A stretch of 64,000 bases of DNA from a virus: IMG/VR virus record IMGVR_UViG_3300025585_000041, positions 1-64,000 of that record; one strand, written 5' to 3'. Below the pieces are notes generated by a model. That model saw nothing but the letters and a program-made list of their open reading frames with translations. It did not search any database and was not told where the DNA came from. Position numbers and translations under genes: made by a program. Positions 1-64,000 of the stretch are shown here, piece after piece (the first letter of the stretch is position 1; each line of letters begins with the position of its first letter).

Positions 1-259
1 AAATGGTCAGACATTCGGTGGAGCACGTACAACACGTGTTCTCGGAATTGACGTACAAGAAGTTCCTTACTATCCAGATGGATATGTCGATTTGACATTC
101 CCTCAGAACCGTGTATGGGGCTTCCAGCGAGACATCGTTGTAAACCGTGAATACAAGGCAAAGAAGGATACAATTGAGTATACCGTCTTCGTTCGTTTTG
201 GTATTCAATGGGAAGAAGAAGATGCAATCGTCTGGGCCGATGCTGCTGCAGATGCATAA
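1..259 (+). CDS. Major capsid protein, C-terminal end (HK97-type)
   Basis: An open frame enters from the left edge at base 2 and ends at TAA 257-259, giving the last 85 residues of a protein whose start is outside the window. The visible part ends with a pattern typical of HK97-fold capsid proteins: a 'VPYYPDG' loop, then 'NRVWGFQRDIVVNREY', then an acidic 'EEEDAIVW' strand. This protein forms the icosahedral shell. It uses more CGT, GAC and AAG codons than most genes here, as expected for a highly expressed gene. A strong terminator follows directly and head-tail joining genes lie downstream, which fits the call. Confidence 0.8.
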   Translation, partial: NGQTFGGARTTRVLGIDVQEVPYYPDGYVDLTFPQNRVWGFQRDIVVNREYKAKKDTIEYTVFVRFGIQWEEEDAIVWADAAADA

Positions 260-280
260 TCTGTAAGTACATCCCTTTTG

Positions 281-318
281 AGAGGGGGTAGGGGACAATC
301 TCCTCCCCCTCTTATTTT
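281..318 (+). terminator. Rho-independent terminator after the capsid gene
   Basis: AGAGGGGG at 281-288 pairs perfectly with CCCCCTCT at 305-312. With one bulged base the stem extends by three more pairs (290-292 with 302-304). A T-rich tail (TTATTTTTA) follows. It lies 22 bases after the capsid stop codon and before a new promoter, so it separates capsid transcription from the head-tail genes. Confidence 0.85.
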
Positions 319-325
319 TATATTC

Positions 326-348
326 TGTTATAATATCTACATAGGAGG
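326..348 (+). promoter_or_regulatory. Extended -10 promoter and Shine-Dalgarno
   Basis: TGT-TATAAT at 326-334 is a perfect extended -10 element. AGGAGG at 343-348 is a strong ribosome binding site five bases before the ATG at 354. Transcription would start near 341, restarting expression just after the capsid terminator. Confidence 0.7.
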
Positions 349-353
349 TATAT

Positions 354-830
354 ATGTCTGAAGAAAATAATGAACAAGATTTTTCTTTTAATGAAAATAC
401 ACAACCAACAGAACCAGTAATTCAAAATGAGGAGCCTGTAGTAGAACAAACTGCGGTGGAGCAAGTTGCTGAAGAACTTAATGTTACTGCAACTATTTCT
501 GCTCCAGAAGAACCAAAGCCAGCAGAAAACATAATTACAGCACCATCTTTCGGAGGTAATTCTGATGTCCCAGGAATGGGATTGGTTGCAGAGGGAGTCA
601 TCGGATCTACATCTGTTACTCCTAAGAAGCAAGAAGAAAAGTCTAACAAGAAGAAAGTAAAAGAAGAAACAGTCGCTATCTTTTCAACACGAAATGTATC
701 TTGGCCAGAAGTTGGCAAGGTATATCGTGGATATAACATTGTTTCAAAGTCTGCTGCTGATAAGTGGCTTACACGTGATCATATAAGAATTGCTACACCA
801 GAAGAAGTGGCAAGGGAATTTGGTCGATAA
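354..830 (+). CDS. Hypothetical head-region protein with disordered N-terminus
   Basis: 158 aa. The first ~70 residues are low-complexity, rich in Glu, Asn, Gln, Pro and Val, and look disordered. A Lys-rich linker lies near residues 83-103. The last ~55 residues look folded ('IFSTRNVSWPEVGKVYRGYN'). It sits between the capsid protein and the head-tail connectors under its own extended -10 promoter and strong ribosome site. A capsid decoration, head fibre or head-completion role is inferred from position only; I do not recognise the family. Confidence 0.75.
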   Translation: MSEENNEQDFSFNENTQPTEPVIQNEEPVVEQTAVEQVAEELNVTATISAPEEPKPAENIITAPSFGGNSDVPGMGLVAEGVIGSTSVTPKKQEEKSNKKKVKEETVAIFSTRNVSWPEVGKVYRGYNIVSKSAADKWLTRDHIRIATPEEVAREFGR

Positions 831-832
831 GC

Positions 833-1753
833 ATGGAAGTATTGAGAGTTCCACCCTATCCTCTAGTAACAACGTGGGATTTGCCTATAGCAAATTATGA
901 ATACATTGTTTATGTTGAGGATTTGGTGGATCACTCAGTAGAAGAGTCAAATATTTTTTCTGATGCAAATAAAAAATTAGTTTATCAATTACCACTTGAA
1001 AAAGTACAATTTGATCGTGACTTTTTAATTAGATTTTATGATACAGAACACGAACATATTCTTTACGAAAGTAATTTATCAATAATAAGACCATATGTAA
1101 ATCCATCAGATATGGCACAAACAGCAACTGAAATTAAAGAATATCAGATGTACGAACTTATAGCAAGATCTATAATTGATACTTATGTGGGTGATGGTTT
1201 TTATAATCATAAACTAGTAATGAATACTTCTGGAAATGGTGCAGATTATTTTCCAATATGGCATGACTTTAACAGAGTTTTAAAAGTTTATGAAAATGAT
1301 ATTTTAGTATATGATATTGATAACCCAGAAAATTATGAATTTGAGTATAAAGTTTTATTAGATAATTCTGCAATATATAAAGTTGAAACAGCAACTGTTG
1401 GACAAGAAAAAAATAGAAGAGAAAATGATTTAACAAAAATTTCTACAGCACATGGAGATTTAGGATATGTTGCTTATTCTCCAACAGACTTTCCAAGAGG
1501 GTTTGATTACACTTTTATTTTAGATGTTGGATATCGTGCAGTACCAGCAGATGTAGAAGTTGCAACAAAAATGCTTATTGAAGATATAAAGTGTGGCAAA
1601 TTAGACTATTATACAAGATATATATCTGCTTACAATACAGATCAATTTAGAATTCAATTTGATAAAGGTATGATGTCTGGTACTGGAAATATGGTAGTAG
1701 ATAAAATTTTAGATAAATATGTCAAGACAATAACTAAGCCAGGAGTTTTATAA
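833..1753 (+). CDS. Putative head-tail connector (adaptor-like)
   Basis: 306 aa, starting two bases after the previous stop. The N-terminal ~95 residues look like a beta-sandwich ('YEYIVYVEDL', 'FDRDFLIRFYDTEH'). The rest contains a helical stretch ('EIKEYQMYELIARSIIDTYV') and ends with helices, as in head-tail adaptors. Its place directly after the capsid genes and before three more joining proteins suggests it seals the head at the portal. It overlaps the next gene by one base (TAATG), implying translational coupling. The function is inferred from synteny. Confidence 0.65.
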   Translation: MEVLRVPPYPLVTTWDLPIANYEYIVYVEDLVDHSVEESNIFSDANKKLVYQLPLEKVQFDRDFLIRFYDTEHEHILYESNLSIIRPYVNPSDMAQTATEIKEYQMYELIARSIIDTYVGDGFYNHKLVMNTSGNGADYFPIWHDFNRVLKVYENDILVYDIDNPENYEFEYKVLLDNSAIYKVETATVGQEKNRRENDLTKISTAHGDLGYVAYSPTDFPRGFDYTFILDVGYRAVPADVEVATKMLIEDIKCGKLDYYTRYISAYNTDQFRIQFDKGMMSGTGNMVVDKILDKYVKTITKPGVL

Positions 1754-2199
1754 TGATTTGCGAGGAACCAGACTTCGCTTTTCCCATGCAGGCAGACATA
1801 TACCATCCAATAGTTGAACAAGGTGCATATGGAAATGTTAAGAAAACTTGGATCTTAGATAGAACAATTGCATGTTCTTTTGCAGCAGCAGGAACTGCAT
1901 TTAAAGAAGAAATAACACCAAATATAAATATAACACAAGAAAAATTACTTTTGGGAAGATGTAAAACAGATGTCCGCATATCTAGTATTAATGCAAAAAA
2001 TACAATTACAAATGTTATTATTACAAATATTAAAGATAAAAACTGTAATGAAATATATACTGAAACATCTGGTCCACGTGCAGGCAAGTCTACAATATTT
2101 GAAATAGCAACACAAGAACCATTTGCTGGCCCATTTGGTAATGTAGAGTATTACAAACTTATATTGCGTAGATCAGAAAACCAGGCGGTAGATGTATGA
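1753..2199 (+). CDS. Putative head closure / neck protein
   Basis: 148 aa. Its opening 'CEEPDFAFPMQADIYHPIVE' and small beta-rich composition resemble phage head-closure (stopper) proteins. It is second of four coupled genes between capsid and tail tube, where head closure, neck and tail terminator proteins are normally encoded. It overlaps the following gene by four bases (ATGA). No catalytic motif is visible. Confidence 0.6.
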   Translation: MICEEPDFAFPMQADIYHPIVEQGAYGNVKKTWILDRTIACSFAAAGTAFKEEITPNINITQEKLLLGRCKTDVRISSINAKNTITNVIITNIKDKNCNEIYTETSGPRAGKSTIFEIATQEPFAGPFGNVEYYKLILRRSENQAVDV

Positions 2200-2870
2200 T
2201 AGTTGCATTCAACACTACTGCATTTCGTAAAGATATGAAAAATATTATAGATTATTCTATAGGATATGTTGATGGAATACAAGGTGGCAAAAAAGCATTT
2301 TTGAGTACACTTGGTATAGAAACAGTAGAATTAATGAAAGAGTATATAGATTCTAATGCTAGGGTTAATCCAGAAATGTTACATCATGTTTATGAATGGT
2401 ATCAAACAGGAAGTCCTAATGCAAGATTATATGATATTCAATATACAGCAAGTAATGTAGGACTTTCTTTTAGGTCAACTTTTAAACAATCTACATCAAT
2501 TAAAAATGGATCACGTGTTCCTTTTTATGATAAAGCAAGAATTATGGAACAAGGAATACCAGTAACGATTCGTCCAGTAAGAGCACAGGCTTTAGCATTT
2601 GAAGTTGATGGAGAAGAAATTTTTACAAGACAGCCTGTAGAGGTTTTAAATCCTGGAGGAACTGCAGTTCAGGGTGGTTTTGAAAAAATATTTGATTCAT
2701 TTTTTAATAGGTTTTTTACACAAGCATTCTTAAGAATTAGTGGTATTGCAAACTATTTAGAAAATCCTACATCATATAAGAAAAATTTAAATGCTGGTAA
2801 AAAAGGTGGAAAAGCAAAAGGATATGAAACAGGATATCGTTGGATTGCAAATGCGGGAGTGATTAAATAA
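2196..2870 (+). CDS. Putative neck / tail-completion protein
   Basis: 224 aa, rich in basic and aromatic residues. A helical start ('FNTTAFRKDMKNIIDYSIGY') and a Gly/Lys-rich stretch near the C-terminus ('NAGKKGGKAKGYETGYRW') are visible. Its position between head closure and tail terminator genes matches HK97 gp10-type tail-completion proteins. It overlaps the next gene by one base (TAATG). The family assignment rests on gene order. Confidence 0.55.
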   Translation: MIVAFNTTAFRKDMKNIIDYSIGYVDGIQGGKKAFLSTLGIETVELMKEYIDSNARVNPEMLHHVYEWYQTGSPNARLYDIQYTASNVGLSFRSTFKQSTSIKNGSRVPFYDKARIMEQGIPVTIRPVRAQALAFEVDGEEIFTRQPVEVLNPGGTAVQGGFEKIFDSFFNRFFTQAFLRISGIANYLENPTSYKKNLNAGKKGGKAKGYETGYRWIANAGVIK

Positions 2871-3376
2871 TGGCAATATATTACCCACCAATATTTATTA
2901 ATGAATATCTAAAGGATAAACTTCCTATGTCTGGAAAAGAAACAATACCATTTTTTCCATCAATGCCAACAGACTTACACTCATTAACGGAGTCATTTCC
3001 AGATGGTATGTTTGCTGTTTTTGATAGAATGTTTAAAATGCGTCGTGGACCATTTCCACATATTAAATGTGAGCAATTGTTATATTATTTTTATAAAATA
3101 GATGGAGATCCAGAATTACTAATAGAGCATACTCAAAGAGTGCAGGATTTGTTAGATAATGCAGACGAATCAGCACAAGAGTTAAATAGATGGATAGACC
3201 AAAGACTAACAAATGAAGGTAAGTTTGTCGTGGCAGATAAAGAATTTTTACCAGTATATTTTCACAATATTAAGGTATATCAACTCGAAGAAACCAGGGA
3301 TATCATAGATTTTGGAACAGCCAGAACATTTGCTGGCAATAAACTAATAATAGACTATGACTGGCATAAATCTTAA
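2870..3376 (+). CDS. Putative tail terminator protein
   Basis: 168 aa, last of the head-tail joining block and directly before the tail tube gene. Size and place fit a tail terminator, the ring protein that caps the finished tail tube and binds the head. The sequence 'FPHIKCEQLLYYFYKIDGD' followed by a helix and an acidic hinge resembles several actinophage joining proteins, but no diagnostic motif is seen. Confidence 0.55.
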   Translation: MAIYYPPIFINEYLKDKLPMSGKETIPFFPSMPTDLHSLTESFPDGMFAVFDRMFKMRRGPFPHIKCEQLLYYFYKIDGDPELLIEHTQRVQDLLDNADESAQELNRWIDQRLTNEGKFVVADKEFLPVYFHNIKVYQLEETRDIIDFGTARTFAGNKLIIDYDWHKS

Positions 3377-3384
3377 AATAAGGC

Positions 3385-3392
3385 TGTATACT
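3385..3392 (+). promoter_or_regulatory. Candidate -10 promoter before the tail tube gene
   Basis: TG-TATACT at 3385-3392 resembles the -10 boxes found elsewhere in the window. No convincing -35 lies 16-18 bases upstream. A ~50 base leader with AGAGGTG near 3434 leads to the ATG at 3449. Separate transcription of this abundant protein makes sense, since a terminator also follows it. Confidence 0.4.
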
Positions 3393-3448
3393 TATCAATG
3401 AGGAAACACGCCTTTTAATTTCTAGAAAAATAAAGAGGTGAAATATAA

Positions 3449-4072
3449 ATGGCTCTAGGTAATAGTACTAATATTATCGTTGGTGCAGCCCAGGTTTTTG
3501 TTCATGACGGACCATTAGCCTTGGGTGGAAATCCAACCCCAGTATCTGGCGAAGCATATGTTGCGACACTTGATGACACAGCAGGCTTTGAATCGGTTGG
3601 ATATACAATGAATGGTTTGGAACTACAGTTCCAGCCAGACTTTGGTGAGGTTGCTGTTGATCAGATCCTTGACGTTGCTAAACTTTTTAAGCAAGGCATG
3701 CAAGTAAATCTAAACACAACATTTGCTGAAGCCACATTGGAAAATCTTCTTATTGCTGTTGCTGGTGGTCCTGGAGACCTTACTGGTGACAAGGGTACAT
3801 CAAATGGCCAGGTCTTTAATATTAAATCAGGTAATCTTGGCGAATGCCCAGTAGAACGTGGTTTAGTAGCAGTAGGTCCTGGAACAGGTGATTGCGAAGA
3901 AGGTTCCAACAAGGAAAGAATCTATGTTGCATATCGTGCACTCTCAATTGAGAATGTAACTGTGTCTGCAAAGCGTGATGAGGCTACAATGTTTGAAGTT
4001 TCATTCCGTTTGCTACCAGAAGATTCAACAGGTTCATACGGTAAGATCATTGATCGCACTGTAACTCCATAA
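3449..4072 (+). CDS. Major tail tube protein
   Basis: 207 aa. Beta-rich, starting 'MALGNSTNIIVGAAQVFVHD', with a 'PDFGEVAVDQILDVAKLFK' segment and a 'RLLPEDSTGSYGKIIDR' end typical of tail tube proteins with the tube/Hcp fold. These stack as hexamers to build the tail. It uses host-like codons (CGT, AAG, GAC), has its own leader and is followed by a hairpin terminator, all consistent with very high expression. Directly downstream are the two tail assembly chaperones and the tape measure, the standard order. Confidence 0.85.
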   Translation: MALGNSTNIIVGAAQVFVHDGPLALGGNPTPVSGEAYVATLDDTAGFESVGYTMNGLELQFQPDFGEVAVDQILDVAKLFKQGMQVNLNTTFAEATLENLLIAVAGGPGDLTGDKGTSNGQVFNIKSGNLGECPVERGLVAVGPGTGDCEEGSNKERIYVAYRALSIENVTVSAKRDEATMFEVSFRLLPEDSTGSYGKIIDRTVTP

Positions 4073-4092
4073 TACAACTTAATAAAACGGAT

Positions 4093-4130
4093 AGCCCAGT
4101 CATATTTGAAAAGGCTGGGCTTTTCTGTTT
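4093..4130 (+). terminator. Rho-independent terminator after tail tube gene
   Basis: AGCCCAG at 4093-4099 pairs with CTGGGCT at 4115-4121. A T-rich run (TTTTCTGTTT) follows to 4130. It ends tail tube transcription, and the next promoter begins at its last base. Confidence 0.85.
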
Positions 4131-4147
4131 GCTATAATAAATACATG
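4130..4147 (+). promoter_or_regulatory. Extended -10 promoter giving a leaderless start
   Basis: TGC-TATAAT at 4130-4138 is a perfect extended -10. Exactly six bases separate it from ATG 4145-4147, so transcription should begin at the A of the start codon. No Shine-Dalgarno sequence is present. This decides the start of the long tail chaperone: a TTG at 4106 lies within the terminator and upstream of the promoter. Confidence 0.7.
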
Positions 4148-4831
4148 GCTACCGAAATATATAATAGTGGATATGTTGAATTAATTGATGGAACAGAAAT
4201 ATATGTTACCCCACTAAAAATAAAATATCTTCGTTTATTTATGGAACAGTTTGAAAATGTTAAAAAGTCAAAAAGTGATGAAGAGGCTATTTCAGAATTA
4301 GCAAAATGTGCATTAATCTGCATGAAACAATATTATCCAAATATTAAAACAATAGAAGAACTTGAAGATAATATAGATATTAAAACAATTTATAAAGTAT
4401 TAGATATTGCTGCGGGAATTAAAATAGATAAAGAATCCCAAGAAAAAATAAAAGATCAAGCAACAGAAAGTCCAGGCGCTTCATGGGATAAACTCGATTT
4501 GGTCAAACTTGAGGCAGAGGTATTTTTGCTCGGTATTTGGAAAGACTATGAAGAACTAGAAACATCAATGTCTATGCCAGAATTAACAGAAACCTTAAAT
4601 ATAAAAAGAGAGTTAGATTATTCAGATAAAAAGTTTTATGCTGCAATTCAAGGTGTAGATTTAGATAAAAATACTAAAAAGTCAAATGCTTGGGAAGATA
4701 TGAAAGCAAGAGTATTTAGTAAAGGTAAGGCATCAGACTCAAGAGATGTTCTTTCACTTCAAGGAATAAATGCTAGTCAGGCTGGATTTGGTATTGGCAT
4801 GGGGCTAGAGTATGAAGAAATAAAAGATTAA
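4145..4831 (+). CDS. Tail assembly chaperone, long form
   Basis: 228 aa from the ATG at 4145. The first ~100 residues are clearly paralogous to the next gene: both start MAT, then an 'LIDGT(E/K)I' strand, 'PLKI..LR.FM..FE', 'A(I/L)..M(K/Q)QY.P' and '(T/P)(I/V)YK(V/I)'. The remaining ~125 residues form an extension ('EVFLLGIWKDYEELETSMSM', 'KKFYAAIQGVD') like the T part of G/GT tail chaperones. These proteins bind the tape measure before tube polymerisation. Here the long form is its own gene, so no frameshift is needed. Expression is probably from a leaderless message. Confidence 0.75.
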   Translation: MATEIYNSGYVELIDGTEIYVTPLKIKYLRLFMEQFENVKKSKSDEEAISELAKCALICMKQYYPNIKTIEELEDNIDIKTIYKVLDIAAGIKIDKESQEKIKDQATESPGASWDKLDLVKLEAEVFLLGIWKDYEELETSMSMPELTETLNIKRELDYSDKKFYAAIQGVDLDKNTKKSNAWEDMKARVFSKGKASDSRDVLSLQGINASQAGFGIGMGLEYEEIKD

Positions 4832-4846
4832 AAATAAAAGCCATTG

Positions 4847-4876
4847 TGGTATAATTAATTCAACCTTATAAGGAGG
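4847..4876 (+). promoter_or_regulatory. Extended -10 promoter and strong ribosome site for short chaperone
   Basis: TGG-TATAAT at 4847-4855, then AAGGAGG at 4870-4876 four bases before the ATG at 4881. The short chaperone thus has its own promoter and a near-perfect ribosome site, unlike the leaderless long form. Confidence 0.65.
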
Positions 4877-4880
4877 AATA

Positions 4881-5207
4881 ATGGCTACAACTGTGCATGA
4901 AGCAAAAGAAATCGTTCTTATTGACGGCACAAAGATAAAAGTAAGACCACTGAAGATATCTCTTCTTCGTCCATTTATGAAGAAGTTCGAAGGTATTGCA
5001 GCAGTGGCAGAAGATAATGAAAAATCAATGACTCTTCTTATGGAATGTGTAGCAATTGCTATGCAGCAATATAAGCCAGAGTTGTCAGAAGATCTTGCTG
5101 CTCTTGAAGAGAATTTGGATCTTCCTACAGTTTACAAAATCGTTGAAGAGGCTTCAGGAATTAAGTTAACAGAAGCCAGTCTTATCGGCGGACTTGCAAA
5201 CGTATAA
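4881..5207 (+). CDS. Tail assembly chaperone, short form
   Basis: 108 aa, aligned end to end with the N-terminal half of the preceding long chaperone: 'IVLIDGTKIKVRPLKISLLR', then 'CVAIAMQQYKP' and 'LPTVYKIVEEASGIK'. In lambda-type phages the short (G) form is made in large excess over the long (GT) form by rare frameshifting. Here it is a separate gene with its own promoter and a strong ribosome site. Codons are more host-like than in the long form, supporting higher expression. Confidence 0.75.
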   Translation: MATTVHEAKEIVLIDGTKIKVRPLKISLLRPFMKKFEGIAAVAEDNEKSMTLLMECVAIAMQQYKPELSEDLAALEENLDLPTVYKIVEEASGIKLTEASLIGGLANV

Positions 5208-5236
5208 AAAATAAATATAAATAGAGGTGTAATGGA

Positions 5237-8200
5237 ATGGCTGATGTTCAATCGAATATTCATGTAAATATCGATACGTCTGAAGCATTAGCCAGCATAA
5301 AACTTTTACAGAAGCAGATATCAGCCTTCCATACATCTATGGCGAAGAGTGGCGCAGCAGCGTCAGCAGTCTCCGCCAATATGCAACAAAATTTAATCAA
5401 CTCACTTAATGCTTCTGGTAAATGGTCTGCTTCTATGCGGACTGTTAAAACTACAACAGAATCTTTTACAAATGCTCTTGAAAAAAACAAACTTTCAATG
5501 CGAGATTACTATCGCTATTCAATGGGTGCTACAAAAACTTTCGGAAGATTATTTTCATCAGAATTTGATACCATAAGTAAGGTCGCACGTGAACGTGTCA
5601 AAGATTTACAAACTCAGTATATTAAATTAGGTAGAGATGCTAATGGGGCAATGAGAGCAATTGCTATTAGACCATTGGCTCTTGATATGCAAAACTATGG
5701 AACTCAAACTGCAATAGCATCACAAAGACAAGCATTGCTTAATCAGTTAATGAAGCAAGGCGCAACAAATATGCTTAACTTTGGTAAAAATACACAATGG
5801 GCTGGTCGTCAGTTAATGGTAGGCTTTACAATACCACTAACATACCTTGGAACTGCTGCTGCTAAAACTTTTATGCAATTAGAAGAACAGGCTATTAGAT
5901 TTAAACGTGTTTATGGAGAAATGTTTACTACTGGTGCAGAAACTGAAAAAATGCTTTCAGACATTCAAATACTTGCTAAACAATTTACAAAGTATGGTGT
6001 TGCTGTTGAAAAGACAATGGAGATGGCAGCCACTGCAGCAGCACAAGGCAAGATGGGTGCTGAACTGCTTGCACAGGTTAATGAAGCAACAAGATTATCT
6101 GTTTTAGGTGGCGTAGAACAAGAGCAATCTTTAGAAACTACAATATCCTTAACAAATGCTTTTGGATTGTCTGCAGAAAAATTAGCACAAAAAATTAACT
6201 TTTTAAACGCAGTAGAAAACCAAACAGTTGTATCTATTGAAGATTTAACAGTTGCTATACCAAAGGCTGGTCCAGTTGTAAAACAACTTGGTGGAGATGT
6301 TGAAGATCTTGCATTCTTCTTAACAGCAATGAAAGAAGGTGGAATTAATGCATCAGAAGGTGCAAACGCACTTAAGTCTGGACTTGCATCGTTAATTAAT
6401 CCAACAGATAAAGCATCTCAAATGCTTGCTGATATGGGAATTAATTTAAAGGGAATTGTTGAAACAAACAAGGGCAATGTAAAACAGGTTGTATTAGATT
6501 TTGCTGCAGCACTTAATACATTAGATCCATTAAATAGAGCAAAGGCAATTGAACAATTATTTGGTAAATTTCAGTTTGCACGTTTATCAACACTATTCCA
6601 AAATGTTATTCAGCAAGGAAATCAAGCAAGTCGTGTATTAAAATTAACTCAAGCCACAACAGAAGAACTTGCTATTTTATCTGAACGAGAATTATCTAAA
6701 GTTGAAGAGTCAACTACATATAAATTTAAGAAAACAATAGAGGATTTAAAGGTTAGTTTAGCACCAGTCGGTGAGCAATTTTTAAAAGCAATAACACCTA
6801 TAGCAGAGTTTATTGGTAAGGTATTAGAAAAGTTTAATAATCTTGGTGATGGAACTAAAAAGTTTGTTGTAATTCTAACAACACTTCTTGGCGGAATAGG
6901 TCCAATATTACTTATGACCTTTGGTTTATTGGCTAACGGACTTGCAAATATTATTAAACTATTTGTTAGCATGAAATCAATATTTAATCGTGCAGGACAA
7001 TCTTCAAATACTTTAGGAGAACAAACACAATATTTAACATCAGAGCAGGCAGAAGCAGCATCTGTCGCAGCATCTTTAAATCAAATACACACAAGATTAC
7101 AGCAAACATTTACATCTGAAACATCTGCTTTAAATGCATTAATAAGCGCCTATCAAAGAGCAATTGCTGCCCAACGTGGATTTAGTGGTCCAATTATAGG
7201 TGGGGGTAAGAGGGCAAAGTTTGCAAGTGGTACAACAAAGGTAAGACCATTTTATTTTGCTAGAGGTACAGATACTGTCCCTGCAATGCTTACTCCAGGA
7301 GAAGCAGTAATCCCAGCAGGTCCAGCACAAGATCCAAGAAATAAACCAGCAATAAAACATATGATTGCTGGTGGTACTATGGAATACCTTTCAGAAGGTG
7401 TTGGTAGTGTAGTAGAAAAGAAATTAAGAAGAATTGGTAGCGGATCTGAGGGTAGGGTTGGAAAGTCTGGCACAACAGTTCCAATTCCATATAAATTAAA
7501 TGTTTCAAATTCTGGAGGTGCTGTTCCATTTACAAGTATTAATCCAGCAAGTATGGTAAATCTAACTAGCATTTATGCAAAGGATATTGCTAAGGCTGCA
7601 AAGATTTCAGTTACATCAATTAACAAAGAAATAAAAGAATGGCAAATAGCAAATAAAAAAGCAATAGATGTAGCAACAGAAGCAGTTCAAAAGGGAATTC
7701 CAGCAGAAAAAGCCTTTGGCAATTTGATGGAAAAGTTTAATGCAGATATGAAGAGGGCTGGAGGCCCAGTTAGCAAGTTTGCAGACGCTGCTAGGAAAAT
7801 GGCTCCAATGTTACAACAAGATTTAATTCAAGCACAAAATGAGGCAAGAAGACTTGGACTTAATGTAAAAAATGCTGCTGATGCAACTGCACTTGCTGGT
7901 AAGTTACCAAATAATATAGTTGCACAATCAATTACAAAGCCTGGAAACTTTCAAGGTTTATCTAAGGCCAGAGGTGCAGGAATCTCAATGTTTGGAGGTG
8001 CTGCTGGATTACCACAATATGGAATTCCTAGATTTATGCTTACTCCAGGTATTGCACCAGCATCGCCAGCATATTTAGCAGGAACTTCTCAAGAACATTT
8101 TGGTCAAACAAAACAAGAGCAGGCTGCTAGGGCTGCTAATAGAGAACAAAGAATTAAACTTCGTGTAGGAACAAATCTTGGAAAACAAACAGCACAACAT

Positions 8201-11200
8201 CTTGTAAATGGTTTAGAGCAAGGTTTAAGGGCTGAATTACAATCTGCATCTCCATCAAAAAGAATGCAAAAGATTGGTCAAGATGCTGGGCGTGGACTAA
8301 TAATAGGTGCACAAGAATATGTAGATGATGCACGAGTAGCGGGTCAGCAAATAGGTGTAGCAGCCACACAAGGTGTAATGTCACAAGCACAAATGGCAGC
8401 AGCATCACGTGCATCTTTATATGGCGGAGGCCCAATAGATGCTTCACAAAAGTCTTTACGTAGACAATTACAAAAACAAGCACGTATCGCAGAACTAGCA
8501 CAAAAGAAACCTTTATCACAATCAACAATAATGCCAATGGTTGCTGGAGCAGGAACTGCAAAGCCAACAGTTGCTGGAAAGTTTAGTAATTGGAGACAAA
8601 ATAAAATTGAACAACAAAGACTTGCAAAGGCTGAAAGAGGTTCAAGACCTGGTGTTAGCATGGGTGGAGTTGGTATGGGCCTCTCAATGGCTGCTATGGC
8701 TGGATCAATGGTCCCAGGCAAAGTTGGTGACGTATCTCAAAAATTAATGATGCCTTTAATGATGCTAACAATGATTGGGCCTATGTTACAAACCCCTATA
8801 GGAGCACTTATGGTTTCTATAGGTGCAATGGCTGCAGGAATTATTAAACTTAGAATGGAATTTGATAAGGCACAAGATTCATCAATTAAACTAAGAGAGT
8901 CTTTGTCAGCAAGCAAAGATTCAATGAGAAACCTTGCTAAATTCTCTGGCAACGTTACTGCTGGTGAAATTATGGATAGAAGAAGAGATCAGAAATTTGG
9001 ATTAGTTGGCGCAAAACCAGGAAAGACTACATTTGGAGAAGCATATGTGTCTAGTAAAGAAGGTAAAACTGTTATGGACGCAACAGTTGAATCTCTTAAA
9101 ACTCGGGGAGTTAAGGCTACTGGAGGAGATTTAACTAATCAATTAGTAAGTAGCGTATTGGCTGGAGCATTAAGTGCAGAACAAGCAAAATCAATAGCAT
9201 TAAATATTGGTCAGAAAACAGGAAATTATGGATTAGGATTTTCGGTAACTGCTCAAATAAATCAACTAATTGGACCAAATGGAGAAAATTTAGAAAAAGA
9301 TCCTTTAGAGATTAGAATGAAACTTATTGAGCAAACAGAGGGACAAAACAAACAACTATTTCAGCAAATGCAAGAAAAGGGTGGTCGTGGGGGCTTCCTT
9401 AATATGGGTGCTTTAAATCCAAATGTTGCTATGGGTGGAATGACTGCAGCAGGTGCTGGATTAGGTGCAGCAATTGGAACTGCTATATTGCCAGGTATTG
9501 GAACAATAGTTGGTACTGGTCTAGGCGCTATTGCTGGTGCAGTAGGAGGCTATTTCTCTCAAAGAGGGGCTAATGAAAGAAATGGTAAGTTATCTGGAGC
9601 AGTCGTTGCATCACAAAGAGCACAGATGGAACAACAAAAAGAAATGCTAGATTCTTTAGATTTGTATTATCAAAAGAAAATAAAAGAATTAGAAATAGAA
9701 GGAAAAATTACTGAAGCAAAAGCACTACAGAAAAAGTATGATGAAGATAGAAATAAACTTGTAGAAAAGGGTGCTCAGTTAAATAAAGATATAATGACAA
9801 ATTATGGTGCAACAAAAGGAAATGTTAGAAGCGCCATGGATACTGGTATTGATAAATTATTAACACAAAGATATAAGAATAGTGATGAAATACAATATTT
9901 GGATGCAGCAAAAACATTATTGTCAGAATCACAATTAACTAAGGAACAACAGTATTTAATAAAAGTAAAAATGTCTACTGGAGAATTAACACCTAGCCAA
10001 CAGATGTTCTTATTCAGCAACTTTGGAAATGATAAAAACGTACAGCAACAGTATATGGATATTATTACTAGATTTAGTGCTACCACTGCGGATGATGCTA
10101 CTAGAGTAATGGGAATGTTTTCAAACCCTGACGGAACCCCTAATAAAGAGTTACAAACAAAATTTTTAGCAAGCGTTGCAACTAAAAAAGATGATAAAGA
10201 AGCATCAAAGTATATAGACTTTTTTGCTGAAGTAGCAAACACAAATGGTGTATTTGACATGACAGCAATATTAAATTTCTATATGAAGAATCCAGAAATG
10301 CAAGCAAAAACACAAGAAATAATTGATAATATTGATAAAAATAAAGGTAAGTTAACTCTTGATGTAATGACTAACTTTTTACCTGAAAATGTTATGGGGT
10401 CAATTGATAAAGCATATTTTGAAAAATTATCTCAAGATGAAAGAATAACATATCTAAAAGAAATTGCTACTATTGTAAATGTTCCAGATCCAGTAATACA
10501 AGCAGATCCTGAATTTATTAAATGGCAAAAAGAAGGTGCTTTATATAATGGAGTTTCATATTCTGGAAAAAGTATTGGAGAGCAGATTGCTGCTTATAGA
10601 CAATTCCAACCATGGAAAGTAACACAAGAATCTATTGCTCAGGCTTCTGCTACTCCAGCAAAAACCACTAGTGGTGGAGGAAAGGTTGATTCATCTCCAT
10701 TAGATGACATTGTTAAAAAGTTAAGGGATGTTCGTAAAAATCAAATAAAGGTAACTGAAGGTTGGTCTGCATCAATGAAAACTTTAGATCAGTTATTTGG
10801 TGGCAAAAAAAGACTTGAAATGTTTAGCGGTATAGAGCAAGACCTGGCTAAACTTGGTGCTAAAGGTAACTTTATTGAACTCATTGTTGGCATGGATCCA
10901 AAAGAATATGAAAAAAGAAAAAATCAATTATTTAAATTTGATAATAATAATAATATTATTGGATTAAAAAAAGATGCAAAAACAATACAAGAAGCATTAA
11001 ATGCTGTAGTTGCTGGAGACTATGCTTCTCAAATGATTCAATTAAAACAAGAAATAGCAGATCAATCAGCAGCATATGATATATTAACAAAGGCTGGATT
11101 GAGTTATGCAGATACACAAGAATTAATTGCCGATAAAGCATTTGCTGCAATGATAGCATCAGAAGGTAATACAAAGGCTGCACAAAAATTAATTAAATTA

Positions 11201-13225
11201 TTAAAAGAAGCAAAAACTTTATCTAAAGGAAATCAAATTAAAACTGATTTACAAGGTGATATTGATGCAGATAAGCAGACTGCTGCAGCAAGAGCAAATC
11301 TAGCAAAAGCAGCAAAAGCAAACAATTGGAGTTGGCTTGAAGCAGATGCAATCCTTAGTGACGATACATTAAGAGAGGCAATGGCAAATTGGGATAAACT
11401 TACAAAAGAACAAGCAGCAGTATTTAAAGAACGATTGCAACAAGTACTTAATTCTATAGAATTTAAAGAGTCAATATTTAATAAGGGTTTTGAAAAGGCT
11501 ATGGAAAAGTTTTCTGTTATGGAAACTAAGATTGAACTTGATTTTCAATTTACCACATTAAAAGATCAAGATATTATTGAAAAGGCTCAAGATAAAATTG
11601 CTGGAATTAATTATCAAATAGATGATTGGGAAGCAAGTCTCAAGGGTATAGAAGAACAAGAGCAAAAAATTAATGATAAGTATGACCTTAAATATAAAGC
11701 ATTAGATGAAATAAGAAGTTTAAATGATAAAATATCTAAACAACAAAAGGGACAACTTACACTTGCTGATGCATTGTCACAAGGAGATATTGCTGCTGCT
11801 GCAAGAGCAGCCCAAGACATAAGATCTCAACAAGCAACAGATGCAATAGATAATCAGCAAAAATTATTAGATGCTGCTAAAGAAAATGAATTAGCAAATA
11901 TAAGAAATGAAAAAGGTTATACTCGTGCACAAATAGAAGATCAGATTAAAAATTTACGTGATCAAATATTTAAGATAGAGGAACAGGAACTTGAACCAGC
12001 ACAAGAAAGAGTGCGTATCGAAGAAGCAAAAAAGAGAGAACTAATTCAATCACTTACAGTTCTTGGAAAAAGTAAATTAGAATGGGAAGCAATAAAAAAT
12101 AGAATAGATATTGCAAGAACATCTAGTGCAGAATATATGCAAGCAATTGCTGCAGCACTTACAGTTGTTGAAGATATTGTTAATTATTGGAATTCGCTTG
12201 ATGGAAAAATAATTACAACTACACATAAAATTATAACTATATATGAAAACGGAGGAACACCAGGACCAGGACCAGGACCAGGACCAGGACCAGGACCAGA
12301 GCCATGCCCTCCTGGACATATCATGAATGATGCTGGAAACTGTGTTCCAGTTGGCGGTGTAAGCGAATGTGGCCCAGGAATGGTTAAGGCAGATGACGGC
12401 AGATGTGTTCCTGCTGGATCATTTAATACAGATAATAGTGATGGTACAAGCAAAACTGATGGATCTGGAAATAACAATGATTCTACTGGTGATTCAAATA
12501 CAGATTATAGCGGAAGGTTAATTAATGGTTTTACTCCATATTTAATTGAAGCAAAAGAAGAATATGACAAAATTGTTGCAAAGTCATTAGCACCTGGAGC
12601 AACGCCAAGTGATTTCGGTCACGATCTAGCGTCTGCTGATCAAAAAGTTATAAATGCTTTAAACTTAGTTGACGCAAAAAATGAGTATAATAAAAAAGTA
12701 ACTCAAAGTTTAACTAAGGGTGCTACACCAAGCGATTTTGGTGCAGGACTAGCAGCATCAGATATGAAGGTTATTAATGCTGCGAATAAAGTTATAGCAT
12801 CATCTACTTCAGCAAATGCTGCTAAGGCTGCTGCTGATGCTGCTGCAAAGGCTAAGGCTGCTGCAGATATTAAAAAGTTTGGTGGAAATGCAATTGCAGC
12901 ATCTCAATTTGCTAACTGGCCTAGCGGTAAATCTTCTGGAGGGCTTATTAAAAGATTTGCTGTTGGTGGACCAGTTATAGGAACTGATGTTGTTCCTTCA
13001 ATGTTAACACCTGGAGAATTTATCATGAGCAAATATGCAGTAAATACGTATGGCGTAGATAAAATGAGAGCAATTAACAATGGCGATGTATCAGATGCTT
13101 CGGTGTATAATTATAGTATTGCTGTTAATGTAAAATCAGATGCAAATCCTGATGAAATTGCAAGGGCGGTAATGGGTCAAATTCGTCAAGTAGATTCAAA
13201 GAGATTAAGGAGCAGAGCAGTATAA
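5237..13225 (+). CDS. Tape measure protein
   Basis: 2662 aa, the longest gene here. It sets tail length and is ejected ahead of the DNA. Mostly helical, with an N-terminal Gln/Lys coiled region and the conserved 'GVEQEQSLETTISLTNAFGL' type TMP core near residues 300-330. Hydrophobic stretches lie around 541-580, 1160-1195 and 1400-1440. The motif 'GTD(T/V)VP(A/S)MLTPGE' occurs twice, near residues 677 and 2582. A long coiled coil precedes a Gly-Pro repeat with Cys pairs (~2342-2395) and a tandem 41-residue duplication (~2439-2520). At about 1.5 angstrom per residue the ruler rule predicts a tail of up to roughly 400 nm. Confidence 0.95.
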   Translation: MADVQSNIHVNIDTSEALASIKLLQKQISAFHTSMAKSGAAASAVSANMQQNLINSLNASGKWSASMRTVKTTTESFTNALEKNKLSMRDYYRYSMGATKTFGRLFSSEFDTISKVARERVKDLQTQYIKLGRDANGAMRAIAIRPLALDMQNYGTQTAIASQRQALLNQLMKQGATNMLNFGKNTQWAGRQLMVGFTIPLTYLGTAAAKTFMQLEEQAIRFKRVYGEMFTTGAETEKMLSDIQILAKQFTKYGVAVEKTMEMAATAAAQGKMGAELLAQVNEATRLSVLGGVEQEQSLETTISLTNAFGLSAEKLAQKINFLNAVENQTVVSIEDLTVAIPKAGPVVKQLGGDVEDLAFFLTAMKEGGINASEGANALKSGLASLINPTDKASQMLADMGINLKGIVETNKGNVKQVVLDFAAALNTLDPLNRAKAIEQLFGKFQFARLSTLFQNVIQQGNQASRVLKLTQATTEELAILSERELSKVEESTTYKFKKTIEDLKVSLAPVGEQFLKAITPIAEFIGKVLEKFNNLGDGTKKFVVILTTLLGGIGPILLMTFGLLANGLANIIKLFVSMKSIFNRAGQSSNTLGEQTQYLTSEQAEAASVAASLNQIHTRLQQTFTSETSALNALISAYQRAIAAQRGFSGPIIGGGKRAKFASGTTKVRPFYFARGTDTVPAMLTPGEAVIPAGPAQDPRNKPAIKHMIAGGTMEYLSEGVGSVVEKKLRRIGSGSEGRVGKSGTTVPIPYKLNVSNSGGAVPFTSINPASMVNLTSIYAKDIAKAAKISVTSINKEIKEWQIANKKAIDVATEAVQKGIPAEKAFGNLMEKFNADMKRAGGPVSKFADAARKMAPMLQQDLIQAQNEARRLGLNVKNAADATALAGKLPNNIVAQSITKPGNFQGLSKARGAGISMFGGAAGLPQYGIPRFMLTPGIAPASPAYLAGTSQEHFGQTKQEQAARAANREQRIKLRVGTNLGKQTAQHLVNGLEQGLRAELQSASPSKRMQKIGQDAGRGLIIGAQEYVDDARVAGQQIGVAATQGVMSQAQMAAASRASLYGGGPIDASQKSLRRQLQKQARIAELAQKKPLSQSTIMPMVAGAGTAKPTVAGKFSNWRQNKIEQQRLAKAERGSRPGVSMGGVGMGLSMAAMAGSMVPGKVGDVSQKLMMPLMMLTMIGPMLQTPIGALMVSIGAMAAGIIKLRMEFDKAQDSSIKLRESLSASKDSMRNLAKFSGNVTAGEIMDRRRDQKFGLVGAKPGKTTFGEAYVSSKEGKTVMDATVESLKTRGVKATGGDLTNQLVSSVLAGALSAEQAKSIALNIGQKTGNYGLGFSVTAQINQLIGPNGENLEKDPLEIRMKLIEQTEGQNKQLFQQMQEKGGRGGFLNMGALNPNVAMGGMTAAGAGLGAAIGTAILPGIGTIVGTGLGAIAGAVGGYFSQRGANERNGKLSGAVVASQRAQMEQQKEMLDSLDLYYQKKIKELEIEGKITEAKALQKKYDEDRNKLVEKGAQLNKDIMTNYGATKGNVRSAMDTGIDKLLTQRYKNSDEIQYLDAAKTLLSESQLTKEQQYLIKVKMSTGELTPSQQMFLFSNFGNDKNVQQQYMDIITRFSATTADDATRVMGMFSNPDGTPNKELQTKFLASVATKKDDKEASKYIDFFAEVANTNGVFDMTAILNFYMKNPEMQAKTQEIIDNIDKNKGKLTLDVMTNFLPENVMGSIDKAYFEKLSQDERITYLKEIATIVNVPDPVIQADPEFIKWQKEGALYNGVSYSGKSIGEQIAAYRQFQPWKVTQESIAQASATPAKTTSGGGKVDSSPLDDIVKKLRDVRKNQIKVTEGWSASMKTLDQLFGGKKRLEMFSGIEQDLAKLGAKGNFIELIVGMDPKEYEKRKNQLFKFDNNNNIIGLKKDAKTIQEALNAVVAGDYASQMIQLKQEIADQSAAYDILTKAGLSYADTQELIADKAFAAMIASEGNTKAAQKLIKLLKEAKTLSKGNQIKTDLQGDIDADKQTAAARANLAKAAKANNWSWLEADAILSDDTLREAMANWDKLTKEQAAVFKERLQQVLNSIEFKESIFNKGFEKAMEKFSVMETKIELDFQFTTLKDQDIIEKAQDKIAGINYQIDDWEASLKGIEEQEQKINDKYDLKYKALDEIRSLNDKISKQQKGQLTLADALSQGDIAAAARAAQDIRSQQATDAIDNQQKLLDAAKENELANIRNEKGYTRAQIEDQIKNLRDQIFKIEEQELEPAQERVRIEEAKKRELIQSLTVLGKSKLEWEAIKNRIDIARTSSAEYMQAIAAALTVVEDIVNYWNSLDGKIITTTHKIITIYENGGTPGPGPGPGPGPGPEPCPPGHIMNDAGNCVPVGGVSECGPGMVKADDGRCVPAGSFNTDNSDGTSKTDGSGNNNDSTGDSNTDYSGRLINGFTPYLIEAKEEYDKIVAKSLAPGATPSDFGHDLASADQKVINALNLVDAKNEYNKKVTQSLTKGATPSDFGAGLAASDMKVINAANKVIASSTSANAAKAAADAAAKAKAAADIKKFGGNAIAASQFANWPSGKSSGGLIKRFAVGGPVIGTDVVPSMLTPGEFIMSKYAVNTYGVDKMRAINNGDVSDASVYNYSIAVNVKSDANPDEIARAVMGQIRQVDSKRLRSRAV
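12260..12299 (+). repeat. GGACCA tandem repeat in tape measure gene
   Basis: Six near-perfect copies of the hexamer GGACCA encode a Gly-Pro chain. It joins the coiled-coil body of the tape measure to a short Cys-containing segment ('CPPGHIMNDAGNCVP', 'CGPGMVKADDGRCVP'). The perfect DNA-level repetition suggests recent slippage and probable length variation between strains. Confidence 0.9.
12551..12796 (+). repeat. Tandem 123-base duplication in tape measure gene
   Basis: Two consecutive 41-residue units at 12551-12673 and 12674-12796 share 'GATPSDFG', 'LA.(A/S)D.KVIN' and an 'AK.EY.K.V..SL' start. They differ by many substitutions, so the duplication is not recent. Each unit is a helix-turn-helix-like segment of the C-terminal region. 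Confidence 0.8.
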
Positions 13226-13899
13226 TGGCTACAGTAAATTACATAACTGGTAGAAGAAGGTACCAAAGACCTCAAGCAATGCTCTGGGCAAACAATTCTG
13301 GAACTTTAGCAGAAACAAGTCCTGGTGGCTCAAAAATATATGTTCCAAATGGTTTGGAAATAGGACAAGATCCTGGAAGCGAAACTGATGAATCTCTTTA
13401 TAATCAATTTATTATTTTATCTGATGACAATAGACAAGAAATAGATTTTAGACCTGTAAGAATTGAAAAACGTGAAAGAATGATTAATGGAAGAATGAGA
13501 TCTTATCATATAGCAGATAAATTACAAATAAGTACATCATGGCAAATGCTTCCATCCAGATCATATTTTCAGGTAGCAGAATTTAATGCTACTACTGGAA
13601 AATCTCCTCATATTAATGACAATAATTTAGAGTTTACAACAGATGGTGGTGCTGGAGGAGTAGAAATTTTAGATTGGTATGAAAATCATAAGGGACCATT
13701 CTGGGTTTATTTAGCATATGATAAATATAAAAATTTTAAAAATGACAATGGTGATATTGACAATAATTCTTATGCACATCTTCCACAATATAATCAATTA
13801 ATAGAAATGTATTTTACAGATTTTAACTATAGCATCGTAAAAAGAGGCGGTAGTAATTTTGACTTTTGGAACATAAGCGTAACGCTGGAAGAGGTATAA
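13225..13899 (+). CDS. Distal tail protein (putative)
   Basis: 224 aa, starting within the tape measure stop (TAATG). It lies between tape measure and hub, where the distal tail protein is found in siphoviruses of Gram-positive hosts. The sequence is beta-rich with many Tyr, Arg and Asn ('SYHIADKLQISTSWQMLPSR', 'GPFWVYLAYDKY'). Such proteins form the ring joining the tail tube to the baseplate. Family assigned mainly from synteny. Confidence 0.6.
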   Translation: MATVNYITGRRRYQRPQAMLWANNSGTLAETSPGGSKIYVPNGLEIGQDPGSETDESLYNQFIILSDDNRQEIDFRPVRIEKRERMINGRMRSYHIADKLQISTSWQMLPSRSYFQVAEFNATTGKSPHINDNNLEFTTDGGAGGVEILDWYENHKGPFWVYLAYDKYKNFKNDNGDIDNNSYAHLPQYNQLIEMYFTDFNYSIVKRGGSNFDFWNISVTLEEV

Positions 13900-16800
13900 T
13901 GTTTCAAAATGAAGATTTAAAGTTACATCTTGAGTCATCAAATACAATAAAGACTCAATCTGCAGTAATTGCAGAATGGAATATGAATATAGCAGATAAC
14001 ATTTTTAGAATTGGAAATTATAGATACAGACCAACGTTATCTGTTTCTGAAAAATATAAATTAATACCAAATAGTTTTGATCAAAACGATATAGGTAATT
14101 TTTATACTAATGCTACTGATGCTGATATTAAAATAGATGGTGGTATTGATCCATCTGATAATGAACAGCCATGGTTTTTATTATCTCAAAATATAAAAAA
14201 TAAAATGATTTATTCATTAGAAGATTGTTTTAAAAAATTTAGGCCAAGGTCAGGTATAAATAAGGCAACATATATTCCAGGGAAAAAAGTTCATCACTCA
14301 AATATGAATATGTCTAATAGACCTAGATATTACATGGCAGACAAAAATGATAATTTTAAATATTGGACATCCTATAGAACAGAATCTGGATCAGTATTTG
14401 GTATAGCAAATAAACAATTAAATGGTCAATATTTTATAGATGATGCATGTCCTTTTGTTGTATATAATAGTCCAGTACCAACAAATAGGATAGTTGTTAA
14501 AATGCAAACTAATGTTGGATCTATTGACCTTGGTCCTTTTTCTGGACCTGGAGGATCTTTTACAGATCCATTATACGGTGATGCAAATAAGTCAACACCA
14601 GTTAAATGGAAAATACAATATTTAAAACAAAATGACTGGATTGACGCTGTATCATTTGAATCAAATTCCAGAAGAAAAGATGGAACAGCAATTATAAAAT
14701 CAGATGGCTATGTTGAACTTGCCTATGGTTTAAAGGTACCAGATAAGTATAGGGATGTTTTTATTCGTGCTGAAGAATATTATAATGAATCATTTTTACC
14801 AAAAGAATCTATAAATGGATATGCTTATTTAATAAAACAAGATAAAAATGACATAGGTATTTATCATATATGGTTTAACGGTGGTTGGGAAACATTCACC
14901 CCGTCCTATGGCTGGTATTTAGAAGAGGAAACTGTCACAAGATTAACAAACTTTGTTACTGATTTAACTGACCCAATTACCTTTATTTCAAATAATGAAA
15001 ATAAAACTGTATATAGAGAGTTTGAAAATATTAAAGGAATAAGAATTGTGGTAGACACAATGAATAAAGTTAACTCTACTTTTGACTTGATTGAAATGTC
15101 ACCTAGATTAGTTGCAGATATTTCTGAAAAGGTTACTGGATTTTCTGTAAAAAAGTCTGCTTCAGATTTAGGTACAAGCGGATTACCAGTCGGACAACTC
15201 TTAGCATCCGTCGGCAATCTTAATATATTTGATTATGATGATGCATTTAATGAAAATAATACTGGAAGTATTATTCATAAATATTTATCTAATAACATAC
15301 AAATTAAATTTTATGACATAATAATCGATGTTGATGGCTATGACTATTTAGTTCCAATAAAAACATTATATTGTGATGCTTTTCCAAAGTACAACCCTAA
15401 TGATAAAAAGGTAAATCTTGAATTAAGAGATTTATATTTTTATTTTGAATCAATACTTGCACCACAAATGCTGGTTACAAATGTTTCTTTAAGTTACGCA
15501 GTATCTTTATTATTAGACTCTATAGGTTTTTCAAACTATACTTTTAAAAGAGTAGATGGAGAAAAAGAACTAGTAATTCCATTTTTTTATATTGGACCAG
15601 ATAAAACAGTTGCATCTGTATTAAATGATCTTGCTATCTCAACACAAACAGCAATGTTTTTTGACGAGTATAATAATTTTGTAATGATGAGTAAAAATTA
15701 TATGATCCCATCATCTTCACAAAGACAAAAGTCTTTTACCTTTTATGGCTCTAAAGATTTTACTAAAGATGCTGCAATAGAAAATAAAAGTATTAATACA
15801 AAACTTACAAACATAATAGATATTGCATCTACTGATAAAAGTGTATTTAATGATGGGAAAATTAATTATAAATCCAGATATATACAAAGATCATATGGAA
15901 CAATTAAACAAGCAAGTATGGTAGACAATGAAGCATCTGCAAAAAATTGGATATATAAGCCAGTTCTTTTATGGGAAGTAACTGGAGAAAATTCTTTACG
16001 ATCAATTAACGGAGAAGCGCAGAGTCAGTCAGCGTATAGTTTATCTGCTATTCCGTTAAACTCTGACCTGTCATCCTCTTTACCAATAGTCGTAGGTAAT
16101 CAATTAACAAATAATACTATTGATTTAGGAGAAGCAGTTTATTGGTTAAGCAGACATTCTGGATATTTTTATACAAATGGAGAAATAATAAGATTTGATG
16201 CAGTTCAATATAGTATACCTGGAGCAGAAAAAATAATTGCAAGAGAGGAAAGTAATGGCAAGGTTACTTTTACAACTACGACTACTGGTGCTATAGGAAA
16301 TGTTTGGATAAGTAGCAATCAAGAATATCAAGATTATTTATCAAAACTTACATTTAATGGAAAAATATATCCTACAGGACTTGTTAGAATTTACTCAGAA
16401 CCAAAATACGAAGAAATTAATGGAATAACTGTTATGAAGAATGGCGAGGTATCTAGACACGGTAGAGGTCAATTCGGTACCCCAGTATTATCTCACAAGG
16501 CTGGACTAGACACATATTGGACAGATAATACATATGTACGTGGAATGGATATGAAAAGTGAATTTTTGTTTGGTTTAGAGTACATTGGACAAACTCAAGA
16601 TCAAATAGTAGAAGGTGTTGGCGAACAACTTTCAGAATCACCAGCAGGAGTTAATAATACAAAATCAAAAGAAAACAAGAGAACTGGTATTATAAAAAAC
16701 TTTTTGTCTACATCTTTTACAAAAGAAACTCAAAATAATACTATAAAATCTACCCAAACAGGATCAATACAATCATCTGCTCTAGTTATGAATGGACCAT

Positions 16801-18299
16801 CTTTTTCAACAACCGAAACTCCTATTAACTTTTTGTCATATCAATATAAAGCATTAGACAATAGATACAAGCACTTCGGCACCAGAATGAGAATAGTTGG
16901 GAAAATAGAAGCAAGTGAAACACGTGGACAAACACCATTAAACTCAACTCCATATTATGTATTACCAGGATCTCAGCCAAATCAAAGTTTAAATATATCT
17001 GGTGGTTCTGGAGGTATATCTGTACTATTAAATCCAAATACTAATGTCGGATATTATTTTGAAATTATTTCATTAACAGAAAATAATGTTAGTGAATATT
17101 CTTCTGCTGCAGAAAATTTGCATAATGTTGTGTTTTATAAAATATTGGCTGATGAAAGTGGTAACGCTATACCAATTAAACTTTGGGGCGGGTTTACAAA
17201 CATACTAGTTGATGATGGAAACTTTACTGGACAATCAAGATTAATGGGAGAAGAAAATCCAACTGTATATGATTTAGCAGTTGAATATCAAGATCTAGGT
17301 TCCGTAAGACAATTTTATTTATATATAAATAATCAGATAGTTGGAATTGTAGATGATAACAATCCAACGCCAGCATATAATAATATGGCTTTATTTGTTC
17401 GTGGTGGGTCTAAGTGTATGTTTGAAAATATATATGCATTAACAAATAATTATAGTCAGAATACAGTATTTGCTTTGGATACTCCAGTGTCTGCTGCATT
17501 TACAGATAATGAAATTAATGCTAATGAATCATTTAGAAAGTATGCTATGTCTGGAGTTATACAGTCAACATATTTATCTGGAATTAGTTCAAGTCAACCA
17601 CCTAAATTTAATATGTATTTTGAAGAATTTGGAAGCATAATGAGAGAGGCAGCATATCTTAAAGTTAGATATGATAAAGCATATCCAGCATTATATGCAC
17701 AACTATCTCCAACGTTTAACAGAATTAAGGGATATACCGTTTCTGGTTTTAGGGCTGGATCCTACGGTGCTGAATTTTTAATATTTAATTCAACAGATAC
17801 AACAATTAATTTGGACGAAACAAGCGGAAATTATTTAAGAATTCAAGGAATTACATTTACACAACAATCAGAAAATGAACTTACTGTTGATAATTATTTT
17901 ACTAAAAACAGCAATTTTTCTGACCCGCAAATAGGTAAAGATGGATTAATAATTTCGCCAATAAGAGCAGAACAAGATTATGATAAAATAAAAACAAGTA
18001 GATTGACATATGGAAGAAAAGAATTTGCAATTGATTCTCCATACATTCAGTCAGAAGATGATGCAAGAGATTTGATGTCCTGGATTATTGAAAAAATTAT
18101 GAAGCCTAGAAAGAGTGTAGGGGTAAAAGTTTTTAGTATGCCAATAGTACAACTAGGCGATATAGTTAATATAGAATATAAAAATGAAAACAACATAGAT
18201 GTTGTCTCTCCATCTTCATCAAATTTTGTTGTATATAATATAGATTATCAAAAGGATATAAATGGTCCTAGTATGACATTATATTTGAGTGAGGTGTAA
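13899..18299 (+). CDS. Tail hub / baseplate protein with lectin-like insertion
   Basis: 1466 aa from the ATG at 13899, which overlaps the previous stop; an upstream TTG in frame lies inside the previous gene and is rejected. Residues ~990-1190 look like a concanavalin A/LamG-type jelly roll ('MRIVGKIEASETRG', 'YYFEIISL', 'RQFYLYINNQIVGIVDD'). The C-terminus has the hub-like 'MPIVQLGDIVNIEYKN' segment, where an OB-like fold follows a helix 'DDARDLMSWIIEKIMKPRKS'. It probably forms the tail-tip hub that contacts host glycans. No lysozyme or peptidase motif was seen. Confidence 0.7.
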   Translation: MFQNEDLKLHLESSNTIKTQSAVIAEWNMNIADNIFRIGNYRYRPTLSVSEKYKLIPNSFDQNDIGNFYTNATDADIKIDGGIDPSDNEQPWFLLSQNIKNKMIYSLEDCFKKFRPRSGINKATYIPGKKVHHSNMNMSNRPRYYMADKNDNFKYWTSYRTESGSVFGIANKQLNGQYFIDDACPFVVYNSPVPTNRIVVKMQTNVGSIDLGPFSGPGGSFTDPLYGDANKSTPVKWKIQYLKQNDWIDAVSFESNSRRKDGTAIIKSDGYVELAYGLKVPDKYRDVFIRAEEYYNESFLPKESINGYAYLIKQDKNDIGIYHIWFNGGWETFTPSYGWYLEEETVTRLTNFVTDLTDPITFISNNENKTVYREFENIKGIRIVVDTMNKVNSTFDLIEMSPRLVADISEKVTGFSVKKSASDLGTSGLPVGQLLASVGNLNIFDYDDAFNENNTGSIIHKYLSNNIQIKFYDIIIDVDGYDYLVPIKTLYCDAFPKYNPNDKKVNLELRDLYFYFESILAPQMLVTNVSLSYAVSLLLDSIGFSNYTFKRVDGEKELVIPFFYIGPDKTVASVLNDLAISTQTAMFFDEYNNFVMMSKNYMIPSSSQRQKSFTFYGSKDFTKDAAIENKSINTKLTNIIDIASTDKSVFNDGKINYKSRYIQRSYGTIKQASMVDNEASAKNWIYKPVLLWEVTGENSLRSINGEAQSQSAYSLSAIPLNSDLSSSLPIVVGNQLTNNTIDLGEAVYWLSRHSGYFYTNGEIIRFDAVQYSIPGAEKIIAREESNGKVTFTTTTTGAIGNVWISSNQEYQDYLSKLTFNGKIYPTGLVRIYSEPKYEEINGITVMKNGEVSRHGRGQFGTPVLSHKAGLDTYWTDNTYVRGMDMKSEFLFGLEYIGQTQDQIVEGVGEQLSESPAGVNNTKSKENKRTGIIKNFLSTSFTKETQNNTIKSTQTGSIQSSALVMNGPSFSTTETPINFLSYQYKALDNRYKHFGTRMRIVGKIEASETRGQTPLNSTPYYVLPGSQPNQSLNISGGSGGISVLLNPNTNVGYYFEIISLTENNVSEYSSAAENLHNVVFYKILADESGNAIPIKLWGGFTNILVDDGNFTGQSRLMGEENPTVYDLAVEYQDLGSVRQFYLYINNQIVGIVDDNNPTPAYNNMALFVRGGSKCMFENIYALTNNYSQNTVFALDTPVSAAFTDNEINANESFRKYAMSGVIQSTYLSGISSSQPPKFNMYFEEFGSIMREAAYLKVRYDKAYPALYAQLSPTFNRIKGYTVSGFRAGSYGAEFLIFNSTDTTINLDETSGNYLRIQGITFTQQSENELTVDNYFTKNSNFSDPQIGKDGLIISPIRAEQDYDKIKTSRLTYGRKEFAIDSPYIQSEDDARDLMSWIIEKIMKPRKSVGVKVFSMPIVQLGDIVNIEYKNENNIDVVSPSSSNFVVYNIDYQKDINGPSMTLYLSEV

Positions 18300-18300
18300 A

Positions 18301-18939
18301 ATGGTATATTTTACTGGAGATGGAAAAATTGTATATGATGATTATCCAATAGCGCCTACACATGAACAAAAAATGTCTTGGAAGTTTGGTAGTGATAAAA
18401 GAGTTACTAGTCAAGAGCAATTAGATGAATATGGAGATTATATAAGTGGTCTTAATGCAATACCAGATGATCCAACAGTTTTATATCCAAATGGTTTGGT
18501 AAATAAAGATGTTAAGCCAGCGACTACAGATATTATATTATTTAAAGATGATACTCTTCCAATAGAAATAATGACTGACCTTATATTTGAAAATATAGGT
18601 GGTCAAGAATTAATTAATATTGTAAGATCTGATTTAGTAAACGGTCAAAATATTTTATATCAACCAATTAAAAATCTTAGCAGCATATATTTTCAATATA
18701 ATCCACAAAATATACTTGGTTTACAAGATATAGATGCTAATTATTTTAAGCAGTTTCCTATTAATTTTTCAAGTAAAGTTCCTTTATGTGGTACTGGGCC
18801 TAACTGTTCTATTGTATATATAGACGAATCTACAGGGGATTTAATTATTAATGTTATAAATTTAGCAAAAGATGAACAAGTAGAAATATCCATAATTTCT
18901 AATGGGGAGGTATTAGATGATACAATATATGAGGTGTAA
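18301..18939 (+). CDS. Tail tip / baseplate protein, unknown family
   Basis: 212 aa from the ATG at 18301, one base after the hub gene's stop, preceded by GAGGTG. The N-terminal part is Tyr/Asp-rich ('YFTGDGKIVYDDYPI'). The C-terminal part is beta-like with two Cys ('CGTGPNCSIVYIDESTGDLI'). The location in the tail operon supports a structural role; I do not recognise the family. Confidence 0.65.
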   Translation: MVYFTGDGKIVYDDYPIAPTHEQKMSWKFGSDKRVTSQEQLDEYGDYISGLNAIPDDPTVLYPNGLVNKDVKPATTDIILFKDDTLPIEIMTDLIFENIGGQELINIVRSDLVNGQNILYQPIKNLSSIYFQYNPQNILGLQDIDANYFKQFPINFSSKVPLCGTGPNCSIVYIDESTGDLIINVINLAKDEQVEISIISNGEVLDDTIYEV

Positions 18940-18941
18940 TT

Positions 18942-20054
18942 ATGATAACTAATATTGGAAAAGGCATTATTGCAAAATATCTGATAGGACAGGCTCCTGC
19001 TTATGCGTCCTATATAGCAATTGGTTGCGGTGCAAAGCCATTAAATACAGCACAAGCATTTGGAGACTATACGGATAAAGAGGTTTTAGATTTTGAGATG
19101 TTCCGTGTACCTATCATTTCTAGAGGATATGTAAATGATAATGGAGTTGAAAAAATAGTTTTAACTGCAGAATTGCCAACAGATGAAAGATATGAAATAT
19201 CAGAAGTTGGAATATATTCTGCTGGAGCAAACCCGTCTGCTGGAGCATATGACTCAAGATCTTTATTTGCTTTTACTGTAAATGAAAACTGGGAATATCA
19301 TGATCAACTAGGAAACGCTGGAGCATTAGATATTATTTATGAACCACTAGGAGAAAATAATACTATAGATCAAACACAAAAAGCCTTTCAAACAAACTCC
19401 GATAATTTAGTTTTTACAGATTCTGCAAGAGTTTTGAGATATGAAAGGGCAAGATTTTTCAATAACATTGTTATGATGAGGGGTGATTCTGCAGATTTAG
19501 GAATTTCTTCAAATCACTTATCAATAGGAGAAGGCTCTGCACATATACACCTTGCTGGAACCGCATTAGACTTTAATAAAAATTCACCTACAGATCAAAT
19601 TAAATTAGCCTTTAGTGTTATCAATAAAGATCCAGATGGAGCAATTGTTCCAGACAAGGTTAGAATATTATTAGAGTTTGCAGAATCAGATGCTCCAGGA
19701 GTTAATGAATGGGCAAGGTTTGAAGTCGTTATGGATGCAAACGACTATGATTTTGAAAATAATAGGTATTATGTAATAACGAAACAACTACAAGAACTAT
19801 ATAAAAGTTCTGGTTTTACTTGGAATAACGTTTCAATAGTTAAGATTTATACAACTGTTATAAAAGATAATGAACCTTCTGAAAACTTTTATATAGGATT
19901 AGATGCAATTAGGTTTGAAAATATATCAACTACTAATCCAATATATGGTTTAACGGGATATACAGTATTAAAAAATACCAATGCTGAAACCGTTATTAAA
20001 GAAGCCAATACAACAAATTATATAGAATTTAGATTTGCAATGGATGTGCAATAA
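18942..20054 (+). CDS. Tail fibre or receptor-binding protein (putative)
   Basis: 370 aa. The first ~140 residues ('MITNIGKGIIAKYLIGQAPA', 'YIAIGCGA', 'YEISEVGIYSAGANPS') match the general pattern of tail-collar/fibre N-terminal domains that attach fibres to the baseplate. The remainder is beta-rich and could be a jelly-roll carbohydrate-binding domain ('HLSIGEGSAHIHLAGTALDF'). It overlaps the next gene by one base. Receptor binding is inferred from location and composition. Confidence 0.6.
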   Translation: MITNIGKGIIAKYLIGQAPAYASYIAIGCGAKPLNTAQAFGDYTDKEVLDFEMFRVPIISRGYVNDNGVEKIVLTAELPTDERYEISEVGIYSAGANPSAGAYDSRSLFAFTVNENWEYHDQLGNAGALDIIYEPLGENNTIDQTQKAFQTNSDNLVFTDSARVLRYERARFFNNIVMMRGDSADLGISSNHLSIGEGSAHIHLAGTALDFNKNSPTDQIKLAFSVINKDPDGAIVPDKVRILLEFAESDAPGVNEWARFEVVMDANDYDFENNRYYVITKQLQELYKSSGFTWNNVSIVKIYTTVIKDNEPSENFYIGLDAIRFENISTTNPIYGLTGYTVLKNTNAETVIKEANTTNYIEFRFAMDVQ

Positions 20055-20494
20055 TGTCTAGTCCAGATCAAGGAATAAAAAAAGTTATTATTCCAAAATC
20101 TAAACTTCCAGGTTTTTTTGGCAACAATAAAACATACGTTTTACGATATAGATTTATTTCAGAAGATAAAAATAGAACATCTCACTGGTCTCCAGTTTAT
20201 AAAATAATTGCTGAAGATACACCAGTAGAAATTTTAAATAGTATGGTAATAGATACTAATAACCGTGTTATTAATTTAACATGGGAACCTCAGTTAAATA
20301 TAGGAGAATATCACTTATATGTTAAATGGAATAATCTAGATTGGCAATATTATGGCAAAACATCTCAGACAAATTATTCAATTGTTTATTCTTCAGATAA
20401 AGAGTATATTAATGTTGCTGTTCAGACAAACACAATTCCACTTGAAAGATTTCAAAATGCAACATTATTTGAAAATGAAGGAAGTCTGATATAA
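20054..20494 (+). CDS. Tail-tip protein with fibronectin III-like fold
   Basis: 146 aa. The sequence has the strand pattern and Trp/Tyr spacing of fibronectin type III or Ig-like domains ('YVLRYRFISEDKNRTSHWSP', 'INLTWEPQLNIGEYHLYVKW'). Such small beta domains are common on phage tails and are thought to bind weakly to cell-surface sugars. It starts inside the stop of the preceding fibre gene. Confidence 0.6.
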   Translation: MSSPDQGIKKVIIPKSKLPGFFGNNKTYVLRYRFISEDKNRTSHWSPVYKIIAEDTPVEILNSMVIDTNNRVINLTWEPQLNIGEYHLYVKWNNLDWQYYGKTSQTNYSIVYSSDKEYINVAVQTNTIPLERFQNATLFENEGSLI

Positions 20495-20510
20495 TTAGAC
20501 AGGAGGAAAT

Positions 20511-20954
20511 ATGGCAAAAATACCTTTACCAGAACTAGGTCAACCGCTTGACGTTTCATATATATATCAAATTGCAAATGCAATTAACGAGTTATCATTA
20601 CAGATTTCTCCAGCAATATATAAATATGTTACAGTGGATGTCCCTAATGGAGTATCACAAAATGCAAAGGCATCTGAAACAAGAATAATTGCAGGCTATA
20701 CAGATGTTGTAAAAAGTTCTAATCAGAGTATCGGAAGCCAGCAACCTTTTTCGTATAACTTTCCCGCAGATTTTAAATTTGCCCCAATTGTTACAGCAAG
20801 TCCAATTAATATTGGCGGAACAGAAGCAGGAAAAAATGTTTCGGTAGTAATAAAAAGTATTACTACATCAAAGGTAGATGGCGTTGTTAATTTTAATTCT
20901 AGTGGAGATGTATCCATTGGTATTAATTTAATTATTGTCGGCATACCCAATTAA
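20511..20954 (+). CDS. Small tail or fibre-associated protein
   Basis: 147 aa, preceded by a strong ribosome site (AGGAGG at 20501). The first ~50 residues are helical ('LPELGQPLDVSYIYQIANAI'). The rest is beta-rich and ends in alternating hydrophobic residues ('SSGDVSIGINLIIVGIPN'), suggesting a trimeric tip domain. It is the last gene of the virion block. Function inferred from position. Confidence 0.6.
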   Translation: MAKIPLPELGQPLDVSYIYQIANAINELSLQISPAIYKYVTVDVPNGVSQNAKASETRIIAGYTDVVKSSNQSIGSQQPFSYNFPADFKFAPIVTASPINIGGTEAGKNVSVVIKSITTSKVDGVVNFNSSGDVSIGINLIIVGIPN

Positions 20955-21145
20955 TGATTAAATGTAAAAAATGTTTAAAAAATATGATGGTAGACAGAGT
21001 ATACAACTCATTCTCTCATATAGAAATATATTGTTTTATTTGTGGATCAAGAAAATTTTTTCATCCACCGTCTGATTCGGAGGAAGGTAGATGGTTGCTA
21101 AAAAAGGAATTAGAACGAGCGAAGAATACAATCTCTCCCCTGTAA
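20954..21145 (+). CDS. Small zinc-ribbon protein
   Basis: 63 aa, overlapping the preceding stop (TAATG). Two Cys pairs, 'CKKC' near the start and 'CFIC' about 25 residues later, form a likely zinc ribbon. The C-terminus is helical and charged. It overlaps the following DNA-binding gene by 55 bases, so the two are probably co-translated. It marks the switch from virion to replication genes. Confidence 0.65.
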   Translation: MIKCKKCLKNMMVDRVYNSFSHIEIYCFICGSRKFFHPPSDSEEGRWLLKKELERAKNTISPL

Positions 21146-21633
21146 TTCAGGGTAGTAAAAAAATTTGGTTTTTAAATAAAGATCTTGTAAGGGTGATTCA
21201 TTCTAATAGATCAAATGGCATTATGTCTATTTATAATATTACAAAAGATAAAATTGAAAGTTGTTTAATAAGCGAATTTAAAAATAAAAAAGAAAGAGCA
21301 TATACTGTATCAGAAGCAGCAGATCTTGTCAATAGACATAGAAAATATATGCCAACATTAATGAAACGTGGAATAATACCTACTCCGATTGGAGCACAAA
21401 AAGATGGTAAAAGAGGATGGCAAGTAAGATCTTATTATTCAGAATCGCAAGTTAAAGAGATTCGTGATATACTGGCTACATACCATATTGGTAGACCAAG
21501 AAAAGATAATTTAATAACAAACGATATCACTCCCACTAAGGCTGAATTGACACGCAGAATGGGAGATGGTATACTAACATATACAAAGACTGAAGATGGT
21601 AGATATATACCAGTTTGGTCAGAATCAATATAG
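21091..21633 (+). CDS. Helix-turn-helix DNA-binding protein
   Basis: 180 aa, with GGAGGAAGG just before the ATG. Residues ~70-105 ('AYTVSEAADLVNRHRKYM' then 'LMKRGIIPTPIG') resemble a MerR/excisionase-type winged helix-turn-helix. A second basic region ('IGRPRKDN') follows. As the first sizeable gene after the virion block and upstream of helicase and primase, it may be a transcriptional regulator or an origin-binding protein. Regulation or target cannot be read from the sequence. Confidence 0.6.
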   Translation: MVAKKGIRTSEEYNLSPVIQGSKKIWFLNKDLVRVIHSNRSNGIMSIYNITKDKIESCLISEFKNKKERAYTVSEAADLVNRHRKYMPTLMKRGIIPTPIGAQKDGKRGWQVRSYYSESQVKEIRDILATYHIGRPRKDNLITNDITPTKAELTRRMGDGILTYTKTEDGRYIPVWSESI

Positions 21634-21647
21634 CAGAAGGGTATGAA

Positions 21648-21854
21648 ATGGAAGATACAAAAGTATCAGTAACACTTGGCTACACACTCAATCTTGGAAA
21701 CTTTCAATCTTTAAGATTAGACTTAGGTGTAGTAGATTCAAAGCGTGATGGTGAAAATACAGATCAAGCATTTGAACGTGTATATAAATTTGTTGAAGAT
21801 AAGTTAACAACAAAAATTACAGAAGCAAAAGCAGAACTAGCCGAAAGCGAGTAG
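21648..21854 (+). CDS. Small hypothetical protein
   Basis: 68 aa from the ATG at 21648, preceded by AGAAGGG. A beta-rich start ('VSVTLGYTLNLGNFQSLRLD') is followed by an acidic helix ('QAFERVYKFVEDKLTTKIT'). An upstream in-frame start would lie inside the previous gene. The family is not recognised; it belongs to the replication operon by position. Confidence 0.6.
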   Translation: MEDTKVSVTLGYTLNLGNFQSLRLDLGVVDSKRDGENTDQAFERVYKFVEDKLTTKITEAKAELAESE

Positions 21855-21855
21855 T

Positions 21856-22164
21856 GTGACAGACAAACAGAAGCGCATGGCTCTGTTGAGTAGGTTTGAT
21901 AAACACTATAAGTTTAAACTAGGACAAGGGCCACAGTATAATAAGTGGATTGAACAATGGTCTGCTGATGCATTAGTAGAGTCTTATGGACTTGATAAAT
22001 GTTATCAATTATTAGAATATTATTTTGAAGTTACGGATAATCCAACATGGAATCATTTTGCTTATATTGCACATGATATACTGGAAGCAATACATCAACA
22101 ACAAAAAGATTTAGAAGAAAGACAGCAGCGTAGGGAAAAAGCAAAGGAATGGCTAAGTGAATAA
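21856..22164 (+). CDS. Small helical protein before helicase (possible loader)
   Basis: 102 aa, GTG start. All-helical with many aromatic residues ('FKLGQGPQYNKWIEQWSADA', 'YQLLEYYFEVTDNPTWNHF') and a charged C-terminal coiled coil ('QQQKDLEERQQRREKAKEWL'). It overlaps the DnaB-like helicase gene by eight bases. A role as helicase loader or helicase partner is a guess from position and size. Confidence 0.55.
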   Translation: MTDKQKRMALLSRFDKHYKFKLGQGPQYNKWIEQWSADALVESYGLDKCYQLLEYYFEVTDNPTWNHFAYIAHDILEAIHQQQKDLEERQQRREKAKEWLSE

Positions 22165-23383
22165 TTCAGAATCAAAACTTATATCTGCCGTTCTTAAAGA
22201 TAAGCAAGCGCATGTTATGCTTCAGGCCAATGTTGAGGGCATACTAAAAACACACTTAGATGTTTGGCAATTTATAAGAAAATATTATGAGCATAATGGA
22301 ACAGTTCCTCCAACAGAATTAGTTGTAGAAAAATTTAGAGATTTTGAACCAGTAGATGGAATTGGTTCTACAAAGCATCATCTTGAAGAGTTACAATCTG
22401 AATATCTAGTTAATAGTCTTAAAGATATATTAAGATCTGCTGCGACAGAAGTTCAGGGTGGTCTTGGTGTCGAGGCATTAGAATCTTTAATATCAAAAAC
22501 AGCAGAACTTAGAAAAAACACAGCAGCAATTCGTGATATAGATGTAACAGATTTAGATTCTGCTATTGCATATTTTGAAAATCTTAAAAAGCAACAAGAG
22601 GCTGGTGCCCTTGGAATTAAAACTGGACTTCCAGGATTTGATAATTATTTGCCTTCTGGAATTATGCCAGGACAATTAGGAGTCTTTCTTGCATATCCAG
22701 GCATAGGAAAGTCATGGTTGTCCCTCTATTTTGCTGTACAGGCTTGGAAACAGGGTCGTAGTCCAATGATTATAAGTCTTGAAATGTCTGAGACAGAAGT
22801 GCGTAATCGTGTATTTGCAATTATGGGCGAAGGATTATGGTCACATCGTAAATTAAGTGCTGGTCAAATTGAAATGGACATGTTGAAATCTTGGCATACT
22901 AAAAATGTTCAGGGTAGACCAGAATTTCATATCATATCAAACGATACAGGCGGAGATATAACTCCATTAGTTTTACGTGGCAAAATAGATCAATATAAAC
23001 CAGACTTTGTTATTGTAGATTATTTACAATTAATGAGTCCTAATACTAAGTCTGACAATGAAACTATTCGTATGAAAAATCTTTCACGTGAATTAAAGTT
23101 AATGGCAATCGCTGAAGAAGTCCCAATTATTGCCATATCATCTGCTACCCCCGATGATGTCACTAAACTTGAAACAGTTCCAACACTTGGTCAAACAGCA
23201 TGGTCACGTCAAATTGCCTATGATGCTGACTGGGTTCTTGCTTTAGGTAGGGCTACAAATAGCGATATTATAGAATGCGTATTTCGCAAGAATCGCAATG
23301 GTTTTATGGGTGAATTTTTGGTTCAGGCTGACTTTGACAAGGGATATTATAGGTATAAAGATTATGAAGATAAGTCAGTATAA
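22157..23383 (+). CDS. Replicative DNA helicase, DnaB-like
   Basis: 408 aa, GTG start at 22157. A short helical N-terminal domain is followed by a RecA-fold motor with Walker A 'AYPGIGKS' near residue 179 and a Walker B strand 'PDFVIVDYLQLM'. It ends with the arginine-finger style 'VLALGRATNSDIIECVFRKN' region of DnaB helicases. It unwinds DNA at the phage replication fork, working with the primase and polymerase encoded just downstream. Slightly short compared with bacterial DnaB (~450-470 aa), as usual in phages. Confidence 0.9.
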   Translation: MNNSESKLISAVLKDKQAHVMLQANVEGILKTHLDVWQFIRKYYEHNGTVPPTELVVEKFRDFEPVDGIGSTKHHLEELQSEYLVNSLKDILRSAATEVQGGLGVEALESLISKTAELRKNTAAIRDIDVTDLDSAIAYFENLKKQQEAGALGIKTGLPGFDNYLPSGIMPGQLGVFLAYPGIGKSWLSLYFAVQAWKQGRSPMIISLEMSETEVRNRVFAIMGEGLWSHRKLSAGQIEMDMLKSWHTKNVQGRPEFHIISNDTGGDITPLVLRGKIDQYKPDFVIVDYLQLMSPNTKSDNETIRMKNLSRELKLMAIAEEVPIIAISSATPDDVTKLETVPTLGQTAWSRQIAYDADWVLALGRATNSDIIECVFRKNRNGFMGEFLVQADFDKGYYRYKDYEDKSV

Positions 23384-23391
23384 TATGTGCC

Positions 23392-23718
23392 ATGGAGACA
23401 TATCAGCACAAACCTATAAAAAGGTTTGGGATGGACGGAGTTATTTATGATGACTCCTCTATATATAGATTACAGCAAGAATATATCAGATTATTGGTAT
23501 CTGAAATGCGCTTGTCTGGATATGTTCCAAGATTTGATATTGACCCTCAGTTTACAATAGAATACAATGAAAAAAATAATACATATAATTTTATATTAAG
23601 TATATATGGAATATATATAGGGAGAAAAAAGAGCGAATGGATACTAGGAATAGACGGTACGAAAGCAGTTCATACACAGCCAACCAGATTAAAAGAGTTC
23701 TCTCAGGATCTGGCATAA
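23392..23718 (+). CDS. Hypothetical protein between helicase and primase
   Basis: 108 aa. The sequence is rich in Tyr and Arg ('FGMDGVIYDDSSIYRLQQEY', 'YNEKNNTYNFILSIYGIYIG'). It overlaps the primase gene by 82 bases in another frame. A weak TATAAT lies seven bases before its ATG but overlaps the helicase stop codon. No family recognised; a replication accessory role is suggested by context only. Confidence 0.5.
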   Translation: METYQHKPIKRFGMDGVIYDDSSIYRLQQEYIRLLVSEMRLSGYVPRFDIDPQFTIEYNEKNNTYNFILSIYGIYIGRKKSEWILGIDGTKAVHTQPTRLKEFSQDLA

Positions 23719-24581
23719 ATATAGAAAAAGAGGCAGAGTCTGAGTATGTTGTTTTTTGTCCATTTCACTCAAACCATAGGACCCCTGCTGCAGAAATAAA
23801 TAAGTTTAGTGGATTGTTTTTTTGTTTTTCTTGTAGTCATACTGCAGATTTAATAGAATTAGTTATGCATTGTTCAAATAGGACATATTTTGAGGCTATT
23901 AGATTTATTAAAAGCAAAGAGGTTGAGGTTGATATTCTTTCTGATATATCTTCTAAGTTAGTAGAAAAAGAAGAATGGTCTGAGTTTGATATTAATGTAA
24001 TAGATAGACTTTCCGATCAGGCATTATCAAACGATAGAGCCAAACAATATTTTGATGGCAGGAAAATAACAGAGAATTCTATTAAAAAATTTAAACTTGG
24101 ATATTCTGAAAATCAAGATATGGTAACTATACCTGTTCATAACCATGATGGACTATGTGTTGGATTTGTCGCTAGGTCTATAAGTGGAAAGGAATTTAAA
24201 AATACTCCAGGACTTCCAAAATCAAAATTACTATTTAATTTAAATCGCATTAAAAATGCAAGTCGTGTATATGTTGTAGAGTCATCATTTGATGCAATAA
24301 GACTAGATCAGGTTGGTCTACCAGCAGTTGCTACCTTAGGAGCAAATGTATCATCAAAACAAATATCATTGCTTCAAAAATATTTTAACGATATAGTTAT
24401 TATTGCTGATAATGATGATGCAGGAAACAATATGAAACAAAAAATATTAGAAAGATTAAATAACTCTGTTTCTATAATAAACCTAGAAAGTAAATATAAA
24501 GATATCGGGGATATGGATGATTCTGATATAATTAAGATAGATAAAAGTTTTACCGATCAAATACAAAGGATGTTAGTATGA
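23637..24581 (+). CDS. DNA primase, DnaG-like
   Basis: 314 aa. A CHC2-type zinc finger is visible near residues 38-75 ('FCPFHSNH', then 'LFFCFSCSHTADLIEL'). A Toprim domain follows at ~205-270, with 'VYVVESSFDAIRL' carrying the catalytic Glu and 'VIIADNDDAGN' carrying the Asp residues. It makes RNA primers for lagging-strand synthesis. Shorter than bacterial DnaG (~580 aa): the C-terminal helicase-binding domain is absent. It overlaps the next gene by four bases. Confidence 0.9.
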   Translation: MDTRNRRYESSSYTANQIKRVLSGSGINIEKEAESEYVVFCPFHSNHRTPAAEINKFSGLFFCFSCSHTADLIELVMHCSNRTYFEAIRFIKSKEVEVDILSDISSKLVEKEEWSEFDINVIDRLSDQALSNDRAKQYFDGRKITENSIKKFKLGYSENQDMVTIPVHNHDGLCVGFVARSISGKEFKNTPGLPKSKLLFNLNRIKNASRVYVVESSFDAIRLDQVGLPAVATLGANVSSKQISLLQKYFNDIVIIADNDDAGNNMKQKILERLNNSVSIINLESKYKDIGDMDDSDIIKIDKSFTDQIQRMLV

Positions 24582-24877
24582 AAAATAAAAATCATATGGA
24601 ATGGTTACAGGCTTTAAAAACCATGGGTCATAAAGAATATTGGACAAAGGCAAACATTGTAGAATTTTTTGCTTTTGTTGCCAAAGCAATAATTATTTTA
24701 CCAGGATTACTGTTTGATGTGAGTGTATGGTGGTTTTATATATTTGCATTAGTATCAAGTATTGGACTTATTTGGTCATCTACTGTTAAAACAATACCTA
24801 CCCTAATTTGGTTTAATATTTTATGGTCAATCCTTGCAATACTTTATATTGCAAAATATTTTGGAGTTATTCTTTGA
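24578..24877 (+). CDS. Small membrane protein, three predicted helices
   Basis: 99 aa. Three hydrophobic segments: 'IVEFFAFVAKAIIILPGLLF', 'VWWFYIFALVSSIGLIW' and 'TLIWFNILWSILAILYIAKY'. It starts in the primase stop (ATGA) and its own stop overlaps the halogenase TTG start, so all three genes are coupled. A role in membrane localisation of the adjacent halogenase's product is possible but unsupported. Confidence 0.65.
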   Translation: MKNKNHMEWLQALKTMGHKEYWTKANIVEFFAFVAKAIIILPGLLFDVSVWWFYIFALVSSIGLIWSSTVKTIPTLIWFNILWSILAILYIAKYFGVIL

Positions 24878-26331
24878 AAGTAGTTGTTGCTGGAGGCGGT
24901 ACTGCTGGATATCTTGCTGCTTTAACAATTAATAAAAGATTGCCACATGCAGACATAACGGTAATAGATAGTTCTAGAGTTGGGGTGCTGGGTGCTGGAG
25001 AAGGAACCACAACTAACTTTGCTTATATTTTTGATGAATTAGAATTACCAATAGATAAATTTATAGAGCATACTGGGTCAACATTAAAGAACGGTATAAA
25101 ATTTATAGGATGGTCTAAAAGACAAGATTCATACTTTCATCCATTAATAAATTATGTATCTGATAATGATCTTACAAAAGAAGAACAATTAGAATTATTT
25201 AAGTTAGCATCTATAGAAGTTATGTCAAATAATAATAATTTAGATGATATTAATAAAGGACTTAGTGCTACAAATAAAAATAAACTATCTTGGCCATATA
25301 TTGGATGGCATTTAGATGCTATTAAATTAGCAGAATTTTTTAAAGAAGAGTCAACAAAAAGAGGAATAAAAATAATAGATGATAAAATTAAACATGTTGG
25401 AGAGTTTAATGGAAATATTACTGTTATACACTGTGAGTCTGGTTCTTATCAATGTGATTTTTTAATAGATGCTACTGGATTTAAAAATTTATTTGTTGGG
25501 CATCACTTACAATCTGAATGGGTTGATACATCAGAAAGTTTACCTTGTACTAAAGCATTAGCATTCTTTTTACCACAAGATGAAAATTATTCTATGTGTA
25601 CAGAAATTATAGCAATGAAATATGGTTGGGTATGGAAGACACCGTTAAAACATAGATATGGATGCGGATATGTATACGATCCAAAATATACATCTAAGGA
25701 AAATGCATTAGAAGAAATTTATACTCTTTTTAAAAAAGAAGATGTCAAAGTAGTTAATCATTTTGATTTTAAACCAGGATATTATAAAACACCATGGGTT
25801 AAAAATTGTTTATCTGTTGGGCTTGCTGCGGGATTCTTTGAACCATTACATGCTACGTCTATTATGCTTACTATATACATGTTAAGATTGTTTACGTCTC
25901 CAGAATTTTTAACTGAATATACATTAAATAATAATGAAACAGTTATTGAAAAATATAATGATTTGATATTACAAAAAAATAAAGAACTATTAGGATTTAT
26001 TTATATACATTATTTAACTGACAAAGATAATTCTGAATTTTGGAAAAACTTTAAAATAGAAAATAAAATGCCAGAATATGCAGAAAATGTATTAAGAGAA
26101 TTAGATAAAGATTATATATCACAATACGTTATTTCAAATACTAATAAAACATTTGGATATCAGTCATGGATGACTACATATGTAAATACTGGACAGTTTA
26201 ATAGATCTAATTTGTATTCAGATTTGCAAACTAAGCAAGCATATGATAAACTGTATAATGAAGCAAAAAACTTTGAAGGAATAGATGTTAAAGAGTATTT
26301 ATCTAAGCACTTGACAGATGTTACCTTTTAA
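24874..26331 (+). CDS. Flavin-dependent halogenase (tryptophan halogenase family)
   Basis: 485 aa from a TTG at 24874, which overlaps the preceding stop and puts the FAD-binding 'VVVAGGGTAGYLAAL' at the N-terminus as the family requires. Other hallmarks: 'GAGEGTTTN', the lysine in 'TLKNGIKFIGW' (K72, counterpart of PrnA K79) and 'GWVWKTPL' resembling the WxWxIP signature. The 'FEPLHATSI' segment (residues 322-330) replaces the usual 'EPLES' Glu-Ser with His-Ala. The enzyme would chlorinate or brominate an aromatic substrate using FADH2 and HOCl. The substrate is unknown. No dedicated flavin reductase was recognised nearby. Confidence 0.85.
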   Translation: MKVVVAGGGTAGYLAALTINKRLPHADITVIDSSRVGVLGAGEGTTTNFAYIFDELELPIDKFIEHTGSTLKNGIKFIGWSKRQDSYFHPLINYVSDNDLTKEEQLELFKLASIEVMSNNNNLDDINKGLSATNKNKLSWPYIGWHLDAIKLAEFFKEESTKRGIKIIDDKIKHVGEFNGNITVIHCESGSYQCDFLIDATGFKNLFVGHHLQSEWVDTSESLPCTKALAFFLPQDENYSMCTEIIAMKYGWVWKTPLKHRYGCGYVYDPKYTSKENALEEIYTLFKKEDVKVVNHFDFKPGYYKTPWVKNCLSVGLAAGFFEPLHATSIMLTIYMLRLFTSPEFLTEYTLNNNETVIEKYNDLILQKNKELLGFIYIHYLTDKDNSEFWKNFKIENKMPEYAENVLRELDKDYISQYVISNTNKTFGYQSWMTTYVNTGQFNRSNLYSDLQTKQAYDKLYNEAKNFEGIDVKEYLSKHLTDVTF

Positions 26332-26339
26332 TGTATACT
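26311..26339 (+). promoter_or_regulatory. Consensus promoter for single-strand binding protein
   Basis: TTGACA at 26311-26316, a 17-base spacer, TATACT at 26334-26339, with TG directly before the -10. AAGGAG at 26351-26356 precedes the ATG at 26362. The -35 lies inside the end of the halogenase gene. This is one of the best promoters in the window and suits a highly expressed replication protein. Confidence 0.85.
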
Positions 26340-26361
26340 AGTATAAAACAAAGGAGAAAAA

Positions 26362-27024
26362 ATGAGCGTTATTAAGGGACTAAAAAATATCAACGCCCTG
26401 CTCGATAAGAAAAATGATGAAGGTGCACCAAAGGTGCGATGGCTCAAGTTGGCAGATGGACAATCTGTAAAGATTAGATTCATCGAAGAACTTGATGAAG
26501 ATTCTGCACATTATGTAGAAGACCGTGGTCTTGCACTTGTTGTAAAAGAACATACAAATCCAAAGGACTATAAGCGTAAGGCTGTAGACACAATGGATAC
26601 AGAAGGTCGTGACTGGGCTGAAGAGATGTATCGCAAAGATCCAAAGGGAAACAGTGGATGGCGTGGTCGTCTTCGTTTTTATTGTAATGTTCTTGTTGAT
26701 GATGGGATTGAAGATAAGCCCTATGTCGCAATTTGGTCTATGGGTGTAAGCAAGCAATCCGCATTCAATACAATTCGTGAATATGCACTAGAAACTGGTA
26801 GCATTTCAAATTTACAATGGAAGTTAAAGCGTAATGGTCAGGGAACTGAAACATCTTATACTTTAATTCCATCTGCTCCAGATAAGGAGCCATTTAAGTG
26901 GGAAGGTATTGAGCCATACCCATTGGAGAAGGCGCTTCGTCGTGTGCCATATGCCGAACAAGAAGCATTTTATCTTGGATTCGACTCTCCATCTACTACA
27001 TCAGCGACAAACATCGACTGGTAG
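26362..27024 (+). CDS. Single-stranded DNA-binding protein, gp32-like (putative)
   Basis: 220 aa. The start 'MSVIKGLKNINALLDKK' followed by a beta-rich core ('KVRWLKLADGQSVKIRFIEE', 'WRGRLRFYCNVLVDDG') resembles OB-fold phage ssDNA-binding proteins in the same place relative to polymerase. The C-terminus is flexible and ends near an acidic residue. It coats single strands at the fork. It has its own consensus promoter and host-like codons, in line with the large amount such proteins are needed in. Confidence 0.65.
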   Translation: MSVIKGLKNINALLDKKNDEGAPKVRWLKLADGQSVKIRFIEELDEDSAHYVEDRGLALVVKEHTNPKDYKRKAVDTMDTEGRDWAEEMYRKDPKGNSGWRGRLRFYCNVLVDDGIEDKPYVAIWSMGVSKQSAFNTIREYALETGSISNLQWKLKRNGQGTETSYTLIPSAPDKEPFKWEGIEPYPLEKALRRVPYAEQEAFYLGFDSPSTTSATNIDW

Positions 27025-27027
27025 TAG

Positions 27028-30000
27028 ATGAACTACGTACCACTTCATTTACATACCCATTTTTCACTATTTGACGGAATTGGGTTGCCGTCTGAATATG
27101 TTGAACGTGCTAAAAACTTGGGTATGCCTGCAATATCGATTACAGACCATGGCTCCCTTTCTGGCCATAGAGAGATGTATCGTGTTGCTAAAGCAAGTGG
27201 TATAAAGCCTATTCTTGGCATAGAAGGTTATATGTGTGAGGATCGCTTTGATCAAAGAGATAAAGGCGAAAGAACCGATCAACTAGATATGGTTTATAAC
27301 CATATAATCCTTCTAGCCAAGAACAAGGTTGGTTTAGAAAATCTGAATAAATTAAATGAAATTGCTTGGACAGAAGGTTATTACAAAAAACCCAGAATAG
27401 ATTTTGAAGTTCTTTCCAAATACAAAGAGGGCATAATTGTATCTTCTGCATGCCCAAGCGGAATCGTTGCTAAATCAATTGAACTTGGTGAACTTGGTAT
27501 GGCAAAGAAATATATTAAATGGTTTAAAGAAGAATTTGGTGGTGATTATTATCTTGAGGTAATGCCACATAATAATGAATCAATTAATAGAACAATTTTA
27601 CAGTTAGCAGATGAATTTAATATTAAGCCAATTGTAACTCCAGACTGTCATCATGTTGATCAATCACAAAAAGAGATTCAAGAATTAAAATTAATTCTTA
27701 ATACATATTCTAATAAGATTCAAAAAGATGCTACATATGAAAAGTCTAAAAAGCAAGGTGACTTAATGAAGCGTCTTGATTATTTATATGGTGCTGATAG
27801 ACAGATGTCATTTAATAAGTTTGATATTCACCTATTATCTTATGAAGAAATCAAAGAGGCAATGGAAAAGCAGGCGGTATGGAGAACTGACATTTATGAA
27901 AATACTATTGATCTTGCCAATAAGATTGAAGATTATGACATACAAGATGGATTAAATTTATTGCCAGTTCAATATAAAAATCCAGATAAACAATTAAAAG
28001 AACTGGCTATTGAGGGTTTGAAAGATAAAGGGCTTGACACTAATCAAGAATATCTTGATAGACTTGAAGAAGAATTAAAGGTTATTAAAGATAAAAATTT
28101 TGGACCTTATTTTCTAGTTGTACAAAGCATGATTTCATGGGCTAAAAAAGAAGGAATCATGGTTGGTCCAGGTCGTGGATCTTCTGCTGGATCTCTTTTG
28201 TGTTATGCATTAGGTATTACAGATATTGACCCATTAAAACACGGACTTCTATTCTTCCGATTTATTAATCCAGAGCGTAATGACTTTCCAGATATTGATA
28301 CAGATATTCAAGATTCTCGTCGTGACGAAGTAAAAGATTATCTTGTTAGACAATATAAGCATGTTGCTTCTATTGCTACATTTTTAGAATTTAAGGATAA
28401 AGGTGTTGTGCGAGATGTTGCTCGTGCATTAAATATTCCATTAGCAGATGTAAACAAAGTATTGAAGTTAGTAGATACATGGGATGAATATTGTACTTCA
28501 AAAACAACTGCATGGTTTAGAGAAAAATATCCAGAGGTGGAACAATATGGAGAACAACTTCGTGGCCGTATTAGAGGTACTGGCATACATGCTGCTGGTG
28601 TTGTCACTAGTAAAAATCCTATTTTTAGGTACGCACCGATGGAGACACGCAACTCTCCTGGCAGCGATGATCGTATACCAGTTGTGGCAGTTGATATGGA
28701 AGAGGCTGAAAAAATCGGACTCATCAAAATCGACGCACTTGGTCTTAAAACTTTAAGTGTTATTAATGATACCTTAAAGATTATTAAGGAAAGAGAAGGA
28801 ACAGAAATAAATCTTTTAGGACTAGATATGCAAGACCAAAAGGTTTACCAAATGCTTTCTGAAGGCTATACAAAAGGTGTATTTCAATGTGAAGCAACAC
28901 CATATACAAACCTTTTAGTTAAAATGGGAGTAAAAAATCTTGCTGAATTGGCTGCATCAAATGCTCTTGTTCGCCCAGGAGCCATGAATACTATTGGAAA
29001 AGATTATATTGAAAGAAAGCATGGTAGGCAGTCAGTTAATTATTTGCACCAAACCATGAAACCTTTTACAGAAGAAACATATGGGTGTATCCTATACCAA
29101 GAGCAGGTTATGCAAGCCTGTGTTCAGTTGGGAGGAATGTCGTGGTCTGAGGCTGATAAAGTTCGTAAGATCATTGGTAAAAAGAAAGATGCTAGAGAGT
29201 TTGATGCGTTTCGTGATAAGTTCGTTGATGGTGCTTCTAAGTTTATTAGTCCTAATCAGGCTCGTGATTTATGGCATGACTTTGAGGCGCATGCGGGTTA
29301 TTCGTTCAACAAGTCTCATGCGGTTGCTTACTCTACGCTCTCGTATTGGACGGCATGGCTAAAGTATTATTATCCAATTGAGTTTATGTACTCATTGCTA
29401 AAAAATGAAAGGGACAAGGATGCACGAACTGAATATCTTATTGAAGCGAAAAGAATGGGCATTAGCATTAAGTTGCCTCACATTAATGATTCGGATATTG
29501 ATTTTAAAATTGAGGGTAAGGGTATTCGGTTTGGACTCTCGGGGATCAAGTTCATCTCTGATAAAATTGCAGAACGCTATATATCGGCACGACCTTTTAA
29601 ATCTTTTGAAGCACTTAGAGATTTCACGTTTACAAAAGGAAATGGAGTAAACAGTAGAGCATTGGAAGCATTAAGAGTTATTGGTGCTGCAACATTTCCA
29701 GATAATCCAAGAAATGATAATGAGATTCGTGAAAATCTTTATGAATATTTAGGTTTGCCAGAATTCACGCAGACAGTTCCATCACACTATCATGCTTTTA
29801 TAAATCCTGTAGAAGATTTTGAAGAAAAAGGATCTTTTATTCTTATGGGAATGGTTAAAGGAATTAAGCGTGGCAAAGGTTGGTCTCGTGTAGAAATATT
29901 AGATAAGACTGGAAGCATAGGAGTATTTGATGAAGAGCAAACAACAATTGAGGCTGGACGAAGTTATATTGCACTCTGTTCTGATAATAGAATTGTTAGT

Positions 30001-30306
30001 GCTGTTCCTGTGGATGAAATAAAAAATTCAGATGCTGCATTAATTAAGTTTTTAAATTACAGGATGCTACCATACAAAGATGATGAACTATTTGTAATAT
30101 CATTCAAGCCTAGAATAACAAAAGCAGGCAAAAAAATGGCTTCTTTAACTTTGGCAGATACTTCTAGAGAACTTCATCCAGTAACAGTATTTCCTACTGC
30201 ATTTGCTAAAGCATATATGAAGATTGAAGAAGGACATGCATATAAATTTGAATTGGGTAAAACTAAAGACGGTACAGTAATATTGGAGGATATAAATGTC
30301 GGTTAG
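27028..30306 (+). CDS. dnaE: DNA polymerase III alpha subunit
   Basis: 1092 aa, full length or slightly short for the DnaE class (~1150). The N-terminal PHP domain begins 'YVPLHLHTHFSLFDG' and continues 'SITDHGSLSGH'. The catalytic aspartates are in 'FPDIDTDIQDSRRD' and 'KIDALGLKTLSVI'. The 'GPGRGSSAGSLLCYALGITD' palm signature is intact. A C-terminal OB domain is visible ('FILMGMVKGIKRGKGWSRVE'). It copies phage DNA with the adjacent helicase, primase and ssDNA-binding protein. No epsilon or clamp gene is seen here, so host ones may be used. Confidence 0.97.
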   Translation: MNYVPLHLHTHFSLFDGIGLPSEYVERAKNLGMPAISITDHGSLSGHREMYRVAKASGIKPILGIEGYMCEDRFDQRDKGERTDQLDMVYNHIILLAKNKVGLENLNKLNEIAWTEGYYKKPRIDFEVLSKYKEGIIVSSACPSGIVAKSIELGELGMAKKYIKWFKEEFGGDYYLEVMPHNNESINRTILQLADEFNIKPIVTPDCHHVDQSQKEIQELKLILNTYSNKIQKDATYEKSKKQGDLMKRLDYLYGADRQMSFNKFDIHLLSYEEIKEAMEKQAVWRTDIYENTIDLANKIEDYDIQDGLNLLPVQYKNPDKQLKELAIEGLKDKGLDTNQEYLDRLEEELKVIKDKNFGPYFLVVQSMISWAKKEGIMVGPGRGSSAGSLLCYALGITDIDPLKHGLLFFRFINPERNDFPDIDTDIQDSRRDEVKDYLVRQYKHVASIATFLEFKDKGVVRDVARALNIPLADVNKVLKLVDTWDEYCTSKTTAWFREKYPEVEQYGEQLRGRIRGTGIHAAGVVTSKNPIFRYAPMETRNSPGSDDRIPVVAVDMEEAEKIGLIKIDALGLKTLSVINDTLKIIKEREGTEINLLGLDMQDQKVYQMLSEGYTKGVFQCEATPYTNLLVKMGVKNLAELAASNALVRPGAMNTIGKDYIERKHGRQSVNYLHQTMKPFTEETYGCILYQEQVMQACVQLGGMSWSEADKVRKIIGKKKDAREFDAFRDKFVDGASKFISPNQARDLWHDFEAHAGYSFNKSHAVAYSTLSYWTAWLKYYYPIEFMYSLLKNERDKDARTEYLIEAKRMGISIKLPHINDSDIDFKIEGKGIRFGLSGIKFISDKIAERYISARPFKSFEALRDFTFTKGNGVNSRALEALRVIGAATFPDNPRNDNEIRENLYEYLGLPEFTQTVPSHYHAFINPVEDFEEKGSFILMGMVKGIKRGKGWSRVEILDKTGSIGVFDEEQTTIEAGRSYIALCSDNRIVSAVPVDEIKNSDAALIKFLNYRMLPYKDDELFVISFKPRITKAGKKMASLTLADTSRELHPVTVFPTAFAKAYMKIEEGHAYKFELGKTKDGTVILEDINVG

Positions 30307-31309
30307 CCTTGAAGATGTATTAGCACAACTAAACCCTAAATTAAGAAAAAGCATTCTTGTTGGTGACGAAGTTCCAAAGACAGAATATGCCGTAACACCA
30401 AGTTTTGGATTAAATCGTGCACTGAATGGTGGTTTGCCTTATGGTCGCCAAGTGCTTATTTGGGGATCAAAGTCATCCGCCAAATCATCTCTATGTCTTC
30501 AGACAATTGCACTGGCTCAAAAAGAAGGCAAAATATGTGCATGGATAGACGCAGAAATGTCTTATGATAAAGATTGGGCAGAAAAATTAGGAGTAGATAC
30601 ATCTAAATTAATTGTTTCTCAGGCAAGGACAATAAATGAAATGGTCGATGTTGGAGTAAATCTAATAGAGGCTGGAGTGGATATTATTGTTGTTGATTCA
30701 ATTACGTCTTTGCTGCCAGCAATTTATTTTGAAAAAGATTCGTCAGAATTGAAGCAGTTAGAAAATACAAAACAAATTGGTGCTGAGTCTCGTGACTTTA
30801 GCAATGCCTGGAAAATGCTTAACTATGCAAATAATAAAGCGAAGCCAACATTGCTAATACTTATTTCTCAATCTAGAAATAATATTAATGCTATGTATAC
30901 AAGCCAGCAACCAACTGGAGGGCAGGCAACTAAGTTTTATTCTTCTACTGTAGTTAAATTATTTTCATCTGAATCTGATAATCAAGCACTGAAAGGAAAA
31001 ATATATGTTGGTGACAAGGCTATTGAAGAAAAAGTTGGTAGAAAGATTAGATGGGAACTCCAGTTTTCCAAAACTTCTCCTGCTTTTCAGTCTGGTGAGT
31101 ATGACTTCTATTTTAGAGGCGATAGTTTGGGCATTGATTCTGTCGCTGATCTTGTTGACACTGCTGAACTTGTTGGCATAGTAGAACGTACTGGAGCATG
31201 GTACTTGCTTCCAGATGGATCTAAGGTTCAAGGAAGAGATGCCTTTGTAAATCGTGTAAGAGAGGATCTTGATCTACAAGATATGATTAAGAATAAGATT
31301 AGTGGATAA
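30296..31309 (+). CDS. RecA-like recombinase
   Basis: 337 aa with GGAGGA six bases before the ATG. The RecA core includes the P-loop region 'IWGSKSSAKSSLCLQ' (residues 55-69), Walker B-like 'VDIIVVDSITSLLP', and the DNA-binding loop region with 'GGQATKFYSSTVVKL'. It promotes strand exchange in recombination-dependent replication or repair. The P-loop has Ala where GxxxxGK(S/T) normally has Gly. A resolvase-like nuclease and a RuvC-like protein lie downstream, so the phage seems to carry its own recombination set. Confidence 0.9.
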   Translation: MSVSLEDVLAQLNPKLRKSILVGDEVPKTEYAVTPSFGLNRALNGGLPYGRQVLIWGSKSSAKSSLCLQTIALAQKEGKICAWIDAEMSYDKDWAEKLGVDTSKLIVSQARTINEMVDVGVNLIEAGVDIIVVDSITSLLPAIYFEKDSSELKQLENTKQIGAESRDFSNAWKMLNYANNKAKPTLLILISQSRNNINAMYTSQQPTGGQATKFYSSTVVKLFSSESDNQALKGKIYVGDKAIEEKVGRKIRWELQFSKTSPAFQSGEYDFYFRGDSLGIDSVADLVDTAELVGIVERTGAWYLLPDGSKVQGRDAFVNRVREDLDLQDMIKNKISG

Positions 31310-31478
31310 ATATTCTATTTATCAAGGAAAGTTTTCTTGTAAAGTATGTAAAAAAGAGGTAAAAACAATGAGACTATATCCAGCAACAGGCATGGCATCA
31401 TGGATGTGTCAAGATAAACATCTCTCTGAAGTACAACTTTATAAAGTAGGATATAAGAAAATAAAAACAAATGAGTGA
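31302..31478 (+). CDS. Small zinc-ribbon protein, GTG start
   Basis: 58 aa, short and starting with GTG at 31302 inside the recA stop region (overlap of eight bases). 'SCKVCKKEVKTMRLYPATGM' followed by 'WMCQDKH' gives a C-x2-C...C-x3-H metal site. It also overlaps the next gene by eight bases, so it is embedded in a continuously translated operon. Such tiny zinc proteins often bind DNA or partner proteins in phages; function unknown. Confidence 0.6.
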   Translation: MDKYSIYQGKFSCKVCKKEVKTMRLYPATGMASWMCQDKHLSEVQLYKVGYKKIKTNE

Positions 31479-31755
31479 AAAAAATGAAAGTAAAAGAATA
31501 GGTGCTAAACAGCATAAAAATTCTGGTAGAAATATAAAAAAGGGCGACGCTACTTGGAAAAATTTTACTATAGACTTTAAGGAAAATTCAAAATCCTTTA
31601 CCCTTAACCATGATGTTTGGGCTAAAGCAACTACTGATGCCATAAGAAATGGAAATGACCCAGCAATTATGGTTATCCTTGGAGAGGGAAATAAAAAAGT
31701 TAGACTTGCTATTATAGAACTAAGCATATTAGAAGAGTTAATCGATAAGGTATAA
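31471..31755 (+). CDS. Putative PD-(D/E)XK Holliday-junction-resolvase-like nuclease
   Basis: 94 aa. The pattern 'GAKQHKNSGRNIKKGDATW' then 'FTIDFKENSKSFTLN' resembles small phage resolvases of the PD-(D/E)XK fold: a Gly/Ser-rich loop, KGD, a short strand and D-x-K, then a helix, then a hydrophobic strand 'PAIMVILGE'. It is directly downstream of recA, fitting a role in processing recombination intermediates. A second, unrelated resolvase (RuvC-like) is at 35241-35840. Family call from motif only. Confidence 0.5.
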   Translation: MSEKNESKRIGAKQHKNSGRNIKKGDATWKNFTIDFKENSKSFTLNHDVWAKATTDAIRNGNDPAIMVILGEGNKKVRLAIIELSILEELIDKV

Positions 31756-31765
31756 TGGAGATATG
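31751..31765 (+). promoter_or_regulatory. -10 box giving a leaderless start
   Basis: TATAAT at 31751-31756, six bases, then ATG 31763. There is no Shine-Dalgarno, so translation from the 5' end is likely. The box overlaps the stop codon of the preceding gene, and no good -35 or TG extension is visible, so the call is moderate. Confidence 0.5.
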
Positions 31766-32395
31766 GGTCTAATTAGAAAAAATGTTTTTTCAAATGAACA
31801 CATAGCAAAAATATATGAATGTGTTGATAAAGAGTTATCCAGTAGAGAACAGATAGACTGGTATGATTCAAAGACTGGGCATGAGTATCCGAATGATAAA
31901 AAATTTATTGCAATTAAGAAAGAGTTACTTTCTAGGTTAGATATAGATAAGTTTGTTTTGCCGTATGAAATTATTACTGTAGCAAAAGAATGTGCTGATG
32001 ATATTTGTTCAGAAATGAATATGAAAGTAACAGGTATTACTGGAATTACATATGTTGAATATAATCCAAAATATGGAGATAACGGACAGCCATATTTAAA
32101 TCCACATAAAGACCATCCTGACGCATCTGATTTTGTCTTAGACTATCAGTTAGATTCAAACATAGATTGGCCAATAGGAATAAATAAAGACGTCTACTCA
32201 TTGTCAAATAATGATGCTCTTGGCATTATAACAACTAAAAATTACCACTGGAGAGCAAAAAGAAGTTGGAATAGTGGAGAGTATGTTAAAATGTTATTTT
32301 TTCATATTGAATTAGAGGATAAAAATATAAATGATTGTACTTATACAAGTGAAGAAATTTGGGATTTTGCAGAAAAATATAACGGAGGAAAATAA
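31763..32395 (+). CDS. 2-oxoglutarate/Fe(II) oxygenase-like protein, copy 1
   Basis: 210 aa, first of three tandem relatives. It carries an H-x-D pair (H115, D117 in 'LNPHKDHPDASDF'), then 'LDYQLDSNIDWPI', and a distal His in 'NYHWRAKRSW' (H162). This fits the facial triad and 2-oxoglutarate-binding Arg of cupin-fold oxygenases. Shared blocks '(F/L)DYQL(D/S)SNI.WPI' and 'HWR' link it to copies 2 and 3. Substrate unknown: a phage DNA base, protein or small molecule are all possible. It has a probable leaderless promoter and overlaps copy 2 by one base. Confidence 0.6.
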   Translation: MGLIRKNVFSNEHIAKIYECVDKELSSREQIDWYDSKTGHEYPNDKKFIAIKKELLSRLDIDKFVLPYEIITVAKECADDICSEMNMKVTGITGITYVEYNPKYGDNGQPYLNPHKDHPDASDFVLDYQLDSNIDWPIGINKDVYSLSNNDALGIITTKNYHWRAKRSWNSGEYVKMLFFHIELEDKNINDCTYTSEEIWDFAEKYNGGK

Positions 32396-33012
32396 TGAAG
32401 CATAATGAAAATAATGTAATACTAGATGATATCTTAAATCAGGATGGAATAAATTCTGTAAGAGCATCTATTTCTAGAAACACTGGCGGTAATTTTGTAC
32501 AAGAGCATTGTCAGGCAAACCTATTTATACAACTTGAAAATGCTGTCGCAGAAAAATTTACAAGATTAGCAAGACAGGTTAGTGGAAACAATAATTTAGT
32601 ACTAACAGAGCATTGTTTTGCAAGATATGAGAACGTAACCAGTAATTGTGGCAAGTTTCATTTTAAACCTTCCTTATTTCCGCATTATGATGAAACTTTT
32701 AAGGAGCCAAGGTTTACATTTGATTATCAGTTAAGTTCAAACATTAGTTGGCCAATAGTGGTTGAGCCAGATAAAGAGTTTGTATTAAAAGATAATCAGG
32801 CTATAACTTTTAGTGGAACTCATCAAGTTCATTGGAGAAAGCCAACTTTATTTAAAGAAGGTGATTTTGTAGAAATGATATTCTGTCATTTTTCAGATCC
32901 AACATCTGGACCAAAAGAACCAGACCTAAATCAAAGAATGGACGAAAAGGTTGCAGCATATAGAAAGGCATATTTTGATGCAGGAGGTTGGACAAATGGC
33001 TCAGATTCATAA
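32395..33012 (+). CDS. 2-oxoglutarate/Fe(II) oxygenase-like protein, copy 2
   Basis: 205 aa, starting in the stop of copy 1 after a GGAGG ribosome site. It shares 'FDYQLSSNISWPI' and 'HQVHWRKPTLFKEGDFVEMI' with its neighbours, and has 'FPHYDETF' as its H-x-D motif. Because the triad residues are kept in a copy that otherwise differs strongly, it is probably active and specialised, not redundant. Confidence 0.6.
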   Translation: MKHNENNVILDDILNQDGINSVRASISRNTGGNFVQEHCQANLFIQLENAVAEKFTRLARQVSGNNNLVLTEHCFARYENVTSNCGKFHFKPSLFPHYDETFKEPRFTFDYQLSSNISWPIVVEPDKEFVLKDNQAITFSGTHQVHWRKPTLFKEGDFVEMIFCHFSDPTSGPKEPDLNQRMDEKVAAYRKAYFDAGGWTNGSDS

Positions 33013-33784
33013 TTATTTAACTGGGTTTGATAAGTACAATAAACCATTACCATTTTATATAGATAACTTATTTAATGATGATCAAAAAAATAGAATTATG
33101 TCAATCATTAAAGAAAACAGAAAATTAGAACCATTTGTTATTGGCGATAGAATTGAAGATGGATATATTAGAACTGGAACATTTAAAAGTAGGTTTCAGC
33201 CAAAAATAGCAAAAAATATGTCCCGTGTTTTAATTGAATTTGATATGCCTAAAGATTGTGAGGAAATATTAGACTCAATTGCTAAACCTTTATATAAAGA
33301 ACCAATCGCTCTATGTCATTGGAATTATATTGATTATAATTTAAAATATGGTTATGGTGATAATAGTCCAGCACTACCTCCACATTTAGATGCTGATGAA
33401 AATCTTGTTACTATTAATTATTGTCCAGATACTAATATTGAGTGGGATCTATATGTTGGTAACTGGGATGATACTGGAAACTTTACAAGATACACACTTG
33501 GTCCAGGACAAACTATAGTATTTAGTGCTGTAAATCAGATTCACTGGAGACCAAAACGTAAGTTTAAAGAGGGAGAGTTTTGTGAAATTATTAGTATGGA
33601 CTATTGCCCTATTACAAGTTATAGATTTAATGGAGAAGAAAATCCAATAGATCCAGAAAAATATCCTGATAAAAGACGTGAATATTTAGATAAATTACAA
33701 GCAAGGCCAGACATGCAGGCTGCATTTAAATTATGGGCTGAAGATGGTATAAAAGACGGCATTCCGCCAGAATCGATGGGGTAA
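32996..33784 (+). CDS. 2-oxoglutarate/Fe(II) oxygenase-like protein, copy 3
   Basis: 262 aa from the ATG at 32996, chosen because AGGAGG at 32982-32987 is eight bases upstream; an earlier in-frame ATG at 32951 has no such site. The triad elements are 'LPPHLDADENL' and 'NQIHWRPKRKFKEGEF'. It is the longest of the three, with an extra ~50 residue C-terminal helical tail. It overlaps copy 2 by 17 bases and is followed without gap by the next gene. Confidence 0.6.
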   Translation: MAQIHNYLTGFDKYNKPLPFYIDNLFNDDQKNRIMSIIKENRKLEPFVIGDRIEDGYIRTGTFKSRFQPKIAKNMSRVLIEFDMPKDCEEILDSIAKPLYKEPIALCHWNYIDYNLKYGYGDNSPALPPHLDADENLVTINYCPDTNIEWDLYVGNWDDTGNFTRYTLGPGQTIVFSAVNQIHWRPKRKFKEGEFCEIISMDYCPITSYRFNGEENPIDPEKYPDKRREYLDKLQARPDMQAAFKLWAEDGIKDGIPPESMG

Positions 33785-34089
33785 TGGAACAACAACAAAC
33801 TACACTAGAAATGATTAATGGTCTTTCAGAAATCGCAGAATATATGGAAGATGAAGAGTTTACTGTTGCATTAACTACAATTGCAAAGTTAATACTAAAA
33901 CCAGATATTCCTATGAATGTTGCAACTTTAGAGATAGTTAGATTACAAGCAATAGCATCTAAGATGGCATTAAGAGCCACTTGGATGGCAAATGTAGATA
34001 AATCTAATAGAGGCAAAAAGAACCTTTATTATACTGCTGCAGAATCTATAAATAATCTTGTATCTGCACTTAAATATATAACTAGATGA
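33784..34089 (+). CDS. Small helical hypothetical protein
   Basis: 101 aa, entirely helical by composition ('EIAEYMEDEEFTVALTTIAK', 'LQAIASKMALRATWMANVD'). It starts in the stop of oxygenase copy 3 (TAATG) and is the last gene before a new promoter. No recognised family; it may be a partner of the preceding oxygenases. Confidence 0.55.
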   Translation: MEQQQTTLEMINGLSEIAEYMEDEEFTVALTTIAKLILKPDIPMNVATLEIVRLQAIASKMALRATWMANVDKSNRGKKNLYYTAAESINNLVSALKYITR

Positions 34090-34093
34090 TACC

Positions 34094-34102
34094 TGCTATA
34101 AT
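34094..34102 (+). promoter_or_regulatory. Extended -10 promoter before Cas4-like nuclease
   Basis: TGC-TATAAT at 34094-34102 is a perfect extended -10. Transcription would start near 34109 and the AAAGGA at 34112-34117 would serve the ATG at 34123. Confidence 0.65.
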
Positions 34103-34122
34103 AGTATAAACAAAGGATAACA

Positions 34123-34983
34123 ATGAAAAATTTATTAAAAGAAGTAATGATTAAAGATTCAAAAATAAATAAAACAGCAAAAGATCTAGAAGATATGTCT
34201 TTTATTGATGGTTTAATTGAAAAAATACAGTCTGGATATTTAACTAAAACTAAACCTAAGTTTAGTAAAAAGACTAATTTTTCTGCATCTGGCTTAACTT
34301 ATGGTGCTGGTGAATGTCCAAGATATTGGTATCTAGCATTTGATGGAGCAGTATTTCATGATAACTCAGATGCATATGGTGTTGCAAACAGAACAAATGG
34401 AACTTTGGGTCATGAAAGAATACAAGAAGCAATAGAGGCTTCTGGGTTGCTTGATAAAGACATGGTTATGGATCCAGTTCCAAGAAAGTATAATAAACAA
34501 ACACATCCTTCAATGGAGTTTAGAGTAAGTTTAGAAAATCCACCATTTGATGGTTATGGCGATGTTATGCTTAATATTAATAATGAGCGAGTTATTGGTG
34601 AAATTAAAACTATCACTAATGAAGGTTTTGAATATAAAAAGAATAGTAAGAAGCCTAAGATGGGTCATCTTATGCAACTATTAATTTATATGAGGGTATG
34701 GAAAGTGGATAAGGGTGTAATGATTTATGAGAACAAAAATAATCATGAACTATTAACCTTGCCAGTTGTAATGAACGATCATTTCCGTCGGTGGGTAGAC
34801 CAGGCATTTGATTGGATGAAAGATGTATATGCAAGTTGGAAAAAGCAGGAGTTACCACAAAAACCCTACAGATCTAATTCTAAAATATGCAAAGTTTGTC
34901 CTATTCAAAAAGCATGTGCTGAAGCAGAGACAGGGGTAATTAAAATTAAACCTCTGGAGTTGCTAGAAGATGAAAAGTTGTAA
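34123..34983 (+). CDS. Cas4/RecB-like PD-(D/E)XK exonuclease
   Basis: 286 aa. RecB/Cas4 signatures are in order: 'GTLGHERIQ' (motif with His), 'FDGYGDVML' (Asp), 'VIGEIKTIT' (E-x-K), and 'HLMQLLIYM' (Q-x3-Y). One Cys in 'GECPRYW' and three in 'CKVCPIQKAC' give the four-Cys iron-sulfur cluster pattern of Cas4 and AddB-type nucleases. Such phage nucleases process DNA ends for recombination. No CRISPR genes are present. Confidence 0.8.
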   Translation: MKNLLKEVMIKDSKINKTAKDLEDMSFIDGLIEKIQSGYLTKTKPKFSKKTNFSASGLTYGAGECPRYWYLAFDGAVFHDNSDAYGVANRTNGTLGHERIQEAIEASGLLDKDMVMDPVPRKYNKQTHPSMEFRVSLENPPFDGYGDVMLNINNERVIGEIKTITNEGFEYKKNSKKPKMGHLMQLLIYMRVWKVDKGVMIYENKNNHELLTLPVVMNDHFRRWVDQAFDWMKDVYASWKKQELPQKPYRSNSKICKVCPIQKACAEAETGVIKIKPLELLEDEKL

Positions 34984-35248
34984 TTGGTGCGATCATACTT
35001 TTGAGCCAACAGTTTCTTATCAGATTTATTGTTCTCCAGAATGCAGGGAATCTGCTACAAAAGAAAAAATAAGTCAAAGATATATTCAGACTAGAAGACA
35101 AAAAAGAAAAGGCAGAAATAGATTATGCAAAAAATGTGGATCAAAGTTATCAATATATAATGATGATTTGTTATGTAATAATTGTTCTGTTAATCCAAAT
35201 GACGTTAAAAAAGCAATAAAACAAATTAAAGGATTATCAAATGGCTAA
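34970..35248 (+). CDS. Double zinc-finger protein
   Basis: 92 aa, overlapping the nuclease end by 14 bases. An N-terminal finger with 'CNWC' and 'CSPEC' is joined by a very basic helix ('YIQTRRQKRKGRNR') to a second ribbon with 'CKKCGSKL' and 'CNNC'. Basic linker plus two metal sites suggest nucleic-acid binding. It sits between two nuclease genes, so may assist DNA processing. Confidence 0.65.
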   Translation: MKSCNWCDHTFEPTVSYQIYCSPECRESATKEKISQRYIQTRRQKRKGRNRLCKKCGSKLSIYNDDLLCNNCSVNPNDVKKAIKQIKGLSNG

Positions 35249-35840
35249 GGCTTTAGAGACAGATAGATATTTTAGAGATGATTTATCTAGTCAGCCAGGA
35301 GTTATTTGTGCAATAGACGCAAGCACTACAAGTTTAGCATTTACAATTTACTCATATAAAAACTTATCAGAACATGGAAAAATAGAATTTAAAGGTAAAG
35401 ATATCTATCAAAAAGTTATAGATGCAAATAAAAAAACAAAAGCATTATTTGACCATTATAACTTAGTTGAAGCAATAATTATTGAGCATACTGTTTTTAT
35501 GAATTCTCCAAAAACTGCAGCAGACCTTGCTCTTGTTCAAGGTGCGATAATAGGCGGTGCTGGGCTGGCTGGTATTAAAATTATTGGTAAGGTTTCTCCA
35601 ATAACATGGCAGTCTTACTTAGGAAATAAAAAATTAACTAAAGAAGAACAGTTAAATATTAGATCCGCTAATCCAGGAAAATCATCATCATGGTATAAAA
35701 CATATGAAAGAGACTTTAGAAAACAAAGAACCATTAAATTATTAGATGTTATTTATGATAAAAAAATAACAGACAATGATGTTGCAGACTCAGCAGGAAT
35801 AGGTCACTGGGCTATAAATAATTGGGAAAAGGCAATTTGA
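35241..35840 (+). CDS. RuvC-like Holliday junction resolvase
   Basis: 199 aa. RNase H-fold acidic residues occur as 'VICAIDASTTSLAFTIYS' (first Asp), 'EAIIIEHTVFM' (Glu) and 'NDVADSAGIGHW' (C-terminal Asp pair), the RuvC/poxvirus resolvase pattern. It cuts branched DNA before packaging. Located between recombination genes and terminase, as in many phages. Overlaps neighbours on both sides. Confidence 0.75.
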   Translation: MAKALETDRYFRDDLSSQPGVICAIDASTTSLAFTIYSYKNLSEHGKIEFKGKDIYQKVIDANKKTKALFDHYNLVEAIIIEHTVFMNSPKTAADLALVQGAIIGGAGLAGIKIIGKVSPITWQSYLGNKKLTKEEQLNIRSANPGKSSSWYKTYERDFRKQRTIKLLDVIYDKKITDNDVADSAGIGHWAINNWEKAI

Positions 35841-35851
35841 CAGGATATATT

Positions 35852-36007
35852 ATGGGTGCTAAACTATATACAAACGAACTATGGCTAAAAAAGAGATATC
35901 ATGTTGATAAAAAATCTCCAGAAGCCATAGCAAAGGAGTGTGGTGTTACAGTGGAAACAGTATACGTATATCTTGCTAAATTTGGATTGAGGAAATCAAA
36001 ACGATGA
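35852..36007 (+). CDS. Small helix-turn-helix protein
   Basis: 51 aa from the ATG at 35852; TTG codons at 35822 or 35837 could extend it. 'SPEAIAKECGVTVETVYVYL' is a standard helix-turn-helix followed by a basic end ('FGLRKSKR'). It resembles homeodomain-like fragments found near terminase small subunits. It overlaps the next gene by four bases. It could regulate late genes or bind packaging sites; neither is shown. Confidence 0.6.
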   Translation: MGAKLYTNELWLKKRYHVDKKSPEAIAKECGVTVETVYVYLAKFGLRKSKR

Positions 36008-36360
36008 ATCCAGTATTTCCAGATATTGATAATTTTAGATGTGATGATTTATATTTACTAACAGTAGGTACATCTGCAGGTAAAGAAATATATGAGTCTT
36101 GTCATGAAATTGCACATATGCTTATTAAAAAAAATATAGCATATGGTAATTCCGCATTAGAGCCAGTTCGTGTTTTTAGCAGGGCTGATGCAAGAGAACA
36201 ATTACATGTACGTATAGACGATAAGTTAAGTAGGATAATGCGTGGCACAGAGTATGTTGGTGATAACGATATTGACGATCTTATTGGATACCTTGTTTTA
36301 TTAAAAATAGCAAAGGCAAAAGAGTTAAAAATGCAGGAAGCATACGGACATGTCGACTGA
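36004..36360 (+). CDS. Nucleotide-modification-associated domain protein (DUF1599-like)
   Basis: 118 aa. The pattern 'KKNIAYGNSALEPVRVF', 'REQLHVRIDDKLSRI' and 'DDLIGYLVLLKI' matches the phage family known as nucleotide modification associated domain 1 (DUF1599). The family is predicted from gene neighbourhoods to take part in modified-nucleotide metabolism; the reaction is unknown. Its presence hints that this phage's DNA could carry modified bases. Confidence 0.7.
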   Translation: MNPVFPDIDNFRCDDLYLLTVGTSAGKEIYESCHEIAHMLIKKNIAYGNSALEPVRVFSRADAREQLHVRIDDKLSRIMRGTEYVGDNDIDDLIGYLVLLKIAKAKELKMQEAYGHVD

Positions 36361-36883
36361 AGAAGACTTAATTAAACATTTAGATGAAATAAATATAGTA
36401 GTAGGAGAATATCTAAAGGGAAATGATGCTACTAAAATTTCTAAAGATCTTTCTATACCACGTACTCGTGTAGTCCAGCATATCAATGAATGGAAAGTTA
36501 TGGTGTCTGCAAATGATGCCATTCGTGCCCGTGCAAAAGAAGCATTGGCTACTGCTGATACACACTATAATAAACTTATTAGTAAATCATATGAAGTTAT
36601 TGATGAAGCATCATTAACTAATAATTTAAGCGCAAAGACCGCAGCAATAAAGTTAGTTATGGATATTGAATCTAAAAGAATTGATATGTTGCAAAAAGCA
36701 GGCCTACTTGAAAATAAAGAATTAGCAGAAGAAATGTTAGAAATAGAAAAAAAGCAAGAAGTTTTGATGAGTATATTACGAGATATTGCTTCTGAGTATC
36801 CAGAAATTCGTGATGAGATCATGCGTAGACTTTCAGACATTGCTAAAAAAGATGAGGTAATTACAATTGTCCACGATGTTTGA
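36350..36883 (+). CDS. Terminase small subunit (putative)
   Basis: 177 aa, immediately upstream of and overlapping the large terminase. The N-terminal ~50 residues contain a helix-turn-helix ('DATKISKDLSIPRTRVVQHI'). A central helical oligomerisation region follows ('TNNLSAKTAAIKLVMDIESK'), and a coiled C-terminus. This is the usual layout for small terminases that recognise phage DNA. The call rests on domain layout and position. Confidence 0.7.
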   Translation: MSTEEDLIKHLDEINIVVGEYLKGNDATKISKDLSIPRTRVVQHINEWKVMVSANDAIRARAKEALATADTHYNKLISKSYEVIDEASLTNNLSAKTAAIKLVMDIESKRIDMLQKAGLLENKELAEEMLEIEKKQEVLMSILRDIASEYPEIRDEIMRRLSDIAKKDEVITIVHDV

Positions 36884-38651
36884 TGATTTTTTAGAAGCAT
36901 TAAAGGATAATCATTTTGAAGAGATTCCTGTTGATGTAAAAACATTTGTTGAGTCTCCAGACTATTTAGGTCAACCACCATTGTCAGATGCACAATACGA
37001 TATTGTTGAAGCAATGAGTCAGATATATAAACAAGAAGACTTACAAAGAATAATGGGTGATAAAGAAGGTGCTGACTATTATAATAAATATACTAAAAAT
37101 GAAATCATTCTTCAACTTGGCAAGGGTAGTGGAAAAGATTTTACTTCTACTGTTGCTTGTGCTTACATTGTGTATAAGTTACTATGCCTTAAGGATCCAG
37201 CAAGATATTTCGGTAAACCCAGTGGAGATGCCATAGATCTTATTAACGTTGCTATTAATGCTCAACAGGCTAAAAACGTTTTCTTTAAAGGATTTGCAAC
37301 TAAAATTGAAAAGTCTCCGTGGTTTGCTGGAAAATATGAAGCAAAGGTTTCTTCTATTAGTTTTAATAAATCAATAACAGTTTACTCTGGACATTCAGAA
37401 AAAGAATCTCATGAGGGTTTAAATCTTTTGCTGGCAGTTCTTGATGAGATTTCTGGATTTGCAACAGAATTACAAAGCGGTAATGAGCAAGGTAAAACAG
37501 CAGATAATATATACAAGGCATTTCGTGGATCTGTGGATTCTCGTTTCCCTGATCTTGGCAAAGTAGTTCTTCTATCTTTTCCACGTTTTAATGGTGACTT
37601 TATTTCTGAAAGATATGATGCTGTGATTGCAGAAAAAGAAACTATAGCAAAAACACATAGATTTATTATTAATCCATTACTTCCAGAAGATGATAAAGAT
37701 AATTGGTTTGAAATTACTTGGGATTATGATGAAATTAAATCATATAAATATCCTGGAGTATTTGCATTAAAAAGAGCAACGTGGGAAGTTAATCCTACAA
37801 GAAAAGTTGATGATTTTAAAATTGCATTTATGACAGATCTTGGTGATGCAATGATGCGTTTTGCATGTGTTCCTACATATGCATCAGATGCATTTTTTAA
37901 ACAGGCTGATAAGGTAAGAGCATGTATGACTATTAGAAACCCATTGGATAATTTTAGAAGATTTGATGCAGGGTTTAAACCAGATCCAGAAAAAGTTTAT
38001 TATGTTCATGCTGACCTTGCTCAAAAACATGACAAGTGTGCTGTCGCAATTGCACATGTAGAGAAATGGGTAAACGTTCAGGTAATTAAAGATTATGAAC
38101 AAATATCTCCAGTTGTAGTAGTAGATGCCGTTGCTTGGTGGGAACCAAGAATAGAAGGGCCAGTAAACTTATCCGAAGTAAAACAATGGATTCAAAATTT
38201 ACGTAGAATAGGGTTTAATATTGGATTAGTGACATTTGACCGATGGCAATCATTCGATATTCAAAACGAATTACAGGCTGTTGGGATGAGGACAGAAACT
38301 GTATCTGTAGCAAAAAAACATTATGAAGATATGGCTATGCTTGTATATGAAGAAAGATTGGCTATGCCTGCTGTAGAACTTTTGTTTGAAGAGTTAACAG
38401 AACTTAAAATTACAAAAACAGATAAGGTAGATCACCCCAGGAAACTGTCAAAAGACTTAGCAGATGCTGTGTGTGGTTCTATTTTTGGTGCTATTTCTTA
38501 TACACCAAGAGATCAAAACCTTGAAGTTGAAGTTCATACCTTTAAAGATAAACCACGTAGAGTTGACACGCTCCCTGAGAACGTGATACAATATAAACCT
38601 AGTCAAATAGAACAAATAAATAACTATTTGGATAGACTAAAAACAATATAA
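36876..38651 (+). CDS. Terminase large subunit
   Basis: 591 aa from the ATG at 36876. Walker A 'LGKGSGKD' is at residues ~81-88, Walker B 'LLLAVLDEIS' near 190. The C-terminal nuclease domain begins 'YYVHADLAQKHDKCAVAIAH' with the first metal-binding Asp, and ends with the conserved 'KDLADAVCGSIFGA' segment. It cuts and pumps DNA into the capsid with ATP. The end of the gene contains the promoter for the next transcript. Confidence 0.92.
   Translation: MFDDFLEALKDNHFEEIPVDVKTFVESPDYLGQPPLSDAQYDIVEAMSQIYKQEDLQRIMGDKEGADYYNKYTKNEIILQLGKGSGKDFTSTVACAYIVYKLLCLKDPARYFGKPSGDAIDLINVAINAQQAKNVFFKGFATKIEKSPWFAGKYEAKVSSISFNKSITVYSGHSEKESHEGLNLLLAVLDEISGFATELQSGNEQGKTADNIYKAFRGSVDSRFPDLGKVVLLSFPRFNGDFISERYDAVIAEKETIAKTHRFIINPLLPEDDKDNWFEITWDYDEIKSYKYPGVFALKRATWEVNPTRKVDDFKIAFMTDLGDAMMRFACVPTYASDAFFKQADKVRACMTIRNPLDNFRRFDAGFKPDPEKVYYVHADLAQKHDKCAVAIAHVEKWVNVQVIKDYEQISPVVVVDAVAWWEPRIEGPVNLSEVKQWIQNLRRIGFNIGLVTFDRWQSFDIQNELQAVGMRTETVSVAKKHYEDMAMLVYEERLAMPAVELLFEELTELKITKTDKVDHPRKLSKDLADAVCGSIFGAISYTPRDQNLEVEVHTFKDKPRRVDTLPENVIQYKPSQIEQINNYLDRLKTI
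38563..38592 (+). promoter_or_regulatory. Consensus promoter inside the terminase gene
   Basis: TTGACA at 38563-38568, 18-base spacer, TACAAT at 38587-38592 with an extended TG at 38584. Transcription starts near 38599, giving a ~79-base leader before ATG 38678 and its AAGGAG site. The unit ends at the terminator near 39846, so this promoter mainly drives the Ala-rich secreted protein. Confidence 0.8.
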
Positions 38652-38677
38652 GCCAAATGAATAATAAAAGGAGAAAA

Positions 38678-39826
38678 ATGAATTCATTTAAGAAGATCGC
38701 TCTTGCCGTGGTTGCAGCCATGACACTGGGCACATTAGTAGTGACACCTGCAAGTGCCAATACCGTTTCTGTAGACGTAACAACAGAAATTTCTGGCGCA
38801 GGTACTGCAGCCTCACCATTCACAGTTAAGGTTCCTTCTGATAACGTAGTAAGCGTTGCAGATACCACAACTGTAACAAACAACGAAGCATTGCTTCTTA
38901 CTGCAACTGTAGTTGCTGGAACACCAGTGACATTTACAGCAGTAGGTGCAAATACACGCCTCGTCTCTGCAATTGGTTCAACAGTTAATGCATCTGCTGG
39001 ATCCTCATCAATCACAGTCACACCTGCTTCAACAACAGCGACTGTATATGCATATACAACTACAACTGCTGCTTCTGCTGTTACAGTTTCTGTAACTGGT
39101 GCAGCAACAACAATCTATCTTAAGGGTGTTGCAGGTCCTGCATACGATCTTAAGATGTCAATTCCTGCTTCAGGAAACATTTCTGGTAAGGTAACAGCAA
39201 CTTTTGATGTTGCAGATATCTTTGGAAACGCTGTTGCTGATACAGTGACAGTAACTACTCTTGGTGGCGCAACTGCTGGAACAGTAACTGCTGATGCTCT
39301 TGTAACAGGTCGTTACACATCAGATATTACACTTCCTGCAACTGCTGGAAGCGTTGCTGTCGGTGCATCTATTACTGCACCTACATCAGTTCCAACAATT
39401 AAGTTGGCTACAACTTCACAGACTGCAATCGTAACAGTGTCTGATCTTTCATCTGCACTTGCTGTTGCTAATGCTGCGCTTGCTGCAGAAAAGGCTGCTC
39501 GTGCTGCTGATGCAACTACTGCTGCTGCTGCTCTTGCTGCTGCTGTAAAGGCAGAACAAGACAAGGCTGCTGCTGCTGCAATCACTGCTGCTGCAGAACT
39601 TGTTAAGGCTAATGCTGAAGTTGCTAAGTTAAAGGCTGATGCTGTAACTGCAAAGGCTGCTGCTGATAAGGCTCTTGCTGATGCAACTGCTGCACACGCT
39701 GTAGAACTTGCAAAGGTAAAGGCTGACAATGATGTTGCACTCGCTGCAATCAAGAAGGCATTTAATTCTCTTGCTGCAAAGTGGAACAAGGCTAATCCAA
39801 AGGCTAAGGTTGCCACACTTAAGTAA
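38678..39826 (+). CDS. Secreted Ala-rich coiled-coil protein
   Basis: 382 aa from the ATG at 38678, which has AAGGAG upstream; an ATG at 38657 lacks one. A clear Sec signal peptide (Lys-Lys, 'IALAVVAAMTLGTLVV', cleavage after 'PASA') is followed by ~200 residues of Thr/Val/Ala-rich beta sequence. A ~120-residue Ala/Lys coiled coil then ends 'WNKANPKAKVATLK'. Codons are host-like and unlike neighbouring genes. A consensus promoter and a strong terminator frame it as a single-gene unit, so it is probably abundant. It could be a secreted surface protein, a decoy, or of host S-layer origin; no enzymatic motif is seen. Confidence 0.8.
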   Translation: MNSFKKIALAVVAAMTLGTLVVTPASANTVSVDVTTEISGAGTAASPFTVKVPSDNVVSVADTTTVTNNEALLLTATVVAGTPVTFTAVGANTRLVSAIGSTVNASAGSSSITVTPASTTATVYAYTTTTAASAVTVSVTGAATTIYLKGVAGPAYDLKMSIPASGNISGKVTATFDVADIFGNAVADTVTVTTLGGATAGTVTADALVTGRYTSDITLPATAGSVAVGASITAPTSVPTIKLATTSQTAIVTVSDLSSALAVANAALAAEKAARAADATTAAAALAAAVKAEQDKAAAAAITAAAELVKANAEVAKLKADAVTAKAAADKALADATAAHAVELAKVKADNDVALAAIKKAFNSLAAKWNKANPKAKVATLK

Positions 39827-39845
39827 TTAAAACTTAAACATTAAG

Positions 39846-39876
39846 GGCGTAGATTAATTTCTACGCCTTTTTTTGT
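39846..39876 (+). terminator. Rho-independent terminator after the Ala-rich secreted protein
   Basis: GGCGTAGA at 39846-39853 pairs perfectly with TCTACGCC at 39860-39867 across a six-base loop, followed by seven T residues. It is the strongest hairpin in the window. Confidence 0.92.
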
Positions 39877-39886
39877 TTTAATATAA

Positions 39887-39895
39887 TGTTATAAT
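39887..39895 (+). promoter_or_regulatory. Extended -10 promoter before the Pro-rich secreted protein
   Basis: TGT-TATAAT at 39887-39895, just after the terminator. Transcription would begin near 39902, with GGAGG at 39911-39915 downstream. Confidence 0.65.
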
Positions 39896-39926
39896 AATCT
39901 TATTATAACTGGAGGAAGAAAGGAAA

Positions 39927-41561
39927 ATTAAAAAATTAATCAGAATATTATCAGCAAGTTTATTAGCATTTGGATTCAATCTTTGGCTTCCAGAAAATGC
40001 AAACGCAACATGCATTAATTTTATACAATCACAAACTATAGCAGCAGCATACGAAGGTGATGCAGAACCAACAGTTCATACAATGGATACATGTTCTGGT
40101 GATGATGTTTCTTATCAAATTCCAATTGCAACTACCGTGACTTTTGACGGGGTACAGTATGAAAACATTTATGCAACAACTAACTCAGTAATTACATTTG
40201 GTCAACCTGATGGTACATATTGGACTTACCCATCCACACCATCTATTTCCCTATATTCTATGGATTGGTTTCCAGGAGCAAGTGGGACATCTGGTTTGGA
40301 TATTTATTATTCAGAAGGTGGTTTTCAGTTAAATCTTAATATGGTTCCATATGGCAATTATGGAGCACAGCCAAGTACTGTAAATATATTAGTTGCCATT
40401 ACTAATACAGGCAGTCTTGCAGTATCCTATAGTTATCAAGGGCCAGAATATAATAATCTTAGAACAGGTGTTCGTCTACATGATGGATCTATAGTTTCCC
40501 TTGAGGCTTGGGGGGCAACACAGGTGCAGGCTGGAAGCCCAACGCCTACATTGGCTCCAGAGCCTATTCCAGATCCAACCCTAAGCCCTACCCCTACTCC
40601 AACTCCAACGCCCTCACAAACGCCTATAACGGCTGAAGAACAGCAAGCACAAGTAGCAGAGGCAGCACAACTTGCTAGTGATATTGCTGATTTAAATAGC
40701 CTTATTGCTTCCATTAATAGTGATGGTTCTACTGTAACTACACCAGATCCAGAGCCATCTGTTGATCCAGAACCATCTGTTGATCCTACTCCTGACTCTA
40801 CAGAAAACCCTGATTTGCCTGACCCTGATATTGAAGTTGACCCAGAAGTTATTACACCAGACGATCCCCGTTGGCCAGATGATGAGCAAACTCAACCAGA
40901 CGATCCCAATCCAACTCCAAGTCCTGATACCACAAATGGGGAGAACGAAGAGACTGATCCAACTCCAGAACCTTCACAAGAGCCTTCATCTCAGCCAGAG
41001 GATACAGATCCAAGCCCAGAACCTGAACCTGAGCAACCTGTTGACGAAGATCTTGTAGTAACACCAGATAATAATAACACAGATAGCGATCCTATTTCTG
41101 ACGAGGAACTTAAAAAGTTAAACAAACTAATTAGTGTTAATGATGCTAAATTAATGTCAGCAGTATCAACATTTTTAACTGAATTAAATCCAGGGCAGTC
41201 AAAAGAATTGGCAAAAGATTTGGGTATTAAAACAGAAGAAGTAGCACTGATAGCAGAGATAGCAAAAGAAAACCCTGCAGTTGCAGCAGCCGTAGTTCAA
41301 TTTACGGATAAAGCAGCACAAAATCAAAATGCTCCAATGCCTTATACATTAGCAGATGCAATTACAGAAATACAAACAGAAGCATTTTTGGCTGATCCAC
41401 TTGGAGTACTAATAGATATAGACTTTGAAAAGTTATTAAGTCCTACAGAATGGGGTAAGGATATGACAGATGATCAAAGAGAAAAGGTTCAGGAAGTAGT
41501 TATTCCTGTTATTTTGGTAGGGAATATTGTTAGTTCAGTTATGTCACTAAGGAGGTTATAA
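39927..41561 (+). CDS. Secreted Pro-rich protein with probable ATT start
   Basis: 544 aa if started at ATT 39927. The first ATG in frame (40083) would remove an obvious signal peptide: the frame upstream reads Lys-Lys-Leu-Ile-Arg, 'ILSASLLAFGFNLWLP', then 'ENANA'. A TAA at 39906 blocks any earlier start, and no ATG, GTG or TTG lies between. GGAGG at 39911-39915 is 11 bases before ATT. After the signal come a ~150-residue beta domain, a long Pro/Thr/Asp/Glu linker with 'PTPTPTP' and 'DPEPSVDPEPSVD' repeats, and a helical C-terminal domain ending in a hydrophobic segment ('VVIPVILVGNIVSSVMS'). Likely cell-surface anchored or secreted. Confidence 0.7.
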   Translation: MKKLIRILSASLLAFGFNLWLPENANATCINFIQSQTIAAAYEGDAEPTVHTMDTCSGDDVSYQIPIATTVTFDGVQYENIYATTNSVITFGQPDGTYWTYPSTPSISLYSMDWFPGASGTSGLDIYYSEGGFQLNLNMVPYGNYGAQPSTVNILVAITNTGSLAVSYSYQGPEYNNLRTGVRLHDGSIVSLEAWGATQVQAGSPTPTLAPEPIPDPTLSPTPTPTPTPSQTPITAEEQQAQVAEAAQLASDIADLNSLIASINSDGSTVTTPDPEPSVDPEPSVDPTPDSTENPDLPDPDIEVDPEVITPDDPRWPDDEQTQPDDPNPTPSPDTTNGENEETDPTPEPSQEPSSQPEDTDPSPEPEPEQPVDEDLVVTPDNNNTDSDPISDEELKKLNKLISVNDAKLMSAVSTFLTELNPGQSKELAKDLGIKTEEVALIAEIAKENPAVAAAVVQFTDKAAQNQNAPMPYTLADAITEIQTEAFLADPLGVLIDIDFEKLLSPTEWGKDMTDDQREKVQEVVIPVILVGNIVSSVMSLRRL

Positions 41562-41562
41562 T

Positions 41563-41772
41563 ATGAACATGATTAAAAAGATAGTTAAGGGTTTACTAAA
41601 GTGGCTTAAGGCTGCTGTTATTGAGAGCATAGCCCAGGTATTTACCATTCTTGGCTTCTTTATTGCTTGGCTTACCCTTACAGGTACCGCCCAGCAGGTA
41701 GTGGGGGTAGCCACATTAATATCAATAGCCATATGGCTTATTACAATCCCGCTTCGTGAAGAAAAAGAATAA
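41563..41772 (+). CDS. Small membrane protein, possible holin
   Basis: 69 aa, with AGGAGG just upstream. Two hydrophobic segments ('IAQVFTILGFFIAWLTLTG' and 'VVGVATLISIAIWLITIPL'), a basic N-terminus and a charged C-terminus form the class II holin pattern. An endolysin is four genes downstream. A second two-helix protein at 42001-42444 is an alternative holin, and the two may form a pair. Confidence 0.55.
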   Translation: MNMIKKIVKGLLKWLKAAVIESIAQVFTILGFFIAWLTLTGTAQQVVGVATLISIAIWLITIPLREEKE

Positions 41773-41777
41773 TAAAT

Positions 41778-41795
41778 TGGTATAATGTTGACATG
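41778..41795 (+). promoter_or_regulatory. Extended -10 promoter giving a leaderless start
   Basis: TGG-TATAAT at 41778-41786, six bases, ATG 41793. Spacing puts the start of transcription on the ATG itself; there is no ribosome site. Confidence 0.65.
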
Positions 41796-42008
41796 AGAAT
41801 TCGTCATATTTTACTATCGTGTATACTTATATTAAGTCTTAGTGGCTGTGGGTATAGCGGTTTTTATCGTTACCCTTGCCAAGACCCAGCAAACTGGGAA
41901 GCAAAGGAATGCAATCCACCAGTTTGTGAACCTTCTGGAACTTGTTCACGGGATCTAGTAGGAAAAACAGTATGGGACGAATACCAGAACGGAAAGAAAA
42001 ATGGCTAA
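41793..42008 (+). CDS. Small lipoprotein
   Basis: 71 aa. The N-terminus 'MRIRHILLSCILILSLSGCG' is a lipoprotein signal with lipobox L-S-G-C, so it would be lipid-anchored outside the membrane. The mature part is short with five more Cys ('CQDPANWEAKECNPPVCEPS' region), likely forming disulfides. It sits between two small membrane proteins upstream of the endolysin, so may take part in lysis or in blocking superinfection. Leaderless promoter. Confidence 0.7.
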   Translation: MRIRHILLSCILILSLSGCGYSGFYRYPCQDPANWEAKECNPPVCEPSGTCSRDLVGKTVWDEYQNGKKNG

Positions 42009-42444
42009 AGAAAGATTAACACCAGCAGAGTTGGATGCTCGTTTAAAGTTTACCCTAGGATTAATTCTTGGAGGAATTCTTTTATTTACAGCACTTGGAA
42101 TTTTATATGGTTTGTTGTTTGTTACACAACCAGTTGGAGCACAATCAGAAAATGATAAGATGTTCTTCAATGTGCTTGGATCAGTTGCAACATTCATTAC
42201 AGGAACATTAGCAGGACTATTAATTGGGCAGTCTGGTGCTAAAGATATTATGGCAGCACAATTATCTAATAAAGAAATGGATGCAAAAAATACACAGGCT
42301 GATAAGAAACTTGAATCAGAACTGGAAATTGCTGAGAATAAGGCTCAAGCAGAAATTGATGCTACTATGGCAAGACTTGCTGCTAAACCAGATGGTCAAA
42401 TGCCAGAAGAGCAACCAGTTGATTTAGATTGGCATAAGGAGTAA
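42001..42444 (+). CDS. Membrane protein with coiled-coil tail, holin-like candidate
   Basis: 147 aa. Two hydrophobic helices ('FTLGLILGGILLFTALGILY' and 'VLGSVATFITGTLAGLLIG') are followed by a long charged helix ('DAKNTQADKKLESELEIAEN'). It overlaps the lipoprotein gene by eight bases and ends two bases before the endolysin gene. Position and topology suit a holin or antiholin; the long cytoplasmic tail is unusual for one. Confidence 0.6.
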   Translation: MAKERLTPAELDARLKFTLGLILGGILLFTALGILYGLLFVTQPVGAQSENDKMFFNVLGSVATFITGTLAGLLIGQSGAKDIMAAQLSNKEMDAKNTQADKKLESELEIAENKAQAEIDATMARLAAKPDGQMPEEQPVDLDWHKE

Positions 42445-42446
42445 TC

Positions 42447-43034
42447 ATGGCAGAACAAGGTACAGCAGCACGACTTATTGAAGTTGCTAAAGGTGAATTG
42501 GGAACTATTGAAGGTCCAAAAGATAACGAAACAAAGTATGGTGCTTTTACTAAAGCAAACTTTCAGCCATGGTGTGGCTCATTTGTTATGTGGTGTGCAA
42601 ATGAAGCAGGAGTAAAGGTTCCTAATACTGTTTATACTCCAGGAGGCGCAGCAGCATTTAAGAAGGCTGGTGCTTGGATTGATGGCGATGTAGCAGATCC
42701 AGAACCAGGCGATATTGCTTACTTTGACTTTCCATCAGATGGTGTTGATAGAATCTCACATGTTGGTATTGTTATTGCAGACAATGAAGATGGAACTGTA
42801 TGGTGCATTGAAGGAAATACAAGCCCAGATAAAAAGGGTAGCCAAAGAAATGGTGGACAGGTTTCAAAGAAACTTCGTGCATATAAGAAAAATAAGGCTG
42901 GAGAAATGATTTCTATCGTAGGCTTTGGTCGTCCAAAATTTGGTGCTGTAAAAGAAAATAAATCTAATACATTACCTAATAAAACCTCTAAGCCAAAAAC
43001 TTGTTCAGAATGTGGACAAGAAATAAAAAAGTAG
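42447..43034 (+). CDS. Endolysin with CHAP-type amidase/peptidase domain
   Basis: 195 aa. A Cys nucleophile in 'PWCGSFVMWC' (C43) and the catalytic His in 'ISHVGIVI' (H105) define a CHAP domain that cuts peptidoglycan. A basic linker leads to a C-terminal Cys pair ('CSECGQ'), perhaps half of a zinc ribbon used in dimers or wall binding. It has no signal peptide and so relies on the holin-like proteins just upstream. It ends at the next promoter. Confidence 0.85.
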   Translation: MAEQGTAARLIEVAKGELGTIEGPKDNETKYGAFTKANFQPWCGSFVMWCANEAGVKVPNTVYTPGGAAAFKKAGAWIDGDVADPEPGDIAYFDFPSDGVDRISHVGIVIADNEDGTVWCIEGNTSPDKKGSQRNGGQVSKKLRAYKKNKAGEMISIVGFGRPKFGAVKENKSNTLPNKTSKPKTCSECGQEIKK

Positions 43035-43063
43035 TTGACATAAAAAATATTTCCTGATATACT
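43035..43063 (+). promoter_or_regulatory. Consensus promoter for HslV-like peptidase
   Basis: TTGACA at 43035-43040, a 17-base spacer, TATACT at 43058-43063 with an extended TG at 43055. AGAAAGG before ATG 43090 is the ribosome site. This is a near-ideal sigma-70-type promoter. Confidence 0.85.
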
Positions 43064-43089
43064 GATATTAAACAATCAGAAAGGCTACA

Positions 43090-43623
43090 ATGACTTGCAT
43101 AGCAGTCGTACGTGATAATATAAACAATAAACTTTGGATGGCAGGAGACCGTGGAGTTTCTGATGATAATGTTATTAATGTATCTTCAAGTCCTAAAATA
43201 TGGAAAAAAGAAGGATATTTATTTGGATATGCTGGCTCTATGGATGGAGATAGAATAAAACACTTATTTGTTCCCCCAGCATTTGAAGGTCGTGGCAGTA
43301 TTGATAAATTTATGTATAGTAAATTCCTAAAAGCACTTCGTAATTTTTATGAAGGTTGGTGGGTTGATACATCTCCATCATCAGACTTTGGAATGATTAT
43401 TTGTATTCGTGGAAAAATATATGAACACAATGCTGGAGATATGTCATTAACTCAGTATGAACAAGATTATCTTGCTATGGGATCTGGTGGAGACTTGGCA
43501 TTGGGATCTTTATATTCAACACAAAAGCAAAAGGATGCAAGGAAAAGAGCGGTACTTGCAGTAAATGCTGCAATTAATCATTCTATGTCATGTAAAGGTC
43601 CTATTGACATTCTGAGCATTTAA
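43090..43623 (+). CDS. Proteasome beta / HslV-like Ntn-hydrolase
   Basis: 177 aa. After Met removal the N-terminus would be Thr ('TCIAVVRD'), the proteasome nucleophile. 'LWMAGDRGVSDD' gives the Asp (D20) and 'SSPKIW' the Lys (K36) of the Thr-Asp-Lys triad. 'YLFGYAGSMDG' and 'YLAMGSGGDLALGSLY' match the HslV/proteasome core. HslV normally pairs with the HslU unfoldase; none is seen here. It could degrade host proteins, mature a phage protein or act as an amidohydrolase of the same fold. Confidence 0.8.
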   Translation: MTCIAVVRDNINNKLWMAGDRGVSDDNVINVSSSPKIWKKEGYLFGYAGSMDGDRIKHLFVPPAFEGRGSIDKFMYSKFLKALRNFYEGWWVDTSPSSDFGMIICIRGKIYEHNAGDMSLTQYEQDYLAMGSGGDLALGSLYSTQKQKDARKRAVLAVNAAINHSMSCKGPIDILSI

Positions 43624-43632
43624 GTATATACT
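43604..43632 (+). promoter_or_regulatory. Consensus promoter giving a leaderless start
   Basis: TTGACA at 43604-43609 (inside the end of the previous gene), 17-base spacer, TATACT at 43627-43632, then six bases to ATG 43639. Both promoter elements are near-perfect and the spacing puts +1 on the start codon. Confidence 0.8.
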
Positions 43633-43638
43633 AAAGAT

Positions 43639-45162
43639 ATGAAAAAAATATTTATAACTTTCGTCTTATCATTTTCTTTATTATTACCATCTTGCGTTAA
43701 CGCAGCAACACCATTAAAGGCATGTCCAAAAAATCAATTAAATAAAATTAAAGATGGTTTTATTTGTAAAAAGATTGATAATGTTTATAGATGGGCAAAA
43801 TTAGATGTAGTTCCTACAATAGCGCCAACCATAAAACCAACACCAACACCATCTGCAACTATTAATACTAAACCAAATGTTACTAAAAAATATTTTAACA
43901 GTCCATGCGATCTTGATCCAAATACTCCAACAGAATGGAAAGATTTTGAAAGAAAACATATTAACGGTGGCGGTTGTTTAAGTGCACTCAGGATACCAAA
44001 TACTCAACCCTTAATAGAGTTACCAACAACACAAACAGATAAGTCTAATTTAAATCTTTCTCAATGCAAAATTGAACAATCTAGAAATAAAGGAAATGTT
44101 TTAGGATTTAAAACTTGGGACTCATACTGGCAAACATCACTAAAACATCCTTCGCCAAATACTATTTATCAGGTTATTCCTTTATATTCTGATGACATAC
44201 CAAACTCTAAAACAAATCCTAATGATGATTTTAAAAAATATTTTGATTTCATTACTGCTTGGACTAAGCAGGCATCAGATAATGGATCTAATGTAGAATT
44301 TAGAGTGCCTAATAATTATATTTATATGCCTGGAAACATATCGTCATATAACTTAATACACGAAAGAAGTGAATCTTCTGCACAAAGGTTTACAAGTGAT
44401 TTAGTCAAGGCTGTAGATTCTAAGATTAATTTTTCTGGATCAAATATTGCATTAATTTTATTTCCACCATCTACAAATAAAATAATTGGTGATCAAGTAG
44501 GTCTAAATAGATTTTTAACAGATGAAGGTTATGTTGTTGGGTCTATTATGCCAAGTGGCGGTAGCATTGCTTTAGAAAGAAATTTTTCATGGCCAACATG
44601 GTGGATGCATGAATTAATGCATGTTGGAATTGGCTTTGATGATAATAATCATTCACAAAATGATTCACCATCATGGTGGGGATTAATTAATTGGGCATCT
44701 ACATTTGATCTGCTTGCTTGGCATAAATGGATTGCTGGCTTTATTTCTGATTCTCAGGTTATTTGTTTAGATAAAGAAAAGACATCAATAGCCTATATTG
44801 CTCCATCTACAGTTAAAAGCACAAGAGATAAAATGATTGTTATTCCTTTAAGTAATTCAAAGGCTATTGTTATTGAATCACAAAGAGCAGAGGGAATAAA
44901 TTATAAACTTCCACAAGTTTCAGAGGGTGCTCTTGTTTATTTTATTGATATGTCTCTTACAAATCATGCTGATGGTATTAGATTAATATTGCCAAAAAAT
45001 AAAAATATACTTAGAGCAGATAATATGAATTCAAAATCACAAGGAAATAATGCAAACGCTTCACTTAAATTAGGTGAAATTGCAGAGTATAATGGAATTA
45101 GAATACAAGTAATAGAATCTGGATCATTTGGGGATGTGATAAAAATTGAGCCAACAAGATGA
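43639..45162 (+). CDS. Secreted zinc metalloprotease (HExxH, M6-like)
   Basis: 507 aa. A signal peptide 'MKKIFITFVLSFSLLLPS' leads to a cleavage near 'CVNA' (a lipobox reading L-P-S-C is also possible). A Thr/Pro linker ('PTIAPTIKPTPTPSA') follows. The active site is 'WWMHELMHVGIGFDD', with H324, E325 and H328 as HExxH and a downstream Asp as in M6 or related proteases. A C-terminal beta domain closes the protein. It would act outside the cell, perhaps on host surface proteins at release or on competitors. A leaderless consensus promoter serves it. Confidence 0.75.
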   Translation: MKKIFITFVLSFSLLLPSCVNAATPLKACPKNQLNKIKDGFICKKIDNVYRWAKLDVVPTIAPTIKPTPTPSATINTKPNVTKKYFNSPCDLDPNTPTEWKDFERKHINGGGCLSALRIPNTQPLIELPTTQTDKSNLNLSQCKIEQSRNKGNVLGFKTWDSYWQTSLKHPSPNTIYQVIPLYSDDIPNSKTNPNDDFKKYFDFITAWTKQASDNGSNVEFRVPNNYIYMPGNISSYNLIHERSESSAQRFTSDLVKAVDSKINFSGSNIALILFPPSTNKIIGDQVGLNRFLTDEGYVVGSIMPSGGSIALERNFSWPTWWMHELMHVGIGFDDNNHSQNDSPSWWGLINWASTFDLLAWHKWIAGFISDSQVICLDKEKTSIAYIAPSTVKSTRDKMIVIPLSNSKAIVIESQRAEGINYKLPQVSEGALVYFIDMSLTNHADGIRLILPKNKNILRADNMNSKSQGNNANASLKLGEIAEYNGIRIQVIESGSFGDVIKIEPTR

Positions 45163-45853
45163 AATGTTTTCTGGCTTTAAAAAAGATTGGAACTTATGGG
45201 ATAATTCTAAAACAGAAAGTTTCCTTTATATAAATAAAATAGCAGTTCCTTATAAAAAATGGCTTTCTTATGTTCCTGTTAAAGAAAATGAAATTTTTAA
45301 AAATTCTATATTAAAGCCAATAAATCATTATGCTGCAACTCTATATCCTCCACCAAAATTAATATCTATAACAGATAATGGATTTAGGTTAAGGCAGGGT
45401 AATCATGCAGAAATGTTCTTATTAGTAGATCATTATAGAAGAGATGGTCAGTTTTATAATATAGATAGGCCATGGGTTAGACAATACTATAGTTCAGCAA
45501 AAGAGTATACTCTTCCAGATGGTTGTTTTGATGGTATATATCGATTCTATGTTCCTTGGATTATTGATGAAAATGTTACAGTTAACTTTAAACAAGCAGA
45601 TGATAGTCCGTTTTATATATATGAGGATTCTATTGCTTTTACAAAAATACCATTTAATACATCAGAAATAGAACCACCCTTTATACATTTTCATTTTAAA
45701 AATGTAGGAAAACATATGTTAGATTCAGAATTTGGTAAAATTAAAAAACAATCACCAATGTTTGATATTGAGGTTCAAACAACTGATATAATGTTAATAG
45801 AGAGAGTTAGGGAGTTTTATGAGTTTACGAAAGATAAAATTTTATCCGTTTAG
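45146..45853 (+). CDS. Hypothetical protein at start of accessory cluster
   Basis: 235 aa if started at TTG 45146 (ATG 45164 would shorten it by six). Mixed alpha/beta with many aromatic residues ('YAATLYPPPKLISITDNGFR', 'PFIHFHFKNVGKHML'). It overlaps the metalloprotease gene and the next gene, beginning a run of coupled genes that goes on for about 7 kb. No family recognised. Confidence 0.55.
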   Translation: MSQQDEMFSGFKKDWNLWDNSKTESFLYINKIAVPYKKWLSYVPVKENEIFKNSILKPINHYAATLYPPPKLISITDNGFRLRQGNHAEMFLLVDHYRRDGQFYNIDRPWVRQYYSSAKEYTLPDGCFDGIYRFYVPWIIDENVTVNFKQADDSPFYIYEDSIAFTKIPFNTSEIEPPFIHFHFKNVGKHMLDSEFGKIKKQSPMFDIEVQTTDIMLIERVREFYEFTKDKILSV

Positions 45854-46547
45854 TGAAGAGACAGTATCTTTTGCTCCGCCACCAGTGCCAGCATCAAGAG
45901 TTGTTCCAGAATGGTATAAGAAGCAATCATCTACAGTAGATAATGAGAGAGGGCTTGCTCAGGGATCTTTTAATGGCACAGTAAAAAAATGTATGCCAAT
46001 ATTTGACTTAATGACTGCTGGATATATATTATCTTTACCTATGGATATTTATATAGATGCATCTGATCCAAATAAATTAAACATTCAGTGTCCTAATCCA
46101 ATGAAAAGATTTGGAACAGATATGTTTGCAACGCATGCTCCAGAACAATATAATCATTATCCTGTAGATACAGACATGTATCATAAAACATTATTCAGAA
46201 TAATGCCATTTTGGGCATTTAAAACTGAAAAAGGTTATAGTACATTAGTTCTTCATCCAAACCATCAAGACGAACTTCCATTTAGGGCACTTGGAGGATT
46301 CGTTGATACAGATAAGTTTATAGTTGATGGACATTTTTCTTTCTTTATCAAAAAAGGTTTTGTTGGTGTAATTAAGCAAGGCACTCCATTAGTACAAATA
46401 ATTCCTGTTAAGAGAGAAGATTGGGAGTCTGAAATGGTTCCCCATGATCAAGTAAAAAAAGAAATTGGTCATCAAAGAATACATTTAAGATCAACATTTA
46501 GCAATGGATATAAGGGTAAATATAGAAGCATGAAGAGATTTTCATGA
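45819..46547 (+). CDS. Phage protein of unknown function, paralogue A (DUF6065-like)
   Basis: 242 aa. It aligns along its length with the next gene: 'VPEWYK' near residue 29, 'MP(I/F)FD..TAGY', 'P(F).(A)LGG.V(D)' and 'G(V)I..GTP(L).QIIP.KRE.WE' near the end. I believe this corresponds to the uncharacterised family DUF6065, but cannot check that. The fold looks beta-rich, cupin-like. It overlaps both neighbours. Confidence 0.6.
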   Translation: MSLRKIKFYPFSEETVSFAPPPVPASRVVPEWYKKQSSTVDNERGLAQGSFNGTVKKCMPIFDLMTAGYILSLPMDIYIDASDPNKLNIQCPNPMKRFGTDMFATHAPEQYNHYPVDTDMYHKTLFRIMPFWAFKTEKGYSTLVLHPNHQDELPFRALGGFVDTDKFIVDGHFSFFIKKGFVGVIKQGTPLVQIIPVKREDWESEMVPHDQVKKEIGHQRIHLRSTFSNGYKGKYRSMKRFS

Positions 46548-47326
46548 ATGAAGATCCATTAGAAATTGTCTTTACTCCAGCGCTTAATGCACAGCCACAT
46601 TGGTCAGTAGTTCAAACAGCACCAGAGCCAGCAGTTAAACATGTTCCAGAATGGTATAAAAGTTTAGCAAAGCATGATAATTGGAACGATGATAGATATT
46701 TAAATCCAGTTAATCATTTAGGATCTGATGGTGCACAAGTTGCTACAAAAATGTGCTTGCCGTTCTTTGATGCATTGACTGCTGGTTATGTATATTTGCT
46801 TGAAGATGATTTATATGTTGAATTAGATCCAGATGGAAGACCAAAACTATCTTGGAATGGCAATATAATGTTATTAGATAAAAGACCAACAAATGATATA
46901 GTCGTTCCAGATAATTGTCATCCTATGCATTATGGATTTCGTATGAATTGGTTTTATGATACTCCGCCTGGATATTCTGTTCTTATAACACATCCAATGA
47001 ATAGGCATGATCTTCCATTTTATACAATGTCTGGGATAGTAGAATCAGATATTTGGGGTTTACCAGTTTTCATAGCATTCTTTTTAAAAAGAGGTTTTCA
47101 AGGCGTAATTCCAAAAGGAACACCAATTATGCAAATTATTCCTTTTAAAAGAGAAAATTGGGAAATGTCTATAGACGAAGATTATGATTCTGTTGATAAA
47201 AAATTATTAAAGGCAGAAGATAGACGATCATTATTATATGGTTATTATAAAAAAACAACTTGGAGAAAAAAAATATACGGAATAAAAAACATGTTTTCAA
47301 AGGATGCGAATCACGACGATGAGTAG
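46544..47326 (+). CDS. Phage protein of unknown function, paralogue B (DUF6065-like)
   Basis: 260 aa, tandem relative of the preceding gene with the same 'HVPEWYKSL' start region, 'LPFFDALTAGYVY' and 'GVIPKGTPIMQIIPFKRENW'. It has an extra ~20-residue C-terminal basic tail. The conserved Trp/Tyr and His positions ('HPMNRHDLPFYTMSG' here, 'HPNHQDELPFRALGG' in A) may form a binding pocket. Starts in the stop of A (ATGA). Confidence 0.6.
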   Translation: MNEDPLEIVFTPALNAQPHWSVVQTAPEPAVKHVPEWYKSLAKHDNWNDDRYLNPVNHLGSDGAQVATKMCLPFFDALTAGYVYLLEDDLYVELDPDGRPKLSWNGNIMLLDKRPTNDIVVPDNCHPMHYGFRMNWFYDTPPGYSVLITHPMNRHDLPFYTMSGIVESDIWGLPVFIAFFLKRGFQGVIPKGTPIMQIIPFKRENWEMSIDEDYDSVDKKLLKAEDRRSLLYGYYKKTTWRKKIYGIKNMFSKDANHDDE

Positions 47327-48173
47327 CATTGGGGTAGTTATTTATTCTTATAAAGGAAAATCTTTAAAAGATGTTGTGCAAAAAATTAATGAAAATTCAT
47401 CCAAAGAACATACAATCAATATTTATATATTAGACCAATCACCATTAATAAAAAATGAATATTATAATTCTATAAGCAATGTTTCATATAAACATAAATT
47501 TTGGGACTACCCATATGGTCAGTGCTTATATAGATTTGAAACTGCAAGAAATATACAAGAAGAATTTATTTTAATAATGTCTGATAATATTTTAGTAAAT
47601 AATAACTGGGATTTAGAATTAATTAAAAATTATAAAACAAATTCTGTTATATCTGGAAAAGGAATTCCGTCAATAACAAATGATAACTTTTACTTTTATA
47701 ATAATTCGCTAAATTCTGATGATTTTATATTATCAAATTTTGTAGACAAAGATTTTATTTTTATTTCAAAAGAACTTTTTCATAATACTAACTACCCAAC
47801 TTTTTTAAAATATAATGGCGAGGCAGAGTATTTATCAATGTATTGGTTTACAAGAGGAATAGATATATATTCTTGTCCAAGTAGTTTTTATACAAAAAAT
47901 AATCAGAATTCTATAGATATTTTATATACACCTTATTCTAAAGATCATAATTATAATGAAATAATTAAAATTATAAAAAATCAGCATAGTTCATTTTTTG
48001 ATCCTGGAACTGCTAGAACAGTAAATGATTTTTTGTCTTATCATAATATAGATTTAGAAAAAATATTTCCGTTACCATTTCAAACAAACGATGTTGAATA
48101 TGATTGTTATAATAATGATTTTGACAAACTTGATGGAAGAAAATTTATAGGCCATTTACACTATATTTACTAA
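47304..48173 (+). CDS. Glycosyltransferase-like protein (GT-A fold, putative)
   Basis: 289 aa; starts at ATG 47304 or 47319 in the same frame. It begins with a strand 'IGVVIYSYKGKSLKDVVQ', then 'INIYILDQSP', and has 'LIMSDNILVNNNWDLEL', where an Asp-x-Asn replaces the metal-binding DxD of GT-A enzymes. The last half is Asn/Tyr-rich without clear motif. It fits between sugar-modifying genes. Very AT-rich even for this window. Confidence 0.5.
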   Translation: MRITTMSSIGVVIYSYKGKSLKDVVQKINENSSKEHTINIYILDQSPLIKNEYYNSISNVSYKHKFWDYPYGQCLYRFETARNIQEEFILIMSDNILVNNNWDLELIKNYKTNSVISGKGIPSITNDNFYFYNNSLNSDDFILSNFVDKDFIFISKELFHNTNYPTFLKYNGEAEYLSMYWFTRGIDIYSCPSSFYTKNNQNSIDILYTPYSKDHNYNEIIKIIKNQHSSFFDPGTARTVNDFLSYHNIDLEKIFPLPFQTNDVEYDCYNNDFDKLDGRKFIGHLHYIY

Positions 48174-48184
48174 TAGTGTATAAT
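48155..48184 (+). promoter_or_regulatory. Promoter before oxygenase/carbamoyltransferase cluster
   Basis: TTTACA at 48155-48160, 18-base spacer, TATAAT at 48179-48184 preceded by TG. AGGAGG at 48191-48196 then serves ATG 48201. The ATG at 48183 lies within the -10 and is rejected as start. Confidence 0.7.
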
Positions 48185-48200
48185 GTTAATAGGAGGAAAA

Positions 48201-48803
48201 ATGCATAGAATTAAAATTATAGATAATTTTATAGAGCCAATAGATGCTTTAACATTAATACAGCAACAAAATGATCCAAACTCAATTAGGCTTCCATATC
48301 CAGAATATTATAAAGAAAGATTTGGTGGTACATCTTTACCATATAACCCAACAGTAATGTCTATATTAAAGAAATATGGCGATAAATCTAATGAGGTTCA
48401 CAAAGAATTAAACGGATTTAATAGTCCAATATATGTGTTTAAGGCATTTGGTTCACACTGGACTACTGGCACAAAAGGACCGTTACATTTAGACGCACAA
48501 GATCCAGAGCCATGGATTGAGTGGAGTACTATAATATATCTAAATGAGGAGCCAGACTATACTGGAGGAAAAATATTTTTTCCAAATCAAGATTTTATTT
48601 ATCAACCAAAAAGATATTCTGCAGTCTTTTTTCCAAGTGCTGGAAGTGAATATATTCATGGTATAACAGAAGTAACTTCTGGCAATAGATATACCGCTTT
48701 ATATATGCATACATCTCTTCCTCAACATGCAGATCCAGATTTTCTTGGAGAAGATAAGAATCCAAAATGGAGGGCGCCAGAACATGAATTTAACTACTTA
48801 TGA
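48201..48803 (+). CDS. 2-oxoglutarate/Fe(II) oxygenase (prolyl 4-hydroxylase type)
   Basis: 200 aa from the ATG at 48201 (AGGAGG four bases upstream). The facial triad is 'GPLHLDAQ' (H-x-D) and 'EYIHGITEVTSGNRYTALYM' (distal His, then Arg for 2-oxoglutarate). 'YLNEEPDYTGGKIFFP' is typical of P4H-type oxygenases. It hydroxylates an unknown substrate. It overlaps the next oxygenase gene, which is of the same class, by 20 bases. Confidence 0.75.
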   Translation: MHRIKIIDNFIEPIDALTLIQQQNDPNSIRLPYPEYYKERFGGTSLPYNPTVMSILKKYGDKSNEVHKELNGFNSPIYVFKAFGSHWTTGTKGPLHLDAQDPEPWIEWSTIIYLNEEPDYTGGKIFFPNQDFIYQPKRYSAVFFPSAGSEYIHGITEVTSGNRYTALYMHTSLPQHADPDFLGEDKNPKWRAPEHEFNYL

Positions 48804-49455
48804 TTATGAAATATTAGATTTAGGATTAGTTTATTATAAAAATGCTTTAAATAATCCACAAGAAATTATTGATATAGTTAAATCTGTTGATGAAAAATAT
48901 AATCAAAAAGAACACGGAGATAATTATACTGCAGTTCAACCCTGGCATGCTTGGCAAAATGAAAGTGCTGGAACATTAGAAACTTTTTGTTGGCAAAAAT
49001 TTTTCCCAAAACCAGAGGACATTAGAGCAGATGATTATTATTATAAGGATCAGCAGTATGTCTCTAAAAGACTTTATGATGCATTAGATGCTGCAACAAA
49101 TCATTATACAAATATTATATATCCATTTGCATCAAGAAATATTAAGTCTAGAGAATATAGTGTGCACCTTTTAAGGTATGAAAAAGGTGGGTACCTACCA
49201 GCACATCAAGATCATGGGGTAAGTAGCAGAGTAATTTCTGTTGTTATGTATTTAAATAATGATTACGAAGGTGGAGAAATATCTTTTCCAAATTCTAATG
49301 TTAAAATAAAGCCAGAACCAGGAAGTATTATTTTCTTTCCTTCAAATTATTTATATATACATGAAGTTGCTCCAATTATTAGTGGAACTAGATATTCCAT
49401 GCCACATTGGTATCATAATATGAAGACTCCAATAATGTCGACTGGCCAGGAATAA
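48784..49455 (+). CDS. 2-oxoglutarate/Fe(II) oxygenase (prolyl 4-hydroxylase type), second
   Basis: 223 aa from the ATG at 48784, ten bases after GGAGG. Triad: 'LPAHQDHGVSSRVISVV' (H-x-D) and 'YIHEVAPIISGTRYSMPHW' (His and Arg). 'YLNNDYEGGEISFPN' is the family's central strand. It has a longer helical N-terminal domain than its neighbour. The two may act on the same substrate at different positions, next to an SGNH hydrolase and a carbamoyltransferase. Confidence 0.75.
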   Translation: MNLTTYDYEILDLGLVYYKNALNNPQEIIDIVKSVDEKYNQKEHGDNYTAVQPWHAWQNESAGTLETFCWQKFFPKPEDIRADDYYYKDQQYVSKRLYDALDAATNHYTNIIYPFASRNIKSREYSVHLLRYEKGGYLPAHQDHGVSSRVISVVMYLNNDYEGGEISFPNSNVKIKPEPGSIIFFPSNYLYIHEVAPIISGTRYSMPHWYHNMKTPIMSTGQE

Positions 49456-50144
49456 TGGAATTTTATGAAAATTATTTAACAAAAAACACCACTATCTCTC
49501 CAGTTTTTTGGCATAAAGATGGTATGCCAGATTATAGAAAAAATATTTCAAACAGTAATGTAATATATAAATTAAACTCACATGGATTAAGATCAGATGA
49601 ATTTATAAAAAATCATAATGGCGAACATATTTTATTTGCTGGCTGTTCTATAACTTGTGGTATAGGTGTTAATATAGAAGATACATGGGCATATAAAGTT
49701 TATTCTGATTTCAAAAATTCTTCTGGATTTTTTAATGTTTCTCTTCCAGGCGGTTCGCCAATAGAAATAATATCAAATATATATAAATATATAAATTTAT
49801 ATGGAAATCCAGATTATATTTTTATATTATTGCCACCAATACATAGGGATGGAAGATATATAATTAAAGATCATATTGATAAAGTTGTTTATAATTTTTA
49901 CAAATCTTTAGAAATTTTTTGTTATTTTAATAATATAAAACTTCTATCATCTTCCTGGTCATCTAAAAATGAATTTGATTTTTTAAATAATTTTGATACT
50001 TTTTTTGAAATTAATAAAAGCGATATAGATTATTATGGTGGTGAAATTCTTGGTGATGATAAACATCATCCTGGACCTGCAGCACATTTAATTTGGTATA
50101 ATGAATTTAAGAAGAGGATTAATTATGAAAATTTTAGGAATTAA
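49455..50144 (+). CDS. SGNH/GDSL-like hydrolase
   Basis: 229 aa, starting in the previous stop (TAATG). Block I 'ILFAGCSITCGIGVNIEDTW' has the nucleophile Ser, 'NVSLPGGSPIEI' the Gly/oxyanion region, 'YIFILLPPIHRDGRY' the third block and 'DDKHHPGPAAHLIW' the catalytic Asp/His block. Such enzymes add or remove acyl groups on sugars. Lying before a carbamoyltransferase suggests tailoring of the same glycan. Confidence 0.7.
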   Translation: MEFYENYLTKNTTISPVFWHKDGMPDYRKNISNSNVIYKLNSHGLRSDEFIKNHNGEHILFAGCSITCGIGVNIEDTWAYKVYSDFKNSSGFFNVSLPGGSPIEIISNIYKYINLYGNPDYIFILLPPIHRDGRYIIKDHIDKVVYNFYKSLEIFCYFNNIKLLSSSWSSKNEFDFLNNFDTFFEINKSDIDYYGGEILGDDKHHPGPAAHLIWYNEFKKRINYENFRN

Positions 50145-51561
50145 TGAAACAACACATGATGCTTCTGTATCATTAATAGATAATGGTAGCATTTTGTTTG
50201 CTGGCCATGCTGAAAGATACAGTAAAGAAAAAAATGATTGGTTTACAAACGACGAACTAATAGATCAAGCACTTTCGTATGGTAAGCCAGATCAAATAGC
50301 ATATTATGAAAATCGTTGGTTAAAAAAAATAAGAATAATGACTAGGGGTGGCTTCGGAGGAGGAAAACCTTATTATCTTGAAAGAAATGATTTAAGATGG
50401 ATACCAAGAGAATCTTTTAGCCATCACCATTCTCATGCAGCAGCAGGTTATTACACGAGTAAATTTAATGATGCAGTAATAGTTGTTTTAGATGCCATAG
50501 GGGAATATAATACATCAACAATCTGGACTGGACAGGGATCATATATTAAGCAGGTCTATAAAAAAAATCATCCATTTAGTTTTGGGCTATTCTATTCTGC
50601 CTTTACTCAATTAGTTGGATTAAAACCAAATGAAGAAGAGTATATTATGATGGGCATGGCTGCATATGGTGACTGGACAAGATATTATAACAAGGTAAAA
50701 GAATACTTTTCATCTATAGATGACCAAAAATATGGATTCCATAATGGTATTTTAGATTGGAATGAAATAATAGATGAACAAGCCAAGTTTGATATAGCAG
50801 CAGCAGTTCAAAAAATATATGAGGATAGATTAGTTAATTTCATGGCCATGGCTCAAAAATTAACTGGTAAAAAGAATCTTGTTTTTATGGGTGGATGCGC
50901 CCTTAATTGTGCAGCAAACACAATGTTATGGAGGATGTTTGATGATGTTTGGATTATGCCAAATCCAGGCGACGCTGGATCCTCTCTTGGCGCAGCAGCA
51001 GCAGCATATGGAAATCATTTAAATTGGGAGCATCCATATTTAGGTTACGATCTTGGTGGAGAGTATCCAGTCAGTAAAATTATGGCAGAATTAATAAGAA
51101 ATAAAATTGCAGCAGTTGCAACTGGACGTGCAGAATACGGACCAAGAGCACTTGGAAACAGAAGTATTTTGGCAGATCCAAGGGATCCTGACATTAAAGA
51201 TAAGGTTAATTTAATTAAAAAAAGAGAATTATTCAGGCCTTTTGCTCCAGTAATTTTAGAAGAGCATGCATCAAAATGGTTTGATATGAATTATACTTCT
51301 CCTTATATGCAGTATACTCCTAAATGTTTAAAGCCAGAACTTATACCGTCTGTAGTACATAAAGACGGTACATCTAGAGTTCAAACTGTAAATAAAAATC
51401 AACATCCAGGACTATACAATCTATTATCGGAATGGTATGCTGTCACTGGAATCCCAATATTACTTAATACAAGTTTAAATATTAAAGGTCAGCCATTATT
51501 AAATGATGAAAATGATATTTTAGAATGGGAAAAAGCATACAATACTAAAATAGTACGATGA
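50125..51561 (+). CDS. O-carbamoyltransferase (NodU/CmcH family)
   Basis: 478 aa from the ATG at 50125, with AAGAGGA upstream. The YrdC-like N-terminal half starts 'MKILGINETTHDASVSLIDN' and has the metal-binding 'FSHHHSHAAAGYYTS'. The ATP-binding core has 'VFMGGCALNCAANTMLW' and 'GDAGSSLGAAAAAYG'. The C-terminal half has 'GRAEYGPRALGNRSILADPR'. It transfers a carbamoyl group from carbamoyl phosphate, via ATP, to a hydroxyl on a sugar or other small molecule. In some phages relatives act on hydroxymethylated DNA bases. Confidence 0.9.
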   Translation: MKILGINETTHDASVSLIDNGSILFAGHAERYSKEKNDWFTNDELIDQALSYGKPDQIAYYENRWLKKIRIMTRGGFGGGKPYYLERNDLRWIPRESFSHHHSHAAAGYYTSKFNDAVIVVLDAIGEYNTSTIWTGQGSYIKQVYKKNHPFSFGLFYSAFTQLVGLKPNEEEYIMMGMAAYGDWTRYYNKVKEYFSSIDDQKYGFHNGILDWNEIIDEQAKFDIAAAVQKIYEDRLVNFMAMAQKLTGKKNLVFMGGCALNCAANTMLWRMFDDVWIMPNPGDAGSSLGAAAAAYGNHLNWEHPYLGYDLGGEYPVSKIMAELIRNKIAAVATGRAEYGPRALGNRSILADPRDPDIKDKVNLIKKRELFRPFAPVILEEHASKWFDMNYTSPYMQYTPKCLKPELIPSVVHKDGTSRVQTVNKNQHPGLYNLLSEWYAVTGIPILLNTSLNIKGQPLLNDENDILEWEKAYNTKIVR

Positions 51562-52277
51562 ACAAAAAAGTTGTATTTGCTGCTATGCCAATAGGCAATA
51601 ATGATCATATTGCTATAGCATTTAAAAATTATTTAAATCAAACAGATATAGCAATTGTTGAAACAGAAAAAGTTTTCAAAAATTTTTGCGATATTAATGG
51701 TGTTTATATTAACAATATATATGAATATAATAACTCTAATTCTTTAGAAATAATTTTAAATGGTATTAAAAATAACAAAAATATACTTGTTGTGTCAAAT
51801 GATGGATATCCAAATATACAAGATTTTGCTTCACCATTAATACAATCTTTAATAGAGAACAACATAGAAATTGAATTAATTCCTGGTCCAAATGCAATAT
51901 TACAATCTTTATTTTTTTCAGGATTTGATGGAGATAGTGGACAATTCTATTTTGGAGGAAGAATACCAAATACTGATACAGTTAAATTTTTAGAAACATT
52001 ATCTAATATTAATTGTCCTATAGTGCTGATATGTATTCCATTTTTAAATAAACATTTAGAGGATATAGCAACTGTTTTTCCATATAGAGATATTGCCATA
52101 TGTATTGATCTTAGTAAGCCAACACAGAAAATTATAAGGGGGAAGACTACTAATGCTCTAGAATTTATAAAGCCATATAGACTTTTTCCATTTAATTTTG
52201 ACATAATAAATGGATGGAAAAACAATATACATACCTTTTACTCACATTACACACTTGTCATATCTCAAATCAAATGA
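51558..52277 (+). CDS. RsmI-like tetrapyrrole-fold methylase
   Basis: 239 aa, overlapping the preceding stop (ATGA). It follows the RsmI pattern: 'FAAMPIGNNDHIAIAF' (RsmI: TPIGN.xDI), 'IAIVETEKVFKNF', 'ILVVSNDGYPNIQDF' (RsmI: SDAGTPxISDP), 'IELIPGPNAILQSLFFSGF' and 'FYFGGRIPN'. RsmI methylates 16S rRNA C1402. The Ala-Gly-Thr-Pro motif is altered, so the substrate may differ. A phage copy in a sugar-modification operon could act on host ribosomes or a small molecule. Confidence 0.75.
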   Translation: MNKKVVFAAMPIGNNDHIAIAFKNYLNQTDIAIVETEKVFKNFCDINGVYINNIYEYNNSNSLEIILNGIKNNKNILVVSNDGYPNIQDFASPLIQSLIENNIEIELIPGPNAILQSLFFSGFDGDSGQFYFGGRIPNTDTVKFLETLSNINCPIVLICIPFLNKHLEDIATVFPYRDIAICIDLSKPTQKIIRGKTTNALEFIKPYRLFPFNFDIINGWKNNIHTFYSHYTLVISQIK

Positions 52278-52283
52278 TACAAT
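52255..52283 (+). promoter_or_regulatory. Promoter before DUF2061-like membrane protein
   Basis: TTGTCA at 52255-52260, 17-base spacer, TACAAT at 52278-52283 with an extended TG at 52275. A strong AGGAGGA follows before ATG 52300. The -35 is within the end of the methylase gene. Confidence 0.75.
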
Positions 52284-52299
52284 ATATATAGGAGGAATT

Positions 52300-52500
52300 A
52301 TGGAATCTACAAAACGTACATTATTAAAGACAGCAAGTTGGGAAACATTCCATCTTGTTGGTGTTGCTGGAGTTATTTACCTATTTACAGGTGAATGGGA
52401 ATATGCAAGTCTTGGTGCGCTCATCTATATTGGTTGGGAAGCACTTGGATACTTTATTCACGAAAGAGTTTGGGCTAAGTTTGGGGGAAAGATTAGATAA
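52300..52500 (+). CDS. Small membrane protein, DUF2061-like
   Basis: 66 aa from the ATG at 52300, which has a strong ribosome site; an in-frame ATG at 52210 is upstream of the promoter. 'ESTKRTLLKTASWETFHLVG' followed by two hydrophobic stretches and 'YIGWEALGYFIHERVWAK' matches the DUF2061 family of tiny inner-membrane proteins of unknown role, also carried by many marine and freshwater phages. Confidence 0.75.
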   Translation: MESTKRTLLKTASWETFHLVGVAGVIYLFTGEWEYASLGALIYIGWEALGYFIHERVWAKFGGKIR

Positions 52501-52601
52501 TGCGTATTAAAATAATTAGATTTATTGCTAAAGTTTTGGGCTATGAACTTAGTGCCGCACCAAGGGGAATCCCTGTTTGGCAATTACGAAAGAAAAAGTA
52601 A
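52500..52601 (+). CDS. Tiny basic peptide
   Basis: 33 aa. ATG overlaps the previous stop (TAATG) and its TAA overlaps the next ATG, so it is coupled on both sides. Sequence 'MRIKIIRFIAKVLGYELSA' then a basic tail 'LRKKK' suggests an amphipathic helix that may sit on the membrane. Support is the coupling alone; no family known. Confidence 0.5.
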   Translation: MRIKIIRFIAKVLGYELSAAPRGIPVWQLRKKK

Positions 52602-52786
52602 TGCCATCTTACGAGTATGATTGTATGGGGTGTGCTACAAGATATACCAAAGTTCGTGGAATGTCAGAGTCAGATCCAGGCTATTCCTGTGAAACTTGCA
52701 ACAAGCCATTAGTTCGTGTATACTCTAACGTAGGAGTTTCATTTAACGGATCTGGTTTTTACACAACAGATAATAGAAAGGTATAA
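52601..52786 (+). CDS. FmdB-type zinc-ribbon protein
   Basis: 61 aa from the ATG at 52601. 'PSYEYDCMGCATRYTKVRGM', then 'CETCNKPLVRVYS', and the diagnostic 'FNGSGFYTTD' ending, are those of the FmdB/putative regulatory zinc-ribbon family. An upstream in-frame ATG (52577) would lie inside the preceding peptide gene. FmdB-like proteins are common in phages of aquatic bacteria; function unproven. Confidence 0.85.
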   Translation: MPSYEYDCMGCATRYTKVRGMSESDPGYSCETCNKPLVRVYSNVGVSFNGSGFYTTDNRKV

Positions 52787-52787
52787 T

Positions 52788-53042
52788 ATGTCTAGTATGC
52801 TTAAACCAAAAGAAGAACTTTGGATTCTTGATGCAACAGATAGATGTGATAGATGTGGGGCACAAGCGTATGTAAAGGTTATTGGTAAAAATAATTCAGA
52901 TTTATTATTTTGTGCACACCATTATAATAAAGCAATGGATAATGCAATAGGTTATGACAATATGATGAAATTTGCTTTAGAAGTTGTTGATGAAAGAAAC
53001 AGGCTGGATGAAAATAGAACCAAGGGAGAATCTTATTCATGA
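52788..53042 (+). CDS. Small zinc-binding protein
   Basis: 84 aa. 'DRCDRCGAQAYVKVIGKN' then 'FCAHHYNKAMDNAIG' gives a C-x2-C...C-x-H-H site, as seen in small actinobacterial zinc proteins (DUF7455-like). Immediately downstream of FmdB and coupled to the next gene by four bases. Probably a nucleic-acid or protein adaptor; actual role unknown. Confidence 0.65.
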   Translation: MSSMLKPKEELWILDATDRCDRCGAQAYVKVIGKNNSDLLFCAHHYNKAMDNAIGYDNMMKFALEVVDERNRLDENRTKGESYS

Positions 53043-53734
53043 TAGTTCAATTTTTTGGAATGGATGAAAAAACAAGAACAGAGATTTCTATAGCATATGC
53101 TGAACGTACAAATTCTTGGCATGTTTTAGATACAGATTTGCCTATGGCAGAACTACAAGCACAGTATGCTAGGTGGCTTAGAACAATATCTATATTTTTT
53201 ACAAAAGACTATAATTCATCAATTGTAGTTAGTGGATATTTCCCAACTAAAGAAGCAAGAGATCAATATAGAGACATCAGTGGTTACATGCATTTATCTG
53301 AAATAAATAAATTTCCAGATATTTCTGTATGGGTTGATACTACAGACAAAAAAGAATTTACTGATAAATTTGGCAAAACTATTGCATGGGAAGAACCAAA
53401 CGAAAATGAGTATGACTTTAGAATTACAAACACTGGAAATGAATATCTAGATGCATTGCCAACTAGGGCTTTTAGTGTAATTAAAGAATATCAAACTTTT
53501 GACTGGAAACCAGAGCAAACATTAATGGTAGGAAAATTTCAACCATGGACAAAAGAAGATTTTCAAAAATATAAAGAATTATCTGAAACAAGAAATGTAG
53601 TCATAGGAATTAAGCATTGTATGGGTATGACTGATGAAGATAAATTGTCTTTAAGACAGGTAAAGGAATTAATTTTAAAAGATATTCCAGATGCTAATAT
53701 AATTGTATTGCCAAATATAGTGGAGGTTGTTTAA
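53039..53734 (+). CDS. Degenerate kinase/nucleotidyltransferase paralogue
   Basis: 231 aa. Its layout mirrors the bifunctional gene at 61046-61807: 'MIVQFFGMDEKTRTEISIAY' aligns with 'MIIQIIGLPGSGKTELAKAL', and 'TLMVGKFQPWTKEDFQKY' aligns with 'TLMLGRYQPWHEGHHALY', while 'ANIIVLPNIVEVV' aligns with 'AMVLRLPNITNIVYG'. The P-loop lysine motif and the HxGH motif are missing, and the protein stops before the 'ISATQKR' motif. It may be a non-catalytic partner or regulator of the intact enzyme. Confidence 0.6.
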   Translation: MIVQFFGMDEKTRTEISIAYAERTNSWHVLDTDLPMAELQAQYARWLRTISIFFTKDYNSSIVVSGYFPTKEARDQYRDISGYMHLSEINKFPDISVWVDTTDKKEFTDKFGKTIAWEEPNENEYDFRITNTGNEYLDALPTRAFSVIKEYQTFDWKPEQTLMVGKFQPWTKEDFQKYKELSETRNVVIGIKHCMGMTDEDKLSLRQVKELILKDIPDANIIVLPNIVEVV

Positions 53735-54150
53735 TGTATATATATAGAGTAAAAAAAATTACTGGTGTTGTGGATGGAGATACTATTGATGTTGATATTG
53801 ATTTAGGATTTAATGTATCTTTTTCTCAAAGGGTTAGACTTGCGGGAATAGATACTCCAGAATCAAGAACATCAGATAAATTTGAAAAAGCGTTAGGACT
53901 TGAGGCAAAAGAATACCTAAAAAATAAACTTAAAGACGCCAAGGAAATAGTAATTAAAACAGAAAAACCAGATTCTTCAGAAAAATATGGTCGTATTTTA
54001 GGCTGGCTTTATGTAGATGGTGATACAATTTCTGTCAATGATTATATGATAGAAAATGGTTATGCATGGTCTTACATGGGAGAAACAAAAATTAAAGATT
54101 TTTCAGTACTTGCAAAACAAAGAGAAAAGTCAAAAAATGCAACAAAGTAA
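53734..54150 (+). CDS. Thermonuclease-like (SNase) protein
   Basis: 138 aa, starting in the previous stop. 'KITGVVDGDTIDVDIDLGF' gives the first active-site Asp, 'RVRLAGIDTPE' the Arg, Asp and substrate loop, and 'EKYGRILGWLYVDG' the second Arg, all in the order of staphylococcal nuclease. No signal peptide, so it probably acts inside the cell, where it could degrade host DNA or RNA. Confidence 0.88.
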   Translation: MYIYRVKKITGVVDGDTIDVDIDLGFNVSFSQRVRLAGIDTPESRTSDKFEKALGLEAKEYLKNKLKDAKEIVIKTEKPDSSEKYGRILGWLYVDGDTISVNDYMIENGYAWSYMGETKIKDFSVLAKQREKSKNATK

Positions 54151-54463
54151 TGATTTTGATAAACTTATTTTATCTGGGGCAATAGAACCTGCTGGCATTG
54201 ATCCAGAGACTGGTGAAATGCTTTATAGTTTTACTAAAAAATTAAAACATGTTCATCCCGCCCTACACAGAGAGGTAAATAATATGTTTTCTCAACAAGT
54301 TATGGATTTATGGGAAAAGGGTATGGTAGATATGGATCCTACTGAAGTAAATCCACTTATTAGATTAACACCAAAGGCCTTTAATTTAAAATTAATTAAG
54401 CAGTTAGACAAAGAAACATCACATACTTTAAAAGAAATAAAAAGAACCTTGTATAACAAGTAG
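54137..54463 (+). CDS. Hypothetical protein
   Basis: 108 aa from the ATG at 54137, overlapping the nuclease end by 14 bases; an earlier in-frame ATG (54056) is deep in that gene. 'GAIEPAGIDPETGEMLYSFT' followed by a helical C-terminal half. It resembles small phage proteins of unknown function. Last gene before a new -10. Confidence 0.6.
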   Translation: MQQSNDFDKLILSGAIEPAGIDPETGEMLYSFTKKLKHVHPALHREVNNMFSQQVMDLWEKGMVDMDPTEVNPLIRLTPKAFNLKLIKQLDKETSHTLKEIKRTLYNK

Positions 54464-54481
54464 TATAATAGTTCTATTATG
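54464..54481 (+). promoter_or_regulatory. -10 box nine bases before a start codon
   Basis: TATAAT at 54464-54469 and ATG at 54479 leave nine bases between, so any leader would be only two or three bases long. There is no clear -35, no TG extension and no ribosome site. Confidence 0.4.
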
Positions 54482-54904
54482 AAGTACTTAGTGGGGTTTT
54501 TTAGTTCTTTTTTATTGATTTATGTTTTGTTTAAACTTCAAATAAAAAATGATATTTTTAAAGAGCCAAAAATAAAAAAAATTAAATACAGTCAAAGCCA
54601 TATACATTCTATAGTGCTTCCTTTATTACCAAAAAACACAAAAAGAAATAATAGAAAAAAATCTCAGGCATCTATTCATGAATCAAAATATAGCATCAAA
54701 GTAATCCTTATGGATAACAATGCTTATTGGATTAAAGATAATGTATTTTATATGGCTGATATGAGTTCAGATGGAATGGTCGATAAAGATACGACTAGGA
54801 TAGTTGACACAATGGCTATGAATAAGGTACAATTAGATAAAATGATGTTCATCATTGATAGGCTTAGAGAGGATACATATGATAGTGGTGGTTCAAGGGA
54901 CTAA
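54479..54904 (+). CDS. Single-pass membrane-anchored protein
   Basis: 141 aa. 'YLVGFFSSFLLIYVLFKLQI' is an N-terminal membrane helix; the rest is basic and Lys/Asn-rich, then a small domain ('VILMDNNAYWIKDNVFYMAD') ending in a helix. It overlaps the next gene by 26 bases. No family recognised. Confidence 0.6.
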   Translation: MKYLVGFFSSFLLIYVLFKLQIKNDIFKEPKIKKIKYSQSHIHSIVLPLLPKNTKRNNRKKSQASIHESKYSIKVILMDNNAYWIKDNVFYMADMSSDGMVDKDTTRIVDTMAMNKVQLDKMMFIIDRLREDTYDSGGSRD

Positions 54905-55229
54905 TGGTTTTAATGATTACCAGGTCTTTTTACGTGCTATTGCTGTTGCTCTTACTAGTTTAAAAAACGATGACAAATACTTTTATATACATAGCGTAGG
55001 TCCTGCAAGGGTAAACTCTATGGCCATGGAATTTGTAAATATTTCAGAAAGAAGTATGAAATCTCGTGGAATTAAAATTAAGTTAATACATACCCCACCT
55101 TCATGGGTTATTGAAAATATGTCTTCTATTGATTATTTTGCTTACCTTGCAACACCAAATGAGGGTAAAGGTAATTTAGTTAAAGAAGCAGAATTAAATA
55201 ATATTGAAGTTGGAATTTTTAAATACTAA
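54879..55229 (+). CDS. Rossmann-like protein, SLOG/DUF2493-like (putative)
   Basis: 116 aa from the ATG at 54879, which has AGAGAGGA upstream. 'MIVVVQGTNGFNDYQVFLRA' is a Gly-rich strand-loop-helix start; 'YFYIHSVGPARVNSMAMEFV' and 'IDYFAYLATPNEGKGNLVKE' look like the nucleotide-binding SLOG fold. Such domains sense or bind nucleotides and occur in DprA, LOG and defence proteins. Assignment by pattern only. Confidence 0.5.
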   Translation: MIVVVQGTNGFNDYQVFLRAIAVALTSLKNDDKYFYIHSVGPARVNSMAMEFVNISERSMKSRGIKIKLIHTPPSWVIENMSSIDYFAYLATPNEGKGNLVKEAELNNIEVGIFKY

Positions 55230-55239
55230 AGGATAAAAA

Positions 55240-55446
55240 ATGTATATTAAGTCATTAGAACAAATGGAAAATATTGTAAAAAATAATAGATCGCTGTTTT
55301 GGTCTGGCTGGGATGTAATGCATAAAACAAAAACAGACAAAGGTAGAACTTCTAAAAATGGTAAGTTTATTAATGGAAAATGGTATATTGTTAATAAAAT
55401 TAAGTTAAACAGAGATGGTTGGTATATACCAGAAAAACTGACATAA
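55240..55446 (+). CDS. Small basic hypothetical protein
   Basis: 68 aa with AAAGGAT upstream. Trp-rich and basic ('FWSGWDVMHKTKTDKGRTSK'), resembling small single-domain phage proteins of unknown function. Confidence 0.6.
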   Translation: MYIKSLEQMENIVKNNRSLFWSGWDVMHKTKTDKGRTSKNGKFINGKWYIVNKIKLNRDGWYIPEKLT

Positions 55447-55447
55447 T

Positions 55448-56023
55448 ATGAAATTTAATATATTTAAAGGTTCAGTTATTACTCTTCCTCAAATATTTAA
55501 TGAAGATTCTGATGATTTTGATACAGCAATTTCATCTGCTAAATCTAAATGTATTGAAAAAGGAATTGATGTAGATACTGAGCCGTTTAATTTTCTAGAT
55601 CCACATATACTTGTTTTAGTAATAAAAGAAAACAATACAAGAATATCTTATTGGGATAATAATATTTTTTCTTTTGTGGTTAGTGGTGTTGTTGGAAATA
55701 TTGGAGATGGATTTTTATTATTAAATTCAACAAATTATACAATAACACATGGCAAAATAGATACATATAAATTTAGAATAGTTAATAAAAAAAATTACGG
55801 CAATGGAGAAAAAATATATAGGGCAGAAATAATTTTTTCAGATAAATATTATTTAGATGTTCTTGCAAATAATAAAGAAGAGGCACTAAATATAGCATAC
55901 TCCATTGGAATGGAAGAATGGGTGCATGAATGGCCTGAAGATAAAGAATTAGATCGATGGCAAAGCACACGAAAAAGTAAATGGGGTAAAAAAATGATAA
56001 AGGTAGTGGAAAAAAATGCATAA
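55448..56023 (+). CDS. Hypothetical protein
   Basis: 191 aa. An alpha/beta N-terminal half, a middle beta segment ('FVVSGVVGNIGDGFLLLNST') and a C-terminal helical, basic part ('STRKSKWGKKMIKVVEKN'). It overlaps WhiB by eight bases. No family recognised. Confidence 0.55.
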   Translation: MKFNIFKGSVITLPQIFNEDSDDFDTAISSAKSKCIEKGIDVDTEPFNFLDPHILVLVIKENNTRISYWDNNIFSFVVSGVVGNIGDGFLLLNSTNYTITHGKIDTYKFRIVNKKNYGNGEKIYRAEIIFSDKYYLDVLANNKEEALNIAYSIGMEEWVHEWPEDKELDRWQSTRKSKWGKKMIKVVEKNA

Positions 56024-56300
56024 AATAAAATGGAAAGATAATGCCAGTTGCCTTGGATATGACACAAATATATTTTTTGATAAATATGAAGAATCTGAGT
56101 CTTTTAGAGAAGCAATAGACAAATTATGTTTAAGTTGTCCAGTCTTAAAAACTTGTTTTTCTGTAGGTGTTTCTCAAAAAGAATGGGGAGTTTGGGGTGG
56201 AGTTTATTTAGAAAATGGTGATATTTCTAAAGAATTTAATTCCCATAGATCAGAAAAAGATTGGAGCAATGTCTGGACTATCCTGACAAATGAAAAATAA
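56016..56300 (+). CDS. whiB: WhiB-family iron-sulfur regulator
   Basis: 94 aa. The four Cys that bind [4Fe-4S] are visible as one in 'DNASCLGYD' and three in 'CLSCPVLKTC' (C-x2-C-x5-C), followed by the 'GVWGGVYL' turn that defines WhiB proteins. The basic C-terminal tail is short. WhiB proteins bind the host primary sigma factor and retune promoters; phage versions can repress host WhiB targets or help exclude other phages. This gene is the strongest sign of an actinobacterial host. Confidence 0.9.
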   Translation: MHKIKWKDNASCLGYDTNIFFDKYEESESFREAIDKLCLSCPVLKTCFSVGVSQKEWGVWGGVYLENGDISKEFNSHRSEKDWSNVWTILTNEK

Positions 56301-57230
56301 ATGTTTGTATACGGAGATTGGAAGCAGCCAAATAAACTAGAGGGACTACATAGAATAAGTGTTCCAAAATTAGGTTATGTATGGCCAATTATGGGACAGT
56401 TAGAAGATAATGAGGAATTTTCTGAAAGACTAATTGAAAAACCTGATCTTCATTTAGTCTTATGGCAAAAAAATTTTTTACATGCATTTTTTAATATGGT
56501 TCAGTACATTTTACACTATCATAGAATAAATAATGATGCTTATTTTGTCATAATGTTTGGATTAGATTATCGTGAAGAAGACAAAGAAATAAATCATGCT
56601 AAGTTTATCTTAAAACTTTTAGATGATAAAAAAATTAAATATGAATTAGTTTATTTAAAAGAAGAGTCAATTGTAGTTAAAGATGCAACATATATGTCAG
56701 TTATACCTTTTTCTTCTTTTGTTTTTAAAGAAGTGTATGACTATTGTAGTACTAAAATAAATAGAGTTAAATCTCCTAATAAAGTTGCCTATTTAGCAAG
56801 ATCAAAAGTTCCACCAAAAGCAGAAAATAGTATTTTTAATGGAAAAGATCAAAATTCTTTTAGAATAAAAAATGATTTAAGGATAGAAGATGAAGAGGTA
56901 TTAATTGAATATTTTAAGCAAAAAGGTTTTGACATAGTTTATCCAGAAGATTTTGCAAGTTTTGAAGAACAAATTATTTATTTTGACAGTGTAAAGGCAA
57001 TGATATGTCCATCTGGTTCTGGCATGGCTAATATGATGTTTTTGCAGCCATCACAAATTGTGGTGGAATTGCAAACCCCAGTATTAATAGGTGGAACACA
57101 ACAAGTGCATCCATTTTATGAAGGTTTTGCTTGGGCAAAAAAACATAATCTTATTACTATTCCACATGAAAGAAAATCAGAGCATATAATAGAATATTTT
57201 GAAAAAAGAAAATTTTTGGAGTATTTATGA
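56301..57230 (+). CDS. Glycosyltransferase, GT61/DUF563-like, copy 1
   Basis: 309 aa, starting at the base after WhiB's stop. 'KVAYLARSKVPPKAENS' , 'LIEYFKQKGFDIVYPEDFAS', 'FEEQIIYFDSVKAMICPSGSG' and 'MANMMFLQPSQIVVELQT' follow the GT61 C-terminal pattern, where the sugar nucleotide binds. It shares this whole region with the next gene. It would transfer a sugar to a glycan or protein. Confidence 0.7.
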   Translation: MFVYGDWKQPNKLEGLHRISVPKLGYVWPIMGQLEDNEEFSERLIEKPDLHLVLWQKNFLHAFFNMVQYILHYHRINNDAYFVIMFGLDYREEDKEINHAKFILKLLDDKKIKYELVYLKEESIVVKDATYMSVIPFSSFVFKEVYDYCSTKINRVKSPNKVAYLARSKVPPKAENSIFNGKDQNSFRIKNDLRIEDEEVLIEYFKQKGFDIVYPEDFASFEEQIIYFDSVKAMICPSGSGMANMMFLQPSQIVVELQTPVLIGGTQQVHPFYEGFAWAKKHNLITIPHERKSEHIIEYFEKRKFLEYL

Positions 57231-58189
57231 TAAGAATGGAACCAAGAAAGCCAATATATTATGATGGCTTATTTAAAATTGAAGATGGATTTAATGCTTC
57301 TATGCCAATTATTACTAAGATAACTCATGAAGAATTTAAGGGCTATACATTTAATCAACATAATAACGGAGATCACTTTTTAGATGATACTAATAGAAAA
57401 AGGATAGTCGTTAGATTTGAGTCAGCATTTTTTCATATATTTTTTCACGTACTTGGTCCAATTTTATATGAATATAAACAAGATAAAAACATTGAGGTAA
57501 TACTATTACATCCAAGCAAAGAAAAAGATATTTTTCATAATAGTGGATTATTTGTAATAAATGTATTAAGAAAATATGGTATTCCGTATAGCGTTGTGCA
57601 AACACATTCTATTTATCCCCCAATAGTTAGAAATTTTTATTATTACGAAGAGACAGAGTTATGTGGAGAATTTATTCGCTGTCTTGATGAGATGGTTGAA
57701 GGATATCGAGATCTTTCTATATCTAATGACAAAAAAATATATGTTTCTAGACAAAAAAAACAAAACATGATGGCAACACAATTACACCAAATGTCACAAG
57801 AAGAAATAGATAAATTAGAATTTAAAGATGATTTAAGAATTGATAATGAAGAATATTTAGAGAATTTATTAAGAGCCAATGGATTTGAAATATGTACCCC
57901 AGAAATGTTTAATAGCATTGAAGATCAAATAAAATATTTTGATAAAGCAAAAATTATAGTTTCATTATCTGGATCAGGACTCACTAATTTGCTTTTTATG
58001 AGAAAAAATACAACCATTATAGAGTTAAGTACAACACAATTACTTAAACAGAATATAGAATTTCATTTTCATTTTTATCTAATATCTTCTTTATTTTCTG
58101 AAAAAATATATGTATCAGTACCAAATGTCACTAGAAAATATGATAAAATAGAAAAAGAACTTGAAAGGTTTATAAAAATATATGACTAA
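57227..58189 (+). CDS. Glycosyltransferase, GT61/DUF563-like, copy 2
   Basis: 320 aa, coupled to copy 1 by ATGA. 'KIYVSRQKKQNMMATQ', 'LENLLRANGFEICTPEMFNS', 'IEDQIKYFDKAKIIVSLSGSG' and 'LTNLLFMRKNTTIIELST' align with copy 1. Divergence is high apart from this C-terminal half, so acceptor specificity probably differs. It overlaps the nucleotidyltransferase gene by eight bases, tying transferases and sugar-activating genes into one unit. Confidence 0.7.
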   Translation: MIRMEPRKPIYYDGLFKIEDGFNASMPIITKITHEEFKGYTFNQHNNGDHFLDDTNRKRIVVRFESAFFHIFFHVLGPILYEYKQDKNIEVILLHPSKEKDIFHNSGLFVINVLRKYGIPYSVVQTHSIYPPIVRNFYYYEETELCGEFIRCLDEMVEGYRDLSISNDKKIYVSRQKKQNMMATQLHQMSQEEIDKLEFKDDLRIDNEEYLENLLRANGFEICTPEMFNSIEDQIKYFDKAKIIVSLSGSGLTNLLFMRKNTTIIELSTTQLLKQNIEFHFHFYLISSLFSEKIYVSVPNVTRKYDKIEKELERFIKIYD

Positions 58190-58910
58190 TATACTTATTC
58201 CAATTGCTGGACTTGGTAGTAGGTTTCCAGTAGACATATATAAAACAACTAAGCCATTAATAAAAATAAATGGAATTTCTATGATACAGCATGCCATAAA
58301 TTCTTTATCTATAAAAGGAAAGTATAATTTTGTAGTTAGAGATAACATATTTTTTGATGAATTATATTCAACATTAAAAAACATTGAGCCAACATGTAAT
58401 ATTATTAAGATTGATAAATTAACAAATGGACCAGCAGAAACATGCTTGATGGCAAAAGATTTTATCAATAATGATGAAGAACTCATAATTGCTAACTCTG
58501 ATCAAATAATGTGGTGGGATTCTGATTTATTTTTACAGGTAGCACGTAATTCAAAATATGATGGAATGATTGTAACTTATACCGCAAATACAGATAAAAA
58601 TAGTTATGCTAAAATAAATAAAAATGGATTAGTTTTAGAAATAAAAGAAAAAGAAATTATAAGTGATATATCATTAAATGGAATACATTATTGGAAACAT
58701 GGAAAAGATTTTGTTGATAGTGCAAGCAAAATGATATTAAATAACGAAAGATATAATGGAGAATTTTATGTAGGACCTACTTATAATTCAATGATTAAAG
58801 ATGGTAAAAAAATTGGAATTTATCACATACCTTCTTTTCAACATAATGCTGTTGGAGTACCTTCTGATTTAGAACTATATATGGAGAAACTATGGAAATT
58901 AGAAGAATAG
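58182..58910 (+). CDS. Sugar-phosphate nucleotidyltransferase
   Basis: 242 aa. 'NILIPIAGLGSRFPVDIY' carries the G-x-G-x-R loop, followed by 'TKPLIKINGISMIQHAINSL' (the conserved Lys) and 'ELIIANSDQIMWWDSDLF' (metal-binding Asp). 'GPAETCLMAKDF' replaces the usual uridine-binding loop. These features are those of RmlA/GlmU-type enzymes that form an NDP-sugar. The missing left-handed helix means no acetyltransferase. First gene of the RuBisCO-like module. Confidence 0.8.
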   Translation: MTNILIPIAGLGSRFPVDIYKTTKPLIKINGISMIQHAINSLSIKGKYNFVVRDNIFFDELYSTLKNIEPTCNIIKIDKLTNGPAETCLMAKDFINNDEELIIANSDQIMWWDSDLFLQVARNSKYDGMIVTYTANTDKNSYAKINKNGLVLEIKEKEIISDISLNGIHYWKHGKDFVDSASKMILNNERYNGEFYVGPTYNSMIKDGKKIGIYHIPSFQHNAVGVPSDLELYMEKLWKLEE

Positions 58911-59215
58911 AAGACTTTACCAGAGGATGGATTATAGGAAACTTTGATCCGTCTTTATTAAAAACAGATAAATTTGAGGTTGGTTTGTTAACTCATAAGG
59001 CTGGAGAAATGTGGCCAAAACATTACCATGAGGTTGCAACAGAATATAATGTTCTTGTATCTGGTAGAATGATAATACAAGGAAAAGAATTAAAATCTGG
59101 AGACGTTTTTGTTTTTAATCCAGGAGATATAGCAGATCCAATATTTTTAGAAGATTGTTCAGTTTTAGTAGTAAAAGTTCCATCTATTATAGGAGATAAG
59201 TATGAAGTTTTATAG
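58892..59215 (+). CDS. Cupin-domain protein
   Basis: 107 aa, overlapping the nucleotidyltransferase by 19 bases and the RuBisCO-like gene by 14. A single small cupin: 'PKHYHEVATEYNVLVSGRM' gives the H-x-H and Glu metal ligands and 'SGDVFVFNPGDIADPIFLED' the second cupin motif. It resembles sugar epimerases/isomerases or sugar-binding cupins next to nucleotide-sugar genes. Reaction unknown. Confidence 0.75.
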   Translation: MEIRRIEDFTRGWIIGNFDPSLLKTDKFEVGLLTHKAGEMWPKHYHEVATEYNVLVSGRMIIQGKELKSGDVFVFNPGDIADPIFLEDCSVLVVKVPSIIGDKYEVL

Positions 59216-60407
59216 AGACTTAGACGACTCTGAAAAACAAAGATGTATAGTTGTAACATATTATATAGAAGTCAATCCTTCACATGGTAGATTAAATGAT
59301 GCTGCATGGGCGCTTGCTATTGGACAAAGTGTTGGTAATCCAAAACAAAGAAATAGTTGGGAAACTGATGATATATTTGAAATGTCATCATGTGTTATTT
59401 ATGATGATGAAGAAAAATTAAAATTAGCACTAAATGGTTTTGTTAAAATTGGTTTTCCAAAAATAAATTCAGATTGGGATAACGATGGTATTTCGCATTT
59501 CTTATGTCAGATTATGGGTGGACAATTAGACATTGATGTATTTAAAGTATGTAGAGTGGTAGATGTTGAATTTCCAGAAAGTGTAAAAAAGAGTTTTCTT
59601 GGCCCTAAGTTTGGTATGTCTGGAATAAGAGAGTTAACTGGACAAAAAAATAAGCCATTGTTAGGCGGTATTGTAAAACCTAAAACTGGAATATCAGTTA
59701 AACAACTAGGATATATAGTTAAAGAGTTAATTGATGGTGGCGTTGATTTTATTAAAGAAGATGAAATATTATCTAACCCAACATTTTGTAGGCTAGAAGA
59801 AAGAGTTGAGCACATTGCTAACATTATCGCAGATTCTGGAAGAAAGGTAGTTTTTGCTCATTGTATTAATGCTGATCCACATGCTATTTTAAATAGAGTA
59901 AAAACAGTATATGAAAATGGTGGTAATGGTGTACATGTAAACTTCTGGAGCGGATTTGGAGCATATAACTCTATACGAAAAATGGATCTTCCAATATATA
60001 TGCATTTTCAAAAAAGCGGGGATAAGATATTAACAAATCCTAGTCATAATTTTAGAATTGATTGGTATGTTATTTGTAAGTTAGCAGCATTAATGGGAGT
60101 AGATACGATACATACTGGTATGTGGGGTGGGTATTTAAGTGATGACGAAGATAATTTAAAAAGATCTATAGATTTATTAAATGATAATAATGTTGTGCCA
60201 GCGCTAAGTTGCGGAATGCATCCTGGCCTTGTAGAGGCTATAAGCAGAAGGTTTGGTATAAACTATATGGCAAACGTAGGAGGAGCCATCCACGGGCATT
60301 CTGGTGGCACTTTAGGGGGCACTATGGCCATGAGGCAGGCTATAGATAAGTCCTATGGTCCAGAATATATTTCTGCTATAGAAAAGTGGGGAATTGTTAA
60401 TGATTAA
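59202..60407 (+). CDS. RuBisCO-like protein (form IV type)
   Basis: 401 aa. N-terminal 'IVVTYYIEVNP' and 'LNDAAWALAIGQSVGN' match RuBisCO large-subunit N domains. In the barrel, 'GGIVKPKTGIS' keeps the substrate lysines (K159, K161, equivalents of K175/K177). 'GGVDFIKEDEIL' keeps the carbamylated lysine and metal ligands (K185, D187, E188). H268 and H304 match H294 and H327, and 'SCGMHPG' keeps S336. E60, N123, R295 and loop-6 K334 are replaced by Q42, a Gly, F269 and Y311. CO2 fixation is therefore unlikely, but enediolate chemistry (isomerisation, tautomerisation or decarboxylation) remains possible. Overlaps neighbours on both sides. Confidence 0.88.
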   Translation: MKFYRDLDDSEKQRCIVVTYYIEVNPSHGRLNDAAWALAIGQSVGNPKQRNSWETDDIFEMSSCVIYDDEEKLKLALNGFVKIGFPKINSDWDNDGISHFLCQIMGGQLDIDVFKVCRVVDVEFPESVKKSFLGPKFGMSGIRELTGQKNKPLLGGIVKPKTGISVKQLGYIVKELIDGGVDFIKEDEILSNPTFCRLEERVEHIANIIADSGRKVVFAHCINADPHAILNRVKTVYENGGNGVHVNFWSGFGAYNSIRKMDLPIYMHFQKSGDKILTNPSHNFRIDWYVICKLAALMGVDTIHTGMWGGYLSDDEDNLKRSIDLLNDNNVVPALSCGMHPGLVEAISRRFGINYMANVGGAIHGHSGGTLGGTMAMRQAIDKSYGPEYISAIEKWGIVND

Positions 60408-60840
60408 AATATCACATAGGGGTAATCTATATGGTAAAAATGAATCAAGAGAAAACTCCCCAGATTATATTGCTGAGGCTATAAATGCTGGATACAATGT
60501 TGAAATAGATTTTTGGTTTGTAAATAATAAAATGTATTTAGGACATGATAAACCAACATATGAGATCGACATATATTTTTTAAATTCTTATATTAAAAAG
60601 TTATGGATTCATTGTAAAAATTTAGAAGCCTTAGATTTAGTTTTATCAATGCCAAAATATTATAATGCGTTTTGGCACCAAGAAGATGATTTTACAATAA
60701 CTACTAATCATTATATATGGACATACCCTGGTATGCCAGTTACACCAAAAAGTATTTTGGTTCATCAAGAAATGCCAACCGCAGATGTTTTAAATATGCA
60801 GATGGCTGGAATCTGTAGTGATCATATTGGAAGAGTATAA
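60400..60840 (+). CDS. Glycerophosphodiesterase-like protein (GDPD fold, short)
   Basis: 146 aa from ATG 60400, overlapping the RuBisCO-like gene by eight bases (a TTG at 60394 is upstream in frame). 'IKISHRGNLYG' holds the first His-Arg-Gly motif, 'NVEIDFWFVNNKMYLGHD' the Glu-x-Asp and His, the GDPD metal site. It is half the length of full GDPD enzymes (~250-300 aa), matching short versions seen in surface-polysaccharide gene clusters. It might cleave or form a polyol phosphodiester. Confidence 0.7.
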   Translation: MIKISHRGNLYGKNESRENSPDYIAEAINAGYNVEIDFWFVNNKMYLGHDKPTYEIDIYFLNSYIKKLWIHCKNLEALDLVLSMPKYYNAFWHQEDDFTITTNHYIWTYPGMPVTPKSILVHQEMPTADVLNMQMAGICSDHIGRV

Positions 60841-60842
60841 AA

Positions 60843-61049
60843 ATGAACAATAAAGAATATTTAGAATTTTTAAGACAAAAAAATAAAAAAATTATGTCTA
60901 AATGTTATTACTGTGATGGTTTTGCAATAACAATAATTGCAGATGGTTACTCAATACATCCTGTATGTAAAAATCATGATAATAGATCATTTGATATAAT
61001 TGAAGATGATATAAATAAAATTTTTGAAAGTCAGAGGGATTTTGAATGA
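60843..61049 (+). CDS. Small zinc-finger-like protein
   Basis: 68 aa. 'SKCYYCDGFAITIIADGYSI' then 'HPVCKNHDN' gives C-x2-C...H-x2-C...H ligands in one small ribbon. The ends are acidic helices. It overlaps the following gene by four bases. No family recognised. Confidence 0.6.
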   Translation: MNNKEYLEFLRQKNKKIMSKCYYCDGFAITIIADGYSIHPVCKNHDNRSFDIIEDDINKIFESQRDFE

Positions 61050-61807
61050 TTATACAAATTATAGGATTACCAGGTTCTGGTAAGACAGAGTTAGCAAAAG
61101 CATTAAAAGAACGAATTAATGCTATTCATCTTAATGCGGATGAGGTTCGTGCTACCGTAAATTCTGACCTTGGCTTTAGCCATGAAGATAGGATTGAGCA
61201 GGCAAGACGAATGGGTGAGATGGCTCGTCTTATTGCAAAACAAGGGGTTGCACCAGTAGTAGTTGATTTTGTTTGTCCTACAGAATTAACTCGTGCAGCA
61301 TTTGGTAAGCCAGATATTTTAGTTTATATGGAAACAATTGAGGCTGGTAGATTTGAAGATACTAATAAAATGTTTGAAGTGCCATCTAACTTTGATATGG
61401 CATTTATTAGTCATGAATGGGATGCCAATGAAAAAGCATCGGTAATCATTAATCAATTTAATTTACACGATTGGTCAGCACCTACAACATTAATGCTTGG
61501 TAGATATCAGCCTTGGCATGAAGGCCATCATGCTTTGTATGAAGAGGCTGGGAAAAGAACAAAACAAGTGCTTCTTGGGGTACGCAATACATATAACACA
61601 AGTCCAAAAGATCCGCTTAAATTTGATCAAGTTAAAGAATATATTTCAAAAGATGAGTTTATGGATGGGGCAATGGTGCTACGTTTGCCAAATATTACTA
61701 ACATAGTTTATGGTCGTGATGTAGGATATAAAATTGAACAGATTGAACTTGCTCCAGAAATACAGGCTATTTCTGCGACACAAAAACGTAAGGAAATGGG
61801 AATATGA
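61046..61807 (+). CDS. P-loop kinase fused to HxGH nucleotidyltransferase
   Basis: 253 aa in two domains. Residues 1-~145 form an APS-kinase-like P-loop domain: 'IIGLPGSGKTELAKAL' (Walker A) and 'INAIHLNADEVRATVNSDLG'. Residues ~150-253 form a nucleotidyltransferase: 'LMLGRYQPWHEGHHALYEEA' (HxGH) and 'ISATQKRKEMG' (ISxTxxR). The pair could phosphorylate then nucleotidylate one substrate, as HldE does, or could act in NAD salvage. It uses more host-like codons than its neighbours. A degenerate relative is at 53039-53734. Confidence 0.8.
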   Translation: MIIQIIGLPGSGKTELAKALKERINAIHLNADEVRATVNSDLGFSHEDRIEQARRMGEMARLIAKQGVAPVVVDFVCPTELTRAAFGKPDILVYMETIEAGRFEDTNKMFEVPSNFDMAFISHEWDANEKASVIINQFNLHDWSAPTTLMLGRYQPWHEGHHALYEEAGKRTKQVLLGVRNTYNTSPKDPLKFDQVKEYISKDEFMDGAMVLRLPNITNIVYGRDVGYKIEQIELAPEIQAISATQKRKEMGI

Positions 61808-62106
61808 ATAAAATTAAATATATTTGGGAAATAGTAAAAGACCGTTGGATTAGACCATATGATGAAATTACTGTAAGGTTTAATACAAAGGCACAACCAG
61901 AAGATCCTTTGGTATGGAGAATTTTTATTAATGGAGTTGAAAATTTAGCAAGTGGATTTGAAATTCATGGATATGTTTATGATATTGTGAATCAGCATAA
62001 CGGTGAGACAAAATGGAATGTTGGATGTAAGGGAAGAGTTCGTTGGGAAGGTTCTAAGGCTATTATTATTACAGCGCCAAAACAATCAGAAGACCTTTTG
62101 TCATAA
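61804..62106 (+). CDS. Hypothetical protein
   Basis: 100 aa, overlapping the previous stop by four bases. Beta-rich ('YDEITVRFNTKAQPEDPLVW', 'WNVGCKGRVRWEGSKAIIIT'). One domain, no signal or membrane segment, no known family. Confidence 0.6.
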   Translation: MNKIKYIWEIVKDRWIRPYDEITVRFNTKAQPEDPLVWRIFINGVENLASGFEIHGYVYDIVNQHNGETKWNVGCKGRVRWEGSKAIIITAPKQSEDLLS

Positions 62107-62343
62107 ATGTATACAGATGGAATGCGTAGGGCTTTTAGGTCATTAAACCATTTTTGTCCTAAAGGTTTTAGTTTAGAACTTATAGATAATGATAATTTTA
62201 TTACTGTTAAAGCATCAGAAAAATCTTTTATGTCGTTACTTGACGAAGACAAGCGTCGTGCTGTAGAATATATGGTAAGAGTAAAAAAAGCATTAGAAGA
62301 TAATGGTGCCATTGTCTTATTAGTAAGAGAAGGCGGAAAATGA
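62107..62343 (+). CDS. Hypothetical protein
   Basis: 78 aa, beginning directly after the previous stop. An alpha/beta protein with 'FSLELIDNDNFITVKASEKS' and 'VKKALEDNGAIVLLVREGGK' ends. It overlaps the next small gene by four bases. Function unknown. Confidence 0.6.
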   Translation: MYTDGMRRAFRSLNHFCPKGFSLELIDNDNFITVKASEKSFMSLLDEDKRRAVEYMVRVKKALEDNGAIVLLVREGGK

Positions 62344-62474
62344 AAAATAAATTTATTTTTGGCATTATTGGAATAATAACCTTATCAACAATATTAACAT
62401 TTTGGGTTAGGCAGTTGACAAAAATTGAAGACTTTGATATATTTGGAGATATAGAAGACGAGGAAGATCTATAA
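62340..62474 (+). CDS. Tiny membrane protein with acidic tail
   Basis: 44 aa, starting in the previous stop (ATGA) and ending in the next start (TAATG). 'FIFGIIGIITLSTILTFWV' is a membrane helix, followed by a very acidic C-terminus ('EDFDIFGDIEDEEDL'). Support comes from the tight coupling on both sides. Confidence 0.6.
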   Translation: MKNKFIFGIIGIITLSTILTFWVRQLTKIEDFDIFGDIEDEEDL

Positions 62475-62971
62475 TGCAAACATTTCTACCATCATCAGAT
62501 TTTAATATCTGTGCAAAAATGCTTGATTCTAAAAGATTAAATAAGCAAATATTAGAAGGCTACCAAATACTAAATGTGCTCTCTGGAAACTCACCTACTG
62601 GTGGTTGGCGCAATCATCCTGCCGTACTTATGTGGAAAGGCAGCGAATGGATGCTTAATGAATACGTTTATGCAATGATTAAAGAAGCAAAGTCTAGAAA
62701 TATAAAAGTTGATAAAAATCAAGAAAATATGAAATTATTAAAAACAAGATTTTCTAAAATTTGGGGTAAAAATAAACCTAAATGGTTTATAGATAAAAAT
62801 AAATTAATGCTTGTTATTACCACACACAAAGCAAATTTATTTAAAAAAGATCCTCTTTATTATGCAAAATTTCAACACGCTATTTATAGCATAAATAACT
62901 CACCTTGCTGTCCAAATCGTAAAGAACCTTGTAAGTATTATTGGCCAACACACGAGGATAAATATGCTTGA
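62474..62971 (+). CDS. Pyrimidine-dimer glycosylase-like protein (MSMEG_6728 type)
   Basis: 165 aa. 'MQTFLPSSDFNICAKMLDSK', 'RLNKQILEGYQILNVLSG', 'NHPAVLMWKGSEWML' match a family found in actinobacteria and phages and often annotated as pyrimidine-dimer DNA glycosylase or MSMEG_6728 family. It would repair UV damage in phage DNA, useful in sunlit water. The C-terminal part has Cys residues ('PCCPNRKEPCKYYW') that could bind metal. Function inferred from the family. Confidence 0.7.
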   Translation: MQTFLPSSDFNICAKMLDSKRLNKQILEGYQILNVLSGNSPTGGWRNHPAVLMWKGSEWMLNEYVYAMIKEAKSRNIKVDKNQENMKLLKTRFSKIWGKNKPKWFIDKNKLMLVITTHKANLFKKDPLYYAKFQHAIYSINNSPCCPNRKEPCKYYWPTHEDKYA

Positions 62972-63326
62972 TTTATTAGTTTTTATTTTAGTTGTTATAG
63001 TTATTGTTGGCGCAGTTATAGAAAACATAAGATTAAAAAATAAAAATATAGAGTTAATGTTTTTGTTAACACAATCTGCCATAGATATAAACAGTATTAA
63101 AGAAAAAATAGAAAATAATTCAGAAAATATTGAACAAGAACATCTAATAGCATTTTTAACTGAAACAAGAGATATGGCGTATAAGTATATTGAAGATTTA
63201 CAAAAAGAATTAATTACATTTGCTAAAATTTTAGATCAAGAGTCATCGTCTCCAAATGATTTATCTGTTCTTAGAATTAAAAAGGCTTTTGATAACTTAG
63301 AAAGTATGAAGCCAGATGCAAATTAA
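62964..63326 (+). CDS. Membrane-anchored coiled-coil protein
   Basis: 120 aa. An N-terminal membrane helix ('LLVFILVVIVIVGAVIENIR') precedes a long acidic coiled coil ('SIKEKIENNSENIEQEHLIA'). It overlaps both neighbours by 8 and 11 bases. Possible scaffold at the membrane; no known family. Confidence 0.6.
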   Translation: MLDLLVFILVVIVIVGAVIENIRLKNKNIELMFLLTQSAIDINSIKEKIENNSENIEQEHLIAFLTETRDMAYKYIEDLQKELITFAKILDQESSSPNDLSVLRIKKAFDNLESMKPDAN

Positions 63327-64000
63327 TAAAATAGTAATAGTTGGCGGGGGTTCTGCTGGATGGATGACTGCATCTGCACTAATAAAAGCATACCCAGAAA
63401 AAAATATTTCTTTAATTGAAAGCACAGATATTCCAATTATTGGTGTAGGAGAAAGTACTACATTTGAAATAAATGGATTTTTTAATTTTTTAGATTTAGA
63501 CTATTCAAGCATTATGAAATATACAAATGCTGCCTATAAAGTGGCAATAGGTTTTACTAACTTTAAAACTAAAGATTCGCCAACATTTTATTATCCGTTT
63601 GGACACCCCAATTTAGACCCAGAAATAACACATTATGGACTTGATGATTGGCATTATAAAAAAGCATTTTATCCAAAAACAGAAGATCAAGATTATGTAA
63701 GATATTTTTTCCCGCAGGCTAAAAGCATGGAAACAAACAAACTTGTAATTGATCATATAGACTCAATGAATCCATATCAGCCTCATAGGGATTTAGCATT
63801 GCAGATGGATGCTACTAAACTTGGTAACTGGCTTGCAGAATATTATGCTATCCCCAGGGGTGTAAATAGAATATTTGGTACAGTTACTGATATTGATGGA
63901 AATGAAAATGGTATAACATCTATACTTTTAGACAATGGCACTAAAGTTTATGCTGACTTATTTATAGATTGTTCTGGATTTAAAAGTATCCTTTTGGGTA
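63316..64000 (+). CDS. Second flavin-dependent halogenase, N-terminal part
   Basis: Runs off the right edge; 228 residues are visible from ATG 63316, which overlaps the previous stop region. 'KIVIVGGGSAGWMTASALIK' is the FAD-binding GxGxxG with the halogenase 'GW' variant, and 'IPIIGVGESTTFEIN' the G-x-GE-S/T-T block. 'NAAYKVAIGFTNF' has the expected catalytic lysine, and 'ADLFIDCSGFKSIL' closes the FAD domain. It is closer to classic tryptophan halogenases than the copy at 24874-26331; the two are not near-identical. Confidence 0.85.
   Translation, partial: MQINKIVIVGGGSAGWMTASALIKAYPEKNISLIESTDIPIIGVGESTTFEINGFFNFLDLDYSSIMKYTNAAYKVAIGFTNFKTKDSPTFYYPFGHPNLDPEITHYGLDDWHYKKAFYPKTEDQDYVRYFFPQAKSMETNKLVIDHIDSMNPYQPHRDLALQMDATKLGNWLAEYYAIPRGVNRIFGTVTDIDGNENGITSILLDNGTKVYADLFIDCSGFKSILLG

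Follow-up and report, generated by a model that had tools for sequence, protein, structure and literature searches.

A phage-encoded RuBisCO-like protein from a clade of viruses and cells recurs beside a nucleotidyltransferase and may prepare sugars for activation

RuBisCO-like proteins (RLPs) with an intact metal site, replaced RuBisCO catalytic residues and a nucleotidyltransferase gene as nearly constant neighbor form a large clade common to viruses and cells. The clade is described here starting from IMG/VR record IMGVR_UViG_3300025585_000041, a viral record comprising 75,869 bases, of which positions 1 to 64,000 were analyzed (hereafter, the window). The RLP gene of the window (P0001) is located at 59202..60407 on the plus strand and encodes 401 aa from ATG to stop; it is not a single-phage oddity. 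The reading preferred here, to which a probability of roughly 55% is given, is that the RLP converts a sugar phosphate and that the nucleotidyltransferase activates the product for glycan synthesis. With its distinct active site and biosynthetic setting, the clade is new in the sense that it was not found in the openly licensed PMC literature searched.

The RLP is a genuine RuBisCO-fold protein according to both domain models and fold. In a Pfam scan, it matches PF00016 (RuBisCO_large) with E 2.9e-38 and 132.2 bits against a cut-off of 30.1, and PF02788 (RuBisCO_large_N) with E 7.6e-5 and 23.4 bits against a cut-off of 20.7. Compared with solved RuBisCOs, the best phmmer E-value is 1.4e-42. 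Structure prediction, proposed as a check in a preliminary description of this DNA, yielded a confident AlphaFold2 model (m5e4deb6e9dda; pLDDT 91.8, pTM 0.91), whose top structural match is the RuBisCO of P. horikoshii (2cwx; Z 43.2, rmsd 2.4, 381 aligned), tied with MtnW of B. subtilis (2zvi; Z 42.9, rmsd 2.8, 372 aligned). All 50 structural matches listed for the model are RuBisCOs and RuBisCO-like proteins. The same description had assigned the gene to a phage, and the window indeed contains matches to tape-measure and tail proteins, a DnaB-like helicase, and a DNA polymerase, as well as a weaker terminase match (E 4.2e-10). Because these phage genes lie within the window itself, host contamination is ruled out as its source.

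Active-site residues were numbered by aligning the RLP with a form I row in MAFFT, using 41 clade rows and 14 rows of forms I to III, and conservation was counted in 49 dereplicated viral members. As judged from this alignment, the metal site is intact, including the carbamylatable lysine. K185 (K201 of RuBisCO, the carbamate lysine), D187 (D203), and E188 (E204) are present in 49/49 viral and 21/21 cell rows. Also retained are K159 (K175), K161 (K177), H304 (H327), and S336 (S379). Replacements comprise G41 for E60, N46 for T65, G107 for N123, and Q270 for H294, and further K271 for R295, Y311 for K334, and C337 for G380; for Q270 and K271, the assignment is the same in phmmer, profile, and MAFFT alignments. 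Thirteen positions (G41, Q42, N46, G107, K159, K161, K185, D187, E188, Q270, Y311, S336, and C337) are invariant in all 49 viral members, and the same positions are invariant in the 21 cell rows. The K271 position is occupied by lysine in 41 and by serine in eight of the 49 viral members (lysine in 20 cell rows, arginine in one), and the H304 position by histidine in 36 and glutamine in 13. E60, N123, H294, and K334 are kept in 14/14 form I to III rows sampled and replaced in 41/41 clade rows. Hence, where a bona fide RuBisCO has E60, N123, H294, R295, and K334, the RLP family has G, G, Q, K or S, and Y. H294 of RuBisCO is catalytic; since its position is a glutamine in all members counted, the proton chemistry must differ from that of RuBisCO.

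Much of the residue assignment in the preliminary description stands. It had put K159, K161, K185, D187, E188, and S336 at active-site positions and had named a misplacement of K185, D187, or E188 as one of the points on which it would fall; the alignment puts all six at active-site positions, invariant in 49/49. The retained H304 aligns with H327 as claimed, and the changes of N123 to glycine (G107) and of K334 to Y311 hold in 49/49. Three assignments have to be shifted: H268, taken for the catalytic histidine, precedes the H294 position by two residues, and that position is occupied by Q270 (49/49); the replacement of R295 is K271 and not F269; and E60 aligns with G41, one position away from Q42. 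The overall pattern proposed there, an enolizing RuBisCO-like enzyme without the residues for carboxylation, is supported by the alignment.

The phylogenetic analysis suggested in the preliminary description separates the RLP from the functionally assigned families sampled. In a first tree of 72 rows, the 20 viral rows group with the 21 cell rows in a single clade (SH-aLRT 100), from which MtnW, OiaX and its relatives, forms I, II, and III, and a Photo-type row (2qyg) are separate; a warning of long branches meeting came with this tree. The second tree, a careful one, keeps 56 rows; 16 of the 72 had been dropped (three long ones and thirteen for thinning). It contains the RLP clade of 32 rows with a support of 100/99 and in 100% of 200 bootstrap trees, with MtnW as a weakly supported sister (80/88). 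The rows sampled cover forms I to III, MtnW (two rows), and OiaX/non-photo proteins, with IV-GOS, IV-AMC, IV-DeepYkr (R. rubrum-type), and IV-Aful outside the sampling, and the labels NonPhoto, IVx, and IVy were assigned within this analysis. Family scores served to check reference rows L187 and L188 (OiaX) and L203 (MtnW), and a match to PDB 3nwr served to check L196; two further OiaX rows are identified by label only, and the labels of form I, II, and III rows rest on scores and genome origin, not on a curated cut-off.

Family scores lead to the same placement. The best NCBIfam score of the RLP is with the form III model, at 198 bits against a cut-off of 497. For MtnW, it reaches 129.3 bits against 513.6 (TIGR03332) and 153 against 409 (NF007095), where the MtnW reference row scores 368 and 431 and thus passes the NF007095 cut-off only; for OiaX, it reaches 147 bits against 700, where two reference rows score 780 and 778. 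Both MtnW rows fall outside the RLP clade (100/99). An identity with MtnW or OiaX is rejected by these scores and trees within the rows sampled, as the preliminary description had anticipated for the methionine-salvage and the apionate-type families alike, and the RLP is found in no MtnW or OiaX clade among those sampled. MtnW, the 2,3-diketo-5-methylthiopentyl-1-phosphate (DK-MTP-1-P) enolase or form IV YkrW, resembles the RLP in its RuBisCO fold, its Lys/Asp/Glu metal site, and its similar length, but MtnW rows keep H294 and W66, whereas the RLP clade has glutamine at H294. OiaX, the 3-oxo-isoapionate-4-phosphate decarboxylase, and the non-photo RLPs have the same metal-site residues as the RLP of the window; they differ in keeping H294, R295, and K334, in lacking K177, and in their separate position in the tree (100/99), and OiaX acts on a sugar-acid phosphate. 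Form III RuBisCO of archaea gives the best NCBIfam score and is among the best PDB matches, yet its E60, N123, H294, R295, and K334, present in 9/9 rows, are replaced in the RLP.

In IMG/VR, relatives of the RLP are encoded in 227 viral contig stretches; the best 80 of these were fetched and show 55 to 100% identity over their best segment. At E 1e-5, none of 50,697 GenBank phage records had a match to the RLP in a protein search. Genome contigs contributed 23 cellular loci from SAR11, other Alphaproteobacteria, Legionella, Azospirillum, Elusimicrobia, Verrucomicrobia, Bacteroidota, Patescibacteria, and archaea; the scan used two peptide patterns and may miss distant cellular relatives. Within the genus Legionella, 4/22 genomes searched carry the gene. 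A profile of the viral RLPs scores at least 299 bits with the clade members listed and at most 203 bits with the other RuBisCO homologs listed. In both trees, viral rows are interleaved with some SAR11, alphaproteobacterial, and Bacteroidota rows, so that exchange of the gene between phages and cells is likely. Some of the interleaved cell contigs may themselves be viral.

The RLP gene is embedded in a set of four overlapping genes on the plus strand. The nucleotidyltransferase (58182..58910, 242 aa, NTP_transferase type) is its most constant partner; it matches PF00483 with E 4.2e-5 and 23.7 bits against a cut-off of 21.2, and phrog_3980 with E 2.6e-57. The best PDB match of its family profile is 4evw (E 8.5e-35), titled nucleoside-diphosphate-sugar pyrophosphorylase. 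A small cupin-like protein of 107 aa (58892..59215) follows, overlapping both neighbors. Its Cupin_2 match (E 2.1e-4, 21.4 bits) is under the cut-off of 27.2; in the family, H44 and E51 are invariant in 34/34 aligned members and H46 is present in 90% or more. PDB matches of the cupin are weak, with a quercetin dioxygenase leading at E 2e-5 and no single stretch passing. Downstream of the RLP lies a mini glycerophosphodiester-phosphodiesterase (GDPD)-like protein of 148 aa (60394..60840), in whose family the residues of the GDPD-type motifs (HR, EN, E-x-D, and H-D), here H8-R9, E20-N21, E37, D39, and G50-H51, are invariant in 53/53 aligned members. It has no Pfam match at E 0.01; its family profile matches the GDPD 7e0v with E 2.7e-5 over about 50 positions. 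The AlphaFold2 model of this protein has a pLDDT of 96.7, and GDPD rows lead its Foldseek matches with a best E-value of only 6.8e-3 and none at 0.001 or better; the protein is shorter than the GDPD chains listed by Foldseek. According to the ORF coordinates, with starts as called, the four genes overlap by 19, 14, and 14 bases, and this head-to-tail arrangement would fit a single operon.

Linkage was counted in the 49 dereplicated viral RLP loci, taking partners on the same strand within 12 ORFs. The nucleotidyltransferase is present in 48/49 loci, the cupin in 41/49, and the GDPD-like protein in 37/49; among 474 neighborhood families, the next commonest after these three is found in 25/49 loci and the median is 1. 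No cupin was detected in eight and no GDPD-like protein in 12 of the 49 loci, some of which are truncated by the end of the contig. For cells, 20/23 loci have the nucleotidyltransferase no more than three ORFs from the RLP, twice on the opposite strand (L087 and L094). Of the three loci that miss it, two (L089 and L105) have contigs measuring 3.1 and 3.7 kb; in L099, there is none in the 10 kb before the RLP, the contig ending just after it. An apparent RLP–nucleotidyltransferase fusion in Azospirillum (L100) was discarded, as the 706-aa ORF lies in another frame and the RLP ORF is 4396-5643. ORFs were called by a custom script that can miss or misframe genes, as it did with L100 and with the cupin of phage Bellamy, which was found by tblastn. 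The view of the preliminary description that the partners of the RLP are sugar-activating genes is supported by the domain matches and by the recurrence of the nucleotidyltransferase.

Genes for glycan synthesis surround this set in changing combinations. In the window, two GT61-type glycosyltransferases (56301-57230 and 57227-58189, plus strand; PF04577, E 4.3e-15 and 1e-17) precede it. This GT61 family occurs in 6/81 loci and is outside the conserved set; its members are possible users of the activated sugar. Further along, the gene at 61046..61807 (plus strand) encodes an APS-kinase-like P-loop domain (PF01583, E 1e-15, residues 2-85) and a weakly matched nucleotidyltransferase-like domain (PF01467, E 0.0021, residues 150-186, under its cut-off). 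Its product matches the kinase phrog_10255 with E 6.7e-65, belongs to a family likewise seen in 6/81 loci, and is possibly an accessory sugar-activating enzyme. The neighbor surveys covered 69/178 viral families and 80/110 neighbor proteins from 14/23 cell loci, with the 25 commonest Pfam families examined. Around the viral set, the variable glycan genes include glycosyltransferases, epimerases, methyltransferases, and WavE and GT61 types; around the cellular set, they include epimerases of the GDP-mannose-dehydratase type, glycosyltransferases, and methyltransferases. In the three Legionella loci examined, LicD, a family of phosphodiester-forming transferases, is located upstream of and adjoining the RLP. 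No methionine-salvage family occurs among the neighbor Pfam families examined (the first 25 of 67 and the first 25 of 95).

The same nucleotidyltransferase family is also found with other enzymes in place of the RLP. The preliminary description had missed these alternative sugar-phosphate enzymes, the recurring cupin and GDPD-like gene set, and the extent of the clade in viruses and cells. The family occurs in 19 GenBank phage records, RefSeq duplicates included, 18 of which are Synechococcus phages. Phage Bellamy encodes a nucleotidyltransferase–RpiB fusion, followed by a cupin homolog (45.5% identity, tblastn) and, further on, a GDPD-like gene. In S-SKS1, the nucleotidyltransferase is fused to RibB (DHBP synthase; PF00926, E 5.4e-65), in S-8S53 to a HAD domain, and in S-SM2, two copies stand in tandem near an annotated class II aldolase. 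The cyanophage fusions thus share the nucleotidyltransferase family with the RLP loci and, in the RpiB version of the loci inspected, also the cupin and the GDPD-like protein, but they carry RpiB, RibB, or HAD domains instead of the RLP.

Among viral contigs, 30 loci were retrieved with the RpiB-fusion query and 11 with the RibB-fusion query; the cupin is present in 27 of these 41 loci, the GDPD-like protein in 26, and the RLP in none. All five RpiB loci inspected have both small partners, and all four RibB-query loci inspected have neither, one of them (L121) matching only the nucleotidyltransferase part. Just upstream of one RpiB fusion (L130), there are weak HAD and PfkB matches. In L362, a PMM-like gene (PF03332, E 5.8e-16) lies between the cupin and the GDPD-like gene, in the place of the RLP; L364 has the same layout, the domain scan having been run on L362 only. 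Two loci (L261 and L379) contain nucleotidyltransferase, cupin, and GDPD-like protein with nothing in the place of the RLP, which argues against a strict slot rule. Searching from the partners, the RLP is present in 73/80 and the nucleotidyltransferase in 78/80 of the cupin-query loci (the 80 best out of 443, those closest to the cupin of the window); the first of these counts is neither independent nor unbiased, since many contigs are shared with the RLP-query set and the sample is that of the nearest cupins. With the cyanophage GDPD-like query, the best 80 of 112 loci contain the nucleotidyltransferase in 73, RpiB in 10, and the RLP in none. The HMMs re-detected the cupin in 75/80 cupin-query loci and the GDPD-like protein in 70/80 GDPD-like-query loci. 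Five loci combine RLP, cupin, and nucleotidyltransferase with a separate RibB; the four of these that were inspected all have a second nucleotidyltransferase, and L357 also shows weak matches to HAD and to transaldolase in between.

The proposed mechanism builds on this arrangement. With a constant nucleotidyltransferase and an often variable sugar-phosphate enzyme, an RLP in that position would most simply enolize a sugar phosphate. As a putative enzyme of the Mg2+/carbamate type, it would convert its substrate to an isomer or a rearranged product, which the adjacent nucleotidyltransferase would then couple to a nucleotide, the RLP step presumably coming first. The cupin may be an isomerase or epimerase; a cyclic or diester phosphate could be processed by the GDPD-like protein, a putative phosphodiesterase or phosphatase. 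Neighboring glycosyltransferases would finally put the sugar residue on a phage-made or host-surface glycan.

The substrate is assigned with less confidence than the general scheme; the likeliest candidate would be a pentulose monophosphate. T65, W66, and K334 of RuBisCO, which we take to bind the 1-phosphate of RuBP (P1), are replaced, and the equivalents of R295, H327, and S379, presumably the P2 site, are better kept, which makes such a substrate possible. The argument from the phosphate sites is weak, because the K271 position is serine in 8/49 and the H304 position glutamine in 13/49. The substrates of RpiB and RibB are pentose or pentulose 5-phosphates, and relatives of RpiB accept hexose 6-phosphates as well. 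The chemistries of RpiB, RibB, and PMM differ, so that a shared partner is no proof of a shared substrate.

Four other readings have to be weighed against this scheme. The RLP may make or break a C–C bond by carboxylation, decarboxylation, or transcarboxylation, as OiaX does, and the resulting sugar, branched or carboxylated, would then be activated. In favor of this are the fold and the metal site, which support enolate chemistry open to trapping by CO2, the NCBIfam name of OiaX as a decarboxylase, and K177, which is kept in the RLP clade and which the sampled MtnW, OiaX, NonPhoto, and Photo rows have replaced. This reading is nevertheless unlikely, given that the equivalents of E60, N123, H294, and K334 are replaced throughout the 41 clade rows and that OiaX rows retain H294, R295, and K334 and form a separate clade. 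The same four replacements, at positions kept in all 14 form I to III rows, and a form III score of 198 of 497 bits bear on a role as a viral RuBisCO, that is, an auxiliary carbon-fixation gene. This role would agree with the Pfam name, RuBisCO large chain, and with the placing of viral rbcL under carbon fixation in the accessible text of PMC12607003 and PMC8506154, but carbon fixation is rejected here on the active-site residues as aligned, and the role is scarcely credible.

A role in methionine salvage, as an enolase or isomerase of methylthio-sugar phosphates, is very improbable as well. In its favor, one tree has MtnW as the sister, with weak support (80/88), and MtnW ranks among the top structural matches of the model; against this, the RLP scores 129 bits where the mtnW cut-off is 513.6, its clade is separate from the two MtnW rows (100/99), these rows lack K177, H327, and K334 where the RLP clade has K177 always and H327 mostly, and the neighbor families examined include none of this pathway. 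Finally, the RLP may be non-catalytic, serving as a scaffold or regulator of the nucleotidyltransferase. That the two are rarely apart (48/49) is as expected of a complex, yet the metal-site and several pocket residues are invariant in viruses and cells and would be needless for a scaffold, which makes this reading improbable. Enolization of a sugar phosphate ahead of nucleotide transfer remains the preferred reading.

Homologs that may belong to the same clade have been recorded before. Ocean-sampling data of 2007 contained new groups of 65 RuBisCO homologs that cluster with no known form (PMC1821046, accessible part), and IV-GOS is listed as an RLP subgroup in the accessible part of a review (PMC10173188); the two are probably the same set, and given the SAR11 and viral members, an overlap of the RLP clade with IV-GOS is plausible. 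The comparison with IV-GOS is by description; the accessible parts of both papers give no function, phage link, or gene set for it. In a landfill study of 2025, viral RbcL clusters with "RbcL-like" proteins, and rbcL is also found in random IMG/VR viruses (PMC12607003, accessible part); in a Great Salt Lake study of 2021, viral rbcL and cbbL are counted among the genes for carbon fixation (PMC8506154, accessible part). The gene set, the residues, and a sugar role are absent from the accessible parts of all four papers. Among titles and beginnings of abstracts in the openly licensed PMC literature, no paper on a phage RLP in a sugar-nucleotide gene set was found, which does not imply its absence from print.

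RLPs are a leading case of the reuse of a famous enzyme fold, and only few of their reactions are known to our knowledge. It is tentatively proposed, at somewhat less than even confidence, that the RLP clade represents a third job of the RuBisCO fold next to carbon fixation and salvage or catabolism, the making of surface-glycan building blocks. Phages and some bacteria and archaea would employ the clade to produce a non-standard sugar phosphate for activation by the nucleotidyltransferase, and the RLP would be a cartridge interchangeable with RpiB, RibB, and PMM-type enzymes in a modular gene set with which viruses make sugars. Because RpiB or, once, a PMM-like gene stands in the place of the RLP, its reaction is testable with a handful of candidate substrates. 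The finding also carries a warning: viral genes that are called rbcL and classed as carbon-fixation genes may not serve this purpose, and the residues of the RLP clade argue against it. An RLP clade tied to a nucleotidyltransferase would extend the RuBisCO fold to activated-sugar biosynthesis and could reveal a new monosaccharide. If true, this would provide a function for some of the environmental RuBisCO homologs first seen in ocean data.

Several further genes stand out in the glycan island surrounding the RuBisCO-like protein (RLP) gene. Two genes of the 2OG-Fe(II) oxygenase type lie side by side at 48183-49455 with overlapping ORFs (PF13640, E 3.7e-7 and 2.3e-17), and a tetrapyrrole-methylase-type protein is encoded at 51558-52277 (PF00590, E 2.4e-9). 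The island also contains a Nol-like carbamoyltransferase gene at 50101-51561 (phrog_1601, E 5.6e-107), pointing to possible carbamoylation of the phage's sugars.

Downstream of the RLP gene, an APS-kinase-like P-loop domain and a nucleotidyltransferase-like domain, the latter being a weak match, are combined in one protein (61046-61807), whose family is found close to RLP in 6 of 81 loci. Directly past the island, the gene at 62474-62971 matches pyrimidine dimer DNA glycosylase (PF03013, E 1.6e-18).

Among the Legionella genomes searched, RLP is present in 4 of 22. In all three Legionella loci read (L102, L103, and L104), the RLP gene is followed by a nucleotidyltransferase gene, and a LicD-family gene is located immediately upstream on the opposite strand. 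The usual RLP position is occupied in the viral contig L362 by a gene for a PMM-like protein (6324-7025; PF03332), which is flanked by cupin and GDPD-like genes.

In phage S-SKS1 (L107), a nucleotidyltransferase is fused to DHBP synthase (RibB; 7998-9422), and in the related viral contig L116, HAD-type and transaldolase-type genes come next. Viruses might make an activated four-carbon unit in this way.
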